A stretch of 64,000 nt of DNA. It comes from Paraburkholderia acidisoli. GTDB taxonomy: Bacteria > Pseudomonadota > Gammaproteobacteria > Burkholderiales > Burkholderiaceae. Position 1 is the first letter of the stretch, and every line of letters starts with the position of its first letter. The notes beneath the pieces were generated by a model that was given only the letters and a program-made list of their open reading frames with translations, made no database searches and was not told where the DNA came from. A program made the translations under genes and the position numbers. Location: NCBI RefSeq assembly GCF_009789675.1, contig NZ_CP046913.1:2852001-2916000 (forward strand). Reading direction: 5' to 3'. Shown here piece after piece: positions 1 to 64,000 of the stretch.

Positions 1-278
1 AATACGAGATTGCCCGTGATCTTCGACTGGATCAGCGAAGACGACGAGTTCGCGAAGGCGTTCTGCAGCACGCTCATCATCACGAGACCCGGAATCAGGA
101 AGCTCGTGTATTCGACGCCCGGATACACCTCGACATGGCCGCGCAGCGCGTGGCCGAAGATCGTCAGATACAGCAGCGCGGTAATGACCGGCGCGAGCAC
201 GGTCTGGAAAGCGACTTTCCAGAAACGCAGGACTTCCTTGTAGAACAGCGTGCTGAACCCACCACCCAAGACGCTCAT
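1..278 (-). CDS. ABC-2 type transporter permease (partial, N-terminal part)
   Basis: The first 92 codons of an ABC-2 family membrane permease are visible; the rest lies beyond the left edge. The protein opens with MSVLGGGFSTLFYKEVLRF, then a hydrophobic segment around residues 26-42 and the segment VEYTSFLIPGLVMMS, typical of YadH/NodJ-like permeases. Its ATG overlaps the TGA of the upstream ATPase gene (ATGA), so the two are translationally coupled and should form one exporter. The substrate cannot be told from the sequence. Lipid, polysaccharide or drug export are all possible. Family call is firm, function is open. Confidence 0.85.
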   Translation of the reverse strand, partial: MSVLGGGFSTLFYKEVLRFWKVAFQTVLAPVITALLYLTIFGHALRGHVEVYPGVEYTSFLIPGLVMMSVLQNAFANSSSSLIQSKITGNLV

Positions 279-1201
279 GCGAGACCCTCGACCACTTCAG
301 GACCGTTCATCACCTGCAGGAAGACGTCTTCGAGGTCGGCCTTGCGGACCTCGACTTCTTCGAGCTTGCAACCGTTCGCGCGGCACGCCGCGAGAATGCG
401 TTCGACGTCGTCGTAACTCGCGAGCCGCAGCAGATGCTGCTGACCGTTGACGTTCGACGGATCGACTTCGAGCGCGCGCAGTTCGGCGGGCAGCACGCCT
501 TCGGAGAAACGCACGAACAGCTGCGTACCCGCGAAACGCTGCAGCAGCGAACTGGTGCGTTCGAGCGCCACCACCTCGCCGCGCCGCAACATGGCGATGC
601 GGTCGCACAGCTCTTCCGCTTCTTCCAGGTAGTGCGTGGTGAGGACTATGGTGTGGCCTTCGCGGTTCAGGCGCGAGATGAACTTCCAGAGCGTCTGGCG
701 CAGTTCGACGTCCACGCCGGCGGTCGGCTCGTCGAGCACGATCACGGGCGGACGGTGCACGAGCGCCTGCGCGACCAGCACGCGGCGCTTCATGCCGCCC
801 GAGAGCGCGCGCATGTTGACGTCGGCTTTCTCGGTGAGGTCGAGATTGGCCATGACTTCGTCGATCCACGCGTCGTTGTTGCGCAGACCGAAGTAGCCGG
901 ACTGGAGGCGCAGCGTTTCGCGCACCGTGAAAAACGGATCGAACACGAGTTCCTGCGGCACGACGCCGAGATTGCGGCGGGCGTTGCGGTAATCGCTGAC
1001 GACATCGTGGCCGCGCACGGCGATCGAACCCTCGTTGGCGCGCGCGAGACCGGCCAGAATGCTGATGAGCGTCGTTTTGCCCGCGCCGTTCGGGCCGAGC
1101 AGCCCGAAGAACTCGCCGTCTTCGACCGTGAAGCTGACGCCCTTGAGCGCCTGAAGCTCTTTGTAGCGCTTCTTGACGTTACGGATTTCTATGGCTGGCA
1201 T
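275..1201 (-). CDS. ABC transporter ATP-binding protein (YadG-like)
   Basis: A complete 308-residue nucleotide-binding subunit. Walker A (GPNGAGKTT) is at about residues 36-44, the Q-loop (VPQ) near 81, the signature LSGGMKRR at 133-140, Walker B with catalytic Glu (VIVLDEP) at 153-159 and the switch His near 190. A C-terminal extension after about residue 215 is usual for ABC-2 exporter ATPases of the YadG/CcmA type. It pairs with the overlapping downstream permease gene. It lies 317 bp after the mla genes on the same strand, but a TATAAT box in that gap suggests its own promoter. Substrate unknown; the position after a lipid-transport operon is suggestive only. Confidence 0.93.
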   Translation of the reverse strand: MPAIEIRNVKKRYKELQALKGVSFTVEDGEFFGLLGPNGAGKTTLISILAGLARANEGSIAVRGHDVVSDYRNARRNLGVVPQELVFDPFFTVRETLRLQSGYFGLRNNDAWIDEVMANLDLTEKADVNMRALSGGMKRRVLVAQALVHRPPVIVLDEPTAGVDVELRQTLWKFISRLNREGHTIVLTTHYLEEAEELCDRIAMLRRGEVVALERTSSLLQRFAGTQLFVRFSEGVLPAELRALEVDPSNVNGQQHLLRLASYDDVERILAACRANGCKLEEVEVRKADLEDVFLQVMNGPEVVEGLA

Positions 1202-1518
1202 GACTCAAGCGCCGTTCACTTGGATGACGGCGCGATTTGTGAATGCATCAATGCTGCGGGGAAGACCGGAATTGGGGACGGCTTGCGCGCGATTCCTGCG
1301 AACCGGCGTTGCAAACGTTGCCTGACGCTGTCAAACACGTCCCGGCGACGTCCCGGCGAAACACGCCGCGCCCAAAAAACGGTTGATTATAGGCCAAGTC
1401 GGAAACGCCCACTGACCTGGCAGGGGGAAGGCGCCGGCCCGGCTGCGCGGCATCGTGCCGCTCGAACGCTACGTGTGCATGACGGCGGCACGTACGGCGT
1501 TCGGCCAGGCGACGCGCG
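1202..1518 (-). promoter_or_regulatory. Gap between mlaB and the ABC exporter pair, with a candidate promoter
   Basis: No gene is supported in these 317 bases. On the minus strand a perfect TATAAT lies at 1386-1391. No good -35 box is found at 16-18 bp spacing, so the promoter call rests on the -10 alone. A start near 1379 would give a leader of about 180 nt before the ATPase gene. Confidence 0.35.
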
Positions 1519-1791
1519 TCAATGTCGCTCGTGCAGGAGCGTATCGACGCCGTACGCGCGCGCGAGGGACGCGAGCGCGGGAGGCAGGTTGAGCACGGCG
1601 AGCGAGGCACCGCGTTCGCGCGCGGCACGCTGCCACGCGATGAGTACAGCCAAAGCCGACGAGTCGAATTGCGTGAGCGCCGCGCAGTCGACGGCGGTTG
1701 CGCCCGCCGCGATCTGCGCGAAGCCCGTCGAGAGCGCGGCCTTCGCGCTCTCGTGGGTCAGCATGTTGCCGGTGGCGAAGCGTTCGCTCAC
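1519..1791 (-). CDS. mlaB: STAS-domain protein MlaB of the Mla lipid transporter
   Basis: A 90-residue single-domain STAS protein with the conserved segment VDCAALTQFDSSALAVLIAW, which holds the Asp-Ser-Ser turn of anti-sigma-antagonist-like domains. MlaB binds the ATPase MlaF and is needed for a stable, active MlaFEDB complex at the inner membrane. The start is a GTG at 1789-1791 that overlaps the stop of mlaC (GTGA), which argues for coupled translation. It is the last gene of the mla run. The identification rests on the fold motif plus operon position, which agree well. Confidence 0.88.
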   Translation of the reverse strand: MSERFATGNMLTHESAKAALSTGFAQIAAGATAVDCAALTQFDSSALAVLIAWQRAARERGASLAVLNLPPALASLARAYGVDTLLHERH

Positions 1792-2429
1792 GAGGTCGCC
1801 TTGCCCGAAGCCAGCTGCTGGTTACGCTGCGTGAGGAACTGGATCAGGCCGTCCACGCCGCCTTGCTGGATCTTTTCCTGGAACTGCTGCTGGTACGCCT
1901 GGATCAGCCATGCGCCGAGCACGTTGATGTCATACACGCGCCAGCCTTGCGCCGTCTTGTACAGGCGGTAGTCGAGTTCGATCTGTTGGCCGTTGTTCAG
2001 CACGGTCGAGCGGACCACGACGTCGGTATCGTCCGGGTTCGCGCGGAACGGCTTGTACTGGATCTGCTGGTCGCGGACCTGGGCGAGCGCGCCCGAGTAC
2101 GTGCGGATCAGCAACATCTTGAACTGGTCGATGACCTGTTGCTGCTGCTGCGGGCTGGCCGTGCGCCAGTTGCGGCCCATGGCGAGCTGCGTGGTGCGGC
2201 GGAAGTCCGTGTACGGGAGGATCTTCTCGTTCACGAGCTGGGTGATCTTGTTGACGTCGCCGGCCTGGATCGACTTGTCGGTTTTGAGCTGGTCGAGCAC
2301 CTGTTGCGTGACCGTCTTGATCATCGCGTCGGGATTGCTGGTGTCTACCGTTTGCGCGAAGGCGGTACCGCCCAATCCGGCAAACGAAACAAACATGGCG
2401 AAAAGCGGATACAGAAAGAATTTTTTCAT
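1788..2429 (-). CDS. mlaC: Periplasmic phospholipid-binding protein MlaC
   Basis: A 213-residue exported protein. A signal peptide (Lys-Lys start, hydrophobic core, AFA cleavage site near residue 25) leads into an MlaC/Ttg2D domain, with the segments ILPYTDFRRTTQLAMGRNW and DINVLGAWLIQAYQQQF typical of the family. MlaC ferries phospholipid across the periplasm between outer-membrane MlaA and the inner-membrane MlaFEDB complex. The gene lies between mlaA and mlaB on the same strand and its stop overlaps the mlaB start. Length is normal for the family. Confidence 0.95.
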   Translation of the reverse strand: MKKFFLYPLFAMFVSFAGLGGTAFAQTVDTSNPDAMIKTVTQQVLDQLKTDKSIQAGDVNKITQLVNEKILPYTDFRRTTQLAMGRNWRTASPQQQQQVIDQFKMLLIRTYSGALAQVRDQQIQYKPFRANPDDTDVVVRSTVLNNGQQIELDYRLYKTAQGWRVYDINVLGAWLIQAYQQQFQEKIQQGGVDGLIQFLTQRNQQLASGKATS

Positions 2430-2662
2430 AGCGAACCCTGCAAGTTGGGGATAAGCGCCCCGTTGTGCGCAAAGATTGGAGCCAACGATATCACGCGAGT
2501 GCTATCTCGCCATGTCAAAAACTGCCAGCAAACTGGAACAAGCGTTTCTGCTTGTTACGGTGAGCTTACGTCTGACGACAGCGCGGCCGGCACGCAATCC
2601 GGAACCCGGCAGCGAGCGCCCGGCGCGGCGCCATCACGCCGCCGAACCGGGCCCACCCGCCA

Positions 2663-3682
2663 TCAACGCAAACGCAGCATGCCCGGATAACCGAGGCGCG
2701 CGGGCGGAATCATCTGGTCGCCCGGCACGTTGGTTTGCGAGGCGCCCGCCGCCGGCGTGGCCGCGCTGTCCGGACCTTCGAGCGTGGCCGGTGCGGCGGG
2801 CGGCATGCTCGCCGCCGAGGGCGTGTCAGCACGCGCAGTGCCCGAAGCGGGCGTGGCCGCGGCCGCCGAGGAAGCGGGCGTGGCGCCCTGGGCCGCCGCA
2901 CCCGCGGCCGGCGCCGCGCTACCGTCGTCGCCGCCGTCGTCGTACTTGGGCAGCGGCGCGCTGTCGCCGTAATCGGGCACGCCGCTGTCGCCCTTTGCGT
3001 GACCGTCGGAGAGCAGATAGCGGCGGCGCTGCAGGTAGGTGTTGCGCACGAACGAGTACTTGTCGATGGCCGCGCCTTCGAGCAGATCGCTCGCGCCCAG
3101 CAGGTTCGCGCGCGTGCTCACCACGTTCAGGCCGTACAGGCCCCACGAGAGCGCCGCCGGATCGACATAGCTGAGCGGATTGATGAAGTAGTTGCCGACG
3201 AGGCCCACGCCGTCACGCACCGTGCTCGGGCCGAACAGCGGCAGCACGAGGTACGGGCCGGACGGCACGCCGTAGTGGCCGAGCGTCAGGCCGAAGTCCT
3301 GGTTGTGCTTGGGCAGCTTCGCCGCCGAGGCGACGTCGAACAGACCGCCCACGCCGAAGACCGTGTTGATCACGATCCGCATGATGTCTTCGACACCGTC
3401 GGTGATCTTCAACTGCAGGAAGTTGTTCGCCGCGTTGTAGACGTCGCCGATATTCGAGAAGAAGTTCGTCACGCTCTCGCGAACCGGCTGCGGCGTGACC
3501 TTCACGTAGCCCTGAGCCACGGGCTTGAGCGCGTACTGGTCGACCTTGTCGTTGAAGGTGTAGACCGTGCGGTTGAAGCCTTCCCACGGATCGTCCTTCG
3601 ACGGCGTCTGCACCGTCGAACACCCCGCCAGTGCAAGCGCGGCGACGCCAAGCGTGATGGCGCGCATGCGTGTGGTTGTCAT
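2663..3682 (-). CDS. mlaA: Outer-membrane lipoprotein MlaA (VacJ) with a long Ala/Pro-rich tail
   Basis: The lipobox LAGC puts the lipidated Cys at residue 21. The body has the VacJ hallmarks (DPWEGFNRTVYTFNDKVDQ, FGLTLGHYGVPSGPYLVLPL), so this is the outer-membrane component that removes mislocalised phospholipid from the outer leaflet. The protein is 339 residues, against about 250 for E. coli MlaA. The excess is a low-complexity Ala/Pro/Ser/Asp tail from about residue 230. In E. coli mlaA lies apart from mlaFEDCB; here it sits between mlaD and mlaC, 13 bp after mlaD, so the whole pathway is one unit. Confidence 0.95.
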   Translation of the reverse strand: MTTTRMRAITLGVAALALAGCSTVQTPSKDDPWEGFNRTVYTFNDKVDQYALKPVAQGYVKVTPQPVRESVTNFFSNIGDVYNAANNFLQLKITDGVEDIMRIVINTVFGVGGLFDVASAAKLPKHNQDFGLTLGHYGVPSGPYLVLPLFGPSTVRDGVGLVGNYFINPLSYVDPAALSWGLYGLNVVSTRANLLGASDLLEGAAIDKYSFVRNTYLQRRRYLLSDGHAKGDSGVPDYGDSAPLPKYDDGGDDGSAAPAAGAAAQGATPASSAAAATPASGTARADTPSAASMPPAAPATLEGPDSAATPAAGASQTNVPGDQMIPPARLGYPGMLRLR

Positions 3683-3695
3683 CGTTGTATTCTCC

Positions 3696-4277
3696 TTATT
3701 GGGCGCTCGCGCCCGAAGCCGGCGCCGCCGCCGCTCCGGGTGCCGGCGCCGCGGCCGGTGCGGCCAGCCCCGGTGCGGGCGGCTCCGCTGCGGCGCCGCC
3801 GGACTTCGACGCGCCCGAGTCGGCCGCCTTGCTATACAGGAACTGGCCGATCAGGTTTTCGAGCACGATGGCCGACTGCGTCATCGCGATCGTGTCGCCC
3901 GCCTTGAGCATTTCCGAATCGCCGCCCGGTTCGAGCCCGATGTACTGTTCGCCGAGCAGGCCGGAGGTCAGGATCTTCGCGGACGTGTCCTTCGGAAACT
4001 GATATTGCTGGTCGAGATTGATCGTGACCAGCGCCTGGTACGTATTCGAATCGAAACCGATCGACGCCACGCGGCCCACCGTCACGCCCGCGCTCTTCAC
4101 GGGCGCGCGCGGCTTGAGGCCGCCGATATTGTCGAACTTGAGCTTGACCGCGTAAGTCTGCTGGAACGAGAGCGAGCTCATGTTGCCCGCCTTCAGCGCG
4201 AGAAACAGCAACGCGACAAAACCCAGCACCACGAACAGGCCGACCCAGAAGTCGAGAGCATTCTTTTTCATCGTCAT
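3696..4277 (-). CDS. mlaD: MCE-domain substrate-binding subunit MlaD
   Basis: A 193-residue protein with one N-terminal transmembrane helix (about residues 10-30) followed by an MCE domain: KLKFDNIGGLKPRAPVKSAG, then VGRVASIGFD and GLLGEQYIGLEPGG. MlaD forms the periplasmic hexameric ring on MlaE that receives or delivers lipid. The last 40 or so residues are an Ala/Pro/Gly-rich tail, as in the neighbouring MlaA. Two in-frame ATGs lie two codons apart; the first (4275-4277) is used here. The gene lies 89 bp after mlaE. Confidence 0.95.
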   Translation of the reverse strand: MTMKKNALDFWVGLFVVLGFVALLFLALKAGNMSSLSFQQTYAVKLKFDNIGGLKPRAPVKSAGVTVGRVASIGFDSNTYQALVTINLDQQYQFPKDTSAKILTSGLLGEQYIGLEPGGDSEMLKAGDTIAMTQSAIVLENLIGQFLYSKAADSGASKSGGAAAEPPAPGLAAPAAAPAPGAAAAPASGASAQ

Positions 4278-4366
4278 CCCAATGAGAATCCGTTGCGGCG
4301 GCGCTCAGGCGCTCGCCGCGAGGCTCGCGCCAATGCACGAGCCGAGGCTGATCAACACACTGACAC

Positions 4367-5143
4367 TCAGCTGAACATCAACGCCGTCAGCAGGAAGTCG
4401 AGACCCAGCACCGCGAGCGACGCGTACACGACCGTCTTGGTGGTCGCGCGCGACACGCCTTCGGGCGTGGGCTTCGCCTCGTAACCTTGATAGAGCGCGG
4501 TGAACGTCACGGCGAAACCGAACACGATGCTCTTGATCACGCCGTTGCCCACGTCCTTCCACACGTCGACGCCGCCCTGCATCTGCGACCAGAACGCGCC
4601 CGAGTCCACGCCGATCAGCAGCACGCCCACCACGTAGCCGCCGAGAATGCCGACCGCGCTGAAAATGGCCGCCAGAATGGGCATGGCGATCACGCCCGCC
4701 CACATGCGCGGCGCCACCACGATCCGCACCGGGTCCACCGCCATCATTTCCATGGCGGTGAGCTGCTCGCCCGCTTTCATCAGACCGATTTCGGCGGTGA
4801 GCGAGGTGCCGGCGCGGCCCGCGAACAGGAGCGCCGTGACCACGGGGCCGAGTTCGCGCACGAGCGACAGCGCGACAAGCAAGCCGAGCGCCTGCTCGGA
4901 GCCATAGCGGTTGAGCGTGTAGTAACCCTGCAGGCCGAGCACGAAGCCGACGAACAGACCCGACACCGCGATGATCAGCAACGAATAGTTACCGACGAAG
5001 TGGATCTGCTTCGTGACAAGCCGCGGACGGCGCAACAACGGGAAGAATTCGAGCACGAGGCGCGCGAAGAATCGCGACGCGTGGCCCGCGCCCGCGATCG
5101 CGTCGAGCACGCCGCGCCCAATCGAACTGATGGCGCCAATCAT
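4367..5143 (-). CDS. mlaE: Inner-membrane permease MlaE of the Mla ABC transporter
   Basis: A 258-residue MlaE-family permease with about five hydrophobic segments. Typical stretches are [40 protein letters not shown] and [20 protein letters not shown]. It forms the membrane channel of the MlaFEDB phospholipid transporter with MlaF as its ATPase. Its ATG overlaps the mlaF stop codon (ATGA), so the pair is translationally coupled and made in balance. No anomaly was seen. Confidence 0.96.
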
Positions 5144-5961
5144 GAGCGGCCTCCGCCAATGCCGAAGTCCGCGTCGAGCGGGACGTTCGTCGGGTAGTGA
5201 AAGCGGAACGGGCCGTCCGGCGCGCCGTCGATGAACTGACGCACGATCGGGTCGGTGGAGGCGCGCAACTCATCCGGCGTGCCTTCGGCCTGGACGCGGC
5301 CGTTCGCCACGAAATACACGTAGTCGGCGATGGCGAACGACTCCGGCACGTCGTGCGTGACCAGGATGGACGTGGCGCCGAGCGCGTCGTTGAGCGTGCG
5401 GATGAGGTTGGCCGTGATGCCGAGCGAGATGGGGTCGAGGCCCGCGAACGGTTCGTCGTACATCATGAGTTCGGGGTCGAGCGCGATGGCGCGGGCGAGC
5501 GCCACGCGGCGCGCCATGCCGCCCGAAATCTCCGACGGCGCGAGGTCGCGCGCGCCGCGCAGCCCCACGGCGTTGAGCTTCATGAGCACGAGGTCGCGGA
5601 TCAGCTCTTCGGGCAGGTCGGTGTGCTCGCGCAGGGCGAACGCGACGTTCTCGAACACCGACATGTCGGTGAAGAGCGCGCCGAACTGGAACAGCATGCC
5701 CATCTTGCGGCGCAAGGCGTAGAGCCCGTCACGCGACTGCGCGCCGACGTCTTCGCCGCCGAACAGCACCTGGCCGCGCTGGGCGCGAATCAGGCCGCCG
5801 ATCAAACGCAGCACGGTCGTCTTGCCGCCACCGGAGCCGCCCATGACCGCCACCACCTGACCGCGCTTGAAGCGCATGTTCAGGCCGGACAGAACGAGGC
5901 GGTCGCCGTAGCCGAAGTCGACGTCGCGCAGCTCCAGTAGGGTCTCGGAAGTTGGGGGCAC
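5140..5961 (-). CDS. mlaF: ATP-binding subunit MlaF of the Mla phospholipid transporter
   Basis: A 273-residue ABC ATPase counted from a GTG start at 5959-5961. Walker A (GGSGGGKTT) lies at residues 41-49, the signature ISGGMARR at about 145-152 and Walker B LMMYDEP at about 165-171. The GTG is chosen because the reading frame upstream has no family similarity, and because a TATAAT box at 5993-5998 would place the transcript start about 25 nt upstream. It is the first gene of the mlaFEDACB run and drives lipid movement across the inner membrane. Confidence 0.92.
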
Positions 5962-5992
5962 GTGGCTGACAGTCCATTTACACGAAGGCGGG

Positions 5993-5998
5993 ATTATA
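5993..5998 (-). promoter_or_regulatory. Candidate -10 box of the mla operon
   Basis: A perfect TATAAT on the minus strand. Predicted start is near 5986, about 25 nt before the mlaF GTG. The -35 region is poor, so this is suggestive rather than proven. Confidence 0.45.
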
Positions 5999-6152
5999 GG
6001 GCCATCGTGGAAAACCTGCCGTGGCGCGCCCCGCGTATTTGATGTAAGCCTTCCGGCCCCCGCACCCGCGCGGCTGCGCGTGGCGGAACGCCGAATGGCC
6101 ACCCGGCGGGCGTCACGCGTACAGGGCGCGGCGCCTCGCTCGGGCGGGACAA

Positions 6153-7265
6153 TTATTGCGTAAACGCGTTCTGCAACGCAGCAACGGCGGCAGCCGGGTC
6201 GGCGGCCTCGGTCACGGCGCGCACCACCGCCGCGCTGCCCGCGCCGGTGGCCAGCACCTCGGGCAGCACGGCGCCGTCGATACCGCCGATCGCCACCATC
6301 GGCACCACGCCGTCGAGCAGCTGCACGTAGCGGGCGAGGCGCGCCATGCCTTGCGGCGCGGTCGGCATCGACTTGGTGGTGGTCGCGAACACCGCGCCGC
6401 AGGCGAGGTAGCTCGGGCGGAAGTGCAGCGCCGTCAGCATCTCGAAATAGCCATGCGTGGACAAACCGAGGCGCACGCCCGACGCCGCGAGCGCGTTCAG
6501 ATCGGCTTCGCGCAGGTCTTCCTGGCCGAGATGGACGCCGTACGCGCCCGCGGCCATCGCTTCCCGCCAATGATCGTTGATGAAAAGTTGCGCATTGTGG
6601 CGTTGCCCCGCCGCGACGCAGCGCGCGATTTCGTCGTTGAGCGCCGCCGATTTCGGCTGCTTGCTGCGCAACTGCACCGTTTTCACGCCGAAATCGAGCA
6701 CCCGCACGACCCAGTCCGCCGTGGGCAGCACGGGATAGAGGCCGAGCTTCGCCGGGCACGGCGCGAACGGCTGCGCGGGCGCGTCGGGCAGACCGAGCAC
6801 GCGCGGAAAGCGCGCGATGTCCACGGGCCACGCGTCGGCCTGCGCGTCGTCGCCGTCGCGCCAGGCCATCGCCAGCACGAGCGCGTCGTGCGGATCGAAA
6901 CCGCAGTCGAGAAACGCCGCCAGCGCGGGCATCCAGTCTTCGGCGAGTTCGCCTTCCAGCGCGTAGCGCTCGCCGCCCAGATGCAGCGTGACGCGCGCGG
7001 CCTTCGGGTTGTCCGCGAGCGCTTCGATCACGCCCGCGCCTTCGGTCATCCAGCGCGCGATGCTGGCGAGATGCGGCGCGGCGTCGCTGACGACGATCAG
7101 ATCGCCGCCGTTGGGCGCGTCAGGCGCGGTGAGGCAAAGCCGCCACGGCGCGTGCGTGGGCGGCCACTCGCCCAGCCGCGCGCGGATGCGCTCGGTCGCG
7201 GCGGTGAGTTCGTCGGCGGGCGGCCAGAACAGCTCGCGGCTCTTGAGTTGCAGCGTATCGGTCAT
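6153..7265 (-). CDS. thiE: Thiamine phosphate synthase with an extra N-terminal region
   Basis: ThiE joins the HMP-pyrophosphate and thiazole-phosphate halves into thiamine phosphate. The C-terminal 200 residues carry the TIM-barrel signature motifs [31 protein letters not shown] and VAIGGI. The protein is 370 residues, whereas stand-alone ThiE is about 210, so about 165 residues of extra N-terminal sequence precede the barrel. That part is unfamiliar; the segment [12 protein letters not shown] weakly recalls the end of ThiD-type kinases, which is inference. The ATG overlaps the thiG stop (ATGA). It is the last gene of the thi operon. Confidence 0.93.
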
Positions 7266-8080
7266 CGTTGATCTCCATCCTGGTGCCAGAACGGCATGCC
7301 GACGACGGGCGTGCTCGCCACCGCCGCCTCGCGCTCGGCCATCGGCCCGGCCAGATACGCCGCGCGGCCCGCTTCCACGCCCAGCGCGAAAGCGCGCGCC
7401 ATCGCCTCGGGATGCGTCGCCTGCGCGACCGCCGTGTTGAGCAGCACGCCGTCGAAACCCCACTCCATCACCTGCGCCGCGTGCGACGGCAGGCCGAGAC
7501 CCGCGTCGACGATCAGCGGCACGTCGGGCAGCCGCTCGCGCAGCACGCGCAAGCCGTACGGATTGATCACGCCCTTGCCGGTGCCGATGGGCGCGCCCCA
7601 CGGCATCAGCGCTTCGCAGCCCGCGTCGAGCAGGCGGCGGCCGATCACGAGGTCTTCGGTGCAGTACGGCAGCACCTTGAAGCCGTCTTTCACGAGCCGG
7701 CCGGCCGCCTCGATCAAGCCAACGGGGTCGGGTTGCAGCGTGTAGTCGTCGCCGATCAGTTCGAGCTTGATCCAGTCGGTTTCGAACACTTCGCGCGCCA
7801 TGTGCGCCGTGGTCACCGCCTCGTCGACGGTCAGGCAGCCCGCCGTGTTCGGCAAGAGCGGCACGCCGTGGCGCTTGAGCAGATCGAAGAAGCCCGCGCC
7901 CGCCGAGCCGTCGTTCATCTGGCGGCGCAGCGCGACGGTGATCATGCCGGGGCGCGCGGCCGCCATCGAATCGCCGAGCGATTGCAGCGACGGATAGCGC
8001 GAGGTGCCGAGCAGCACGCGGCTCGCGAAGGTTTCGCCGTAGAGCGTGAGCGCGTCGGCGGGAGTTGGGGATGAGGTCAT
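7262..8080 (-). CDS. thiG: Thiazole synthase ThiG
   Basis: A 272-residue ThiG that condenses 1-deoxyxylulose 5-phosphate, dehydroglycine and ThiS thiocarboxylate into the thiazole phosphate. The Schiff-base Lys lies in [11 protein letters not shown], and the later motifs [13 protein letters not shown] and [18 protein letters not shown] are diagnostic. The ATG at 8078-8080 was chosen because the protein then begins just before the family core ([19 protein letters not shown]). It overlaps thiE by four bases and follows thiS by 71 bp. Confidence 0.97.
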
Positions 8081-8151
8081 GACAATCGATCCTGGTGTGG
8101 CGCGAGCGCCGGAATGCACGGGAGACGCCGGATAACGACGGCGAGCGGCGC

Positions 8152-8349
8152 TCAGCCGCCGGCCACCGGGCTCACGACGTCGAGCCGGTCGCCCGCCTTG
8201 AGCGCGCGCGCGCCGTGCTGGCCGCGCGCCACGAAGTCGCCGTTCACGGCGACGGCGAACGGCGGACGCGCGCCGTAAGCGGTGAGCGCGTCGGCGACGG
8301 TCGCGCCTTCGGGCAGCGTGAGCGGCTTCTGGTTGATCTGGATGTCCAT
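8152..8349 (-). CDS. thiS: Sulfur carrier protein ThiS
   Basis: A 65-residue ubiquitin-like sulfur carrier ending in the essential Gly-Gly (VVSPVAGG), which is adenylated and turned into a thiocarboxylate for thiazole formation. The start at 8347-8349 gives [20 protein letters not shown], matching the family N-terminus; the upstream in-frame ATG would add unrelated residues. It lies between thiO and thiG in the riboswitch-controlled operon. Confidence 0.95.
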
Positions 8350-8415
8350 ATGAATAGTGTTGGCGACTGACTGTTTAATACGGTGCGGTTTCTGCCGATG
8401 AATCTCGCGCAAGGC

Positions 8416-9564
8416 TCAGGCCGGCTCGTGCGCGCCCTGCGCGTGCAGCATCTCGCCCCAGCGCGAGGCACGGCGCAGCGTCTCGAACGAATCGGCGTCG
8501 GTGACGCGCGCATCGAACAGCGCCTGCGCGACCCGCACGGCTTCGTCGGCGACTTCGGGCGCGATCATGAAACCGTGGCGATACAGGCCGTTCAGGCGCA
8601 GCGTGGACTTGCCGTCCCAGACGAGCGCGGGCCGATGGTCGGGCAGCGTGGGACGGCACTGCGAATTGAGCTCGAGGATGCGCGCCTCGCCGAACGCCGG
8701 ATGCACCGCGAACGCCGCGCTCAGCAGTTCGAGCGCGGAGCGCACGCTCACGGGCGAACGGTCCTCGCCTTCGATCTCGGTCGCGCCGATCACGTAGACG
8801 TCGTTTTCCTTCGGCGCGAGATAGAGCGGATAGCGCGGGTGCAGCAGGCGCACGGGCCGCGTCAGGCCGATGCCCGGCGCGTGCACGCGCGCGACCTCGC
8901 CGCGAATGCCGCGCAGGCCCGGCATGACCGGCTTCGCGCCCAGCCCGCGGCAGTCGATCGTCACGCGCGCACGCGGCAGATCGGTTTCGTCGACGCTCGT
9001 ATGCCAGTGCGTCTGCACACCGCGCTCGGCCAGTCCCGCCGCAAGCGCCGCGAGCGCCTGACGGTTGTCGAGCTGGCCCTCGCCGTCGAGCAGCCAGCCG
9101 CGCGCGAAGCGCCCGGCCAGCGCCGGTTCGGCGGCGTCGAGCTGCGAGCCCGCGAGCGCCATGAAATGGGCATCGGCGAGTTCGCGCGGCGCGTTGGCGC
9201 GCACGCGGCGCTCGAACAGCGGCGCTTCGGTGCGATCGGCGCTGTGCCAGACCACGAGCGTGCCGTTGCGCTGGAAAAACACGGGTTCGGGCAGCTCGGC
9301 CAGAATGCGCGGCCAGCTTTCGAGCGAGGCTACGCCGAGTTCGGTGATGAGCATTTCGGCGACGGCGGCTTCGGCGAGCGGCGCGAGCATCGCGGCCGCG
9401 ACCCACGCGGCCGCTTCGCCGCCCTCGGGACCGCCGCGCTCGTAGAGCGCGACGCGATGGCCCGCGCCCGCGAGGCGCCAGGCGACCAGACGGCCGCTCA
9501 GGCCACCGCCGAGCACGGCGAAGTCGGGCGTGCCGTTCGCGCCTTGCGGAGTGGCGCGGCTCAT
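8416..9564 (-). CDS. thiO: FAD-dependent glycine oxidase ThiO
   Basis: A 382-residue DAO-family flavoprotein. The dinucleotide-binding motif is near the start (VLGGGLSGRLVAWRLAGAG, with Glu at the end of the second strand), and the C-terminal part has NGLYRHGFMIAPEVADEAVR. ThiO oxidises glycine to dehydroglycine for ThiG. It is the first biosynthetic gene after the TPP riboswitch. The ATG at 9562-9564 overlaps the stop of a 34-codon upstream reading frame. It is followed by thiS at 66 bp. Confidence 0.92.
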   Translation of the reverse strand: MSRATPQGANGTPDFAVLGGGLSGRLVAWRLAGAGHRVALYERGGPEGGEAAAWVAAAMLAPLAEAAVAEMLITELGVASLESWPRILAELPEPVFFQRNGTLVVWHSADRTEAPLFERRVRANAPRELADAHFMALAGSQLDAAEPALAGRFARGWLLDGEGQLDNRQALAALAAGLAERGVQTHWHTSVDETDLPRARVTIDCRGLGAKPVMPGLRGIRGEVARVHAPGIGLTRPVRLLHPRYPLYLAPKENDVYVIGATEIEGEDRSPVSVRSALELLSAAFAVHPAFGEARILELNSQCRPTLPDHRPALVWDGKSTLRLNGLYRHGFMIAPEVADEAVRVAQALFDARVTDADSFETLRRASRWGEMLHAQGAHEPA

Positions 9565-9665
9565 GACGGCGCTCCCGCGCGCACGGCGAACGGAATCGCG
9601 GCGCGCGCGACGAAGCTCACGCGACGCGCGGAAATGGGGGAACAAGCTGAAATAGTGGCGGTCAT
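9561..9665 (-). CDS. Possible 34-codon leader peptide coupled to thiO
   Basis: A small reading frame (MTATISACSPISARR...) with a clear ribosome-binding site (GGAAAGGA before the ATG at 9663-9665). Its TGA overlaps the thiO ATG. It has no recognisable domain. It lies between the TPP riboswitch and thiO, so it could couple translation of thiO to the leader. It may equally be a chance frame in GC-rich DNA. Confidence 0.35.
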   Translation of the reverse strand: MTATISACSPISARRVSFVARAAIPFAVRAGAPS

Positions 9666-9913
9666 CGGATCCTTTCCGTACGGCAGCTGCAGACGTACCC
9701 AAGGACGAAACCGGCTGGCAAGGCCGACCGTGAGGCTGTTCCGGCGCACATGACCCGCGACGACGATGCGCGATGACGCGCGATGGTGCGGGTCCGAAGC
9801 GCCAGGCATGCCGCCCGGCGGGAAACTGGCGTTCTTCGTGCGACTTCGCGCGCATTCGCGCAGCGACAAGTCAACGAGAAGCGGAACGAGAACACCAGCC
9901 AGAACTTCTGGAA

Positions 9914-10006
9914 ACTTCCCGCGCCGGTATTACCCGGATCGGGTGCGAAGGGTCTCTCTCAGCCTCACTGGCGGCATGCCCGGCATACCGGTGAAGCACC
10001 CCTGTT
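9914..10006 (-). ncRNA. TPP riboswitch (THI element) of the thi operon
   Basis: The minus strand carries the conserved TPP-aptamer pieces in order: AGGGGTGC at the 5' stem, GGCTGAGA, then ACCCTTCGCACCC, CCGATCCGGGTAATACCGG and the closing GGGAAG. Binding of thiamine pyrophosphate should switch off thiO-thiS-thiG-thiE. The aptamer lies about 350 nt before thiO, farther than a simple ribosome-binding-site occluder needs, and no U-rich intrinsic terminator was seen in between. A short palindrome (CCAGAA-g-TTCTGG) follows it directly at 9899-9911. Confidence 0.93.
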
Positions 10007-10015
10007 TCGTCATCG

Positions 10016-10022
10016 ATTATTA
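10016..10022 (-). promoter_or_regulatory. Candidate -10 box of the thi operon
   Basis: TAATAAT on the minus strand. A start near 10009 places the riboswitch at the very 5' end of the RNA, as expected. No strong -35 box is visible. Confidence 0.4.
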
Positions 10023-10343
10023 GACCACAAAACGCGGAGCGCCCGCAAACCTCGGCGGCACGGGGCTCGCGCTCTGGCACAATCGCCGCAAGCCCTTGTT
10101 TCAGGCACGTTTCGCGGCGCTGCGGCCAGTTGGGCCGGAACGCCGCGCGGCATTGCGTGTCGATTTGGCGCGGTGCGCGCGCACGGTGAGACAATGAGTG
10201 CCGAAACCGCCCGAGGGTAACGCTACTGCGGCTACCGAGGCCACCGAGGCCGCCGCGGTCTCAACTCCGCGGTTAAGACTCCTTTAAGCGGCCGGCGACA
10301 GAATCGCTGCGAAAATCGCTGCCGGCCCAACATCAGGACGCAC
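10023..10343. other. Gap between the thi promoter and the SbmA/BacA-like gene
   Basis: About 320 bases without a supportable gene. They must hold the promoter of the rightward ABC transporter gene, but no convincing -35/-10 pair was found. Confidence 0.4.
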
Positions 10344-12098
10344 ATGACCAACCAATCTTCCCGCGCCACGCCCGATCAGAACGAGCATCAGAAGATCACC
10401 GCGTGGAGCCTGATCAAGCCCTATTGGGTGTCCGAGGAACGCTGGATCGCCTGGGGCCTGCTCGTCGCGATCATCGTGATGAACCTGCTCGTGGTGTACA
10501 TCAACGTGCGCCTGAACAGCTGGAACGCCGACTTCTACAACGCGTTGCAGAACAAGGACGTCAAGCAGTTCCCGCATCTGCTGATGATCTTCACGGGCCT
10601 CGCGTTCGGCTTCATCATCCTCGCGGTGTACGGCCGTTACCTGCGCCAGATGCTCGGTTTTCGCTGGCGCCAGTGGCTCACCACGCGCTTTCTGAACGAA
10701 TGGCTCGGCAAGGGCGCGTTCTACCGCATCGAGCGCGATCGTCTCGCCGACAACCCCGACCAGCGGATCAGCGACGACCTCCAGTCGTTCGCGACCACCA
10801 CGCTCTCGCTCACGCTCGACCTGCTTTCCACCGTCGTCACGCTCATCTCGTTCGTGACGATCCTCTGGACGCTCGCGGGCGCGCTCACCGTCACGCTGGG
10901 CGGCACGCCCATCGCCATTCCGGGCTACATGGTCTGGGCCGCCGCGCTCTACGCCGTGTTCGGCTCGCTCGTGATCCAGAAGGTCGGCCACCCGCTCGTG
11001 TCGATCAACTACCAGCAGCAGAAGGTGGAGGCCGATTTCCGTTTCGGCCTGATCCGCCTGCGCGAGAACGCCGAGCAGATCGCGTTCTACGACGGCATGG
11101 ACACCGAGCGCAACAACACGCAAGGCCTCTTCCAGCACATCCGCGAAAACTGGTGGCGCGTGATGAAGTACACGAAGCGCCTCACCTTCGTGCTGAGCTT
11201 CTACGGCCAGATCGCCATCATCTTCCCGCTCGTGGTGGCCGCGCCGCGCTACTTCGCGGGCGCCTTCACGTTCGGCGTGCTGATGCAGATTTCGCAGGCG
11301 TTCGGCACGGTGAGCGATTCGTTCTCGTGGTTCATCAACAGTTACGCGACGCTGGTCGAATGGCGCGCCACGGTGAATCGTCTGCGCGAATTCGTGCGCG
11401 TGGTGCACTCGCCGCGCCTGAAGGAAAGCGTCTCGCCGGCCACGGAGCACGGCGGCATCAATCTGCACTTCATCGACAGCAACGAGCTGGCGACGGAACA
11501 CCTCAAGCTCGCGCTGCCCAACGGCACGCCGCTCTCCACCGTGCGCGACATCGCCATCAAGCCGGGCTCGCGCTGGCTCGTGCGCGGTCCGTCGGGCGCG
11601 GGCAAGAGCACGCTGATGCGCGCGCTCGCGGGGCTCTGGCCGTTCGGCGAAGGGTCGATCGACGCGCCCGTGGACGCGCGCATGATGTTCATTCCGCAGC
11701 AGAGCTATCTGCCGATCGGCACGCTCAAGGCCGCGCTCACCTATCCCTCGCCCGCCGACGCTTACAGCGACGAGGACTGCCGCGAAGCGCTGCGCGCCTG
11801 CCGTCTGGAAGACTATGCCGAGCGCCTGGGCGAGTCGGGTCACTGGACCCGCGTGCTCTCGCCGGGCGAGCAGCAACGTCTCGCGGGCGCGCGCGTGCTG
11901 CTGCACAAGCCCGACTATCTGTTCCTCGACGAAGCGACCAGCGCGCTCGACGCCGACAACGAAGGCCGCCTCTACAAGCTCTTCGTCGAACGTCTGCCGA
12001 AGGCCGCCATCGTGAGCGTCGCGCATCGCGAATCGCTCGCGGCGTATCACCACGAAACGCTCGAAATCGAGCGCACGGCGGAGCGCGTCGCGGCATGA
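10344..12098 (+). CDS. SbmA/BacA-like ABC transporter with fused membrane and ATPase domains
   Basis: A 584-residue protein with an SbmA/BacA-type membrane domain (SLIKPYWVSEERWIAWGLL, NVRLNSWNADFYNALQNKD, about six helices) followed by an ABC ATPase. Walker A (GPSGAGKST) is near residue 415, the signature LSPGEQQRLAG near 505 and Walker B YLFLDEATSALD near 530. This is the YddA/ABCD-like family; relatives take up peptides, vitamin B12 or move very-long-chain acyl groups. Its stop overlaps the start of the downstream SDR gene (ATGA). Substrate not determinable here. Confidence 0.92.
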   Translation: MTNQSSRATPDQNEHQKITAWSLIKPYWVSEERWIAWGLLVAIIVMNLLVVYINVRLNSWNADFYNALQNKDVKQFPHLLMIFTGLAFGFIILAVYGRYLRQMLGFRWRQWLTTRFLNEWLGKGAFYRIERDRLADNPDQRISDDLQSFATTTLSLTLDLLSTVVTLISFVTILWTLAGALTVTLGGTPIAIPGYMVWAAALYAVFGSLVIQKVGHPLVSINYQQQKVEADFRFGLIRLRENAEQIAFYDGMDTERNNTQGLFQHIRENWWRVMKYTKRLTFVLSFYGQIAIIFPLVVAAPRYFAGAFTFGVLMQISQAFGTVSDSFSWFINSYATLVEWRATVNRLREFVRVVHSPRLKESVSPATEHGGINLHFIDSNELATEHLKLALPNGTPLSTVRDIAIKPGSRWLVRGPSGAGKSTLMRALAGLWPFGEGSIDAPVDARMMFIPQQSYLPIGTLKAALTYPSPADAYSDEDCREALRACRLEDYAERLGESGHWTRVLSPGEQQRLAGARVLLHKPDYLFLDEATSALDADNEGRLYKLFVERLPKAAIVSVAHRESLAAYHHETLEIERTAERVAA

Positions 12099-12868
12099 GC
12101 GACACGCGCGCGGATCGTGTCGTGCTGATCACGGGCGCCGGCTCCGGTATCGGCGCGGCGCTCGCGCGTCGGCTCGCCGCGCCCGGCGTGGGCCTGATGC
12201 TGCACGCGCGCGGCGCCGATTCCGCCTCGCGCGCGCGGCTCGACGCCGTGGCCGCGCAGTGCGCGCGGCATGGCGCGACCTGCGCCACGTTCGGCGCCGA
12301 TCTCGCCGCAACGGGCGCGGCCGCCGCGCTCGTCGCAGCCACGCTCGCGCACTTCGGCGCGCTCGACCAGCTCGTCGCCAATGCGGGCCACGCGCAGCGG
12401 CAAACGCTCGCCACACTCGACGCCGATGCCCTCGCGCACGCGTTCGCGGCCATGCCCGCCGCCTTCGCCGCACTCGTGCAGCACGCGCGGCCCGCGCTCG
12501 AACGCTCGGCGCGCGGGCGCGTGGTTGCGCTCAGCTCGTTCGTCGCGCACCGCTATCGCGCCGACGCGCCGTTCGCGGCCACCGCCGCCGCGAAGGCCGC
12601 GCTCGAAGCGCTCGCCAAAACCGCGGCCGCCGAACTCGCGCCGCGCGGCGTGACGGTCAATTGCGTCGCGCCCGGCTACACCCGCAAGGACGCGGGCCCG
12701 ACGCCCGAGAACGCGCCCGCGTGGGCGCACGCCGCCGAAGCCACGCCGCTCGGCCGCGTGGCCGACCCCACCGACATCGCCGAACTCATCGCCTTTTTGC
12801 TCGGCGACGCGGCGCGCCACATCACCGGCCAGGTGATTCATGTCGACGGCGGATTGACGCTCGGCTAG
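12095..12868 (+). CDS. SDR-family protein lacking the catalytic tyrosine
   Basis: A 257-residue short-chain dehydrogenase/reductase. The cofactor motif TGAGSGIG is near the N-terminus, NAG is in the middle, and the C-terminal HITGQVIHVDGGLTLG is classical. The catalytic Ser region is present (ALSSF), but the YxxxK motif reads T163-A-A-A-K167, so the proton-donating Tyr is replaced by Thr. Overall it resembles FabG-like SDRs. It overlaps the transporter gene by four bases, implying a linked role. It may be an inactive or altered-chemistry SDR. Substrate unknown. Confidence 0.9.
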   Translation: MSDTRADRVVLITGAGSGIGAALARRLAAPGVGLMLHARGADSASRARLDAVAAQCARHGATCATFGADLAATGAAAALVAATLAHFGALDQLVANAGHAQRQTLATLDADALAHAFAAMPAAFAALVQHARPALERSARGRVVALSSFVAHRYRADAPFAATAAAKAALEALAKTAAAELAPRGVTVNCVAPGYTRKDAGPTPENAPAWAHAAEATPLGRVADPTDIAELIAFLLGDAARHITGQVIHVDGGLTLG

Positions 12869-13218
12869 GCATTCGCGTTCTTGCGGCATCCGCCGCCGCA
12901 TCGCCTGCGCTCCCTTTTCACCTCCCCCGCGCCGGCATCGTTCCGCTCCGCTGCTTCGTTCGCTTGCTATCGAAATGACGCGCCCACGCGGCCCCGCATC
13001 GCGCGCCAAAATTGTTCCCTCGCGCCGGTACCGCCTGGCACCGTAAAATACCGGGCATCCGCGCAACGCAAACGGGCGGCTTTCCATCGGCATGTTCGCC
13101 GCCGCCCTCGTCGCGCGGCCGCGGCGCCGCCAGCTTCGTTTGCCGATTGTGTCGATGGCGCGAGGTCCCTGCACGTTCACGGACCTCGACGCGCACAACA
13201 ACAGGGGGATGACACGCG
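12869..13218. other. Gap between the SDR gene and the MFS gene
   Basis: About 350 bases with no supportable gene. A TAAAAT near 13043 could be a -10 for the MFS gene, but there is no matching -35 box. A purine-rich GGGGGATGACACG just before 13219 contains the likely ribosome-binding site. Confidence 0.35.
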
Positions 13219-14583
13219 ATGAGCACCTTTCAGTGGTTCACCGAGTTGAACGGCCGCGAGCGGCGCACGCTCTATGCGGGCTTCGGCGGCTACGCCGTCG
13301 ACGCGTTCGACTTCATGATCTACTCGTTCCTGATCCCGACGCTCATCGCGAGCTGGGGCATGACGAAAAGCGAAGCCGGCATGATCGCGACGAGTTCGCT
13401 GATCTCGTCGGCGCTCGGCGGCTGGCTCGCGGGCATCCTCGCCGACCGCTACGGCCGCGTGCGCGTGCTGCAATGGACCATCGCCACCTTCGCGGTCTTC
13501 ACCTGCCTTTCCGGCTTCACGCATTCGTTCTGGCAGCTGCTCGCCACGCGCACGCTGCAAGGCGTGGGCTTTGGCGGCGAATGGTCGGTGGTCACGATCA
13601 TGATGGCGGAGACGATCCGCTCGCCGCAGCATCGCGCGAAAGCCGTGGGCACCGTGCAGAGCAGCTGGTCGTTCGGCTGGGGCGCGGCGGCCATTCTCTA
13701 CTGGGCGTTCTTCGCGCTGCTGCCCGAGGAATACGCGTGGCGCGCGTGCTTCTGGATCGGCATCCTGCCCGCGCTGTGGATTCTCTACGTGCGCCGCAAC
13801 GTGAGCGACCCCGAGGTTTTTCTCGCCACGCGCCGCGCCCGCGAAGCCGGCGAGTCTCACGGCCATTTCCTGCAGATCTTCTCGCGCACGCATCTCGCCA
13901 CCACGCTGCTCGGCAGCGCGCTGTGCACCGGCATGCTCGGCGGCTACTACGCGATCACCACGTGGCTGCCGACCTATCTCAAGACCGTGCGCCATCTTTC
14001 GGTGTTCAACACGAGCGGCTACCTGATCGTGCTGATCGTGGGCTCGTTCACGGGCTATATCGTCGGTGCGATTCTCTGCGACAAGATCGGCCGGCGCGCT
14101 TCGTTCATCCTGTTCGCGATCGGCTCGTTCGCGCTCGGCATGGCCTACACCATGCTGCCGATCACGGATACGGCGATGCTCGCGCTGGGCTTTCCGCTCG
14201 GCATTGTCGTGCAGGGCATTTTCGCCGGCGTGGGCGCGTATCTGTCCGAGCTGTATCCGAACGCGATACGCGGCTCCGGCCAGGGGTTCTGCTACAACCT
14301 CGGGCGCGGCCTCGGCTCGTTCTTCCCGATCCTCGTCGGCAGCTTCGCGCAGAGCATGTCGCTCGTGAAATCCATTGGCGTGGTGGCGGGCGCGGGCTAT
14401 CTGCTCGTGATCGTCGCGGCGCTGTGCCTGCCCGAAACGAAGGGCAAGGCGCTGGCCGAAGCGCCCACGCCGACACTTGCCGATTCGCCCACCGATTCTT
14501 CCACCGATTCGTCCGCCGATTTATCCGCCGATCCGGCCCACCCTCAGCGCGACACGCCGTCTGCCGGTTCCGCTGCACGATGA
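13219..14583 (+). CDS. MFS transporter with a repetitive acidic tail
   Basis: A 454-residue major facilitator with twelve predicted helices. The loop 2-3 motif GWLAGILADRYGRVRVLQ and the loop 8-9 copy (CDKIGRRASF) are present, and helix 5 has the signature GFGGEWSVVTIMMAE typical of the sugar/organic-acid porter branch (NanT/ShiA/AAHS-like). After the usual end (LPETKGKALAEA) comes a Ser/Thr/Asp-rich tail encoded by 12-bp direct repeats at 14479-14534. The substrate is probably an organic or aromatic acid, by family inference only. A D-amino-acid dehydrogenase follows 46 bp later. Confidence 0.9.
   Translation: MSTFQWFTELNGRERRTLYAGFGGYAVDAFDFMIYSFLIPTLIASWGMTKSEAGMIATSSLISSALGGWLAGILADRYGRVRVLQWTIATFAVFTCLSGFTHSFWQLLATRTLQGVGFGGEWSVVTIMMAETIRSPQHRAKAVGTVQSSWSFGWGAAAILYWAFFALLPEEYAWRACFWIGILPALWILYVRRNVSDPEVFLATRRAREAGESHGHFLQIFSRTHLATTLLGSALCTGMLGGYYAITTWLPTYLKTVRHLSVFNTSGYLIVLIVGSFTGYIVGAILCDKIGRRASFILFAIGSFALGMAYTMLPITDTAMLALGFPLGIVVQGIFAGVGAYLSELYPNAIRGSGQGFCYNLGRGLGSFFPILVGSFAQSMSLVKSIGVVAGAGYLLVIVAALCLPETKGKALAEAPTPTLADSPTDSSTDSSADLSADPAHPQRDTPSAGSAAR
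14479..14534 (+). repeat. 12-bp in-frame tandem repeat in the MFS gene tail
   Basis: About four and a half units of a 12-bp repeat based on RCCGATTCNNCC, coding for alternating Asp-Ser-Ser/Pro-Thr/Ala residues. Copies diverge towards the 3' side. Confidence 0.8.
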
Positions 14584-14629
14584 GCGCGAACATGCTGCAA
14601 TACCGTCCGTCCCAAACTGCTCGACCGGC

Positions 14630-15994
14630 ATGAAAACGATCGTCCTCGGCGCCGGTGTGATCGGCGTGGCAACTGCGTATTACTTGAGCGAACGAGGCTG
14701 CGACGTCACGGTCATCGAGCGGGAACCGGGCGTCGCGCTCGGCACGAGCTTCGGCAACGCGGGCGTGATCGCGCCCGGTTACGTGACGCCCTGGGCCGCG
14801 CCCGGGATGCCCGCGAAGCTCGTCAAATATCTGCTCAAGCCCACTTCGCCGCTGGTGTTCCGGCCCACGCTCGACGCCGCGCAATGGCGCTGGATCGCGC
14901 GCTGGCTACGCGAATGCGACCTCGCGCGCTTTCGCGTGAACAAGCAGCGCATGCAGCGCATCGCCTACTACAGCCGCGAATGTCTGCACGCGTTCCAGGC
15001 GACGCACGCGTTCGAATACGGCCGCAGCCAGGGTTATCTGCAACTGTTCCGCAGCGATTACGACCTCGCGCTCGCGCAACCGGCGCTGGGCGTGCTGCGC
15101 GACGCGGGCATCGTCTATCGCGAACTCGACGCCGCCGCCTGCGCGCAGATCGAGCCCGGCCTCGCGTGGTCGCGCGTGAAGCCCGTGGCCGGCATCTATC
15201 TGCCCGACGACGAAGCCGGCGACTGCGCGCGCTTCACCCGCGAGCTGCGCTCGGTGTGCGAGGCGCAAGGCGTGAACTTCCTGTTCGACACCGAAGTGCT
15301 CGCGCTCGAGTCCGAAGGCGGCAAGGTGAACGGCGTGCGCGTGCGCGCGGTGCCCGGCCGCGGCGCCGCCAACAACCGGCGCGAACGCCGCGAGCAGCGC
15401 CGCGCGCCCGCCGAAGTCCTGCGCCCCGCCGAACTCAACGAACCCGCCGACGCCACGCCGCAGACGCTCGCCGCCGACGCCGTCGTGGTCGCGCTGGGCG
15501 TGGAAAGCGCGGCGCTGGTCGCGCCGCTCGGCGTGCGCGTGCCGCTTTATCCGGTGAAGGGCTATTCGGCGACGCTGCCCGTGGTCGACGACCAGAAAGC
15601 GCCGCGCGCCGCGCTCATGGACGAGTCGCTCAAGACGGCGATCACGCGTTTCGGGCCGTATCTGCGTGTGGCCGGCACGGCGGAACTCGGCAATCATCGC
15701 GCGACGCTGCGCGAGCAGGCGCTGCAAACGCTCATGAAAGTGCTCGACGACTGGTTTCCGCACGCGGGCGCGCCTTCGTCGGCGCAATTCTGGGTCGGGC
15801 GCCGGCCGATGCTCCCCGACGGCGCGCCGCTGCTCGGCGGCTCGGGCGTGGACGGCTTGTGGCTCAACGTGGGCCACGGCTCGACGGGCTGGGCGATGTC
15901 GATGGGCTCGGGCCGCGTGCTCGCCGATCTCGTGACGCAGCGCGCGCCGGAGATCGATCTGGACGGGCTGACGTTGGGGCGGTATCGAAACTGA
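14630..15994 (+). CDS. dadA: D-amino-acid dehydrogenase (DadA-like) with an internal insertion
   Basis: A 454-residue FAD enzyme that oxidises D-amino acids and passes electrons to the respiratory chain. The FAD motif VLGAGVIGVATAYYLSERG starts at residue 5, PGYVTPWAAPGMPAKL and VYPLKGYS-like (LYPVKGYSATL) segments follow, and the C-terminus has the flavin motif WLNVGHGSTGWAMSMGSG. E. coli DadA is 432 residues; the excess is an Arg/Ala/Pro-rich insertion of roughly 35 residues around 240-280 (GRGAANNRRERREQRRAP). The start at 14630 matches the family N-terminus. Confidence 0.9.
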   Translation: MKTIVLGAGVIGVATAYYLSERGCDVTVIEREPGVALGTSFGNAGVIAPGYVTPWAAPGMPAKLVKYLLKPTSPLVFRPTLDAAQWRWIARWLRECDLARFRVNKQRMQRIAYYSRECLHAFQATHAFEYGRSQGYLQLFRSDYDLALAQPALGVLRDAGIVYRELDAAACAQIEPGLAWSRVKPVAGIYLPDDEAGDCARFTRELRSVCEAQGVNFLFDTEVLALESEGGKVNGVRVRAVPGRGAANNRRERREQRRAPAEVLRPAELNEPADATPQTLAADAVVVALGVESAALVAPLGVRVPLYPVKGYSATLPVVDDQKAPRAALMDESLKTAITRFGPYLRVAGTAELGNHRATLREQALQTLMKVLDDWFPHAGAPSSAQFWVGRRPMLPDGAPLLGGSGVDGLWLNVGHGSTGWAMSMGSGRVLADLVTQRAPEIDLDGLTLGRYRN

Positions 15995-16009
15995 GCGCGT
16001 GGCGGGCGC

Positions 16010-16591
16010 TCAATCCAGCTTCACCACGGCAAGCGCCTCATATCGCGCGCCCTGCTTCGCGAGCGTGCTCGAATACAGCACGAGCGATTCGAAGCGCAGC
16101 GGCGCGGGCAAGGCCGTGTCTTCGCCGATGGCGGGCACCGCCGCCGCATCGCGCGGAAAGCGCGCCAACGTCACATGCGGACGAAACGCCCGCGCATCGA
16201 GCGGCAAACCCGCTTCGCCCAACAGGGCACGCACGCGCCGGTCGAGCGCCGCGAACGCCTCCGACATCGCCAGCACGGCGACCATCAGGCGCGGCGTGGC
16301 GCGCTTCGGCCAGTAATCGAGTTTCGTGACCTCGGCGCGCGGCATGGGCCGGGCGTGCGGGGCATGAATGGCGAGCCCGCGCGCGAGCGCGTCGCCCTGC
16401 TCGAACGACATCGCGCCGATGAACGCCACGGTGAGATGCAACTGCGCCTGCGGCACGCGCCGCGCGCGCGGCGGCACTTCCAGCGTGGCCAGCGCGTGGC
16501 GCGTGGGCGCATCGGGGGCGAGCGCGATGAAGCAGCGGTGCCACTGCTGCGGCTCGGCGGAATCACGATCGGTCGCGCGCGCATCGGACAT
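16010..16591 (-). CDS. thpR: RNA 2',3'-cyclic phosphodiesterase (2'-5' RNA ligase family)
   Basis: A 193-residue 2H-phosphoesterase. Its two active-site HxT motifs are HLTVAFIG (first half) and HVTLARFP (second half), preceded by the typical opening RCFIALAPD. Relatives open 2',3'-cyclic phosphates on RNA and show 2'-5' ligase activity in vitro. The ATG at 16589-16591 gives the normal family length. It converges with dadA and lies downstream of the gltD terminator, so it is probably transcribed alone. Confidence 0.9.
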   Translation of the reverse strand: MSDARATDRDSAEPQQWHRCFIALAPDAPTRHALATLEVPPRARRVPQAQLHLTVAFIGAMSFEQGDALARGLAIHAPHARPMPRAEVTKLDYWPKRATPRLMVAVLAMSEAFAALDRRVRALLGEAGLPLDARAFRPHVTLARFPRDAAAVPAIGEDTALPAPLRFESLVLYSSTLAKQGARYEALAVVKLD

Positions 16592-16642
16592 GATCGGGCC
16601 GTATCGGCGAATGCGGGATCGGTCATGGTAGCGCGCCGGGCG

Positions 16643-16678
16643 AAAAAAAACCGGGCCACCCATGCAGGTGCCCGGTTC
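16643..16678 (-). terminator. Intrinsic terminator downstream of gltBD
   Basis: On the minus strand a GC-rich stem (CCGGGCACC pairing with GGTGGCCCGG, one bulge) is followed by eight T residues. It lies about 120 bp after the gltD stop and just before thpR. Confidence 0.85.
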
Positions 16679-16748
16679 GACGGTGCGCCATTCACGCCTC
16701 GCGCTTCGGAACGAAACGCGAGCGCGGCGCAGAAAACTTCGCGTGTCG

Positions 16749-16780
16749 ATTGGAGTTAGCGCTTTAGCGCTGACTCCAAT
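16749..16780. repeat. Large near-perfect palindrome after gltD
   Basis: Arms of 15 nt (ATTGGAGTTAGCGCT and AGCGCTGACTCCAAT) with a 2-nt centre and a single mismatch. It sits 15 bp after the gltD stop. It has no T-run and could be an RNA 3'-end stabiliser or a protein-binding dyad. Confidence 0.75.
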
Positions 16781-16794
16781 CCCATATCCGCCTG

Positions 16795-18261
16795 TTAACG
16801 CGGCAATTCCGTGCTGCCCATCAGATACGCGTCGACGGAGCGCGCGCATTGACGGCCTTCTCTGATCGCCCACACCACCAGCGACTGGCCGCGACGCATG
16901 TCGCCCGCCGTGAACACCTTGTCCACCGACGTGTAGTACGCCTTGTCGCCTTCGGTCGCGGCGCGCACGTTGCCGCGCGCATCCTTTTCCACGCCGAACG
17001 CGTCGAGCACCGGCGAGACCGGCTGCGTGAAGCCCATGGCGAGCAGCACGAGGTCGGCCTTCATTTCGAATTCCGAGCCCGGCACTTCGACCATCTTGCC
17101 GTCCTTCCATTCGATACGCGCGGCGATCAGCTTCTCGACCTTGCCGTTCTTGCCTTCGATACGCTTGGTCGCCACCGACCAGTCGCGCGAGCAGCCTTCG
17201 TCATGCGACGACGACGTGCGCAGCTTGACCGGCCAGTACGGCCACACGAGCGGCTTGTTCTCGACTTCCGGCGGCTGCGGCAGCAGTTCGAACTGCGTGA
17301 CGCTCTTCGCGCCATGACGGTTCGACGTGCCCACGCAGTCGGAGCCCGTATCACCGCCGCCGATCACGACCACGTGCTTGCCCTTGGCGAGCAACTGGTC
17401 CGGCAGCTTGTCGCCGGCATTGACCTTGTTCTGCTGCGGCAGGAACTCCATCGCGTAATACACGCCTTCGAGTTCGCGGCCCGGCACCGGCAGGTCGCGC
17501 GGCGTTTCCGAACCGCCCGCCACCACCACCGCGTCGAACTGTTCCTTCAGTTCCTCCGGCGTGACGGTTTCCTTCGCCGTGTTGCCGATATACGCCGGCA
17601 GCTCACCCTTGCCGATGAAGACGTTGGTGCGGAACGTCACGCCTTCCGCTTCCATCTGGCGCATGCGGCGGTCGATCAGCCACTTTTCCAGCTTGAAGTC
17701 GGGGATGCCGTAACGCAGCAGGCCGCCGATGCGGTCGTTCTTCTCGAACACGGTCACGTCGTGGCCGGCGCGCGCGAGTTGCTGCGCGGTGGCCAGACCC
17801 GCGGGGCCCGAACCGACGACGGCAACCTTCTTGCCCGTCTTGTGCTTCGCGACTTGCGGCGCGACCCAGCCTTCGGCCCACGCCTTGTCGATGATCGCGT
17901 GCTCGATCGACTTGATGCCGACCGGGTCGTTGTTGATGCCGAGCGTGCACGCCGCTTCGCAGGGCGCCGGGCAGATACGGCCCGTGAACTCGGGGAAGTT
18001 GTTGGTCGAATGCAGGACTTCGATCGCGTTCTTCCAGTCCTGGCGGAACACGAGGTCGTTGAAGTCCGGAATGATGTTGTTGACCGGGCAGCCGTTGTTG
18101 CAGAACGGAATGCCGCAGTCCATGCAACGCGCACCCTGGACTTTCGCGTCGGCGTCCGAAAGCGCCGCGACGAATTCCTTGTAGTGCTTCACGCGCGTGA
18201 GCGGTGCTTCGTACGCCTCATGCTGGCGCTCGAACTCGAGAAAACCGGTTGCCTTACCCAT
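16795..18261 (-). CDS. gltD: Glutamate synthase (NADPH) small subunit
   Basis: A 488-residue GltD. The N-terminal cysteines for the 4Fe-4S clusters are visible ([15 protein letters not shown] and [12 protein letters not shown]), followed by a FAD motif ([18 protein letters not shown]) and an NADPH motif ([14 protein letters not shown]). It feeds electrons from NADPH to GltB for making two glutamates from glutamine and 2-oxoglutarate. It follows gltB by 112 bp on the same strand. Length and motifs are normal. Confidence 0.98.
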
Positions 18262-18373
18262 GTGGTTCTCGTCTATCTAATGTATTCAGTGAGGGGGACC
18301 GCGCCCGCCGCCGCATCCAGTGCGCGGCGGGCGCTTCGTCTTCGTTCAGTCGTGGGCGAATCGCGCTTGCGGA

Positions 18374-23074
<4,701 letters not shown>

Positions 23075-23206
23075 GGGGACACCGTCGAGTAAGGCCGTTT
23101 CCGGCCGTTGAATCCATTCTTTTTTACGCCGCTTGCGTGACCGCTGTACGGCGTTGCGGGGCGATACCAGCTTCCCGCGTCTTGCGCCCAGGAGAGCCGA
23201 AAGGCG

Positions 23207-23235
23207 AATATACGCGACGAATCAAGGGCATGCAA
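23207..23235 (-). promoter_or_regulatory. Candidate gltB promoter
   Basis: On the minus strand a TTGCAT (-35, 23230-23235) and TATATT (-10, 23207-23212) are separated by exactly 17 bp. The predicted leader to gltB is about 125 nt. The surrounding 120 bp are unusually AT-rich for this window. Confidence 0.45.
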
Positions 23236-23320
23236 ATAAACCTGTGTGATTTGCCCCCATTTATTCACATGATGCATTCGCACATTAATTTAATGGTGCC
23301 ATATCAAAATCAGACAAAAG

Positions 23321-23345
23321 AAAACGGCTTGCAACGAGCCGTTTT
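23321..23345. terminator. Bidirectional-looking terminator between the RAYT-like gene and gltB
   Basis: A perfect 9-bp stem AAAACGGCT / AGCCGTTTT with a 7-nt loop. For the leftward RAYT-like gene it lies upstream of gltB, about 40 bp after that gene's stop, with T-runs formed by the outer stem bases. Confidence 0.75.
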
Positions 23346-23385
23346 CAGGATAATGCGAAGGCTAAATGCTTGATCGGAAAGCGAT

Positions 23386-24480
23386 TCAGTGTGGACCGTG
23401 CCCCGGCTTGTGTTCGCCGTGCGAGCCTTGCGAACCGCTCGATCCGCCGCCGCCCGAGGCACCGGAACCGCTGCCGCGCTCCGCCTGCGAGTCAGAATGC
23501 GTTGTGGAATTGCCACCGGAATGGCCATCTTCGGTATTGCCGGACGAACCGCCCGCACTCGCTCCGCCGCCACTGCCACTTGCGCCGCTGCCGAACGTCG
23601 AGCCTGCGCTAGAATGAGTGCCAGATTGGCCGCCGCCTTGCGCCGCGTCCTGAGCCGCGGCGTGCGTGCTGCCATGAATGGGCGTATGCGAAGCGCCGTG
23701 CGCTCCATGTGGCGTGCCGGTACCCGCGTGACTCGCGGGGCCGGGACTGCCCGGCAGCGGCGAGGCCGCCGCGCCGCCAGTGGCGGGCGCCTCGCGCACC
23801 TTGCGGGGCCGGCCGCGCGGCAGCGGCGAGACGCGCCGGTTGGCGGAGCGGCCCGCCCATTCGCGGTAGGTGTCGCCGCCGAGCACCCAGCCTTTGAGCG
23901 TGGCTTGCATCAGCTGCGAGGTTTCGCGCTCGTCGAGCGGTTGCTCGCAGAGTTCGCGATACGCGCGCTGACGCTCGAACGGCGTATTACCGAGCGCCCA
24001 GTACAGCGGATGGTCGGTGATGAGGCTGTCGACGGTGAGCCCGATGTGATGCCGATAGCTCGACCAGCGGTAATCTTCGGGCGCGGCAACGAGATGATTG
24101 CGAACCGGCGCCAGTTCCACGACGCGGCTCGCAAGCAGGAAGAAGCGCTCGCCCTCGATCACGGTAGCGCGGTAACGCCCTTCCCAGAGCGTGCCGCGCC
24201 GCGCGTAGCGACGGTTGAAATGCGCCACGTAGCGCCGGCCGACCGCCTGCATGGCCTTGGGCAGGCTGGATTCGTCGGACGGCGTAACGAGGAGTTGGAC
24301 CGCGCCGGGCATCAACACCCATGCATGGACCGCCAGATGATGATCGCGCGCTGCGGCCTTCAGACAATCGATGAAAAGCTCGTAATCCTGATCATCGACG
24401 AACGCGGGCTGCTGATCGAGCCCGCGCAGGATCACGTGCTGCGGCTGATCGGGGACATAAAGACGTGCAAGCCGTGCCAT
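23386..24480 (-). CDS. RAYT-like (Y1 transposase family) protein without HUH histidines, with AT-hook-like motif and low-complexity tail
   Basis: The first 210 residues match REP-associated tyrosine transposases: PDQPQHVILRGLD, then WVLMP, GRRYVAHFNRRYARRGTLWE and APEDYRWSSYRHH. The catalytic HUH site, normally N-H-V-H-L-L after WVLMP, reads G-A-V-Q-L-L at residues 59-64, so both metal-binding histidines are gone, while the tyrosine-bearing helix is kept. An AT-hook-like PRGRPRK follows near residue 221. The last 130 or so residues are Gly/Ser/His/Thr-rich and probably disordered. No flanking REP repeats, inverted repeats or target duplication were seen. Most likely a domesticated DNA-binding protein. 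Confidence 0.85.
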   Translation of the reverse strand: MARLARLYVPDQPQHVILRGLDQQPAFVDDQDYELFIDCLKAAARDHHLAVHAWVLMPGAVQLLVTPSDESSLPKAMQAVGRRYVAHFNRRYARRGTLWEGRYRATVIEGERFFLLASRVVELAPVRNHLVAAPEDYRWSSYRHHIGLTVDSLITDHPLYWALGNTPFERQRAYRELCEQPLDERETSQLMQATLKGWVLGGDTYREWAGRSANRRVSPLPRGRPRKVREAPATGGAAASPLPGSPGPASHAGTGTPHGAHGASHTPIHGSTHAAAQDAAQGGGQSGTHSSAGSTFGSGASGSGGGASAGGSSGNTEDGHSGGNSTTHSDSQAERGSGSGASGGGGSSGSQGSHGEHKPGHGPH

Positions 24481-24668
24481 GCTCGATTTTCCTGGTTCCG
24501 TTGGTGAATACCCGCATGCCCGCCAGGCCGCGCCAGCACTGGTTCTCGCAGGCATGCGGCTTAGGCGGAAAGCTCGCGGCGCTTAGTGAAAAAGCTCTAA
24601 CGGTCGCGTATGGTTTGTTGCAAACGTTCTGTTCATAATGAGCGGGCCTTTCATGGAGGAGTCTTAAT

Positions 24669-25388
24669 ATGAAATTAAAACAGGCGCTGGCAGGAATCGC
24701 CGCGCTCGCCAGTTTTTCGGCAGCACACGCACAATCGGCCAACACGTTCTACGTCACGACGGGCTGGTTCCGTCTCATGCCGCAAGACAGCAGTGACCCG
24801 CTCAAGATCAATAGCGCAGGCGGCGCGCCCGTCAATCAGTCCATTGCCAACACGGGCGCCAGCGTAGGCTCGTCCGACACGCTCGGCTTGTCGATCGGTT
24901 ATTTCATCACCGACAGCTTCGCGGCCGAAGCCGAACTGGGCATCCCGCCGAAGTTCGATCTCTCGGGTGGCGGCATCTTCAGCCCCTACGGCAAAGTGGG
25001 TTCCGCACGCCTCTGGAGCCCGGCGCTGATCTTCAAGTACTACTTCAACAAGCCCGACGCGAAATTCCGCCCCTACCTCGGCGTGGGCGTGACCTACGCA
25101 TGGTTCACCGATGCGAAGATCACCAACAGCGCATTCGAGCAGGGCGTCCTTGGGGGTCCGACCAGCGCTTCCACGGATCGTTCCTGGGCACCGGTATTCA
25201 ATGCCGGCTTCAACTACATGTTCACGAAGCACTGGTTCGCCGGCTTCTCGCTCTCGTACATCCCGATCAGCGTGATCGCATCGTTCGATACGAAGGTCAA
25301 CAACCAGCTCGGCACCGAGCGCCGCAGCGAAGCCAAGATTCACCTGAACCCGCTCGTCACGTACCTGAAAGTCGGTTATATGTTCTAA
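24669..25388 (+). CDS. ompW: OmpW-family outer-membrane protein
   Basis: A 239-residue beta-barrel protein. A signal peptide (MKLKQALAGIAALA, cleavage after AHA near residue 21) precedes the OmpW body: DTLGLSIGYFITDSFAAEAE, PALIFKYYFN, RPYLGVGVTYAWF, and the C-terminal phenylalanine (KVGYMF) needed for Bam-mediated insertion. OmpW forms a small eight-stranded channel for hydrophobic compounds. A good ribosome-binding site (GGAGGAG) lies 8 nt before the ATG. The gene is divergent from the RAYT-like gene, with 188 bp between them. Confidence 0.93.
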   Translation: MKLKQALAGIAALASFSAAHAQSANTFYVTTGWFRLMPQDSSDPLKINSAGGAPVNQSIANTGASVGSSDTLGLSIGYFITDSFAAEAELGIPPKFDLSGGGIFSPYGKVGSARLWSPALIFKYYFNKPDAKFRPYLGVGVTYAWFTDAKITNSAFEQGVLGGPTSASTDRSWAPVFNAGFNYMFTKHWFAGFSLSYIPISVIASFDTKVNNQLGTERRSEAKIHLNPLVTYLKVGYMF

Positions 25389-25435
25389 CCGGGCCTGGCG
25401 CCACCCGCATGCCGCCCGGCATGCCTGGCGCCCGG
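25389..25435. repeat. Nested palindrome after ompW
   Basis: Outer arms CCGGGC/GCCCGG, middle arms GGCGCC/GGCGCC and an inner perfect hairpin GCATGCCG-cc-CGGCATGC. It directly follows the ompW stop and may act as a terminator or 3' stabiliser, but there is no T-run. Confidence 0.65.
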
Positions 25436-25839
25436 CCGTGGGCCGCCCGCTGGCGCGGGCGCCGCTCCGCCGGCCAGCGCAGCGGCACATCGACGAATCC
25501 TCTCGCCCTCTCTTCGCCCTGCCCTTGCGGCATCCGGCGAAGGGTGGCTTCTGCCTCTCCTGATTGACTGTCTCCACCGCATGTCTCCCTGACTCGCATG
25601 GGCTTATCCTGATTCTATGCCTCTGTGAAAAAGCGTGCTGTCCCCGTAATCATTTGTTTTGCCGCTTGATGCGAGACCCCCGCCGCATAAGCGTTTGCCG
25701 CTGGTCGCCGGCCACGTTCAAATGCTCGGGCACCGGAATTGCGCAATACTTTCACTTCGAATCTTGCCTGCCGCGTCCTTTTTTCATACGCGGCGAGGTG
25801 AGCCTTTTACCCGGTGTTTTTGACAAAGAGGAGCCGTAC
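25436..25839. other. Gap between ompW and the ElaB/YqjD-type gene
   Basis: About 400 bases with no supportable gene and lower GC than the surroundings. The promoter of the downstream gene should lie here, but no convincing sigma-70 pair was found. AAGAGGAG ahead of 25840 is the ribosome-binding site. Confidence 0.35.
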
Positions 25840-26214
25840 ATGAGCGCCTTTCCGAATACGCGAGATGCCCTCGGAGATTCCTGGACGCGCACGGGCAAGC
25901 ATGCGAAGCGCATCGCGCGCCGCGGCCGTAGTGCCGCCGCCGACATCACCGATGAACTGCGCGAATTGCTCGCCGAACTGGAAACCACGCTAGGCGAAGG
26001 CACCCAGGCCGACGCCACCGCGTTGCGCGCCGACATCCGCAAGCGCCTCGACGCCGCCCGCGAACGCCTCGAAGTGGCGCGTGCGAGCGCGCGCGAGCGC
26101 ACCACCGCCGCCATTTCCAACGCCGACGACTACGTGCACACCAACCCGTGGCAATCGCTTGCCATCGTGGGCGGCGTAGCGCTGGTCGTGGGTGCGCTGC
26201 TGGCGCGCCGCTGA
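25840..26214 (+). CDS. ElaB/YqjD/DUF883-type membrane-anchored protein
   Basis: A 124-residue protein with a charged, probably coiled-coil body (ELRELLAELETTLGEG, IRKRLDAARERLEVARASAR) and a single C-terminal transmembrane helix (SLAIVGGVALVVGALLARR) after the family motif DDYVHTNPWQ. Members are C-tail-anchored inner-membrane proteins, some of which bind ribosomes and are induced in stationary phase. The start is set by an AAGAGGAG site. Function in this organism is not known. Confidence 0.9.
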   Translation: MSAFPNTRDALGDSWTRTGKHAKRIARRGRSAAADITDELRELLAELETTLGEGTQADATALRADIRKRLDAARERLEVARASARERTTAAISNADDYVHTNPWQSLAIVGGVALVVGALLARR

Positions 26215-26322
26215 TGGTTTGAGTGTTCGCGCCGCGCGGTGTGCATGGCCTATGCACCTCGCTCCGGCGCGACGCGACGCGGCGTTCACCGCCGCGCCGG
26301 TATTCGCCCGCGGTAACGCGCG

Positions 26323-27072
26323 CTAGCTGTCTAGCGCGTGCGGCCCGATCAGGTCGATGCGGTCCGTGCAGATCGTGTCCACGCCCCAGCGCACCAGTTC
26401 GCGCGCGCGCGCGAGGTCGTTGACCGTGTAGACGAGGATGAACAGTCCCGCCGCCTTGATGCGCGCGACGAGCGCCGCGTCGAGATGCCGGTGGCTCGCG
26501 TGCAGCGAGACACAGCCAAGCGCAGCGGTTTGCGCTTGCCAGTCCTCCGGCACACGCTCGTAGAGCATGCCGCGCGGCAATTGCGGCGTGCTCTCGCGCG
26601 CGGCCTCCAGCGCCGCGTAGCTGAACGACGACAACAGGGGTCCCGGCAAGGGCGCATTCGCCCAGAGCCGCGCGGTTTCTTGCGCGACGAGACGCCCCGT
26701 CTCCCCGTCGCGGCCTTCGCACGGCTTGATTTCCACGTTCGCGGCCAGTTTCAGCTCGCCACAGCACGCCGCCACCTGCGCGAGCGTCGGCATCCGCTCA
26801 CCGGCGAATTGCGCATCGCGCCAGCTCCCCGCATCAAGCCTGGCCAATTCCTCGTAACGCAGGCGCGCGGCGGCGCCGTGGCCGTTCGACGTGCGATCGA
26901 CCGTGTCGTCGTGCAGCAGGAACGCGACGTTGTCGGCGGAAAGCTTCGCGTCGAACTCGACCATCGTGTGCCCGAACCGGGCGCCCGTGCGCAGGCCCGC
27001 GAGCGTATTCTCGGGCGCGAGCGTGCCGCCCCCACGATGCGCGGCAACGCGCGGATACGGCCAGGTCTTCAT
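26323..27072 (-). CDS. ugpQ: Glycerophosphodiester phosphodiesterase
   Basis: A 249-residue GDPD-family enzyme that cleaves glycerophosphodiesters to glycerol 3-phosphate and an alcohol. The N-terminal MKTWPYPRVAAHRGGG and PENTLAGLRTG contain the catalytic His-Arg and Glu; EFDAKLSADNVAFLLHDD carries the metal ligands and second His. The start at 27070-27072 copies the E. coli UgpQ N-terminus and has GGGA 9 nt upstream; another in-frame ATG lies three codons earlier. It is cytoplasmic (no signal peptide) and lies 55 bp after dgt. Confidence 0.93.
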   Translation of the reverse strand: MKTWPYPRVAAHRGGGTLAPENTLAGLRTGARFGHTMVEFDAKLSADNVAFLLHDDTVDRTSNGHGAAARLRYEELARLDAGSWRDAQFAGERMPTLAQVAACCGELKLAANVEIKPCEGRDGETGRLVAQETARLWANAPLPGPLLSSFSYAALEAARESTPQLPRGMLYERVPEDWQAQTAALGCVSLHASHRHLDAALVARIKAAGLFILVYTVNDLARARELVRWGVDTICTDRIDLIGPHALDS

Positions 27073-27127
27073 CGTCGGCATTCCCGTGTTCGAGGGCAGG
27101 GGCGAAGCGTGAAGCAACAACTCACGC

Positions 27128-28369
27128 TCAAACGTCGTCTTCGACCACGAAGAGACGCCGGTACTCCTTGAGCGCGTAGCGGTCGGTCATGCCCGCGATG
27201 TAATGCGCGATCAGGCGCGGCTGCGCGGCCGCATCCGCGGTCTGATAGGCGGGCGGCAGCAGGCGCGCGTCTTCGGAAAACGCCTCGAAGAGCCCCTTCA
27301 CCACGCGCTTCGCCTTGTTCGCCATGCGCATCACACGGTAATGGCGGTACAGATTGCGATAGAGAAAGCGCTTGAGCGCGGCGGCCTGGGCGGCCACGCG
27401 CGGGCTGTGCGCGACCAGCGGCGGCGCGGCGCGCACCTCGTCGAGCGAGCGCGGCGCGTGGGTAGCGAGATTGCGCCGCGTCTGCCCGATCAGGTCGACG
27501 ATCAGCGTGTTGATGATGCGCCGCACCGTTTCGTGGATCAGCCGCCGCCCTTCGATCTGCGGATACTCGGCGCGCGCGGCGTCATAGTGCGCCTGCCAGA
27601 GTTCGACTTCGGCGAGTTGCTCGACGGTGATGAGCCCCGAGCGCAGGCCGTCGTCGACATCGTGATTGTTATAGGCGATTTCGTCGGCGATATTGGCGAT
27701 CTGCGCCTCGATCGAAGGTTGCCGCCCGAGCAAAAAGCGCTCGCCCAGGTCGCCGAGATGGCGGGCGTGCTCACGCGAGCAGTGCTTGAGAATGCCCTCG
27801 CGCGTTTCGAAGCAGAGATTCAGGCCGTCGAAGGCGCCGTAATGTTCTTCGAGTTCGTCGACCACGGCGAGACTTTGCAGGTTGTGCTCGAAGCCGCCGT
27901 GTTCGCGCATGCACTCGTTGAGCGCGTCCTGGCCCGCATGGCCGAACGGCGTATGGCCGAGGTCGTGCGCGAGCGAGATCGCCTCGACCAGATCCTCGTT
28001 CACGCGCAGGTTGCGCGCCACGGAACGGGCGATCTGCGCGACTTCCAGGCTGTGCGTGAGCCGCGTGCGAAACAGGTCGCCTTCGTGGTTCACGAACACC
28101 TGGGTCTTGTATTCGAGGCGGCGAAACGCCGTGGAATGCACGATGCGGTCGCGGTCGCGCTGGAATTCGCTACGCGCGGCGGGCGGCGGCTCGGGATGAC
28201 GGCGGCCGCGCGACTGTGCGCTGTGCGCCGCGTAGGGCGCGAGCCCGGCGTCGAACGCGTCCGACACATTGAACGCTTCGGCCGTGTCGAAGGCTTCGTT
28301 CGACGCGCCGGGCGCGCCGGAGACTTCATTCGACACATCACGACGGGAATCACTGCGGGTGTCGCTCAC
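27128..28369 (-). CDS. dgt: Deoxyguanosinetriphosphate triphosphohydrolase-like HD protein
   Basis: A 413-residue HD-domain protein that should hydrolyse dNTPs to nucleoside and triphosphate. The metal motif appears as [16 protein letters not shown] and [18 protein letters not shown], with NHDVDDGL further on. The first 40 or so residues before [19 protein letters not shown] are low-complexity and poorly constrained, so the true start could be farther in. In this order (aroK-aroB-dgt) the gene is typical of beta-proteobacteria. It follows aroB by 36 bp. Confidence 0.93.
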
Positions 28370-28405
28370 ACCGGGTTCCTCCGCGAAGTTGGTGGGCGGC
28401 GTGCG

Positions 28406-29503
28406 TTAGCCGGGCGTGCCGGGGCTCGCGACCGAAGCGGCGAGCGTGGCCTGCACGGCTTCGTCGGGCGCGCGGCCGATGTGCGTCTCGCCGAAGCGCT
28501 TGAGCAGGATGAACTTGATCGCGCCGCCTTCGGCCTTCTTGTCGACCTGCATCAGCTCGACATAGCGGTGAGCGCCGAGCGCGGGCGCGCGCACCGGCAG
28601 CTTCGCCGCTTCGACCACGCGCACGAGGCGCGCGCGCGACGCTTCGTCGAGCATGCCGACGCGCACCGAGAGGTCGGCCGCCATCACCATGCCGCAGCCG
28701 ACGGCCTCGCCGTGCAGCCATTCGCCGTAGCCGAGTCCGGCCTCGATCGCATGGCCGAACGTGTGGCCGAAATTGAGGATCGCGCGCAGACCGCCTTCGC
28801 GTTCGTCGGCGGCCACCACGGAAGCCTTGATCTCGCACGAGCGCTTGACGGCGTGCGCGAGCGCCGCGGGCTCGCAGCGGTTGAGCGATTCGACGTTGGC
28901 TTCGATCCAGTCGAAGAATTCGGCGTCGGCGATCGCGCCCGTCTTGATGACTTCGGCGACTCCGGCTGCCAGTTCGCGTTCGGGCAGGGTGGCCAGCGCG
29001 CCGATATCGGCGATCACGGCCTGCGGCTGGTAGAACGCGCCGATCATGTTCTTGCCGAGCGGATGGTTGATGCCGGTCTTGCCGCCCACGGAGGAGTCGA
29101 CCTGCGAGAGCAGCGTGGTCGGCACCTGGATGAACGGCACGCCGCGCATATAGCAGGCGGCCGCGAAACCGGTCATGTCGCCCGTCACGCCGCCGCCCAG
29201 CGCGATCAGCGTGGTCTTGCGGTCGGCGCGCGCGGTGAGCAGCGCGTCGAAGATCTGATTGAGCGTTTCCCAGTTCTTGTACGCCTCGCCGTCGGGCAGC
29301 ACGACGGTGCTGACATCCTTGCCGAGCGGCGCGAGCGCGGCGCGCAGCGTCTCGCCGTAGAGCGGGTCGACGACGGTGTTGGTCACGATCGTCACCGACT
29401 TGCCGGCGATATGCGGCGCGAACAGTTCGGTCTGCCCGATGAGTCCGGAGCCGATGTGGATGGGGTAGGCGCGGTCGCCCAGTTCGACGTTGACGGTAAT
29501 CAT
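28406..29503 (-). CDS. aroB: 3-dehydroquinate synthase
   Basis: A 365-residue AroB, second step of the shikimate pathway. The NAD-binding [19 protein letters not shown], then [19 protein letters not shown] and the zinc-site [20 protein letters not shown] are all present. The ATG at 29501-29503 gives the family N-terminus [15 protein letters not shown]; a GTG two codons upstream is an alternative. It follows aroK by about 200 bp that contain a short tandem repeat. Confidence 0.97.
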
Positions 29504-29566
29504 GCTCACGATCTTTGAGAGTTCCGATGCTGCTGGATGGGTCGGATGCCGCGCCCGACCCGATGT

Positions 29567-29614
29567 GCGAATCTTTGCGCGAATCTTTGCACGAATTCAT
29601 GCGCCGATCTTTGC
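29567..29614. repeat. 12-bp tandem repeat between aroK and aroB
   Basis: Four head-to-tail 12-bp units: two identical GCGAATCTTTGC copies, a diverged ACGAATTCATGC and GCCGATCTTTGC. They lie outside any supported coding sequence. Confidence 0.85.
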
Positions 29615-29705
29615 GGACCCGCGCCACGAATCCGGTGCGCCAATGCCGTGCGCTCGCGCCGTTATCTCACGGACGGCGCGAACACGCCGCGGCGCTGAGC
29701 GCCGC

Positions 29706-30254
29706 TCACTCGCGCGCGGCGGCGCGCACGACGCCCGCCATGTCGAGCTGCATGAGCACCATGTTGACGAGACCGTTGACCGAGGGCCGGCCCGTTTCGA
29801 TCACGAAATCGGCGACTTCGCGATACAGCGGGTCGCGCACTTCGTAGAGCGCTTCGAGCCGCGCCTTCGGGTCTTCCGTCTGCAACAGCGGGCGGTTCTT
29901 GTCGCGCCGCGTGCGCAGCCACAGATCGTGCGGATGCGCGCGCAGATACACGACGAAGCCGCGCTCCTTGAGCGCCGAGCGGTTTTCGGGGCGCAGCACC
30001 GCGCCGCCGCCCGTGGCGAGGACGATGCCCTCGCGCCCGGTGAGTTCGTCGATCATCTGGGACTCGCGGTCGCGAAAGCCCGCCTCGCCTTCGAGTTCGA
30101 AGATCACGGGAATGCGCGCGCCCGTGCGCGCTTCGATCTCGTGATCGGAATCGTGGAACGGACGCTCCAGCCGGCGCGCGACGGCCCGGCCCACGGTCGT
30201 CTTGCCGGCGCCCATGAGCCCTACGAAAAATACATTGGCGTTTGCGTCCCGCAC
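29706..30254 (-). CDS. aroK: Shikimate kinase
   Basis: A 182-residue shikimate kinase. The P-loop [12 protein letters not shown], the shikimate-binding [11 protein letters not shown] and [11 protein letters not shown], and the [11 protein letters not shown] turn are all present, as is the lid ([10 protein letters not shown]). The start is taken as GTG at 30252-30254; a non-ATG start upstream cannot be excluded. It follows the secretin gene in the same direction, the usual pilQ-aroK-aroB arrangement. Confidence 0.95.
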
Positions 30255-30390
30255 TTGCAGCGTTTCCTACGAAAGGTTGGTGCCGCAGCTTACTGGCAAA
30301 GCGGCGGCGTTGTCGAGCCTGCGGGCACGGCGTTCCGGCCCCGCTGCGCGCGGCGTCGAGCCCGTGCGCGGCGTGTTCCTCGAAAGAGGG

Positions 30391-32055
30391 TCAATTCGGC
30401 TCCACGACGCGCGGCGTGATGAGCACGACGAGCTCGCTGCGTTTGTCGCGGTGCGCGCGATGCGAAAAAAGCGCGCCCAAAACCGGTATTTTGCCCAGGA
30501 CCGGCACACGCGTCACATCATCGCGGTCATCGGTGGCGTCGATACCCCCGATCGACACCGTTCCGCCGTCCTCGATTTCGACACGCGTCTGCACGTGTTT
30601 CGTGTTGATGGCAGGCCCGGCGGCGGTTTGCTCGCCCACACTGTCCTTCGCGACGTCGAGGTCGAGAATCACGCGGCCGTCGGGCGTGATCTGCGGCTCG
30701 ACTTCGAGTTTGAGGCTCGCACGCCGGAATTGCACGCCCGAGACGCCCTGCCCGACCTTCGCCTGGTATGGCAGCTCCGTGCCCTGCTCGACCACCGCCT
30801 TGACGCGATCCGCCGTGACGACGCGCGGGCTCGATACCACGCGCCCCCGGCCTTCGGCTTCGAGCGCGCTCAACTGGATGTCGAGCAGACGCGTCGCGCG
30901 CGCGGCCAGCAGCGTGAGGCCGATCTGCGCGGCGTCGAAGCCCGACAGCGGTCCTGCCGCGAGGTTGTAGGCGTTGCCGTCGGTGCCCGCGTAGAGGCCG
31001 CGCGCGCCATCGGGGTTCACGGGCGTGACGCCCAGACGCACGCCCAGTTCGCGCGACAAGCCTTCGTCGCCCTCCACGATGCGCGCCTCGATCAACACCT
31101 GCCGCGCGGGTGCGTCGAGCCGCCGCACGAGTTCGCCGATCTGGTCGAGCCGCGCGGGCAGGTCGGTGACGAACAGCAGATTGGTGCGGGCATCCGCGAC
31201 GGCCGCGCCGCGCTTCGACAACGCGCGCTGCGCGCCCGAGCCTGCGAGCAGCCGCCGCAGGTCCTCGGCGCGCGCGTACTGCAATTCGAACGCGCGGCTC
31301 GCGAGCGGTTCGAGTTCGGCGGCGCGCGCATGCGCCTCGTAGCGCTGCCGTTCACGGGCCGCCAGCTCGGCGGCGGGCGCGACCCACAGCACGTCGCCCA
31401 TGCGCGACATGGCGAGACCGTTCGATTCGAGCAGCAGGTCGAACGCGGTGCGCCACGGCACGCGGTCGAGCCGCAGCGTGACCTGAGCGCGCGCCCGCTC
31501 GCTCGCGACGATATTGAGCTTCGTGAATTGCGCGAACGCGTGCAGAACGGCGGCCAGCTCGGCGCGCTGGAAGTTCAGCGTGATCGGGCGGTCGGGCGGC
31601 AAGCCGTCGGTTTTCGCCGATGCATCGCTCAAGCGCAACGCGGGCGCCATCGGCACGGGCGGCCCTTCGAGCGGCGCATCGGCGGCGCTGCCCTTCTGCG
31701 ACCCGGACTCCGGCACGTTGCCAGCGGCGTTGTCAGCGGCGTTGTCGGCGGCGTTGTCGGCGGACGGACTCGCGGGCGGCGCCGCGCCCTCGCCTGGCGC
31801 CGCGCTTTCGCCCGTCGAAGCGAACGGATTCGCGATCCACCGCGTTGCCGCGGCGGAGTCCGCGCCCGCGCCGGCTTCCATGTTTTCGGGCAGCGGCGGT
31901 GCCTCGTAACGCGCGACCGCGCGCGAGATGGGCGAGAGCGGTGCCCATGCGGACTGAGGCAGCGGCACCGAAGCGAGCGCCGTCGACATCGCCATGTACG
32001 AGACGAAAACCGCCAGCGCGCCGACGAGCCATCGCATCATCGTCATCCTGGTCAT
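30391..32055 (-). CDS. pilQ: Type IV pilus / competence secretin
   Basis: A 554-residue secretin that should form the outer-membrane gate. A signal peptide is followed by a low-complexity region with an Asn-Ala-Ala-Asp repeat (31721-31768), an STN domain (ITLNFQRAELAAVLHAFAQF), an N1 domain (ELQYARAEDLRRLLAG), and the secretin core with VVSSPRVVTADRVKA and VPVLGKIPVLGALFSHR. No AMIN domains are evident and the protein is shorter than full PilQ (about 700), closer to HofQ/ComE secretins of DNA uptake. The ATG overlaps the pilOP stop (ATGA). Confidence 0.92.
   Translation of the reverse strand: MTRMTMMRWLVGALAVFVSYMAMSTALASVPLPQSAWAPLSPISRAVARYEAPPLPENMEAGAGADSAAATRWIANPFASTGESAAPGEGAAPPASPSADNAADNAADNAAGNVPESGSQKGSAADAPLEGPPVPMAPALRLSDASAKTDGLPPDRPITLNFQRAELAAVLHAFAQFTKLNIVASERARAQVTLRLDRVPWRTAFDLLLESNGLAMSRMGDVLWVAPAAELAARERQRYEAHARAAELEPLASRAFELQYARAEDLRRLLAGSGAQRALSKRGAAVADARTNLLFVTDLPARLDQIGELVRRLDAPARQVLIEARIVEGDEGLSRELGVRLGVTPVNPDGARGLYAGTDGNAYNLAAGPLSGFDAAQIGLTLLAARATRLLDIQLSALEAEGRGRVVSSPRVVTADRVKAVVEQGTELPYQAKVGQGVSGVQFRRASLKLEVEPQITPDGRVILDLDVAKDSVGEQTAAGPAINTKHVQTRVEIEDGGTVSIGGIDATDDRDDVTRVPVLGKIPVLGALFSHRAHRDKRSELVVLITPRVVEPN
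31721..31768 (-). repeat. 12-bp in-frame tandem repeat in pilQ
   Basis: Four units of YCRGCGGCGTTG (plus-strand sense), coding on the minus strand for repeated Asp-Asn-Ala-Ala. They lie between the signal peptide and the STN domain. Confidence 0.8.
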
Positions 32056-32972
32056 TTCGCCGCCTCCGCCCAGGTGAGCGTCTGCCGCGCGCCGCCAGTC
32101 TCGATCACGACCCGGCTGGCGTCGATGCTCGCGACGCGGCCGCCCGCGATCGATACGCCCGCCTGCACCGCGACGACGCCCTCTGGCGTTTCGACGAGCG
32201 CCACGCTGCGCCGACGATCCTGAAGCACGCCCACGAGCCGCCAGGGCGCGCTGCCCGCGACCGCCGCGAGCGAGCGCGCAAACGGGTCGGCGGCAAGTGG
32301 CCGCGCGGCCGTTGCGGGCAGCGGCGCGAGCCCGTCGTACACGCGCACCGTCGCCGCAACCGAGAGCGTTTCGCCCGTGCGGCGCAGCGCCAGTTCGAAC
32401 GGCACCGTGAGCGCGGGTTCGCGCGCGAGTGCCTCGACGAAGCGGCGCATTGGCGCGAAGCCGCCCTGCGCGCCCAGCTTCATCGCGCGATACGGCTCGG
32501 CTTTCGCGGCGCCCGGCTCGATTCGCGTAGACGGCGCGGAAGGCGCTGACGCTGCGGACAGTGCCGACGACGCCAGCGGCTCCAGCGTTTGCAGCACGAG
32601 GCCCGACTCGGCGGCGAGTTGCGAGACGCGGCGGATGTCGTCGGCGGCATGGCCCGCGTGCGGCGCGCGCGGCGCGAACTGCGCGGCTTCCCGGCGCAAT
32701 GCGGGCAGGCGCGCGAGGACGCGTTGCGCGTCGGTGCGATGCTGGTGCGCATCGGCGAGCGCCCTGCGCGCCGCGTGCACGTCGAGCGGATCGGCAACCA
32801 GGCAGGCCGTGCTCGACGCGATAGCCGCGATCACGCCGATCGCCACCGCCACGCGCGCGCGCCGCCGCCGGGGCCACGCGTGAACGGCCAGCCAGTCGCT
32901 CAGCCTCGCGCCCCGTTCCGCCAACAACGGCGACGGCGACGACGCGTTTCCCGCGCTCGCGAGCGTGTTCAT
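32052..32972 (-). CDS. PilO-PilP fusion protein of the pilus alignment complex
   Basis: A 306-residue protein that joins two usually separate components. The first 200 residues look like PilO: a cytoplasmic start, one transmembrane helix (RVAVAIGVIAAIASSTACLV, about 39-58), a coiled-coil stretch and the fold segment FAPMRRFVEALAREPALTVP. The last 90 or so look like the PilP domain (PWRLVGVLQDRRRSVALVE, AVQAGVSIAGGRVASID). PilP is normally a lipoprotein that binds the secretin. It sits between pilN and pilQ with ATGA overlaps on both sides, and no separate pilO or pilP gene is present. Confidence 0.85.
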   Translation of the reverse strand: MNTLASAGNASSPSPLLAERGARLSDWLAVHAWPRRRRARVAVAIGVIAAIASSTACLVADPLDVHAARRALADAHQHRTDAQRVLARLPALRREAAQFAPRAPHAGHAADDIRRVSQLAAESGLVLQTLEPLASSALSAASAPSAPSTRIEPGAAKAEPYRAMKLGAQGGFAPMRRFVEALAREPALTVPFELALRRTGETLSVAATVRVYDGLAPLPATAARPLAADPFARSLAAVAGSAPWRLVGVLQDRRRSVALVETPEGVVAVQAGVSIAGGRVASIDASRVVIETGGARQTLTWAEAAK

Positions 32973-33787
32973 TTCGCCTCCTTCGGCCGCGCCACGGGCA
33001 GTTGGCGCGGCGCCCCCGGCGCACGCGGCGTGGTGGCCGCCGCGCCGCCCGCGCCTTTCCACACGAGATGCGCGGCCACGCGAATCGGCTCCGCGCTTTG
33101 CGACGCGGCGCGCGGGGCGCTCGCGCGCGTGCCGCGCTTGAGTTCGCGCACGCTCACTGCCTCGACCTCGGGTAGCGCGCGCAGGCTGCCGAGCCACGCG
33201 GCGGCGGCGGCTTCGTCGGCGGCGCTGGCCTCCAGATCGGTTTCGTCGGCGGACTGCGTGAGTTGCTGCAGAACCACGCCCGGCGGCACGTCGCGCGCGA
33301 GCGCCTCGCCGAGCGCGAGAAACCGTGTGGACGCGCGCGCGTGTTGCCGGGCAAGCTGCTCAGCGGCGCGCCGCGCTTCGGATTCGCGGGCGAGGCGCGC
33401 GGCCTCGGCCAACGGCGTGCGCGACTGCGCGAGCGACCGTTCGAGCGCCGCGCGCTGTGTGTCGACGGCATGCCGATCGAACGCCTGCCAGCCCAGCACG
33501 CCGAGCGCGCAAACGCCGCCCGCCAGCGCCGCCGCGAGCCATTCGAGCGCACGCAAGCGACGCAGCCGCCGGATCGCGTGCGGCCGCCACGGCAGCAGAT
33601 TGAATCCACCGGGCGCGCGACGCGGCAAGGCACGCGCCGCCGCAAGCGCAGGCGGCCGCCCCGTGCTCCGTCCTGTCGTGGGCCGCCCTGTCGTGGGCCG
33701 CCCTGTCGTGGGCCGCCCTGTCGTGGACCGCCCTGTCGCGGGCCGCCCCGTCGCGCACCGCGCCTCGAAAGCCACCGCGCCCGTCAT
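32969..33787 (-). CDS. pilN: PilN-like protein with a repetitive N-terminal extension
   Basis: A 272-residue PilN. The conserved PilM-binding segment FNLLPWRPHAIRRLRRL is followed by one transmembrane helix (about residues 75-95), a coiled coil and a ferredoxin-like periplasmic domain (PGVVLQQLTQSADETDLEAS). In typical PilN the NLLP motif is within the first ten residues; here some 50 residues precede it, built largely from Thr-Thr-Gly-Arg-Pro repeats (33661-33765). The ATG at 33785-33787 overlaps the pilM stop. A start inside or after the repeat is possible but no better ATG exists there. Confidence 0.88.
   Translation of the reverse strand: MTGAVAFEARCATGRPATGRSTTGRPTTGRPTTGRPTTGRSTGRPPALAAARALPRRAPGGFNLLPWRPHAIRRLRRLRALEWLAAALAGGVCALGVLGWQAFDRHAVDTQRAALERSLAQSRTPLAEAARLARESEARRAAEQLARQHARASTRFLALGEALARDVPPGVVLQQLTQSADETDLEASAADEAAAAAWLGSLRALPEVEAVSVRELKRGTRASAPRAASQSAEPIRVAAHLVWKGAGGAAATTPRAPGAPRQLPVARPKEAK
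33661..33765 (-). repeat. 15-bp in-frame tandem repeat in pilN
   Basis: Plus-strand unit TCGTGGGCCGCCCTG: three perfect copies (33676-33720) flanked by degenerate ones on both sides, about six in all. On the coding strand it encodes Thr-Thr-Gly-Arg-Pro. The 15-bp unit keeps the frame whatever the copy number. Confidence 0.9.
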
Positions 33788-34830
33788 TCGCTGACTCCAC
33801 GTAGCGCGAGCCCGAACGCCACCGCGCACGACGGCTCATGGAGCAGATCGGCCGCAAGCGGCCGTTCGATGTCGGCGAGCGGCCCGCATTCGAACGGCAG
33901 CACCGGCGCGCCCAACGCGTCGCCGATATCGGCCAGCGAAAAGTTCACGCCGCGCAGCATGGCGATGTCGCCCGCGACCTGCACGCAGCCCGCCTGCTCG
34001 CCGCCCACGAGATCGCGCAGCGCCTCGACCAGATCGGCATGCTCGAGCGCGGGAAAGCGCATGTGCCGCAGCACCGAATCGTCGACGAGAAACCAGCCCT
34101 GCATGCCGTCCGCGCCGATCCAGAGCGCCACCCACGGCTCGAGCGGCGGCAGTTCGTAGGCGGCCGCGTGACGCATGGCGCGCAACGCGGCATGCGCTTC
34201 GTCGTCGACAGTGCGCAGCGTGATGCCCGCCATGGCCGCGCATTCGATGCGCGCTTCGAGATGCTGGCGCTGCGTGGCGGCGATCGTCACCTGCGTGTCG
34301 CGCCACTGCGCCGCCTGCGCGGCATCCAGCACGCCTGGCGCTCCCATCGCACTCGCGGCACTCGCGGCACTCGCGGCACTCGCCACGCTCCAGTCCACCG
34401 CCAGCTCGCCGCGCTCCACGCCCGCCACGCGCTCCGCTTCCGCGAGCACCAGCGGCTCCAGCTCCGCATGGATGCCCGAAGGATCGGCGGCGGCGGACGG
34501 CGCGAGCCGCGCGAGCGGCACGGTCGCGATGAGCGTCGCGCTCGCGGGCAGCGCCATCGCGCACCGCAGGGAGGCCGCCTTGCACGGGCGCGGCAGCTCG
34601 CGAAACACCGCGTGCAAAGCGCTCACCACGGCCGCGCGGTCGACGATCTCCGCCCCCGCCATGGCGTCGCGCGCGAGCGGCGCGCTCGCCAGCCATTCGA
34701 GCCGCAACGGCCCCGCCCCGACAATGCGCTGACTCACCACCACCAGCGTGACGCCGCGCGCGCCGAGATCCAGTCCGGCCGCGTAGCGGCGCGCGCCCAG
34801 CAACATCGAACCTGTGAATTCCATCGCCAT
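33784..34830 (-). CDS. pilM: PilM-like cytoplasmic pilus assembly ATPase-fold protein
   Basis: A 348-residue PilM/HofM-like protein of the actin/FtsA fold: GLDLGARGVTLVVVSQ near the N-terminus and VAGDIAMLRGVNFSLADIGD near the C-terminus, ending LHEPSCAVAFGLALRG. It should bind the PilN tail on the cytoplasmic side of the alignment complex. An Ala-Ser repeat encoded by 9-bp units (34351-34386) lies near residue 150. ATG at 34828-34830 chosen; ATG two codons later is equally good. First gene of the pil run, divergent from the PBP1A gene as in many proteobacteria. Confidence 0.85.
   Translation of the reverse strand: MAMEFTGSMLLGARRYAAGLDLGARGVTLVVVSQRIVGAGPLRLEWLASAPLARDAMAGAEIVDRAAVVSALHAVFRELPRPCKAASLRCAMALPASATLIATVPLARLAPSAAADPSGIHAELEPLVLAEAERVAGVERGELAVDWSVASAASAASAASAMGAPGVLDAAQAAQWRDTQVTIAATQRQHLEARIECAAMAGITLRTVDDEAHAALRAMRHAAAYELPPLEPWVALWIGADGMQGWFLVDDSVLRHMRFPALEHADLVEALRDLVGGEQAGCVQVAGDIAMLRGVNFSLADIGDALGAPVLPFECGPLADIERPLAADLLHEPSCAVAFGLALRGVSE
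34351..34386 (-). repeat. 9-bp in-frame tandem repeat in pilM
   Basis: Plus-strand unit ACTCGCGGC in three perfect copies plus a partial fourth, coding for repeated Ser-Ala-Ala on the minus strand. Confidence 0.85.
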
Positions 34831-35139
34831 GCGTTTTCTCCCTTGCGCGTTGCGGTGCCCGCGCGGCAAATCGCGCCGCGAACCGTTCGCCGCGCGTCGA
34901 TAGGGAAATTGTGCGAAGCGGCGCGATGCGCGAATACTCCGCCGAATGGCCAACGTGGGAGAAAAGGCGGGCGAGCCGCTACCCACGCGCGAGGGGCGCG
35001 TCTACAGTGCGGTTATCCCGTCACATCGCGCAGCCTGGAACCAGTCTGCTGCCCACTGCGTGGCGCGTACATGTAAGCATCTCGAAAGCCCACGGGCACC
35101 CGGCGGCTATAATCGCGGGACCGTTTTTCTGGTGTTCGT
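34831..35139 (+). promoter_or_regulatory. Divergent pilM / ponA promoter region
   Basis: No gene is supported in these 309 bases. A perfect TATAAT at 35108-35113 (plus) suits ponA, with a start near 35120 and a leader of about 20 nt. The -35 is weak. No clear pilM promoter was identified. Confidence 0.45.
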
Positions 35140-37578
35140 ATGCAAGATCCGCTTTCTTCGTCCGTTCCGCCGTCCACGCCGCCCGAGGGCCCCAAGCCGC
35201 CCAGGCGTCGCCGGCGCTCGTGGCTGGCCACGCTGCTGATCGGCTTCGTCGGCCTGATCGTGGCCGGCCTCGTGTGCGCGGGACTCGTGCTCGGCTATGC
35301 GCTCGTCGTCGCCACGCCAAACCTGCCTTCGCTCGACGCCCTCACCGACTATCGCCCCAAGGTGCCGCTGCGCATCTATACGCGCGATCACGTGCTGATT
35401 GGCGAATTCGGCGAGGAACGGCGCGATATCGTGCATTTTCAGGACGTGCCCGCCAATCTCAAAAACGCGATTCTCGCGATCGAGGACGCACGCTTCTACG
35501 ACCACGGCGGCGTCGATCTCGCGGGCATCGCGCGCGCGGGCTTCGTCGCGCTCACCGCCGGCCACGCCACGCAGGGCGCGAGCACGATCACGATGCAGGT
35601 CGCGCGCAACTTCTTCCTGTCGAGCGAAAAGACCTACACGCGCAAGATTTACGAGATGCTTCTCGCCTACAAGATCGAGTCGAAGCTCTCGAAGGATCAG
35701 ATTCTCGAGGTCTACATGAATCAGATCTATCTCGGTCAGCGCGCGTATGGTTTCGCGAGCGCCGCGCGGGTCTATTTCGGAAAGGATCTGAAAGATCTCA
35801 CGCTCGCCGAATGCGCGATGCTCGCGGGTCTGCCGAAGGCGCCTTCGGCCTATAACCCGGTTGTCAATCCGAAGCGCGCGAAGGTGCGCCAGGAGTACAT
35901 CCTCGAACGCATGCTGGAACTGCGCTACATCACGCGCGAGCAGTACGACGCCGCGGCCGCGCAACCGCTCGTGGTCAAGGGCGCGGGCAAGGAGTTCAGC
36001 GTGCACGCCGAGTACGTGGCGGAAATGGTGCGTCAGATGATGTACGCGCAGTACCACGAAGAGGCCTACACGCGCGGCCTGAACGTCGTCACGACGATCG
36101 ATTCGGCCGATCAGGACGTCGCCTATCACGCGCTGCGCAAGGGGCTGATGGACTACGAACGGCGTCACGGCTATCGCGGGCCGGAAGCGTTCATCGACCT
36201 GCCCGCCGACACCGACGACCGCGAGCAGGCCATCGACGACGCGCTGGTCGAGCATCCCGACAACGGCGAACTCGTTGCCGCCGTGGTGACCGCCGCGAAT
36301 CCCAAGGAAGTGCGCGCCACCTTCATGGACGGCAACAGCGCGAGCATCGTCGGCGACGGCCTGCGCTTCGCGCAGTTCGCGCTGAGCGCGCGCGCGCAGC
36401 CTTCGCAGAAGATCCGGCCGGGCGCGATCATTCGCGTCGCGCGCAACAACGCGGGCGAGTGGTCGATCACGCAGTTGCCGCAGATCGAAGGCGCGTTCAT
36501 CTCGGTCGTGCCGCAGGACGGCGCGATCCGCGCGCTGGTGGGCGGCTTCGACTTCAACAAAAACAAGTTCAACCACGTCACGCAGGCGTGGCGCCAGCCG
36601 GGTTCGAGCTTCAAGCCGTTCATCTATTCGGCTTCGCTCGACAAGGGGCTCGGGCCGGCCACCATCATCAACGACGCGCCGCTCTTCTTCAGTGCCGCCG
36701 AAACCGGCGGCCAGGCGTGGGAGCCGAAGAACTACGGCGGCGGCTTCGACGGCCCGATGACCATGCGCACCGCGCTCATGAAGTCGAAGAACCTCGTGTC
36801 GATCCGCATCCTCAATCACATCGGCACGAAGTACGCCCAGCAGTACATCACGCACTTCGGCTTCGACGCCGAGCGCCACCCCGCCTATCTGCCGATGGCG
36901 CTGGGCGCGGGCCTCGTCACGCCGTTGCAGATGGCCACGGGCTACGCCGTGTTCGCGAACGGCGGTTATCGCGTGAATCCGTACTTGATTGCCGAAGTCA
37001 CCGACCAGCGCGGCATGGTGGTCGCGCAGGCGCAGCCGCTCGTGGCGGAGCAGAACGCGCCGCGCGCGATCGATCCGCGCAACGCGTACATCATGAACAG
37101 TCTGCTGCAGAGCGTCGCGCAGCGCGGCACGGGCGCGAAGTCGAACGTCCTCAAGCGCGCGGATCTCGGCGGCAAGACCGGCACGACCAACGACTCGCGC
37201 GACGCGTGGTTCGCGGGCTATCAGCACACGCTCGCGGCGATCGCGTGGATCGGCTACGACAATCCGCGCAGTCTCGGCGACAAGGAAACCGGCGGCGGCC
37301 TCGCGCTGCCCGTGTGGATCGACTACATGCAGAAGGCGCTCGCGGGCGTGCCGGAGTACAAGATGGCCATGCCGGACGGCATCGTCGCGCTCGGCGACGA
37401 GCTGTATTACGCCGACGCCTTGCCCGGTCACGGCTTCGTCTCGACCGTCGGCATCAGCCAGGCGGCGCTGGACGCGGCCAACGCGGGTTCGGGCGCCTCG
37501 GGCGCCAATCAAGCGCCGCCGGAGCAGCTCGGCGCGCAGGAGAAGGAAGACATCATGAATCTGTTCCGCAAGCACTGA
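35140..37578 (+). CDS. mrcA: Penicillin-binding protein 1A (bifunctional peptidoglycan synthase)
   Basis: An 812-residue class A PBP. A short basic cytoplasmic tail and one transmembrane helix (about residues 30-58) precede the GT51 glycosyltransferase domain with catalytic Glu in EDARFYDHGG (E115). The transpeptidase domain carries the SxxK serine S489 (PGSSFKPF), SKN at about 549-551 and KTG at 679-681. An OB-like insert (about 330-440) between the domains is typical of PBP1A. It builds and crosslinks periplasmic glycan strands. It is divergent from pilM, the standard context for this gene. Confidence 0.96.
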   Translation: MQDPLSSSVPPSTPPEGPKPPRRRRRSWLATLLIGFVGLIVAGLVCAGLVLGYALVVATPNLPSLDALTDYRPKVPLRIYTRDHVLIGEFGEERRDIVHFQDVPANLKNAILAIEDARFYDHGGVDLAGIARAGFVALTAGHATQGASTITMQVARNFFLSSEKTYTRKIYEMLLAYKIESKLSKDQILEVYMNQIYLGQRAYGFASAARVYFGKDLKDLTLAECAMLAGLPKAPSAYNPVVNPKRAKVRQEYILERMLELRYITREQYDAAAAQPLVVKGAGKEFSVHAEYVAEMVRQMMYAQYHEEAYTRGLNVVTTIDSADQDVAYHALRKGLMDYERRHGYRGPEAFIDLPADTDDREQAIDDALVEHPDNGELVAAVVTAANPKEVRATFMDGNSASIVGDGLRFAQFALSARAQPSQKIRPGAIIRVARNNAGEWSITQLPQIEGAFISVVPQDGAIRALVGGFDFNKNKFNHVTQAWRQPGSSFKPFIYSASLDKGLGPATIINDAPLFFSAAETGGQAWEPKNYGGGFDGPMTMRTALMKSKNLVSIRILNHIGTKYAQQYITHFGFDAERHPAYLPMALGAGLVTPLQMATGYAVFANGGYRVNPYLIAEVTDQRGMVVAQAQPLVAEQNAPRAIDPRNAYIMNSLLQSVAQRGTGAKSNVLKRADLGGKTGTTNDSRDAWFAGYQHTLAAIAWIGYDNPRSLGDKETGGGLALPVWIDYMQKALAGVPEYKMAMPDGIVALGDELYYADALPGHGFVSTVGISQAALDAANAGSGASGANQAPPEQLGAQEKEDIMNLFRKH

Positions 37579-37610
37579 GCGCCGCGCGAACGCTCGTCGA
37601 CCGTCGATAA

Positions 37611-37646
37611 AAAACGGGCGCCGCTCTTGCGAGTGGCGCCCGTTTT
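37611..37646. terminator. Convergent terminator between mrcA and cyaY
   Basis: A 12-bp perfect stem AAAACGGGCGCC / GGCGCCCGTTTT with a 12-nt loop and T-runs on both strands, placed between two converging genes and able to serve both. Confidence 0.9.
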
Positions 37647-37676
37647 CGTTGCGGGTGTGGCCCGGTTATGGCCCGG

Positions 37677-37994
37677 TTACGGCGCAAAGCGCACCGGTTC
37701 GCCCGCCTGCTCGGTTGCGTAGGCCGTGAGCGCCGAAAAGAATTCGGTGCCCGAGCGCGTGTCGCGCCATTCGCCATCGAGGAAACGATAGTGGAAACCG
37801 CCCGCTTTCGCGGCGATCCAGATCTCGCTCATCGGCGGTTGCAGATTCACGATGATCTTCGTGCGGTTCTCGAATTCGAGCGTGAGAACGTTGCCGCTGC
37901 GCTCGAGTTCGATGTCGGCGTCGGCTTCGTCGACGGCCCGCTCGACGGCCGTCAGCACGGCCTCCGCGCGGCTCAGGTAGTCACTGTCTGGCAT
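37677..37994 (-). CDS. cyaY: Frataxin-like iron-binding protein CyaY
   Basis: A 105-residue frataxin. The acidic first helix ([18 protein letters not shown]) and the strand motif [20 protein letters not shown] with [10 protein letters not shown] are diagnostic. CyaY binds iron and tunes the IscS sulfur-transfer machine in Fe-S cluster assembly. The start at 37992-37994 is decided by a GGTGGAG site 6 nt upstream, rather than the ATG four codons earlier. It is divergent from lptM with only 35 bp between start codons. Confidence 0.96.
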
Positions 37995-38029
37995 GCTAAA
38001 CTCCACCGGTTAATCATTCAGGGACCATT

Positions 38030-38425
38030 ATGCGTGTCATTTTCAGGATGCGCGCGGCAGCGCGCGGCGTCTCTTCGGCACGCCTCGAGACCTCCCGCGA
38101 AACGACTCGTCATGCATCGCCCCGCGCGATTCTAGCGGCTTTTGCCGTTGGCGCGATTGCCGTTTCGGCGCTCGCCGGTTGCGGTCAGCGCGGCCCGCTC
38201 TATATGCCGGCGGTGCCGCCCCTGCCCGCGAAGCCCAATTACGAGACCGCGCCGCAGCCCGCGTCGGGTGCCGAAGCCGCTTCGGAGCCCGTGGGTTCGG
38301 TGCCCGACACCACCGGCACGCCGCTCTCGCTTTCGCCGGACTCCGAACTGAATTCCGTGCCCGCCAGCAACGGCGCGGCGCAGCCCGCTTCCCAGCCTGC
38401 TACCGGCGCCACGCCAAACCCGTAA
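38030..38425 (+). CDS. lptM: Small lipoprotein of the LptM (YifL) family
   Basis: A 131-residue lipoprotein whose lipobox region reads ALAGCGQRGPLYMP, the hallmark of LptM, which helps the LptD-LptE translocon mature. The mature part is a short Pro/Ala/Ser-rich chain with no fold. The N-terminal stretch before the hydrophobic core is long (about 35 residues), so the real start may be the ATG at 38048 or a later non-ATG codon. It is followed by lysA 11 bp downstream, the common lptM-lysA pairing. Confidence 0.88.
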   Translation: MRVIFRMRAAARGVSSARLETSRETTRHASPRAILAAFAVGAIAVSALAGCGQRGPLYMPAVPPLPAKPNYETAPQPASGAEAASEPVGSVPDTTGTPLSLSPDSELNSVPASNGAAQPASQPATGATPNP

Positions 38426-38436
38426 AACCCGCTCGC

Positions 38437-39720
38437 ATGACCGATTCCGCTTCCTCCCACGCTTTTCATCGCGACCACGGCACGCTCTTCGTCGAAGGCG
38501 TGTCCGCCGCCGATCTCGCCGCCCAGTTCGGCACGCCGCTCTACGTCTACTCGCGCGCGGCGCTGAGCGCCGCGTGGCACGCCTACGCCGACGCCTGCGC
38601 GGGCCGCCGCGCCAAAGTGCACGTCGCGGTCAAGGCGAACAGCAACCTCGCCGTGCTCAACGTGTTCGCGCGCGAAGGCGCGGGCTTCGACATCGTCTCG
38701 GCGGGCGAACTCGCGCGCGTGCTCGCGGCCGGCGGCAAGGCGGCGGACGTGGTGTTCTCGGGCGTGGGCAAGACCGCGCGCGAAATGCGCGAGGCGCTCG
38801 AAGCGGGCGTGAAGTGCTTCAACGTCGAATCGATTCCCGAACTCGACCGCCTGAACGACGTGGCCGGCCAGCTCGGCATGCGCGCGCCGGTCTCGCTGCG
38901 CGTGAATCCGGACGTCGATCCGAAAACGCATCCGTACATTTCCACCGGCCTGAAGGCGAACAAGTTCGGCGTGGCGTTCGACGAAGCGCGCGCGACCTAT
39001 CGCGCCGCCGCCGCGATGCCGCATCTCGAAGTAGTTGGCATCGACTGCCATATCGGCTCGCAGATCACCGAAATCTCGCCGTATCTCGACGCCATCGACA
39101 AGGTGCTCGAACTCGTCGACCAGATCGAAGCCGACGGCACGAGCATTCGCCATATCGACGTGGGCGGCGGACTCGGCATTCGCTACGACGACGAAACCCC
39201 GCCCGACATCGGCGAATTCGTGCGCACGGTGCTCGATCGTATCGACGCCCATAGCGCGAAAACGGGCAAGGCGCGCGAAGTGTATTTCGAGCCGGGCCGC
39301 TCGCTCGTCGGCAATGCGGGCCTGCTGCTCACGACCGTCGAATTCCTCAAGCCCGGCGCGGAGAAGAACTTCGCGATCGTGGACGCCGCGATGAACGACC
39401 TCGCGCGCCCCGCGATGTACGACGCGTATCACGCGATCGAGCCCGTGGCCGAGCGCGCCGCGCCCGCGCAGACCTACGACGTGGTCGGCCCCGTGTGCGA
39501 AAGCGGCGACTGGCTCGGCCGTGCGCGCACGCTCGCGATCGAAGCCGGCGACGTGCTCGCGATCCGCTCGGCGGGCGCCTATGGCTTCGTCATGAGCTCG
39601 AACTACAACACGCGCGCCCGCGCAGCCGAAATCCTGGTCGACGGCACGCGTGTGCACGTCGCGCGCGAACGCGAAGACGTCGCGCAACTGTTCGCGGGCG
39701 AGCGCGTGCTGCCGGACTGA
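38437..39720 (+). CDS. lysA: Diaminopimelate decarboxylase
   Basis: A 427-residue PLP enzyme making L-lysine from meso-diaminopimelate. The PLP Lys is K66 (VAVKANSNLAVL); HIGSQ, the phosphate-binding GGGLGIRY, EPGRSLVGNAG and the substrate-site PVCESGDWLG follow in order. It sits directly after lptM and ahead of a strong terminator. Length and motifs are normal. Confidence 0.97.
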   Translation: MTDSASSHAFHRDHGTLFVEGVSAADLAAQFGTPLYVYSRAALSAAWHAYADACAGRRAKVHVAVKANSNLAVLNVFAREGAGFDIVSAGELARVLAAGGKAADVVFSGVGKTAREMREALEAGVKCFNVESIPELDRLNDVAGQLGMRAPVSLRVNPDVDPKTHPYISTGLKANKFGVAFDEARATYRAAAAMPHLEVVGIDCHIGSQITEISPYLDAIDKVLELVDQIEADGTSIRHIDVGGGLGIRYDDETPPDIGEFVRTVLDRIDAHSAKTGKAREVYFEPGRSLVGNAGLLLTTVEFLKPGAEKNFAIVDAAMNDLARPAMYDAYHAIEPVAERAAPAQTYDVVGPVCESGDWLGRARTLAIEAGDVLAIRSAGAYGFVMSSNYNTRARAAEILVDGTRVHVAREREDVAQLFAGERVLPD

Positions 39721-39756
39721 CCTGCCGCGCCCGATCGCGCAGTTTCACGCGCCAAC

Positions 39757-39788
39757 AAAAAAAGCGACGCTCGATGCGTCGCTTTTTT
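39757..39788. terminator. Convergent terminator between lysA and msrQ
   Basis: A stem AAAAAGCGACGC / GCGTCGCTTTTT with a 5-nt loop and T-runs on both strands, between two converging genes. Confidence 0.9.
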
Positions 39789-39827
39789 ATTGATCGGTGC
39801 GAATCCGGCTATGAATCCGGCGGTCAT

Positions 39828-40520
39828 TCAAGCCGCGCTCGCCCGCCGCCGCGCCAGCCACCACATCGCGATCCGCCAGCCCAGCAGCGCCACCATGATC
39901 GCGCCATACAGCTTGGGCAGCGCGAGATCGTGCTTGCCCGACTTCATCCACCAGAAGTGCAGGATCGCGAGCACGCCCACCGCGTAGATCAGCCGGTGCA
40001 GCGTCTGCCAGCGGCGCCCGAGCCGGCGCACCATCGCGCGCGTGGAGGTGGCGGCGAGCGGAATCAGCAGCACGAAAGCCGCGAAGCCCACGGTGATGAA
40101 TGGCCGCTTGCCCACGTCCTTGAGCATGGCCGCGACATCGAACCATTTGTCGAACCAGATGTAGGTCGTGAAGTGCAGCGCCGCGTAGAAGAACGCATAC
40201 AGCCCGAGCATGCGGCGAAAGCGGATCAGCCAGTTCCAGCCCGTCACGCGCCGCAGCGGCGTGAGCGCGAGCGTGATGCAGAGGAACACGAGCGTCCAGA
40301 GGCCGGTCGAGCGCGTGATGAATTCGATCGGGTTCGCGCCCAGCCGGTCGGTGAAACCGAACAGCACGATACGCGCGAGCGGATACCACGCGGCCACGAA
40401 CACCGCGACTTTCGCCCAGCGCAGCCAACCCGGCACGTTCGCCGCACTCGCGGCGCGGGCCGCGCCCGCCGCCGGTTTGGGCGTGCGCGCCGGGTTCGGC
40501 GCTTCCATCCTTCGCTCCAT
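39828..40520 (-). CDS. msrQ: Heme-binding membrane subunit MsrQ
   Basis: A 230-residue MsrQ (YedZ-type ferric-reductase-like) with about six transmembrane helices. Family segments are IEFITRSTGLWTLVFLCITL, RRMLGLYAFFYAALHFTTY and WQTLHRLIYAVGVLAILHFW, which include the heme-ligand histidines. It passes quinol electrons to periplasmic MsrP. The ATG at 40518-40520 has GAGGGAG upstream; an ATG four codons later is an alternative. It follows msrP by 22 bp. Confidence 0.94.
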   Translation of the reverse strand: MERRMEAPNPARTPKPAAGAARAASAANVPGWLRWAKVAVFVAAWYPLARIVLFGFTDRLGANPIEFITRSTGLWTLVFLCITLALTPLRRVTGWNWLIRFRRMLGLYAFFYAALHFTTYIWFDKWFDVAAMLKDVGKRPFITVGFAAFVLLIPLAATSTRAMVRRLGRRWQTLHRLIYAVGVLAILHFWWMKSGKHDLALPKLYGAIMVALLGWRIAMWWLARRRASAA

Positions 40521-40542
40521 GTTTCGCTCCCTCGCGCGGCGC

Positions 40543-41544
40543 CTAGAAGTTCTTGCGCAGATCCATGCCCTGATACATCGACGCGACGAGATCGCCGTAG
40601 CCGTTGTACATGAGCGTCTTGCGCTTGGGCGTGAAAAAGCCGTCCTCGCCGATCCGCCGCTCGGTCGCCTGGCTCCAGCGCGGGTGATCGACATTCGGAT
40701 TCACATTCGAAAAGAAACCGTACTCGTTGGGCGCGTACTTGTTCCAGCTCGTGGGCGGCTGGCTCGACAGAAAGCGGATCTTCACAAGCGACTTGGCGCT
40801 CTTGAAGCCGTACTTCCACGGCACCACCACGCGCACGGGCGCGCCGTTCTGGTTCGGCAGCACCTGCCCGTAAAGCCCCACGGTGAGCAGCGTGAGCGGG
40901 TTCATCGCCTCGTCCATGCGCAGGCCCTCGCTGTACGGCCAGTCGAGAATCGGCTCGGAGAGGCCCGGCATCTGCGAAGGGTCGGCGAGCGTCACGAACT
41001 GCACGTAGCGCGCATTGCCCGTGGGCTGCACGCGGCGGATCAGTTCGGAGAGCGAAATGCCGATCCACGGAATCACCATCGACCAGCCCTCCACGCAGCG
41101 GTGCCGGTACACGCGTTCTTCGAGCGGCGCGAGCTTGAGGATTTCGTCGATGTCGAACACCTTCGCGTTCTTCACCTCGCCTTCCACGCTGATCTTCCAC
41201 GGGCGCGGCCGCAGCGTCTGCGCGTGCTGCGCGGGATCGCTCTTATCGGTGCCGAACTCGTAGAAGTTGTTGTAGGTCGTGATGTCCTTATAGGGCGTGA
41301 TCTTGTCGAGCGCGACGAATTTGGGGTTGGTCCTGGCGGCGAGCTTCTGCGCCTTGGGGTCGCCCGGCGCGTATTCGGCCCACGCCCGGCTCGCCGCGAA
41401 CGGCCCCGCCACGCCGCCGAGCGCGAGCGCGCCCGCCGCTTTCAGCACGCGCCGGCGTTGTTCGAACACCGTTTGCGGCGTGATTTCGCTTGCGGCGATG
41501 TCGTCGCCGTTGAGCAAGATCCGGTTGCTTCGTCTAACCCACAT
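40543..41544 (-). CDS. msrP: Periplasmic methionine sulfoxide reductase MsrP
   Basis: A 333-residue molybdopterin enzyme repairing oxidised methionines in envelope proteins. A twin-arginine signal ([15 protein letters not shown]) directs folded export. The molybdenum-ligand Cys is in [15 protein letters not shown], followed by [19 protein letters not shown]. It precedes its electron donor msrQ in an operon. No anomaly was seen. Confidence 0.96.
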
Positions 41545-41619
41545 GCTGCTGCTCCTGCGTTTCGGGAAACGTCCTTATCCGGGCAAACACCGCGCACGCG
41601 CGAAGCTTCCCGGCACACG

Positions 41620-41655
41620 AAAAAAAACCGTCGGTGCACGAGGCATCCGACGGTT
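41620..41655 (-). terminator. Terminator downstream of the ccs genes
   Basis: On the minus strand a 9-bp perfect stem AACCGTCGG/CCGACGGTT with a 12-nt loop runs into seven or eight T residues. It separates ccsA from msrP. Confidence 0.9.
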
Positions 41656-41712
41656 AGTTCGTTGCGCGGGCCGCGGCGGTTACACCCCGGCCGCAAATAT
41701 CACGCCGTGCGC

Positions 41713-42939
41713 TTACAGCTTGCCGTAGCTGTGCAGCCCGGAGAGGAACATGTTCACGCCGAGGAACGCGAAGGTCGTGACGAGCAGGCCCGTGAGCGCC
41801 CACCACGCCGCCACGCCGCCGCGCAGGCCCTTCATGAGGCGCATGTGCAGCCACGCCGCGTAGTTGAGCCAGACGATCAGCGCCCACGTTTCCTTCGGGT
41901 CCCAGCTCCAGTAGCCGCCCCACGCCTGCGCGGCCCAGAGCGCGCCCAGAATGGTGGCGATGGTGAAGAACGCGAAACCCACGGCGATCGACTTGTACAT
42001 GACGTCGTCGAGCACGTCGAGCGCGGGCAGGCGGTCCGCCAGCACGCCGCGCTCTTTCATCAGGTAGGCGACGCCCACCATGGCCGAAAGCGCGAAGCTG
42101 CCGTAGCCGATGAAGTTCGCGGGCACGTGGATCTTCATCCACCAGCTTTGCAGCGCGGGCACGAGCGGCTGGATCTGCTGCGCGTCGCGCGAAATCGAGT
42201 ACCACATCAGGAAGCCCACGGCCGCGCTGATCACGAGCAGCACGAAGGCGCCGAGCGCACGCGTGTTGTAGTGCTTTTCGTAGTAGAGATAGAACAGCGC
42301 GGTGATCAGGCTGAACAGCACGAACACTTCGTAAAGGTTCGAGATGGGAATGTGGCCCACGTCCGCGCCGATCAGATACGACTCGTACCAGCGCACCATC
42401 AGGCCGACAAAGCCCATCAGCACCGCCGCCCACGTGAGCTTCGAGCCGATCGAGGCGCCCGTTTCCGAGCGCGAGAGCAGGCCGATCCAGTAGAACAGCG
42501 TGGCGAGCACGAACAGCGCGCTCATCCACAGAATGGCCGACTGGCTGGAGAGGAAGTACTTGAGGAAGAACGCCTGGTCGGCACGGGCGAGATCGCCCTG
42601 GTAGATCTGGATCGCGCCGATCGAGAGCACGGCGATACCGGCCATCAGGAGGCGCGCGGGCTTCCAGCGCCAGCCGAGCACGACGAGCGCCGGCACCGTG
42701 CCGCACAGCACCAGCTTGTCGTAGTAATTCATGTGCGCGTGGTAGCGCGAGAGCGCGAAACCCGCGCCCGCCACCAGCGCCAGCGCGAACAGCCAGTCGA
42801 GCGCCGTGAGGCGGCGCAGGAAGGGGCGTTCGTCAAACAGGGCGTCGTGCAGATCGGCGGCAGCCGAGGCGTCGCGCGGCGCGGCGGCGCGGTCTGCGCG
42901 GCGGGCTTTCGCGGTGGAGGAAACCTGAGTCAAGTCCAT
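41713..42939 (-). CDS. ccsA: Cytochrome c biogenesis membrane protein CcsA (ResC)
   Basis: A 408-residue polytopic protein of System II cytochrome c maturation. The tryptophan-rich heme-handling WWD motif (WGGYWSWDPKETWALIVW) lies near the C-terminus, flanked by histidines in transmembrane helices. With ResB it exports heme and ligates it to CxxCH. Some annotation schemes call this family CcsB; the WWD motif identifies the heme-handling partner. It follows resB by 73 bp. Confidence 0.94.
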   Translation of the reverse strand: MDLTQVSSTAKARRADRAAAPRDASAAADLHDALFDERPFLRRLTALDWLFALALVAGAGFALSRYHAHMNYYDKLVLCGTVPALVVLGWRWKPARLLMAGIAVLSIGAIQIYQGDLARADQAFFLKYFLSSQSAILWMSALFVLATLFYWIGLLSRSETGASIGSKLTWAAVLMGFVGLMVRWYESYLIGADVGHIPISNLYEVFVLFSLITALFYLYYEKHYNTRALGAFVLLVISAAVGFLMWYSISRDAQQIQPLVPALQSWWMKIHVPANFIGYGSFALSAMVGVAYLMKERGVLADRLPALDVLDDVMYKSIAVGFAFFTIATILGALWAAQAWGGYWSWDPKETWALIVWLNYAAWLHMRLMKGLRGGVAAWWALTGLLVTTFAFLGVNMFLSGLHSYGKL

Positions 42940-43012
42940 GGGCGTTCCGGTGTCGATCGGAGGTTATTCATCAACGCGCGCACGGCGGTCGTGCGCGCGG
43001 ATCGAGTGAGGA

Positions 43013-45280
43013 TCAAGGCGCACGGTGCGTACCGTTGCCATCGTTTTGCCCTTCATGCTCGTTGGGGGTGTCGTGCGCCCCGGCAGCGCCGGCGGACCCG
43101 GCCGCCGCGCCCAGCGCGCGACCGACCGTCTCGCGGGTGCGGGCGAATTCCTTCTCGAAGTCGAGGGTACGGCGGGCGGTCGACATGGCCATGATGACGT
43201 CGACGCCGTGGCTCTCTGCGCCGGAACCGCTCCGGTCCTTCAGCCAGAACCACAGGCGCCGCTCACGCACGTAGAACATCGAGAAGATGCCGAGCACGAG
43301 CAACAGGCTGCCAAGATACACGACTTTCTTGCCCGGCGCGCGCGTCAACTGAAATACCGAAGCTTGCACCTGCTTGAATGAATCGAGCTGTAGATAGACG
43401 GGCGCGCCGTACAGAAAGCTGTCCGAAATGGCGTTGATGGAGTCCTGCACGAAGCGCGCGGCGTCGGTGTCGGGCTTGAGATCGGGTTCGCCGGCCTGCT
43501 CGCGCGCGATCTGCCAGAGATCCCACGTCGCGCCTTCGAGCATGCGCAGCAACAGGCCAGCGGCCTTTTCCTGCTGATCCTTCGGCACCGATTTGTCGAT
43601 GAACGCCGCCACCGCCTGGAAGCCGCCGAGCGAATTGGTCGCGCCCTTCGTGACCGGGCTGGGCTGCGAGGGATCGGTGCCCGAGAACAGCGTCAGCACG
43701 CGCTGGGCGCTGTCTTCGAGATGCTGCTGGAGATCGCGGTTCGAATCGGGGACGGAGCGCGCCGCGAAGCGCTTCGCGGCCTGCGCGCGCAGCGACGGAT
43801 CTTCGAACGCCGCGCGCAGCAGCATCCACTCCTTGGGCGTGCCGCCCGCGTCGGCGGGAATGCGCAGGTAGCGGAACGGATCGTCGGGATTCTCGCGCAT
43901 GCCCGCGAGGAACATGCGGTCGCCGCCGCCCACGTCCACCGGCAGCATGTAGTTGTTGTACTCGCGCGCCTGGCCGTCCTTGTCGCGCACCTTGTATTGC
44001 ACCGAAGGCCCGACATTGTGCAGATCGAGCGGCTTCGCGCTTTTCGCGCCCGAACCGAGCCGTTCGTCGAACGCTTCCTTGAGCGTCTGATGCGCAACGC
44101 CGCGCACGTCGTTCGCACCGCTGCCGTTCGAGATATTTTCCACGTTGATGGCGCGGAAATCGGCGAACTCGATGGTCTGGCCGTCCATGCCGGGCACGCG
44201 CTGGCCCGCGGGCGCGGCGAGCGGCGCCGAATTGCCGATCGTGCCGCCGAACGCGAAGCTCTTCGCGTTCGCGCCGCTCATGGGCCACGCGGTCATCGAC
44301 ATCTGCGAGCCGCCGTCCTGGAAGCTCGACTGGTAGATGGAGACGCCGTCGTATTCGAACGGCTCGTTCACCTCGATGCGCGCGGGAATGCGCTTGCCGG
44401 TTTGGTGGTCGATCACGACGATGTCGCTCGCGAACAGCTTGGGCATGCCCGTCGAGTAATAGTCGACGATGAACTTGTTGAGCTGGATCGAGAACGGCAG
44501 GTCCTGGATCAGCGAGCCGTCGGGCTGATTGAGGATGGCGGTGGAGACGAACTGGCCTTCGGGCACCCACGCGTAGCCGCGGAAGGTGGGATTCGACTGC
44601 GACAGCCGATGCTCGGGCGCGATGTCGTTGATGACGGCGTTGCTGCGAATGGGCGTCTTGTCGAACAGCCACATCTGGAATTTGATCGGCAGATTGCTGT
44701 CGAGCAAGCCACCGATGCAGATCACCACGATCGCGAGGTGCGCGAAGATGTAGCCGATTTTGGTGAGCGCGCCGCGCTTGGCCGCGATCAGCGTCGCGCC
44801 TTCGCTTTCGCGCACCACGAAGCGGTAGCCGAGGCGCGCCGAGAGCTTGCCGAGCGTGGCGGCCGTGGCGGCGCGCGTCGTGCCCTCGAGCGCGAATTCG
44901 CCCTTGTGATGGAACGCGCGCAGGCTGCCTTCGCGAACCTTGTCCTTCCAGCTCTTCATGTCCGCGATCATCTTCGGCCCGTTGCGGATCACGCACAGCG
45001 AGATCGACACCACGAGAAAGCCGAGGATGGTCATGAACCACCACGCGCTGTAGACCGTGTAGAGGCTCAGCGAGCGGAAGATGTCGGCCCAGAACGGCCC
45101 GAACTGATTGACGTAGTTGGGATACGGGTCGTCCTGCGTGAGCACCGTCCCGATGATGCTGGCGATCGCCAGCACGACGAGCAGCGAGATCGCGAAGCGC
45201 ATCGAACTGATCAGCTCGACGGCGCTCTTCACCGCCCTCTGGCGAACCTTCAACTCCAAACCCTGCGTGGTGACGCTCAT
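43013..45280 (-). CDS. resB: Cytochrome c biogenesis protein ResB (CcsB)
   Basis: A 755-residue ResB-family protein. Three transmembrane helices at the N-terminal side (ISLLVVLAIASIIGTVL; SAWWFMTILGFLVVSISLCV; IGYIFAHLAIVVICIGGLLD) and one near the C-terminus (GSLLLVLGIFSMFYVRERR) bracket a large periplasmic domain. It is the System II partner of CcsA and presents apocytochrome. A roughly 60-residue low-complexity tail follows the last helix. It heads the ccs pair, downstream of the cytochrome c gene on the same strand. Confidence 0.94.
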   Translation of the reverse strand: MSVTTQGLELKVRQRAVKSAVELISSMRFAISLLVVLAIASIIGTVLTQDDPYPNYVNQFGPFWADIFRSLSLYTVYSAWWFMTILGFLVVSISLCVIRNGPKMIADMKSWKDKVREGSLRAFHHKGEFALEGTTRAATAATLGKLSARLGYRFVVRESEGATLIAAKRGALTKIGYIFAHLAIVVICIGGLLDSNLPIKFQMWLFDKTPIRSNAVINDIAPEHRLSQSNPTFRGYAWVPEGQFVSTAILNQPDGSLIQDLPFSIQLNKFIVDYYSTGMPKLFASDIVVIDHQTGKRIPARIEVNEPFEYDGVSIYQSSFQDGGSQMSMTAWPMSGANAKSFAFGGTIGNSAPLAAPAGQRVPGMDGQTIEFADFRAINVENISNGSGANDVRGVAHQTLKEAFDERLGSGAKSAKPLDLHNVGPSVQYKVRDKDGQAREYNNYMLPVDVGGGDRMFLAGMRENPDDPFRYLRIPADAGGTPKEWMLLRAAFEDPSLRAQAAKRFAARSVPDSNRDLQQHLEDSAQRVLTLFSGTDPSQPSPVTKGATNSLGGFQAVAAFIDKSVPKDQQEKAAGLLLRMLEGATWDLWQIAREQAGEPDLKPDTDAARFVQDSINAISDSFLYGAPVYLQLDSFKQVQASVFQLTRAPGKKVVYLGSLLLVLGIFSMFYVRERRLWFWLKDRSGSGAESHGVDVIMAMSTARRTLDFEKEFARTRETVGRALGAAAGSAGAAGAHDTPNEHEGQNDGNGTHRAP

Positions 45281-45411
45281 TCAAACTCCACTATTCGCCG
45301 CATGACGCTGCTGCGTGCGCGTGATTATCGCTGCTGGACGTGTCAAATCCGATGTCGATGTCGATGTCGATCGCGAAACCGATGCCGCGCCGGGATTGCC
45401 GCGCCACAGCA

Positions 45412-45460
45412 AAAAAGGGTGCAGGCCCGCCGCCGGAAACGCGACGCCCTCACCCTTTTT
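45412..45460. terminator. Terminator between cytochrome c4 and resB
   Basis: Arms AAAAAGGGTG and CACCCTTTTT around a 29-nt loop, with flanking A/T runs. It follows the cytochrome gene on the minus strand. Confidence 0.7.
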
Positions 45461-45510
45461 GTTGTTGTTCGACCAGCCGCCGCGCGGTGTTGCTGTCGCG
45501 CCGCCCGCGT

Positions 45511-46185
45511 TCAGTGCAAGCCGGCGGCGTAGTCGGCGACGGCCTTGATCTCGTCGTCGGAAAGCCGGTGCGCGATCATGCGCATCGGGTCGTTGTTGTT
45601 GCGCGTGCCCTGCTGGAAAGCGTTGAGCTGCGCGACGATGTACTCCGACCACTGCCCCGAAAGGCGCGGATACTGGATCGGAATGCCTTGCCCCGTGGGT
45701 CCGTGGCACGCGGCACACGCCGGCACGCCCTTGTCGGCCACGCCCGCGCGCCAGATCGTCTGGCCAAGCGCCACGGTTTTCGCGTCGTGCGCGTAGCCGG
45801 GCTTGGGTTGCTGCGAGGCGAACCACGCCGCCACATTGATCATATCCTGATCGGACAGCGCGGCCGCGAAGCCCGCCATGACCGGATTGGCGCGCGCGGC
45901 GGGCTTGCCGCCGGGCTGGGGCTTGAAGTCCTTGAGTTCTTTAACGAGATACGCGGCGTGCTGGCCGGCGAGCTTGGGATACGCGCCGCCCGTGCTGTTG
46001 CCGTCGGCCGCGTGGCACGCGGCGCACACCTGCGCGGCAATCGCTTGCCCGCGCGCGAGGTCGGGTTTGGCCGGCGTTCCCTGATCCGCCGCTCTCGCGC
46101 CTCCCGCCATCGTGACTACACCTGCTGTCAGACCTGCCGCTATCGCAATCTCGAGTACCTTCAAGGACTTGCCCAGTCGATTCAT
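45511..46185 (-). CDS. Diheme cytochrome c4
   Basis: A 224-residue exported protein with two c-type heme sites, both CAACH (VCAACHAADGNS and ACAACHGPTGQG), each half repeating the c4 pattern (YPKLAGQHAAYL; YPRLSGQWSEYI). A signal peptide ends near GGARA. It carries electrons in the periplasm, probably to a terminal oxidase, and is a natural client of the ResB/CcsA machinery downstream. The start at 46183-46185 leaves a normal signal peptide. Confidence 0.94.
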   Translation of the reverse strand: MNRLGKSLKVLEIAIAAGLTAGVVTMAGGARAADQGTPAKPDLARGQAIAAQVCAACHAADGNSTGGAYPKLAGQHAAYLVKELKDFKPQPGGKPAARANPVMAGFAAALSDQDMINVAAWFASQQPKPGYAHDAKTVALGQTIWRAGVADKGVPACAACHGPTGQGIPIQYPRLSGQWSEYIVAQLNAFQQGTRNNNDPMRMIAHRLSDDEIKAVADYAAGLH

Positions 46186-46293
46186 TCGCGCACCTTGTTT
46201 CGTCTTGTGGGAATCAGGTTCTGCAATGGACGACAACGACGGCACTGCCCGAAAGGCCCGCGCTGGCCTAACCGGTATTCAGTAAACCGTCGC

Positions 46294-46303
46294 ATTGTAC
46301 AAT
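46294..46303. promoter_or_regulatory. Palindromic divergent -10 element between cytochrome c4 and engB
   Basis: ATTGTACAAT is its own reverse complement and gives a TACAAT hexamer on each strand, suitable for both engB (plus) and the cytochrome gene (minus). The -35 boxes are weak. Confidence 0.4.
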
Positions 46304-46421
46304 AGCGCGCACGGCGCTACGGCGCCAGTCGGGCCTCTCCCCGATATCCCAGAATCCACCCCGGCCGCTTCCGGGCCCGGCGAGCCAGTCGCCTCGCTGT
46401 TTCATACTGTGGTCGTATCCG

Positions 46422-47081
46422 ATGGCCTTCCTGCTGCACCAAGCCCGCTTCTTCACGACGGTCAACCATTTGCGCGATCTGCCCGCCACGGCGCGGCCCG
46501 AGGTCGCGTTCGCCGGCCGCTCGAACGCGGGTAAATCGACGGCCATCAACCTGCTGTGCAACCAGAAGCGTCTCGCGTTCGCCTCGAAAACGCCGGGCCG
46601 CACGCAGCACATCAACTACTTCTCGGTCGGTCCCGAAGACGAGCCGGCCGGTTACCTCGTCGACCTGCCGGGCTACGGTTACGCCGAAGTGCCGGAAGCC
46701 GCCAAGGCGCACTGGGAGCAACTGCTCTCGCTGTATCTGCAGTCGCGCGCGCAGCTCGCCGGGCTGATCCTGATGATGGATGCGCGCCGTCCGTTCACCG
46801 AACTCGACCGCCGCATGGTGGAGTGGTTCGGATCGACGGGCAAGCCGATCCACGCGCTGCTCACGAAATGCGACAAATTGACGCGTCAGGAGTGCGTGCT
46901 GTCGCTGCGCACGGCCAACAAGGCGTTCGACGAATACCGCAAGGCCGGTTACGAAGGGAAGCTGAGCGCGCAGCTCTTCTCGGCGCTCAAGCGGGTTGGG
47001 CTGGACGAGGCGCATGCGGTGATCGAAAGCTGGATCGCGCCGAAGGCCACGGCTGGCGAAGCCGGGCAAGCCGCCGAATAA
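46422..47081 (+). CDS. engB: Ribosome biogenesis GTPase EngB (YsxC)
   Basis: A 219-residue TRAFAC GTPase needed for large-subunit assembly. The P-loop GRSNAGKST spans residues 32-40; switch [12 protein letters not shown] and the NKxD-type TKCD follow; [11 protein letters not shown] holds the G2 threonine. Size and motifs are normal. It is divergent from the cytochrome c4 gene and followed, after 415 bp holding an opposite-strand small RNA candidate, by hemB. Confidence 0.96.
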
Positions 47082-47313
47082 GCGCCTGCCAGGGCGGGGA
47101 TCGCCATGATCGCCGCCACCGCCGCCATCCCTCATAGCGCTGGATTCGCCGCGCCTCGCGCTTTCGATTGCGCTCGATTCCGGCGCACGGCGCGAAGCCA
47201 ATCCGTAAGTTTTACGCTTATGTGCGCCAGCGCACATAACGCCCCTCGCTTCCGCCCGGATGGCTCGTAAAACGCATGCCCGGCGCATAGACCGAGGGCT
47301 TTGTCGCGCCCAG

Positions 47314-47421
47314 AAAAAAACCCGCCGCGATTTGCCGGCGGGTTAAACAGCCTTATCGAAAAACGACAGGCACCCGCTCAGGGAGGAGAAGCGGGGAGTC
47401 TGGCGCCAGGCGCCTCGCTCG
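47314..47421 (-). ncRNA. Candidate small RNA gene opposite the engB-hemB gap
   Basis: The minus strand between engB and hemB ends in a strong intrinsic terminator (9-bp stem AACCCGCCG/CGGCGGGTT, then seven T; 47314-47344) with no protein gene to serve. Upstream on that strand is a TATCAT at 47428-47433, which would start a transcript of about 105 nt. That RNA would have a 5' hairpin (GGCGCC-rich), a single-stranded C/U-rich run (CUUCUCCUCCCU) complementary to Shine-Dalgarno sequences, a second small hairpin (GCCUGUCG/CGAUAAGGC), then the terminator. This is the layout of a trans-acting sRNA. The -35 box is weak. Confidence 0.5.
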
Positions 47422-47424
47422 ATC

Positions 47425-48496
<1,072 letters not shown>

Positions 48497-48520
48497 GTTT
48501 CTGCGCGTTTAGCGCAAGCG

Positions 48521-48550
48521 AAAAAGGCACGTCGAGCGACGTGCCTTTTT
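48521..48550. terminator. Convergent terminator between hemB and dsbD
   Basis: A perfect 13-bp stem AAAAAGGCACGTC / GACGTGCCTTTTT with a 4-nt loop, T-runs on both strands, between two converging genes. Confidence 0.92.
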
Positions 48551-48598
48551 GTTTTTTGCCGATGCCGAACGCGCGAACGCTATCGCGCTGGACCGCGG

Positions 48599-50611
48599 TC
48601 AGGACTGCGGCGCCGCCGCCGACGCGGCGGATGTCACGTTGTCGAGCCGCGCGAGAAAGCGCTCGGCGTTCTCGTAGCCCACCACGCGCAGCACTTCGTG
48701 GCCCTTCGTATCGAAAAAGATGATGCCCGGCGGCCCGAACAGACCGAAACGCTTGAGCAGCGCCTGGTCGTTGGTATCGTTCGCGGTGACATCGGCGCGC
48801 AGCAGGCCTAGCTGCTTGAGACGCGCCTGCACGCGCGGGTCGCTGAAGGTGAACTTCTCCATTTCCTTGCAGCTCACGCACCAGTCGGCATAGAAGTCGA
48901 GCATCGCGGGCTGGCCGACCGTATGGGCCGAAGCGAGCGCCGCGTCCAGTTGCGCCGGCGAGCGCACGGGCGCGAAGCTCAGGTCGCTTGCGGTGTTCGC
49001 TTGCGCACCCGCGGTCGAGGCATCGGCCGCGCCCGGGCCGCTCACGCGCGCAGCCAGCACGCCCAGCGGGCGCAGCGGATCGCTCGACCCCGCCGCAAGG
49101 CCGACGATCAGCGTGGCGGCCCAGATCGCGAACGCCGCGCCAAGGCCGCGCCCGAGCCGGCGCCAGACGTTCGAAACGCCCGCGCCCGGCGTGAACAGGC
49201 CGAGCGCCGCGGCGGCCAGCAGCAGCCAGAGCGCCGCGAGCAGCATCTGCGCGGTCGCGCCGAGCACGGGCCAGACGATCCACAGCGCGGCGGCCAGCAG
49301 CACGACGCCGAAGAACACCTTCACGCCGTCCATCCACACGCCCGCGCGGGGCAGCAGCGTGCCCGCGCCGAGGCCGAGAATCATCAGCGGCACGCCCAGC
49401 CCGATCCCCATCGCGAACAACGCCGCGCCGCCGAGCACGGCATTGCCCGTGTGCGCGATGAAGGCGAGCACCGCGAACAGCGGCGCGGTCATGCAGGCGC
49501 CCACCACGAGCGCCGAAAGCGCACCCATGAGCGCGACGGCCAGGAACTTGCCGCCCGAACGGCCTTGCGAAGCCCGCGAGGCGCCGTCCTGCCAGCGCTG
49601 CGGCAACGCGAGGTCGTAGCCCGCGATCAGCGTGAGCGCGAAGGCGGTGAGCAGCACGGCGAACGCACCGAGCACCCAGGGATTCTGCAGCCACGCGCCC
49701 AGACTCTGGCCGACCAGCGCCGCGGCAATGCCGAGCACGGTGTAGACGAGCGCCATGCCGAGCACGTAGACGAACGAGAGCGAGAAGCCGCGCAGGCGCG
49801 TCACGCGCGCGCCCTCGCCGACGATGATCGCCGAAAGGATCGGGATCATCGGGTACGAACACGGCAGCAGACTCAGCACCATGCCCGCAACGAAGTACAG
49901 ACCGACCACGGCGAAGAAGCCGCCACCTTGCAGCAGCGACTGTGCGTAGTCGGCGCTGGTGGCGCGCTCGTACCACGGTTGATCGCTAGTGTTCGGCGCG
50001 GCTTGCGCCGCAGGCGCGGGCGCTTGCGTAGGGGCTTGCGATGCCGATGCCGGCGTCTGCGCGGATGTCTGCGTGGGCGCGCCTTGCGCCGCAGCTTTCG
50101 GCACCGCGCTCTGCCCGCCCGCAGCGGCCTGCAATGCCGCACCGCTCACGTGATAGACGTGCTGCGCGGGCGGATAGCAGATGCCCGCATCGGCACAACC
50201 CTGCGACGTGACGGCCAGATCGAACGGCCCGCTCGACTTCGCCACCGGCACGCGGATCGTCAGTTCCTTGCGATAGGTCTCGACGTTCTTGTTGAAGGTC
50301 GGATCGAACTTCACGTGGCCCGGCGGGATCTGCGCATCGCCGAGCGTGGCCGCGCCGTTTTGCGCCTCGAACGCGAAGCGCTCGCGGTACATGTAGTAGC
50401 CGTCCGCGATCTTGAAGTGCACGTCGACCATGCCCGGCTCTTCGCTCGCGCTGAACGTGAATGCCTGGTCGGGGGGCAGAAAGTCGGTGTCGTCGGCGCG
50501 CGCGGCGGGGGCGCCGAGCAGCATCGTCAACGTGCAGCACAGGAGCACGAGGAAACCGCAAAGCGAAGCATACGGCGCGGCACACGCGCGCCGATCGAAA
50601 CGATTAGACAT
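48599..50611 (-). CDS. dsbD: Thiol:disulfide interchange protein DsbD
   Basis: A 670-residue three-domain protein carrying electrons from cytoplasmic thioredoxin to the periplasm. After a signal peptide come the alpha domain with its cysteine pair (GCADAGICYPPAQH), a Pro/Ala linker, eight transmembrane helices with the two membrane cysteines (LLPCSYPMIP and VGACMTAPLF), and the C-terminal thioredoxin-like gamma domain (ADWCVSCKEME). It may reduce apocytochromes matured by ResB/CcsA. The ATG at 50609-50611 overlaps the cutA stop; an ATG eight codons earlier is possible. Confidence 0.95.
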   Translation of the reverse strand: MSNRFDRRACAAPYASLCGFLVLLCCTLTMLLGAPAARADDTDFLPPDQAFTFSASEEPGMVDVHFKIADGYYMYRERFAFEAQNGAATLGDAQIPPGHVKFDPTFNKNVETYRKELTIRVPVAKSSGPFDLAVTSQGCADAGICYPPAQHVYHVSGAALQAAAGGQSAVPKAAAQGAPTQTSAQTPASASQAPTQAPAPAAQAAPNTSDQPWYERATSADYAQSLLQGGGFFAVVGLYFVAGMVLSLLPCSYPMIPILSAIIVGEGARVTRLRGFSLSFVYVLGMALVYTVLGIAAALVGQSLGAWLQNPWVLGAFAVLLTAFALTLIAGYDLALPQRWQDGASRASQGRSGGKFLAVALMGALSALVVGACMTAPLFAVLAFIAHTGNAVLGGAALFAMGIGLGVPLMILGLGAGTLLPRAGVWMDGVKVFFGVVLLAAALWIVWPVLGATAQMLLAALWLLLAAAALGLFTPGAGVSNVWRRLGRGLGAAFAIWAATLIVGLAAGSSDPLRPLGVLAARVSGPGAADASTAGAQANTASDLSFAPVRSPAQLDAALASAHTVGQPAMLDFYADWCVSCKEMEKFTFSDPRVQARLKQLGLLRADVTANDTNDQALLKRFGLFGPPGIIFFDTKGHEVLRVVGYENAERFLARLDNVTSAASAAAPQS

Positions 50612-50972
50612 GGAGGGGACGCTGAGTCTCGGCATGAACCCACTGTCCGTAGGCGTGCGACGCCGTGACTTGCCACGAGAGGATCTCGGGGGTTTCGTAG
50701 GGATGCTCGGTCTGGATGAACTGTTCGAGCTCGGCCGCGCGGGCGAGGCTCGTCTTGAAGAGAAGCTGCACTTCTTCGCCGGATTCGATCTTGCCCTGCC
50801 AGTGATACTGCGAGTGCACCGCGCCCATGCGCGTCACGCACGCGGCCAGGCGCTGCGCGAGCGCACCGGAGGCGAGCTTCTCGGCGGCGTCTTCGTCGGG
50901 CGCCGTGGTCAGGATCAAGGTCACACTCGGGATCACACTCGGGATCACACTCGGGGTCACATTGAGGGTCAC
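50604..50972 (-). CDS. cutA: CutA1 divalent-cation tolerance protein (start uncertain)
   Basis: The body is a CutA1 trimeric protein: LILTTAPDEDAAEKLASGAL, RLAACVTRMGAVHSQYHWQG and TEHPYETPEILSWQV. The exact function is unsettled; it has been linked to metal tolerance. The start lies in a 12-bp tandem repeat (50921-50968) whose every unit offers an in-frame GTG (Val-Thr/Ile-Pro-Ser). The GTG at 50970-50972 is used because CGGAG lies 6 nt upstream, giving 122 residues. Family alignment would suit a later GTG equally. It overlaps dsbD by eight bases. Confidence 0.88.
   Translation of the reverse strand: MTLNVTPSVIPSVIPSVTLILTTAPDEDAAEKLASGALAQRLAACVTRMGAVHSQYHWQGKIESGEEVQLLFKTSLARAAELEQFIQTEHPYETPEILSWQVTASHAYGQWVHAETQRPLHV
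50921..50968 (-). repeat. 12-bp tandem repeat at the cutA start
   Basis: Four units of TCACACTCGGGR (plus-strand sense), the last diverged. On the coding strand each unit contains an in-frame GTG codon. Confidence 0.85.
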
Positions 50973-51117
50973 GGCGAACTCCGGCAGAGCGCCCGCGCGC
51001 AAGGCACGTGCGCGGCTTCGAGGCAGAACGTTATCGTACCACCCGGGCGCAGGATGCCTGCTCCCGCGCACCATGGAGGCCAACACGCCCGCGCGCGTTT
51101 TCATCCGCGCAAAAAAC

Positions 51118-51145
51118 AAAAAAGCCAGGCTAGGCCTGGCTTTTT
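51118..51145. terminator. Terminator downstream of rplQ
   Basis: Stem GCCAGGC / GCCTGGC with a 3-nt loop flanked by A and T runs on both sides. It ends the leftward ribosomal cluster after rplQ and sits near the cutA region. Confidence 0.9.
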
Positions 51146-51184
51146 CGCATGTCGCGCGATCCGGGGACCGCGGCGACGGAAAGC

Positions 51185-51577
51185 TTATTCCGCTTCCTGG
51201 ATGTTCTCTTCCGTGACTTCCGGACGGTCGAGCAGTTCGACCAGTGCCATCGGTGCGTTGTCGCCAACACGGAAACCGAACTTCAGGATACGCAGGTAGC
51301 CGCCCGGACGGTTCGCGAAACGCGGACCGAGCACGTCGAACAGCTTCGTGACCGAGTCACGATCGCGCAGGCGGTTGAACGCCAGACGACGGTTTGCCAG
51401 CGAGGGCTTCTTGCCGAGCGTGATGAGGGGCTCGACAACCTTACGGAGTTCCTTCGCCTTCGGCAGCGTCGTCTTGATGACTTCGTGCTCGATGAGCGAG
51501 TTGGACATGTTACGGAGCATTGCCAGACGGTGGCTGCTCGTGCGGTTCAGTTTCCGCAGACCATGACGGTGACGCAT
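51185..51577 (-). CDS. rplQ: 50S ribosomal protein L17
   Basis: A 130-residue L17 ([20 protein letters not shown], then [20 protein letters not shown]). L17 lines the peptide exit-tunnel side of the large subunit. It is the last gene of the alpha operon, after rpoA, with a 131-bp gap that contains a terminator-like hairpin, and is followed by a strong intrinsic terminator. Confidence 0.98.
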
Positions 51578-51654
51578 TTCAATTTCCTTGAAACAAAGTT
51601 TTGGTCCAGCTCTTCTATCGCTTCACAACAACGTGAGGCACGGGCCGGTACGTG

Positions 51655-51694
51655 AAAAAGGCAAGACGCGGATTCTAAAGGAAAATCCGCGCCC
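51655..51694 (-). terminator. Terminator-like hairpin between rpoA and rplQ
   Basis: On the minus strand an 11-bp stem (GGGCGCGGATT with AATCCGCGTCT, some G-U pairs) and a 9-nt loop are followed by TTGCCTTTTT. It lies 15 bp after the rpoA stop, so it may attenuate rplQ. Confidence 0.55.
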
Positions 51695-51708
51695 GTGCCA
51701 CATTACTT

Positions 51709-52686
51709 TTACTTGTCGAGACCAGCCGGCGGCCAGTTTTCGAGCTTCATGCCGAGCGTGAGACCGCGGGAAGCGAGCACTTCCTTGATCTCGTTGAGCG
51801 ACTTGCGACCCAGGTTCGGGGTCTTGAGCAACTCGTTCTCGGTGCGCTGGATCAGATCGCCGATGTAGTAGATGTTCTCGGCCTTCAGGCAGTTCGCCGA
51901 GCGAACCGTGAGTTCGAGATCGTCCACCGGACGCAGCAGGATCGGATCGATCTGCGGTGCGCGCGACGGCGCTTCCGCGGCCGTTTCCGTGCCTTCCAGT
52001 GCAGCGAACACCGACAGCTGATCCACGAGGATGCGCGCCGACTGGCGGATCGCTTCCTCAGGCGAGATCACGCCGTTGGTTTCGATGTTCATCACGAGCT
52101 TGTCGAGGTCGGTACGCTGTTCGACACGCGCGCTTTCCACGGCGTAGCTCACGCGGCGAACCGGCGAGAACGACGCGTCCAGCACGATACGGCCGATGAT
52201 CTTGGCCGACTCGTCGCCGTAACGGCGCACGTTGCCCGGCACGTAGCCGCGGCCCTTCTCGATCTTGATCTGAACGTCGAGCTTGCCGCCCTTCGTCAGA
52301 TGCGCAACCACGTGTTCCGGGTTGATGACTTCGCAGTCGTGCGAGAGTTCGATGTCGCCGGCGGTGACGACGCCTTCGCCTTCCTTGCGCAGCGTAACCG
52401 TCACTTCGTCACGGTTATGCAGCTTGAACACCACGCCCTTCAGGTTCAGCAGCAGGTTGACCACATCCTCTTGCACACCGTCGAGCGTCGAATATTCATG
52501 CACGACGCCTGCGATCGTCACTTCGGTCGGCGCGTAGCCGATCATGGACGACAGCAGAACGCGCCGAAGCGCGTTACCCAAGGTATGGCCATAACCGCGT
52601 TCGAACGGCTCCATGACCACTTTCGCGTGGTTGTCGCCGAGCGATTCCACAGCGATGATCTTGGGTTTCAACAAACTGGTTTGCAT
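51709..52686 (-). CDS. rpoA: DNA-directed RNA polymerase alpha subunit
   Basis: A 325-residue RpoA. The N-terminal dimerisation domain ([20 protein letters not shown]) and the C-terminal DNA- and activator-binding domain ([20 protein letters not shown] and [20 protein letters not shown]) are both complete. It starts polymerase assembly. It follows rpsD by 124 bp that contain a strong intrinsic-terminator-like hairpin. Confidence 0.99.
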
Positions 52687-52748
52687 AGGTTTTCCTTTTC
52701 AATACCCTCGGCTCGTTACACCGATAAGGCTGAGATGGCCACAACCTG

Positions 52749-52801
52749 AAAAAAACAGCCGAGGCCACCTCCTGCGCGAAGCACAGAGGCTACCCCGGCC
52801 G
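52749..52801 (-). terminator. Intrinsic-terminator-like hairpin between rpsD and rpoA
   Basis: On the minus strand CGGCCGGGGTAGCCTC pairs with GAGGTGGCCTCGGCTG at 15 of 16 positions, counting G-U pairs. An inner TGTGC/GCGCA stem closes a TTC loop, and seven T follow directly. It starts 10 nt after the rpsD stop. Confidence 0.7.
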
Positions 52802-52810
52802 TCAATCCGA

Positions 52811-53434
52811 TTAGCGCGAATACAATTCGACGATCAGGCTTTCGTTGATGTCGCCAGCGATGTCGCTGCGCTCAGGCATGCCCTTGAACGTGCCTTCGAA
52901 CTTCTTCGCGTCGACCGCGACCCAACCCGGCATGCCGCCTTGCTCTGCCAGCGAGAGGGCTTCGACGATACGCGCCTGCTTCTTCGCCTTTTCGCGAATC
53001 GCGACGACGTCGCCTGCCTTCACTTGCATCGACGGAACGTTCGACACGACGCCGTTCAGCGTGAGAGCCTTGTGGCTCACGAGCTGACGCGCTTCAGCGC
53101 GGGTCGATGCGAAGCCCATGCGGTACACGACGTTGTCGAGACGCGATTCGAGCAGTTGCAGCAGGTTTTCGCCGGTGTTGCCCTTGCGACGGTCCGCTTC
53201 CGCGAAGTAGCGGCGGAACTGACGCTCGAGCACGCCGTAGATACGCTTCACTTTTTGCTTTTCGCGAAGCTGCGTGCCGTAGTCGGACGTGCGGGCGCCC
53301 GAGGTGCGGCCGTGCTGACCCGGCTTGCTGTCGAGCTTGCACTTGTCGGCGAGCGAGCGGCGTGCGCTCTTCAGGAAGAGGTCGGTGCCTTCACGGCGGG
53401 ACAGCTTGGCCTTCGGGCCGATATAACGTGCCAC
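52811..53434 (-). CDS. rpsD: 30S ribosomal protein S4
   Basis: A 207-residue S4 with the S4 RNA-binding domain ([31 protein letters not shown]). It nucleates 16S rRNA folding and in E. coli represses the alpha operon. The start is a GTG at 53432-53434 giving the family N-terminus (M)[15 protein letters not shown], with GGAAAG upstream; the ATG upstream would add ten unrelated residues. It follows rpsK by 161 bp. Confidence 0.98.
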
Positions 53435-53595
53435 GTTGCTTTCCTTCGATAATTGATCACGCAAGACTAGGGCGTGAGCCCCGGTTTCGCGCTAGTCCGG
53501 TCCTTTGAACCGAACGGTGGGCTTAGTCAATTCAATAACGCCGAGAGCCTGGGACGCCGTTACCGGCGGCTCAGGCGTTCGGCAATCGCGACGCC
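53435..53595 (-). other. Structured gap between rpsK and rpsD
   Basis: On the minus strand AACGCC..GAGCC can pair with GGCTC..GGCGTT around an inner CGCCG-gtaa-CGGCG hairpin (about 53540-53585). There is no T-run. It could be an RNA-processing or S4-recognition site; that is inference. Confidence 0.35.
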
Positions 53596-54000
53596 TTAGA
53601 TACGGCGGCGCTTCGGCGGACGGCAGCCGTTGTGCGGGACCGGCGTCACGTCGGAGATCGCGGTGATCTTGATGCCAAGACCATGCAGCGCGCGCACCGC
53701 CGACTCACGGCCAGGACCGGGGCCCTTGATCCGCACTTCGAGGTTCTTCACGCCGTATTCCATCGCCACGCGACCAGCCGATTCGGCTGCGACCTGAGCT
53801 GCGAACGGGGTCGACTTACGCGAACCCTTGAAGCCCTGACCGCCCGACGTTGCCCAGGCAAGTGCATTGCCTTGACGATCGGTGATCGTGATGATGGTGT
53901 TGTTGAACGACGCGTGAACGTGAACCACGCCCTCGGCGACGTTCTTCTTGACCTTCTTGCGAACGCGTTGCGCCGCGGAGTTGTTCGAAGCCTTAGCCAT
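53596..54000 (-). CDS. rpsK: 30S ribosomal protein S11
   Basis: A 134-residue S11, part of the small-subunit platform near the mRNA exit. [20 protein letters not shown] and the C-terminal [19 protein letters not shown] are diagnostic. It lies between rpsM (28 bp before) and rpsD in the alpha operon order. Confidence 0.99.
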
Positions 54001-54028
54001 TACGTTTTCCTGTAACTGTCAGATCCGC

Positions 54029-54394
54029 TTACTTCTTCAGCGACTGTGCTGCGCGGCGCGGACCCTTGCGCGTACGTGCGTTGGTGCGCGTACGTTGGCC
54101 ACGCAGGGGCAGGCCCTTGCGATGGCGGACGCCACGGTAGCAGCCGAGGTCCATCAGGCGCTTGATGTTCATCGTCACTTCACGGCGCAGATCGCCTTCG
54201 ACGACAAACTTGCCCACTTCCTCACGCAGCTTTTCCAGATCCGCGTCGTCAAGGTCTTTGACCTTCTTGTTGAACGGCACACCGGCGGACACGCAGATGT
54301 TGCGCGAACGCGTGCGGCCAACACCGAAAATTGCCGTCAGGCCGATTTCAGTGTGCTGGTGGTTCGGGATGTTAACCCCTGCGATACGAGCCAT
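54029..54394 (-). CDS. rpsM: 30S ribosomal protein S13
   Basis: A 121-residue S13 of the small-subunit head, contacting P-site t[23 protein letters not shown] at the start and the basic tail [17 protein letters not shown] are typical. First ribosomal gene of the alpha group, 35 bp after rpmJ. No separate promoter was seen, so it is probably continuous with the spc transcript. Confidence 0.99.
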
Positions 54395-54429
54395 TGTTTT
54401 TCCTCAAACAAAAAGCGCAAGCGCGCTAA

Positions 54430-54546
54430 TCAGCCTTGACGCTGCTTGTGGCGCGGGTCCGAGCTGCAGATCACGCGAACGACGCCGTTGCGCTTGATGA
54501 TTTTGCAGTTACGGCAAATGCGCTTTACCGATGCCATCACTTTCAT
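54430..54546 (-). CDS. rpmJ: 50S ribosomal protein L36
   Basis: A 38-residue L36, read directly from the sequence: [20 protein letters not shown] and then [18 protein letters not shown]. Cys11, Cys14, Cys27 and His32 form the zinc ribbon, so this is the zinc-binding (C+) form. It lies between infA (21 bp before) and rpsM, the usual place after secY-infA. Confidence 0.97.
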
Positions 54547-54567
54547 GATATTACCCTTTTTCCTAAA

Positions 54568-54786
54568 TCACTTCGCCCGGAACACGATCCGCGCACGCGA
54601 CAGATCGTAAGGCGTCAACTCAACCGTCACCTTGTCGCCCGGAAGGATACGGATGTAGTGCATCCGCATCTTCCCGGAAATATGCCCCAGAACGACATGG
54701 CCGTTTTCCAGCTTCACGCGGAAGGTTGCGTTGGGGAGGTTTTCGATTACCTCGCCTTGCATCTGGATTACATCGTCTTTGGCCAT
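54568..54786 (-). CDS. infA: Translation initiation factor IF-1
   Basis: A 72-residue OB-fold protein ([38 protein letters not shown]) that occupies the ribosomal A site during initiation. The ATG at 54784-54786 gives the exact family length; the upstream in-frame ATG adds four spurious residues. It starts 8 bp after the secY stop. Confidence 0.98.
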
Positions 54787-54794
54787 AGGTCCTT

Positions 54795-56141
54795 TCAACG
54801 CATCGGGACTCCGCCGCCCTTGAAGTTGGCCTTCTTGAGCAGCGATTCATATTGTTGCGACATTACGTACGACTGCACCTGCGCCATGAAGTCCATTGTG
54901 ACGACGACAATGATCAGCAGCGACGTTCCACCAAAATAAAACGGCACGTTCCAGCGCAGCACCAGGAACTCCGGCAGCAGACAGACAAACACGATATAGA
55001 TCGCACCGGCCAGCGTCAGACGCGTGAGGATGCGGTCGATATAGCGAGCCGTCTGATCGCCCGGGCGGATGCCAGGGACGAACGCGCCACTCTTTTTCAG
55101 GTTGTCGGCCGTCTCTCTGCTGTTGAACACCAGCGCGGTGTAGAAGAAGCAGAAGAACACGATCGCCAACGCGTACAACAACACGTACACGGGTTGGCCG
55201 GGCTTGAGTGCTTCAGCCACGTTGTGCAGCGTGTCCGCGAACCAGCCGGTCCGCGACCCCGAACTGAACCAGTTCAGGATGGTTGCCGGGAACAGGATGA
55301 TCGACGACGCGAAGATCGGCGGAATCACGCCCGACATGTTCAGCTTGAGCGGCAGGTGCGACGACTGCCCGCCGTAAATCTTGTTACCGACCTGACGCTT
55401 CGCATAGTTCACGAGGATCTTGCGCTGGCCGCGTTCGATGAACACCACCAGGTACGTCACGGCAGCAATCAGCACCACGATGATGATCGCCGAGACGGGG
55501 CCCATCGAGCCGGTGCGAACCAGTTCGAACAGACCGCCGATCGCATTCGGGAAACCCGCTGCGATCCCGCCGAAGATGATGATCGAGATACCGTTGCCAA
55601 GCCCGCGTTCCGTGATCTGCTCACCGAGCCACATCAGGAACATCGTGCCCGTTACGAGCGTCACAACCGTCGTCAGACGAAACACCATACCCGGATCGAT
55701 CACGAGAGCCGGCTGGTTTTCCAGCGCGACCGCGATGCCGAACGCCTGAAACGTCGCCAGCACCACCGTGAAGATCCGCGTGTACTGCGTGATCTTGCGT
55801 TGTCCGGCTTGCCCTTCCTTCTTCAGCGCTTCCAGCTGCGGCGAGACGATCGCCATCAGCTGCAGGATGATCGACGCCGAGATATACGGCATGACACCCA
55901 GCGCGAAGATCGTGAACCGAGACAGTGCGCCACCCGAGAACATGTTGAACATGCCAAGGATGCCACCCGACTGGCTCTGAAAGAGCTTCGCCAGTTGGTC
56001 GGGGTCGATACCCGGAACCGGAATGTGCGCGCCGATGCGATAAACGACCAGCGCCAGCAGCAGGAACACTGCACGCCGACGCAGGTCGCCGAACTTCGGT
56101 GCGCTGCGACCGGTTTTTGCGAGACTCGGGCTGTTAGCCAA
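54795..56141 (-). CDS. secY: Preprotein translocase channel subunit SecY
   Basis: A 448-residue SecY with ten transmembrane helices. The N-terminal [20 protein letters not shown] and plug-region [20 protein letters not shown], the cytoplasmic loop [16 protein letters not shown] and the C-terminal [20 protein letters not shown] match the family. It forms the Sec channel for exported and membrane proteins. Located between rplO (59 bp before) and infA in the spc operon. Confidence 0.99.
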
Positions 56142-56200
56142 GTAGCTTCTCCGATGCAGATGCTAGTGACGGCGGGCAAGCCCGCGCGCACCACTCACAA

Positions 56201-56635
56201 TCACTCGGCAAAAGAACCGCCTGCTGCTTCGATCGCAGCACGCGCATTCTTCGTCGCACCCAGACCCTTGACGACGACCTTGCGCTTGATCTCGCCGGTA
56301 GCGATGATCTTTGCGCTGCGGGTCAGTTCGCCAACGAGGCCTGCCTGCTTGAGAGCCAACAGATCGACTTCGTCGACCGGCAGCTTCTCGATGTCGGCGA
56401 GGCGCACTTCACCCACGAATTCCTTCGTGAGCGACGTGAAGCCACGCTTCGGCAGACGACGTTGCAGCGGCATTTGACCGCCTTCGAAGCCAACCTTGTG
56501 GAAGCCGCCCGAACGCGATTTCTGACCCTTGTGACCACGGCCAGCGGTCTTGCCGAGGCCGGAGCCGATGCCGCGACCGACGCGACGCTTTGCGTGCTTC
56601 GCGCCTTCTGCCGGCTTCAGGTTATTCAATTCCAT
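56201..56635 (-). CDS. rplO: 50S ribosomal protein L15
   Basis: A 144-residue L15: [20 protein letters not shown], the Gly-rich [19 protein letters not shown] and the C-terminal [18 protein letters not shown]. The ATG at 56633-56635 is the family start; a TTG two codons earlier is discounted. It sits between rpmD and secY. Confidence 0.98.
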
Positions 56636-56665
56636 TTTCAACTCCTGGAGTCTTTGGTCGACCGC

Positions 56666-56848
56666 TTAGCCGATGACCTTAACGAGGTACGAGACCTTGT
56701 TGATCATGCCGCGCACAGCCGGCGTGTCCTGCAGCTCGGAAACCGAGTTCAGGCGACGCAGGCCGAGACCGCGCACCGTGGCGCGGTGCGTTTCGCGGGT
56801 CCCAATCAGGCTCTTGACGAGCTGAACCTTGACAGTTTTTTCAGACAT
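56666..56848 (-). CDS. rpmD: 50S ribosomal protein L30
   Basis: A 60-residue L30 ([40 protein letters not shown]). The start at 56846-56848 is the usual MSEKTVKV form; an ATG three codons earlier overlaps the rpsE stop region and is less likely. Position between rpsE and rplO is standard. Confidence 0.97.
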
Positions 56849-56859
56849 GGTTCCCACCC

Positions 56860-57378
56860 TTAGCCCAGAATGTCTTCGACGGACTTGCCGCGCTTCGCCG
56901 CGATGTCAGCCGGGGTCGACTGCTTGCGCAGACCGTCCAGCGTGGCGCGAACGAGGTTGTACGGGTTCGTCGAACCGTGGCTCTTGGCCACCACGTTCTG
57001 CACGCCCATCACGTCGAACACTGCGCGCATCGGGCCGCCGGCGATCACGCCCGTACCTGCCTTCGCCGGAGCGAGGAGGACGACCGATGCGCCATGCTTG
57101 CCGTGCACTTCGTGTTGCAGGGTGCCGTTCTTCAGGGGCACCTTGAACATGTTGCGACGCGCTTGTTCCATTGCCTTCTGGACGGCAACCGGAACTTCCT
57201 TCGACTTGCCCTTGCCCATACCGACGCGGCCATCACCGTCGCCAACCACGGTCAGTGCGGCGAAGCCGAGAATACGGCCACCCTTCACGACCTTGGTCAC
57301 GCGATTGACCGAAATCATCTTTTCGCGAAGGCCGTCGTCGCGTTCGTCAGCCTGAACTTTCGCTTGCATCTTTGCCAT
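56860..57378 (-). CDS. rpsE: 30S ribosomal protein S5
   Basis: A 172-residue S5, important for decoding accuracy. [20 protein letters not shown] and [20 protein letters not shown] are the RNA-binding signature, with [20 protein letters not shown] following. It lies between rplR (14 bp before) and rpmD. Confidence 0.99.
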
Positions 57379-57392
57379 GACGAATTCCTTCC

Positions 57393-57758
57393 TTAGAACT
57401 TGAGCCCGGCTTCGCGCGCAGCATCAGCCAGCGCCTTGACGCGGCCGTGATAGCGGAACCCCGAGCGGTCAAAGGCGACGGATTCGATGCCGGCGGCCTT
57501 GGCCTTTTCAGCAATACGCTTACCGATCAGCGAAGCGGCGGCAACGTTGCCACCCTTGCCCGACTGGTCAGCCAGTTGCGCACGCACTTCAGCTTCGAGC
57601 GTCGACGCGCTGGCGAGCACCTTGGTGCCGCAGGGCGAGAACACTTGCGCGTAGATGTGCGTGTTCGTGCGATGCACGGCCAGACGCGCGACCTGCAGCT
57701 CAGCGATCTTGATACGCGTTTGACGAGCGCGGCGCAGGCGAGATTGAGTCTTATCCAT
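57393..57758 (-). CDS. rplR: 50S ribosomal protein L18
   Basis: A 121-residue L18 (5S rRNA binding): [20 protein letters not shown] at the start and [20 protein letters not shown] near the end. It follows rplF by 12 bp in normal spc order. Confidence 0.98.
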
Positions 57759-57770
57759 GATTGCGCACCC

Positions 57771-58301
57771 TTACTTCTTCTTCGTTTCTTTGAGGATCAC
57801 GACCTCGTCGGAATAGCGCACGCCCTTGCCCTTGTAGGGCTCCGGCGGACGATAGCCGCGCACTTCTGCTGCGGTCTGTCCGACTTTCTGCTTGTCGATC
57901 CCCTTGATCACGATTTCCGTTTGCGACGGGGTTTCAGCCTTGACGCCTTCCGGCATCTGGTGCACCACGGGGTGCGAGAAACCCAGCGACAGGTTCAGCT
58001 TGTCGCCTTGCGCTTGAGCACGGTAACCAACGCCAACCAGCGTCAGCTTGCGCTCAAAACCCTTCGTCACGCCTTGCACCATGTTCGCAACGATCGCGCG
58101 CATCGTGCCCGACATCGCATTGGCTTCGCGGCTGTCGTCCGTCGGCTCGAACTTCAGCGAGCCGTTGTCGTTGACGACCTTCACGAGGCGGTTTGCAGCT
58201 TGCGAAATCGTACCCAGCGCGCCCTTGACGGTAATCTTCTCGTCGCTGAGCGTCGCTTCTGCGCCTTGCAGCGCGACCGGGCTCTTACCTACTCGAGACA
58301 T
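57771..58301 (-). CDS. rplF: 50S ribosomal protein L6
   Basis: A 176-residue L6 with the two repeated L6 domains, from [20 protein letters not shown] to the signature [20 protein letters not shown]. It lies near the factor-binding site of the large subunit. It starts 18 bp after the rpsH stop. Confidence 0.99.
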
Positions 58302-58319
58302 GTTTCTTCTCCTTAGGTC

Positions 58320-58715
58320 TTAAGCGACGTAGCAGATAACTTCGCCGCCGACGCCAGTTGCGCGCGCCTTGCGGTCCGTCATCACACCCTTGGGCGTCGA
58401 CACGATCGCAACGCCGAGGCCATTCATGACCTGCGGGATGTCGTTACGGCCGCGGTACACGCGCAGACCCGGCTTCGAAACGCGTTCGATGCGCTCGATA
58501 ACGGGACGGCCAGCGTAGTACTTCAACGCGATGTTCAATTCCGACTTCGCACCTTCGGTTTTCACCGCGAAGTCGTCGATATAACCTTCGTCCTTCAGAA
58601 CCTGCGCAATCGCAATCTTCACTTTCGACGAGGGCATAGCAACCGAAACTTTCTCGACCATCTGCGCATTGCGGATGCGAGTCAGCATATCGGCGATAGG
58701 ATCACTCATGCTCAT
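58320..58715 (-). CDS. rpsH: 30S ribosomal protein S8
   Basis: A 131-residue S8: [20 protein letters not shown] at the start and [20 protein letters not shown] near the end. In E. coli S8 also represses the spc operon by binding its mRNA. Two in-frame ATGs lie two codons apart at the start; the first is used. It lies 14 bp after rpsN. Confidence 0.98.
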
Positions 58716-58729
58716 TTATGTTTCTCCTA

Positions 58730-59035
58730 TTACCAGCTCGCCTTGGTGATGCCAGGGATCTCACCACGGAACGCGATTTCACGAATCTTGTTACGTGCGA
58801 GACCGAATTTGCGGAACGTACCACGCGGACGACCCGTGATCGCGCAGCGGTTACGCTTGCGGGTCGGGTTCGAGTTGCGCGGCAGTTGTTGCAGTTCGAG
58901 GCGAGCTGCGTAACGCTCTTCTTCCGACTTGCTTTGGTCGTCGATGATCGCCTTCAGCGATGCGCGCTTCGGCGCAAATTTCGCTGCCAGACGAGCGCGC
59001 TTCTTTTCACGTTCGATCAGTGCCAGTTTAGCCAC
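58730..59035 (-). CDS. rpsN: 30S ribosomal protein S14 (zinc-independent form)
   Basis: A 101-residue S14 with the long, Cys-poor form (only one Cys, in [20 protein letters not shown]), so it is the zinc-independent (C-) type. It begins [20 protein letters not shown]. It follows rplE by 7 bp. Confidence 0.98.
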
Positions 59036-59042
59036 GGTAACC

Positions 59043-59582
59043 TCAGTTTCTGAACGGGAACTTGAAGCTGGCGAGCAGTGCCTTCGCTTCTTCGTCGGTC
59101 TTCGCAGTCGTCGTGATGCTGATGTTCAGCCCACGCAGCGCGTCGATCTTGTCGTAGTCGATTTCGGGGAAAATGATCTGCTCTTTCACACCGATGTTGT
59201 AGTTACCACGGCCGTCGAACGCCTTGCCCGACACGCCACGGAAGTCGCGCACGCGGGGGAGCGCAACCGTCACGAAACGGTCCAGGAATTCGTACATGGC
59301 ATTGCCACGCAGCGTGACCATCGTGCCGATGGGGTAGCCTTCACGAATCTTGAAGCCCGCGATTGCCTTGCGCGACTTCGTGATGACGGGCTTTTGGCCA
59401 GCAATCTTCGTGAGGTCGCCAACGGCGTGCTCGAGGACCTTCTTGTCGGCGACGGCTTCACCCACACCCATATTCAGGGTGATCTTGGTGAGGCGCGGCA
59501 CTTCCATGATCGACTTGTAACCGAACTTCTCGATCAGGCCAGGAACGACCTTCTCTTTATAAAATTCTTGCAAACGTGCCAT
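59043..59582 (-). CDS. rplE: 50S ribosomal protein L5
   Basis: A 179-residue L5 binding 5S r[43 protein letters not shown] and [20 protein letters not shown]. It lies 16 bp after rplX. Normal length. Confidence 0.99.
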
Positions 59583-59598
59583 TTTTTACTCCGCAGCG

Positions 59599-59907
59599 TC
59601 AGGCGCTCAGAACAGCACCGGTCGTCTTCAGGAAACGAACTTTCTTGTCCCCTTCGACCTTGATGCCCACGCGCGACGGCTTGCCGTTCGCGTCGACCAG
59701 TGCGACGTTCGAGATAGCCAGCGGCATTGCCTTGGCTTCCACGCCACCCGTCGTACCCTTCATCGGGTTCGGCTTCACATGCTTCTTAGCGATGTTGATG
59801 CCTTCGACAGTGACGCGCTCTTCGCCCACAGCCAGCACGACGCCGCGCTTGCCCTTGTCTTTGCCAGTGACGACGATGACTTCGTCACCCTTGCGAATCT
59901 TGTTCAT
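59599..59907 (-). CDS. rplX: 50S ribosomal protein L24
   Basis: A 102-residue L24, an early assembly initiator of the large subunit, with a KOW motif ([20 protein letters not shown]) and then [20 protein letters not shown]. It follows rplN by 9 bp. Confidence 0.98.
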
Positions 59908-59916
59908 CGCGACTCC

Positions 59917-60285
59917 TTACAGCACTTCCGGCGCAAGCGAAACGATCTTCATGAATCGTTCGCTACGCAGCTCACGCGTCACCGGCCCGAAAATGCGGGT
60001 GCCGATCGGCTCAAGCTTGGTATTCAAAAGCACGGCGGCGTTGCCATCGAACTTGATCAGCGAGCCGTCTTGACGGCGCACGCCCTTCGCAGTGCGAACC
60101 ACAACAGCGTTGTAGATTTCGCCCTTTTTCACGCGCCCACGCGGCGTTGCTTCCTTGACGCTCACCTTGATGATGTCGCCAATGCTGGCATAACGACGCT
60201 TCGAGCCGCCGAGCACCTTGATGCACATGACTTCACGCGCACCCGTGTTGTCGGCTACTTCAAGCCGAGTTTCGGTCTGGATCAT
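59917..60285 (-). CDS. rplN: 50S ribosomal protein L14
   Basis: A 122-residue L14 ([40 protein letters not shown]). It is the first gene of the spc operon, preceded by a 355-bp gap with its own strong promoter, giving a leader of about 240 nt. Confidence 0.99.
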
Positions 60286-60525
60286 GGTTTATCTTTCCCA
60301 ACTTAATCCGGTTGCGCCACCATGGCACATCCGGTCAGTCTTGGTCCCGTCAGCCGCGCCGCCACTAGAACGACCGCTCAGCTGCTTGGGTTAGAACAGC
60401 AGCGACGGCAAACGAAACCGGCCATCGCATTCCGGTGAAACTTGCAGATCCGGACTGGCGCCCGAACCACCTCCCTCACTACTTTTGCCCGCTGCTTTGC
60501 CAACAACGCGCCCATAAAGAGGGAA
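60286..60525 (-). other. Long untranslated leader of the spc operon
   Basis: About 240 nt between the predicted start and rplN with no supportable gene. It contains GACCAAGA (minus-strand sense, 60339-60346), a second copy of the arm sequence of the promoter dyad. A regulatory role is inference. Confidence 0.4.
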
Positions 60526-60532
60526 GACCAAG

Positions 60533-60561
60533 ACTATAACTCGATAATCTTGGTCTCGCAA
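60533..60561 (-). promoter_or_regulatory. Promoter of the spc operon
   Basis: On the minus strand TTGCGA (60556-60561) and TATAGT (60533-60538) are separated by exactly 17 bp, one of the best sigma-70 matches in the window. Predicted start is near 60526. A perfect 9-bp inverted repeat, AGACCAAGA / TCTTGGTCT, at 60525-60533 and 60548-60556 straddles the spacer and start site. Confidence 0.7.
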
Positions 60562-60591
60562 GCGAAATCTTCAGCGATTTCAACAACTTCT

Positions 60592-60618
60592 CACCCCGGA
60601 GAATGGCTCCCCGGGGTG
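60592..60618 (-). terminator. Hairpin after rpsQ at the end of the S10 operon
   Basis: CACCCC..GGAG / CTCC GGGGTG with a 2-nt bulge and a 5-nt loop, about 23 bp after the rpsQ stop. It lacks a T-run, so termination may be partial. Confidence 0.45.
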
Positions 60619-60640
60619 TTGCTACCTTGCAACTGCGCTT

Positions 60641-60913
60641 TTAGATCACGCGAGCCGCTTCGAGCAGCTTCGACACGGTCCAGGCCTTCGTCTTCGAGAG
60701 AGGACGCGTTTCCTGGATTTCAACGAGGTCACCCTCGTTGTACGTGTTCGCTTCGTCGTGAGCGTGGTACTTCTTCGACTGCACGACGTACTTGCCGTAG
60801 ATCGGGTGCTTGACGCGGCGCTCGACCAGGACGGTGACCGTCTTGTCCATCTTGTTGCTGACGACCTTGCCGACCAGCGTCCGCTTAAGCGAGGTTTTCA
60901 CGCTTTCGTTCAT
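60641..60913 (-). CDS. rpsQ: 30S ribosomal protein S17
   Basis: A 90-residue S17: [20 protein letters not shown], then [12 protein letters not shown] and [11 protein letters not shown]. It is a primary 16S rRNA binder. Its ATG overlaps the rpmC stop (ATGA). It ends the S10 operon; a hairpin and the spc promoter follow. Confidence 0.98.
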
Positions 60914-61104
60914 TTCTGGTTCGCCTTCTGAGTCAGGACGGTCCGCACACGTGCGATGTCGCGACGAACCTTCTTCAGCTGGCTCGTGTTCGTGAGCTGC
61001 TGGGTCGCGAGTTGCATGCGCAGGCCGAATTGCGCCTTCAAGAGGTCCGACAGCTCTTTGTCGAGCGCGGCCTTGTCTTTCTGAAGAAGTTCAGATGCCT
61101 TCAT
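60910..61104 (-). CDS. rpmC: 50S ribosomal protein L29
   Basis: A 64-residue helical L29 near the exit tunnel ([40 protein letters not shown]). It overlaps rpsQ by four bases and follows rplP by 10 bp. Confidence 0.98.
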
Positions 61105-61114
61105 CGATCACTCC

Positions 61115-61531
61115 TTAGGCGCCGAGCTGGCGAACCATGAAGACCGTCTTCAGCGGCAGCTTGGCTGCAGCCAGACGGAAGGCTTCACGGGCCAGTTCTT
61201 CGGACACACCATCCATTTCATACAGCATCTTGCCCGGCTGAATCTCGGCGACGTAGTACTCCGGGTTACCCTTACCGTTACCCATACGCACTTCCGCCGG
61301 CTTTTGCGAGATCGGCTTGTCCGGGAAGATACGGATCCAGATGCGGCCGCCACGCTTGATGTGACGCGTCATTGCACGACGCGCCGCTTCAATCTGACGC
61401 GCGGTCAGGCGACCACGACCGATAGCCTTCAGGCCATATTCACCGAACGAAACGGCGTTGCCGCGCGTTGCGATACCGGTGTTACGACCCTTCTGCTCTT
61501 TGCGATACTTCCTGCGTTTCGGTTGCAGCAT
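61115..61531 (-). CDS. rplP: 50S ribosomal protein L16
   Basis: A 138-residue L16 that helps position A-site t[23 protein letters not shown] and [20 protein letters not shown]. It starts 2 bp after the rpsC stop, so translation is probably coupled. Confidence 0.99.
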
Positions 61532-61533
61532 CG

Positions 61534-62325
61534 TTATTCTCCACTCTTGCCGTCACCGCCGGCGCCACGGCGCGGTGCGCCACGACGGGCACCCGGTGCG
61601 CCTTCGCCATCACGGCGCGGACGACGATCGCCCGGACGCGCATTGCGGCGCGGACGCTTTTCTTCGGCGACTTCTTCCACCACCGGTGCGTCGTTGCGGC
61701 CGAGCGTGTCGCCCTTGTAGACCCAAACCTTCACGCCGATGATGCCGTACGTCGTCTTCGCTTCCGAGGTTGCGTAGTCGATGTCAGCACGCAGCGTGTG
61801 AAGCGGCACTCGACCTTCGCGGTACCACTCGGTACGTGCGATTTCGATACCGTTCAGACGGCCCGCGCTCATGATCTTGATGCCCTGGGCACCCAGACGC
61901 ATCGCGTTCTGCATCGCGCGCTTCATTGCGCGACGGAACATGATGCGGCGCTCGAGCTGCTGCGTGATCGAGTCGGCGATCAGCTGCGCGTCGGTTTCCG
62001 GCTTGCGAATTTCTTCGATGTTGACGTGAACCGGAACGCCCATGCGCTTCTGGAGTTCGGCCTTGAGGAGTTCGATGTCCTCACCCTTCTTGCCGATCAC
62101 CACACCCGGGCGCGAGCTGTAAATCGTGATGCGAGCGTTCTTTGCCGGACGCTCGATCACAACACGGCCCACCGAAGCGTTCTTCAGCTTCTTCTTCAGG
62201 TATTCACGAACACCGATGTCTTCCTTCAACATCGCCGCGAAATTGTTGTTGTTCGCGTACCAACGCGAAGCCCAATTGCGGCTGACGGCCAAACGGAAGC
62301 CAGTCGGATGAATTTTCTGTCCCAT
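61534..62325 (-). CDS. rpsC: 30S ribosomal protein S3
   Basis: A 263-residue S3 with KH domain ([20 protein letters not shown]) and the mRNA-entry region. It is about 30 residues longer than E. coli S3 (233), the excess being a basic, Arg/Gly/Ala-rich tail ([20 protein letters not shown]), common in beta-proteobacteria. It follows rplV by 11 bp. Confidence 0.98.
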
Positions 62326-62336
62326 CGTATGGCTCC

Positions 62337-62666
62337 TTAATTCCCGACCGTCACAGTGATGTGACAGGATTGCTTCTCGATGCGGTTGCCGCGGCCCTTG
62401 GCGCGCGCGGTGAAACGCTTCAGCGAAGCAGCCTTGTCGACGTAGATGCTCGTGATCTTGAGCTCGTCGATATCGGCGCCTTCGTTGTGTTCCGCGTTTG
62501 CGATCGCCGAGAGCACAACCTTTTTCACGATGCCAGCCGCTTTCTTCGGCGAGAACGTCAGAACGTTCAGTGCCTTGTCAACCGGCAGACCGCGGATCTG
62601 GTCAGCCACAAGACGCGTCTTCTGCGCCGAGATGCGGGCACCGCGATGAATTGCCTTCACTTCCAT
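62337..62666 (-). CDS. rplV: 50S ribosomal protein L22
   Basis: A 109-residue L22 whose hairpin lines the exit tunnel ([40 protein letters not shown]). It follows rpsS by 12 bp. Confidence 0.99.
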
Positions 62667-62678
62667 CTTGATTGCCCC

Positions 62679-62954
62679 TTATTTCTTGGCCTTCTTGTCG
62701 GCTGCGTGACCCTTGAACGTACGGGTCAATGCGAACTCGCCAAGCTTGTGGCCGACCATGTTTTCCGTGACATACACCGGAACGTGTTGACGGCCGTTGT
62801 GCACGGCGATCGTCAGGCCGATGAAGTCCGGCAGGATCGTCGAGCGACGCGACCAGGTCTTGATCGGTTTTTTGTCGCGCGTTGCTGCAGCCGCCTCAAC
62901 CTTCTTCAGCAAATGGGCGTCGCAGAACGGACCTTTCTTAATAGAACGTGCCAT
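62679..62954 (-). CDS. rpsS: 30S ribosomal protein S19
   Basis: A 91-residue S19 of the small-subunit head ([40 protein letters not shown]). It follows rplB by 10 bp. Confidence 0.99.
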
Positions 62955-62964
62955 TGCCTACTCC

Positions 62965-63792
62965 TTAACGCTTGTGACGGCGCTGGACGATCATGCTCGT
63001 CGTGCGCTTGTTGCTGCGGGTGCGATAGCCCTTCGTCGGCGTGCCCCACGGGCTCACCGGGTCGCGACCAGCCGCAGTCTTGCCTTCGCCACCACCGTGC
63101 GGGTGGTCGACCGGGTTCATTGCAACGCCACGGACCGTCGGGCGGATACCGCGCCAGCGGTTCGCGCCAGCCTTACCGATTTGACGGAGGCTGTGCTCTT
63201 CGTTGCCGACTTCACCGATCGTTGCGCGGCACTCAACGTGCACGCGGCGAATTTCGCCCGAACGCAGACGAACCTGCGCGTAGACGCCTTCGCGTGCCAG
63301 CAGCATTGCCGACGTGCCAGCCGAACGCGCCATTTGCGCGCCCTTGCCCGGCAGCATTTCGATGCAGTGGATCGTCGTACCGACCGGGATGTTGCGGATC
63401 GGCAGGGTGTTACCCGCGCGGATCGGCGCTTCCGAACCCGACATCAGCTGCGTGCCAACCGTCACGCCCTTCGGCGCGATGATGTAGCGACGTTCGCCGT
63501 CTGCGTAAAGAACCAGAGCAATGTTCGCGCTGCGGTTCGGATCGTATTCGAGACGTTCCACCTTTGCGGGGATGCCGTCCTTCGTACGACGGAAATCGAC
63601 GATACGATAGTGCTGCTTGTGACCACCACCCTTATGACGGGTCGTGATGTGACCATTGTTGTTACGGCCAGCCGTCTTGGATTGCGTGTCGAGCAGTGCC
63701 GCGAACGGCTTGCCCTTGTGCAGATCCTTGTTGACGATCTTGACCATCGCGCGGCGACCCGGCGAGGTCGGCTTAACTTTCACGATTGCCAT
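62965..63792 (-). CDS. rplB: 50S ribosomal protein L2
   Basis: A 275-residue L2, essential for subunit joining and peptidyl transfer. The conserved C-terminal [20 protein letters not shown] contains the key His. It begins [20 protein letters not shown]. It starts 2 bp after the rplW stop. Confidence 0.99.
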
Positions 63793-63794
63793 GA

Positions 63795-64000
63795 TTACTT
63801 GGCCTCCGCTTCAAAGTTGATTTCCTGGCCGGGCTTCAGGCAGACGTACGCCTTCTTCACGTCCTTGCGCTTGCCGTTGAAGCGGCCAAAGCGCTTGGCT
63901 TTGCCCTTCTGGACCAGCACGTTGACGGACTCGACTTCCACCTTGAACAGCAGCTCGACAGCAGCCTTCACTTCCTGCTTGTTCGCGTCCGGCGCGACTT
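63795..64000 (-). CDS. rplW: 50S ribosomal protein L23 (partial, C-terminal part)
   Basis: The last 67 or so codons of L23 are visible; the start lies beyond the right edge. Reading gives [20 protein letters not shown] and [20 protein letters not shown] before the end NFEAEAK. L23 is the docking site for trigger factor and SRP at the tunnel exit. Confidence 0.97.

Follow-up and report, generated by a model that had tools for sequence, protein, structure and literature searches.

Does the gap between engB and hemB of Paraburkholderia acidisoli encode a small regulatory RNA, and how would such an RNA relate to Spot 42, which is encoded beside engB in E. coli? A reading of the sequence alone had proposed a minus-strand sRNA gene next to engB, unrelated in sequence to Spot 42 but similar in location. 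We followed up this proposal in a 64,000-nucleotide stretch of the genome (the window), using covariance searches, folding and comparison with other genomes. The RNA proved to be a known one; its comparative pattern across Beta- and Gammaproteobacteria is the new part.

The engB-hemB gap encodes the anti-hemB sRNA

Scanning the window with Rfam models (cmscan) gave a match to RF02837, anti-hemB, at 47312-47397 (-), with 80 bits against a gathering cut-off of 49.5 (E = 3.7e-17). All positions of the model (1-81 of 81) are aligned to the window copy, a full-length match, and RF02837 is the only Rfam family above its own cut-off within the gap. The models for ErsA (RF01719), sX13 (RF02232), Spot 42 (RF00021) and RF02278 all remained below their Rfam cut-offs on the window sRNA, and the Spot 42 model had no match in the organism's own genome (0/1). 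From the TATCAT that the sequence-only reading had pointed out, present at 47433-47428 (-), the 5´ end is expected at ~47421, for a length of ~106-110 nt (Table 1). The same scan of the window also returned a TPP riboswitch (RF00059) at 9899-10013 (-), with 68 bits.

Table 1. Features of the engB-hemB gap and its flanking genes (window coordinates)
Feature	Position	Strand	Basis
anti-hemB (RF02837) sRNA gene	47312..47421	-	cmscan match; 5´ end placed from the -10 box; 3´ end in T-run
5´ hairpin GGCGC-CUG-GCGCC	47402..47414	-	MFE structure
Hairpin 1, CCCGCU / AGCGGG, carrying the C/U-rich loop	47373..47395	-	in 160/161 loci
Predicted seed loop UCUCCUCCCUG, able to pair with purine-rich Shine-Dalgarno sequences	47379..47389	-	folding, loop conservation
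Hairpin 2, GCCUGUCGUUUUUCGAUAAGGC	47350..47371	-	MFE structure
Intrinsic terminator and U tail	47312..47344	-	stem 47319-47344; column conservation
-10 box TATCAT (within TATATCAT)	47428..47433	-	sequence; GGTATATCATACC kept in 27/28 same-genus loci
GGAAACTT, degenerate counterpart of the GGAACTT (sigma-E-like -35) of other lineages	47449..47456	-	window scores 9/12
engB (ribosome-binding GTPase), convergent neighbor	46422..47081	+	PF01926, 4.8e-18
hemB (delta-aminolevulinic acid dehydratase), divergent neighbor	47498..48496	+	PF00490, 4.1e-139

The RNA has a published counterpart. Khoo et al. (2012, PMC3521395) included anti-hemB among Rfam homologues in B. pseudomallei, and Sass et al. (2017, PMC5688073) equated it with the B. 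cenocepacia J2315 RNA ncS04, described as a 105 nt RNA between BCAL0264 and BCAL0265 in the orientation <- -> <- (Sass et al., 2015, PMC4603805). The 5´ end of ncS04 was mapped by dRNA-Seq, its 3´ end was confirmed by RACE, and a Northern panel is given (PMC5688073). It shares with the window copy the gap, the orientation, the ~105 nt length and the terminator, and next to it the window copy shows nothing notable; the family itself reaches far beyond Burkholderia. Given the full-length RF02837 match and ncS04, the candidate is a known sRNA: the stretch is this organism's copy of the already catalogued anti-hemB RNA and is not new. That it is a genuine RF02837 sRNA gene we regard as practically certain. 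The covariance search that the sequence-only reading had named as a check thus confirmed its sRNA gene, together with the fold and the conservation described below, and at the same time removed the novelty of the candidate. A search of open-access full text retrieved no functional study of anti-hemB or ncS04.

The C/U-rich run is mostly the conserved loop of a predicted hairpin

The predicted fold of 47314-47421 (-) has a minimum energy of -49.1 kcal/mol (z = -3.06; 2/200 shuffles were equally good) and places three hairpins ahead of the terminator, the 5´ hairpin and two short ones, where the sequence-only reading had counted two. The 5´ hairpin recurs at the equivalent place in many of 68 aligned relatives (judged by eye, uncounted). 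The orphan strong terminator described earlier on the minus strand is borne out by a 9-pair stem (47344-47319) and a run of seven T, two of which lie within the stem. The C/U run CUUCUCCUCCCU sits where it had been placed, at 47391-47380 (-), but it is not the free segment it was taken for: positions 47395-47390 pair with 47378-47373 in a six-pair stem, with one inner pair added in the minimum-energy fold, so that most of the run forms the loop of hairpin 1. A free linker is accordingly rejected. The part UCCUCCCU (47387-47380) is fully open, with an unpaired probability of 1.0, in line with the earlier view of a C/U-rich seed complementary to Shine-Dalgarno sequences.

Conservation of the loop and the terminator in related engB-hemB gaps had been named beforehand as a test of the RNA, and the outcome favors it. 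A 32-nt string spanning hairpin 1 is identical in all 28 same-genus loci, window included, and the columns G100, G101 and T104-T107 are kept in at least 90% of the 68 relatives. For a wider comparison we took 166 loci, dropped five without a recognizable core (L187, L191, L197, L201, L202) and oriented the other 161, comprising 118 from the order (28 same-genus) and 43 from outside it, the latter drawn from 48 of 69 matching genomes, mostly the best-scoring ones. One order locus, L153, was misplaced by the pattern and was kept in the counts of neighborhood and hairpin 1. Hairpin 1 was detected in every oriented locus except L119.

The 43 loci outside the order hold 37 distinct versions of hairpin 1. 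CTCCC is found in the loop of 42 of them, a count that leans toward such words since the extraction of hairpin 1 was anchored on them; one locus (L170) has CCCCC there. The pair types of the stem change, as in CCCGTTC/GAACGGG, CCCGTCC/GGACGGG and TCCCACTC/GAGTGGGA. In a chimera control, real stems had at least six pairs in 42/43 loci, and 74% of chimeras did so as well, so the covariation is visible and not overwhelming. The consensus structure from a plain MAFFT alignment was poor (10 pairs), in part owing to a one-base shift of hairpin 1, and hairpin 1 was counted separately from that alignment.

RF02837-like RNAs extend far beyond Burkholderia

In a first set of 59 mostly same-genus genomes, the organism's own included, 54 had an RF02837 match above the cut-off. 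Across the order this held for 133/200 genomes, and at E ≤ 1e-6 for 142/200 genomes and 80/109 genera. Across the class, 14/274 genomes were above the cut-off (12/271 without the three order genomes), and 71/274 matched at E ≤ 1e-6 (69/271 without those three), representing 58/222 genera, two of which are shared with the order count. Among 14 control genomes, none matched at E ≤ 1e-6 and three did at E ≤ 1e-3, none of them above the cut-off. A DNA pattern of the non-Burkholderia hairpin variant matched at least 118 named contigs; those listed include Ectothiorhodospira, Thioalkalivibrio, Competibacteraceae, Steroidobacteraceae, Methylobacillus and Collimonas, by sequence match alone. Another contig with the pattern bears the label of a Chloroflexi MAG (L220), perhaps through a binning error. 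The window sRNA region had no match in a plasmid collection.

Multiple copies occur. In genome G403, four sRNA copies lie in tandem in the polA-engB region (L193, G403:C33:13150-13886, -). RF02837 matches three of them, one of which RF01719 matches as well, and RF02232 matches the remaining copy; a separate sigma-E-like element, GGAAC...GGTCTGA, precedes every copy. Second copies close by were noted in G067, G112, G382, G493, G339, G380, L330 and L331. Two loci (L173, L179) gave weak matches to the alphaproteobacterial ar14 model (RF02344, E 0.017) on their RF02837 stretches, a possible link to alphaproteobacterial C-rich sRNAs.

The sRNA lies mostly beside engB, with hemB as a neighbor found only in the order

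Neighbors were called with iterated HMMs for EngB, HemB and PolA. Within the order, the arrangement of the window, with engB convergent downstream and hemB divergent upstream, was found in 90/118 loci; in a further 11, engB precedes the sRNA on its own strand and no hemB was found; eight have hemB only, three engB only and six neither. Counted singly, engB lies downstream on the opposite strand in 93/118 and hemB upstream in 98/118. Outside the order, 17 of the 43 loci have polA upstream and engB convergent, nine polA only and seven engB only, one has an inverted sRNA in the same gap, and nine have no recognized neighbor. Thus polA is upstream in 26/43 and engB convergent in 24/43, mostly in the order polA > sRNA > < engB, and hemB was found beside none of the 43 (flanks of ~1.2-1.5 kb). 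In the inverted case (L182), engB lies upstream (+) and polA downstream (-).

This is the slot of several known sRNAs. As the sequence-only reading had noted, E. coli Spot 42 is encoded beside engB (yihA): the order in K-12 is polA (+), spf (+), yihA (-), and the neighbors in Aliivibrio are reported to be the same (PMC3295665). In P. aeruginosa, ersA is located in the polA-engB region (PMC8575079), and sX13 is located downstream of polA (PMC3771888). Compared with the Spot 42 slot, the engB side agrees with the window, and hemB occupies the place of polA in Burkholderiales.

The name anti-hemB invites a reading in which the RNA acts in cis on hemB, as a regulatory RNA or antisense regulator, or in which a shared palindromic -10 fires both ways. 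It would fit the divergent neighborhood, with hemB upstream in most order loci as counted above, and the near-palindrome GGTATATCATACC / GGTATGATATACC that contains the -10 at 47425-47437 and is kept in 27/28 same-genus loci. Its 12-letter core is present in 1/133 other loci, though, and hairpin 1 persists where hemB was not found, both in the 11 order loci with engB upstream and in all 43 outside. The expected 5´ end of the RNA also falls short of hemB, ~76 nt upstream of its start; since the genes are divergent and do not overlap, cis-antisense control of hemB is rejected. We consider a cis role of any of these kinds improbable, and the name anti-hemB is misleading. Separately, we note that this near-palindromic -10 region, which separates the sRNA from hemB, may be bidirectional.

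Sigma-E-like motifs precede the sRNA in most other lineages examined

A scan of 45500-49500 with the sigma-70 consensus found no promoter. In many loci, elements resembling GGAACTT-N16/17-TCTRA were seen upstream of hairpin 1, and we scored them as matches among the 12 letters of a sigma-E consensus. As this consensus was chosen after the sequences had been seen, the weight lies on the comparison with shuffles and on the almost constant position. A score of at least 10/12 was reached in 66/88 order loci outside the window's genus, against 49/1760 dinucleotide shuffles, and in 26/43 loci outside the order, against 20/860 shuffles; in other stretches of the same loci it was reached in 1/176 (order) and 2/86 (outside). 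These counts leave out L153 and an order locus whose upstream sequence was too short. Where present, the motif is separated from hairpin 1 by an almost constant distance. Among 10 further loci taken from the ErsA and sX13 models, two reach 10/12, two sX13 loci score 8 and the ErsA locus 9; ErsA is reported to depend on sigma-22 (PMC8395346). Sigma-E control of the RNA outside the window's genus is quite likely, although the literature we found on the RNA contains no sigma-E test of anti-hemB.

The window's genus differs, with at least 10/12 in 0/28 loci and 9/12 in 23/28 (shuffles 73/560), among close relatives that are not independent. The degenerate -35 GGAAACTT beside the TATATCAT -10 suggests that this genus has lost tight stress control. 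By qPCR, none of the seven tabulated conditions altered ncS04 levels significantly (PMC5688073), and in the same report brief stress, SDS included, largely did not induce sRNAs; this argues against stress control in Burkholderia yet fits a degenerate promoter.

Covariance models link anti-hemB with sX13 and ErsA

Given the shared slot, we compared the family models across the class. The ErsA model (RF01719) matched 10/274 genomes at E ≤ 1e-3, all beside polA (8) and/or engB (9) and on the expected strand, and 5/9 matches outside the Pseudomonas-like family, which was recognized through PrrF and ErsA model matches, overlap an RF02837 match. Were RF01719 scoring on the terminator alone, its matches should scatter over a genome's many terminators. 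The sX13 model (RF02232) matched 12/274 genomes, seven beside polA and/or engB and five without either neighbor recognized; two matches overlap RF02837, and one lies within the tandem array that RF02837 and RF01719 share. The Spot 42 model (RF00021) matched 0/274.

We also built a model, R1, from 68 RF02837-like RNAs. Its training set leaves out the Pseudomonas-like family and the two genomes above the sX13 cut-off and includes loci weakly matched by the ErsA or sX13 models (e.g. G315, G403). R1 matched 16 of 30 engB loci (29 from the Pseudomonas-like family and one other), once each and on the 3´ side of engB, with 14 of the 16 at E ≤ 0.01; the 107 kb searched gave no further match at E ≤ 5. 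For six of the 16 we compared the RF01719 matches, and all six overlap; a seventh ErsA locus that was checked, L093, had no R1 match. The alignments show that part of the R1 score on ErsA stems from the terminator. R1 further matched both sX13 loci (E 2.9e-4 and 5.2e-4) and one more ErsA locus (E 0.0048), and it had no match to E. coli spf at E ≤ 10.

Anti-hemB, sX13 and ErsA thus have in common the slot, the strand and cross-matching models; sX13 and ErsA are joined to anti-hemB by models of sequence and structure, Spot 42 by place only. The view that the window RNA is similar to Spot 42 in location and unrelated to it in sequence therefore stands for Spot 42 itself; ErsA and sX13, in contrast, do cross-match with anti-hemB. 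We assign anti-hemB and sX13 to one family with considerable confidence, and common membership of anti-hemB and ErsA is likely. Because RF02837 lies mostly in the polA-engB slot outside the order and cross-matches ErsA and sX13, the engB-adjacent location common to Spot 42, ErsA and anti-hemB is likely more than coincidence.

The likenesses and differences to each known sRNA can be set side by side. sX13 of Xanthomonadaceae shares the site after polA, the C-rich-loop hairpins and the R1 matches, and differs in having three C-rich loops, no clear sigma-E-like motif and a reported independence of Hfq (PMC3771888), the window copy scoring below the RF02232 cut-off. ErsA (Pseudomon-1, RF01719) shares the polA-engB gap and a C/U-rich loop, and is reported to be under sigma-22 control and to need Hfq at some targets; its C/U run lies in the terminator loop (by eye), it is reported to pair through a U-rich single-stranded part (PMC8575079), and the window copy is below the RF01719 cut-off. 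Spot 42 shares convergence with engB/yihA at the engB 3´ end, but has no covariance similarity and has polA rather than hemB upstream. The betaproteobacterial double-hairpin 'toxic' sRNAs (RF02278; ncS27) likewise have a C/U-rich loop that, by prediction, masks ribosome binding sites (PMC5688073), but are a separate family, without a match in the window at the cut-off.

Alternatively, C-rich hairpin sRNAs might have arisen several times in the polA/engB gap, so that anti-hemB, sX13 and ErsA would be analogues. C/U-rich anti-Shine-Dalgarno loops are easy to evolve and are reported in other Burkholderia sRNAs (PMC5688073); Spot 42 occupies the same slot without covariance similarity, and a clear sigma-E-like motif is missing from both sX13 loci. 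Cross-matches at single loci are weak as well: RF02837 as a single model gave E 1.7 in one of eight sources (seven with ErsA), and RF01719 on single class sources gave E 0.28 and 1.5 in two of eight. Independent origin fits poorly with three separately curated family models that match the same stretches, on the same strand and in the same slot, with one tandem array matched by all three, and with a promoter motif that, where found, keeps nearly the same distance from hairpin 1. We consider it unlikely, and favor common descent of the three.

Predicted mode of action and candidate targets

Our best overall reading, which we hold to be a likely one, is an anti-Shine-Dalgarno regulator that belongs to an old engB-linked sRNA family. 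Hairpin 1 would hold the C/U-rich loop open, the loop would block ribosome entry on other transcripts by pairing with their purine-rich ribosome binding sites (GGAGG, GGGAGG), and Hfq may hold the U-tail. Its complementarity to strong Shine-Dalgarno sequences should make the loop a competitor of ribosomes; a trans-acting block of ribosome binding sites is reasonably probable. The sequence-only reading had proposed a trans-acting RNA with such a seed, and we take that to be probably right. By analogy, sX13 appears to be the best model for the mode of action of anti-hemB: repression by sX13 is reported to require the C-rich loops of the sRNA and G-rich motifs in the mRNA (PMC3771888).

With regard to possible Hfq dependence, 'co-purification with Hfq' is reported for ncS04 (Sass et al., 2015, PMC4603805; also PMC5688073). 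sX13 is reported to be Hfq-independent (PMC3771888), while ErsA needs Hfq for algC and anr (PMC8395346, PMC8575079) and its control of amrZ is reported Hfq-independent, so the role of Hfq may differ between family members.

Target prediction with the C/U-rich segment, also suggested earlier, established no target. Apart from the sRNA gene, the 7.9 Mb genome contains the exact 10-nt loop complement AGGGAGGAGA once (G000:C1:970601-970610), the reversed control pattern is absent, and none of the plus-strand ORFs around that place starts at ribosome-binding-site distance when the first start after each stop is taken. Inside the window, the best candidate target is an OmpW-family outer membrane protein gene at 24669 (region 24655-25388 (+); PF03922), which has TGGAGGAG, matching the sRNA loop, before its start and ranks 2/464 by duplex energy in a redundant list of candidate starts. 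Among eight OmpW paralogues on plasmids of relatives, GGAGGAG is present in three and absent from five (three starts were guessed, and one annotated start is not ATG); with the paralogues less than 50% identical and the result mixed, they neither support nor refute OmpW as a target. Targets among envelope-protein mRNAs would fit a sigma-E ancestry.

That no extended mRNA complement was found in the genome could also point to a sponge or decoy, an RNA whose anti-Shine-Dalgarno loop sequesters Hfq or another sRNA and which has no mRNA targets of its own. The conservation of the loop appears to exceed what Hfq binding alone would need, and the sX13 loops act on matching G-rich mRNA motifs (PMC3771888); we judge a decoy very improbable beside direct pairing with mRNAs.

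Discussion

The RNA in the engB-hemB gap is in itself ordinary, a known Rfam sRNA. What the comparison adds is, probably, an engB-linked, sigma-E-born sRNA family whose members in Beta- and Gammaproteobacteria go by at least three names. The window RNA would be the Burkholderiales form of an old sRNA gene at the engB 3´ end, with sX13 in Xanthomonadaceae and ErsA in Pseudomonas as other forms, and a promoter of the sigma-E (envelope stress) type would drive it in most lineages examined. Earlier papers compared some of these RNAs: sX13 was compared with Spot 42 and alpha-r7 through the polA locus, with a stated lack of sequence similarity (Schmidtke et al., 2013, PMC3771888), and ErsA was termed a functional orthologue of Spot 42 (PMC8395346). 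Among the matches listed in a search of open-access full text, we found no publication placing anti-hemB beside sX13, ErsA or Spot 42.

More tentatively, and with less than even confidence, we raise the possibility that anti-hemB, sX13, ErsA and a more divergent Spot 42 (perhaps also alpha-r7) are forms of one gene on the polA/engB side that predates the split of Beta- and Gammaproteobacteria. Its ancestor might have been a sigma-E-driven, anti-Shine-Dalgarno RNA with several C-rich loops, which was duplicated in tandem in some lineages, came under carbon control in enterics and acquired a housekeeping-type promoter in Burkholderia.

The 2013 sX13 paper posed the question whether the polA loci of other bacteria also encode sRNAs that act alike (PMC3771888). 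Our comparison bears on the first half of that question, the presence of sRNAs at polA loci elsewhere, and makes alike action testable. If the family link is true, what is known of sX13 and ErsA, namely C-rich loops acting on G-rich ribosome binding sites and control by envelope stress, would become a prediction for more than 100 genera with RF02837-like RNAs.
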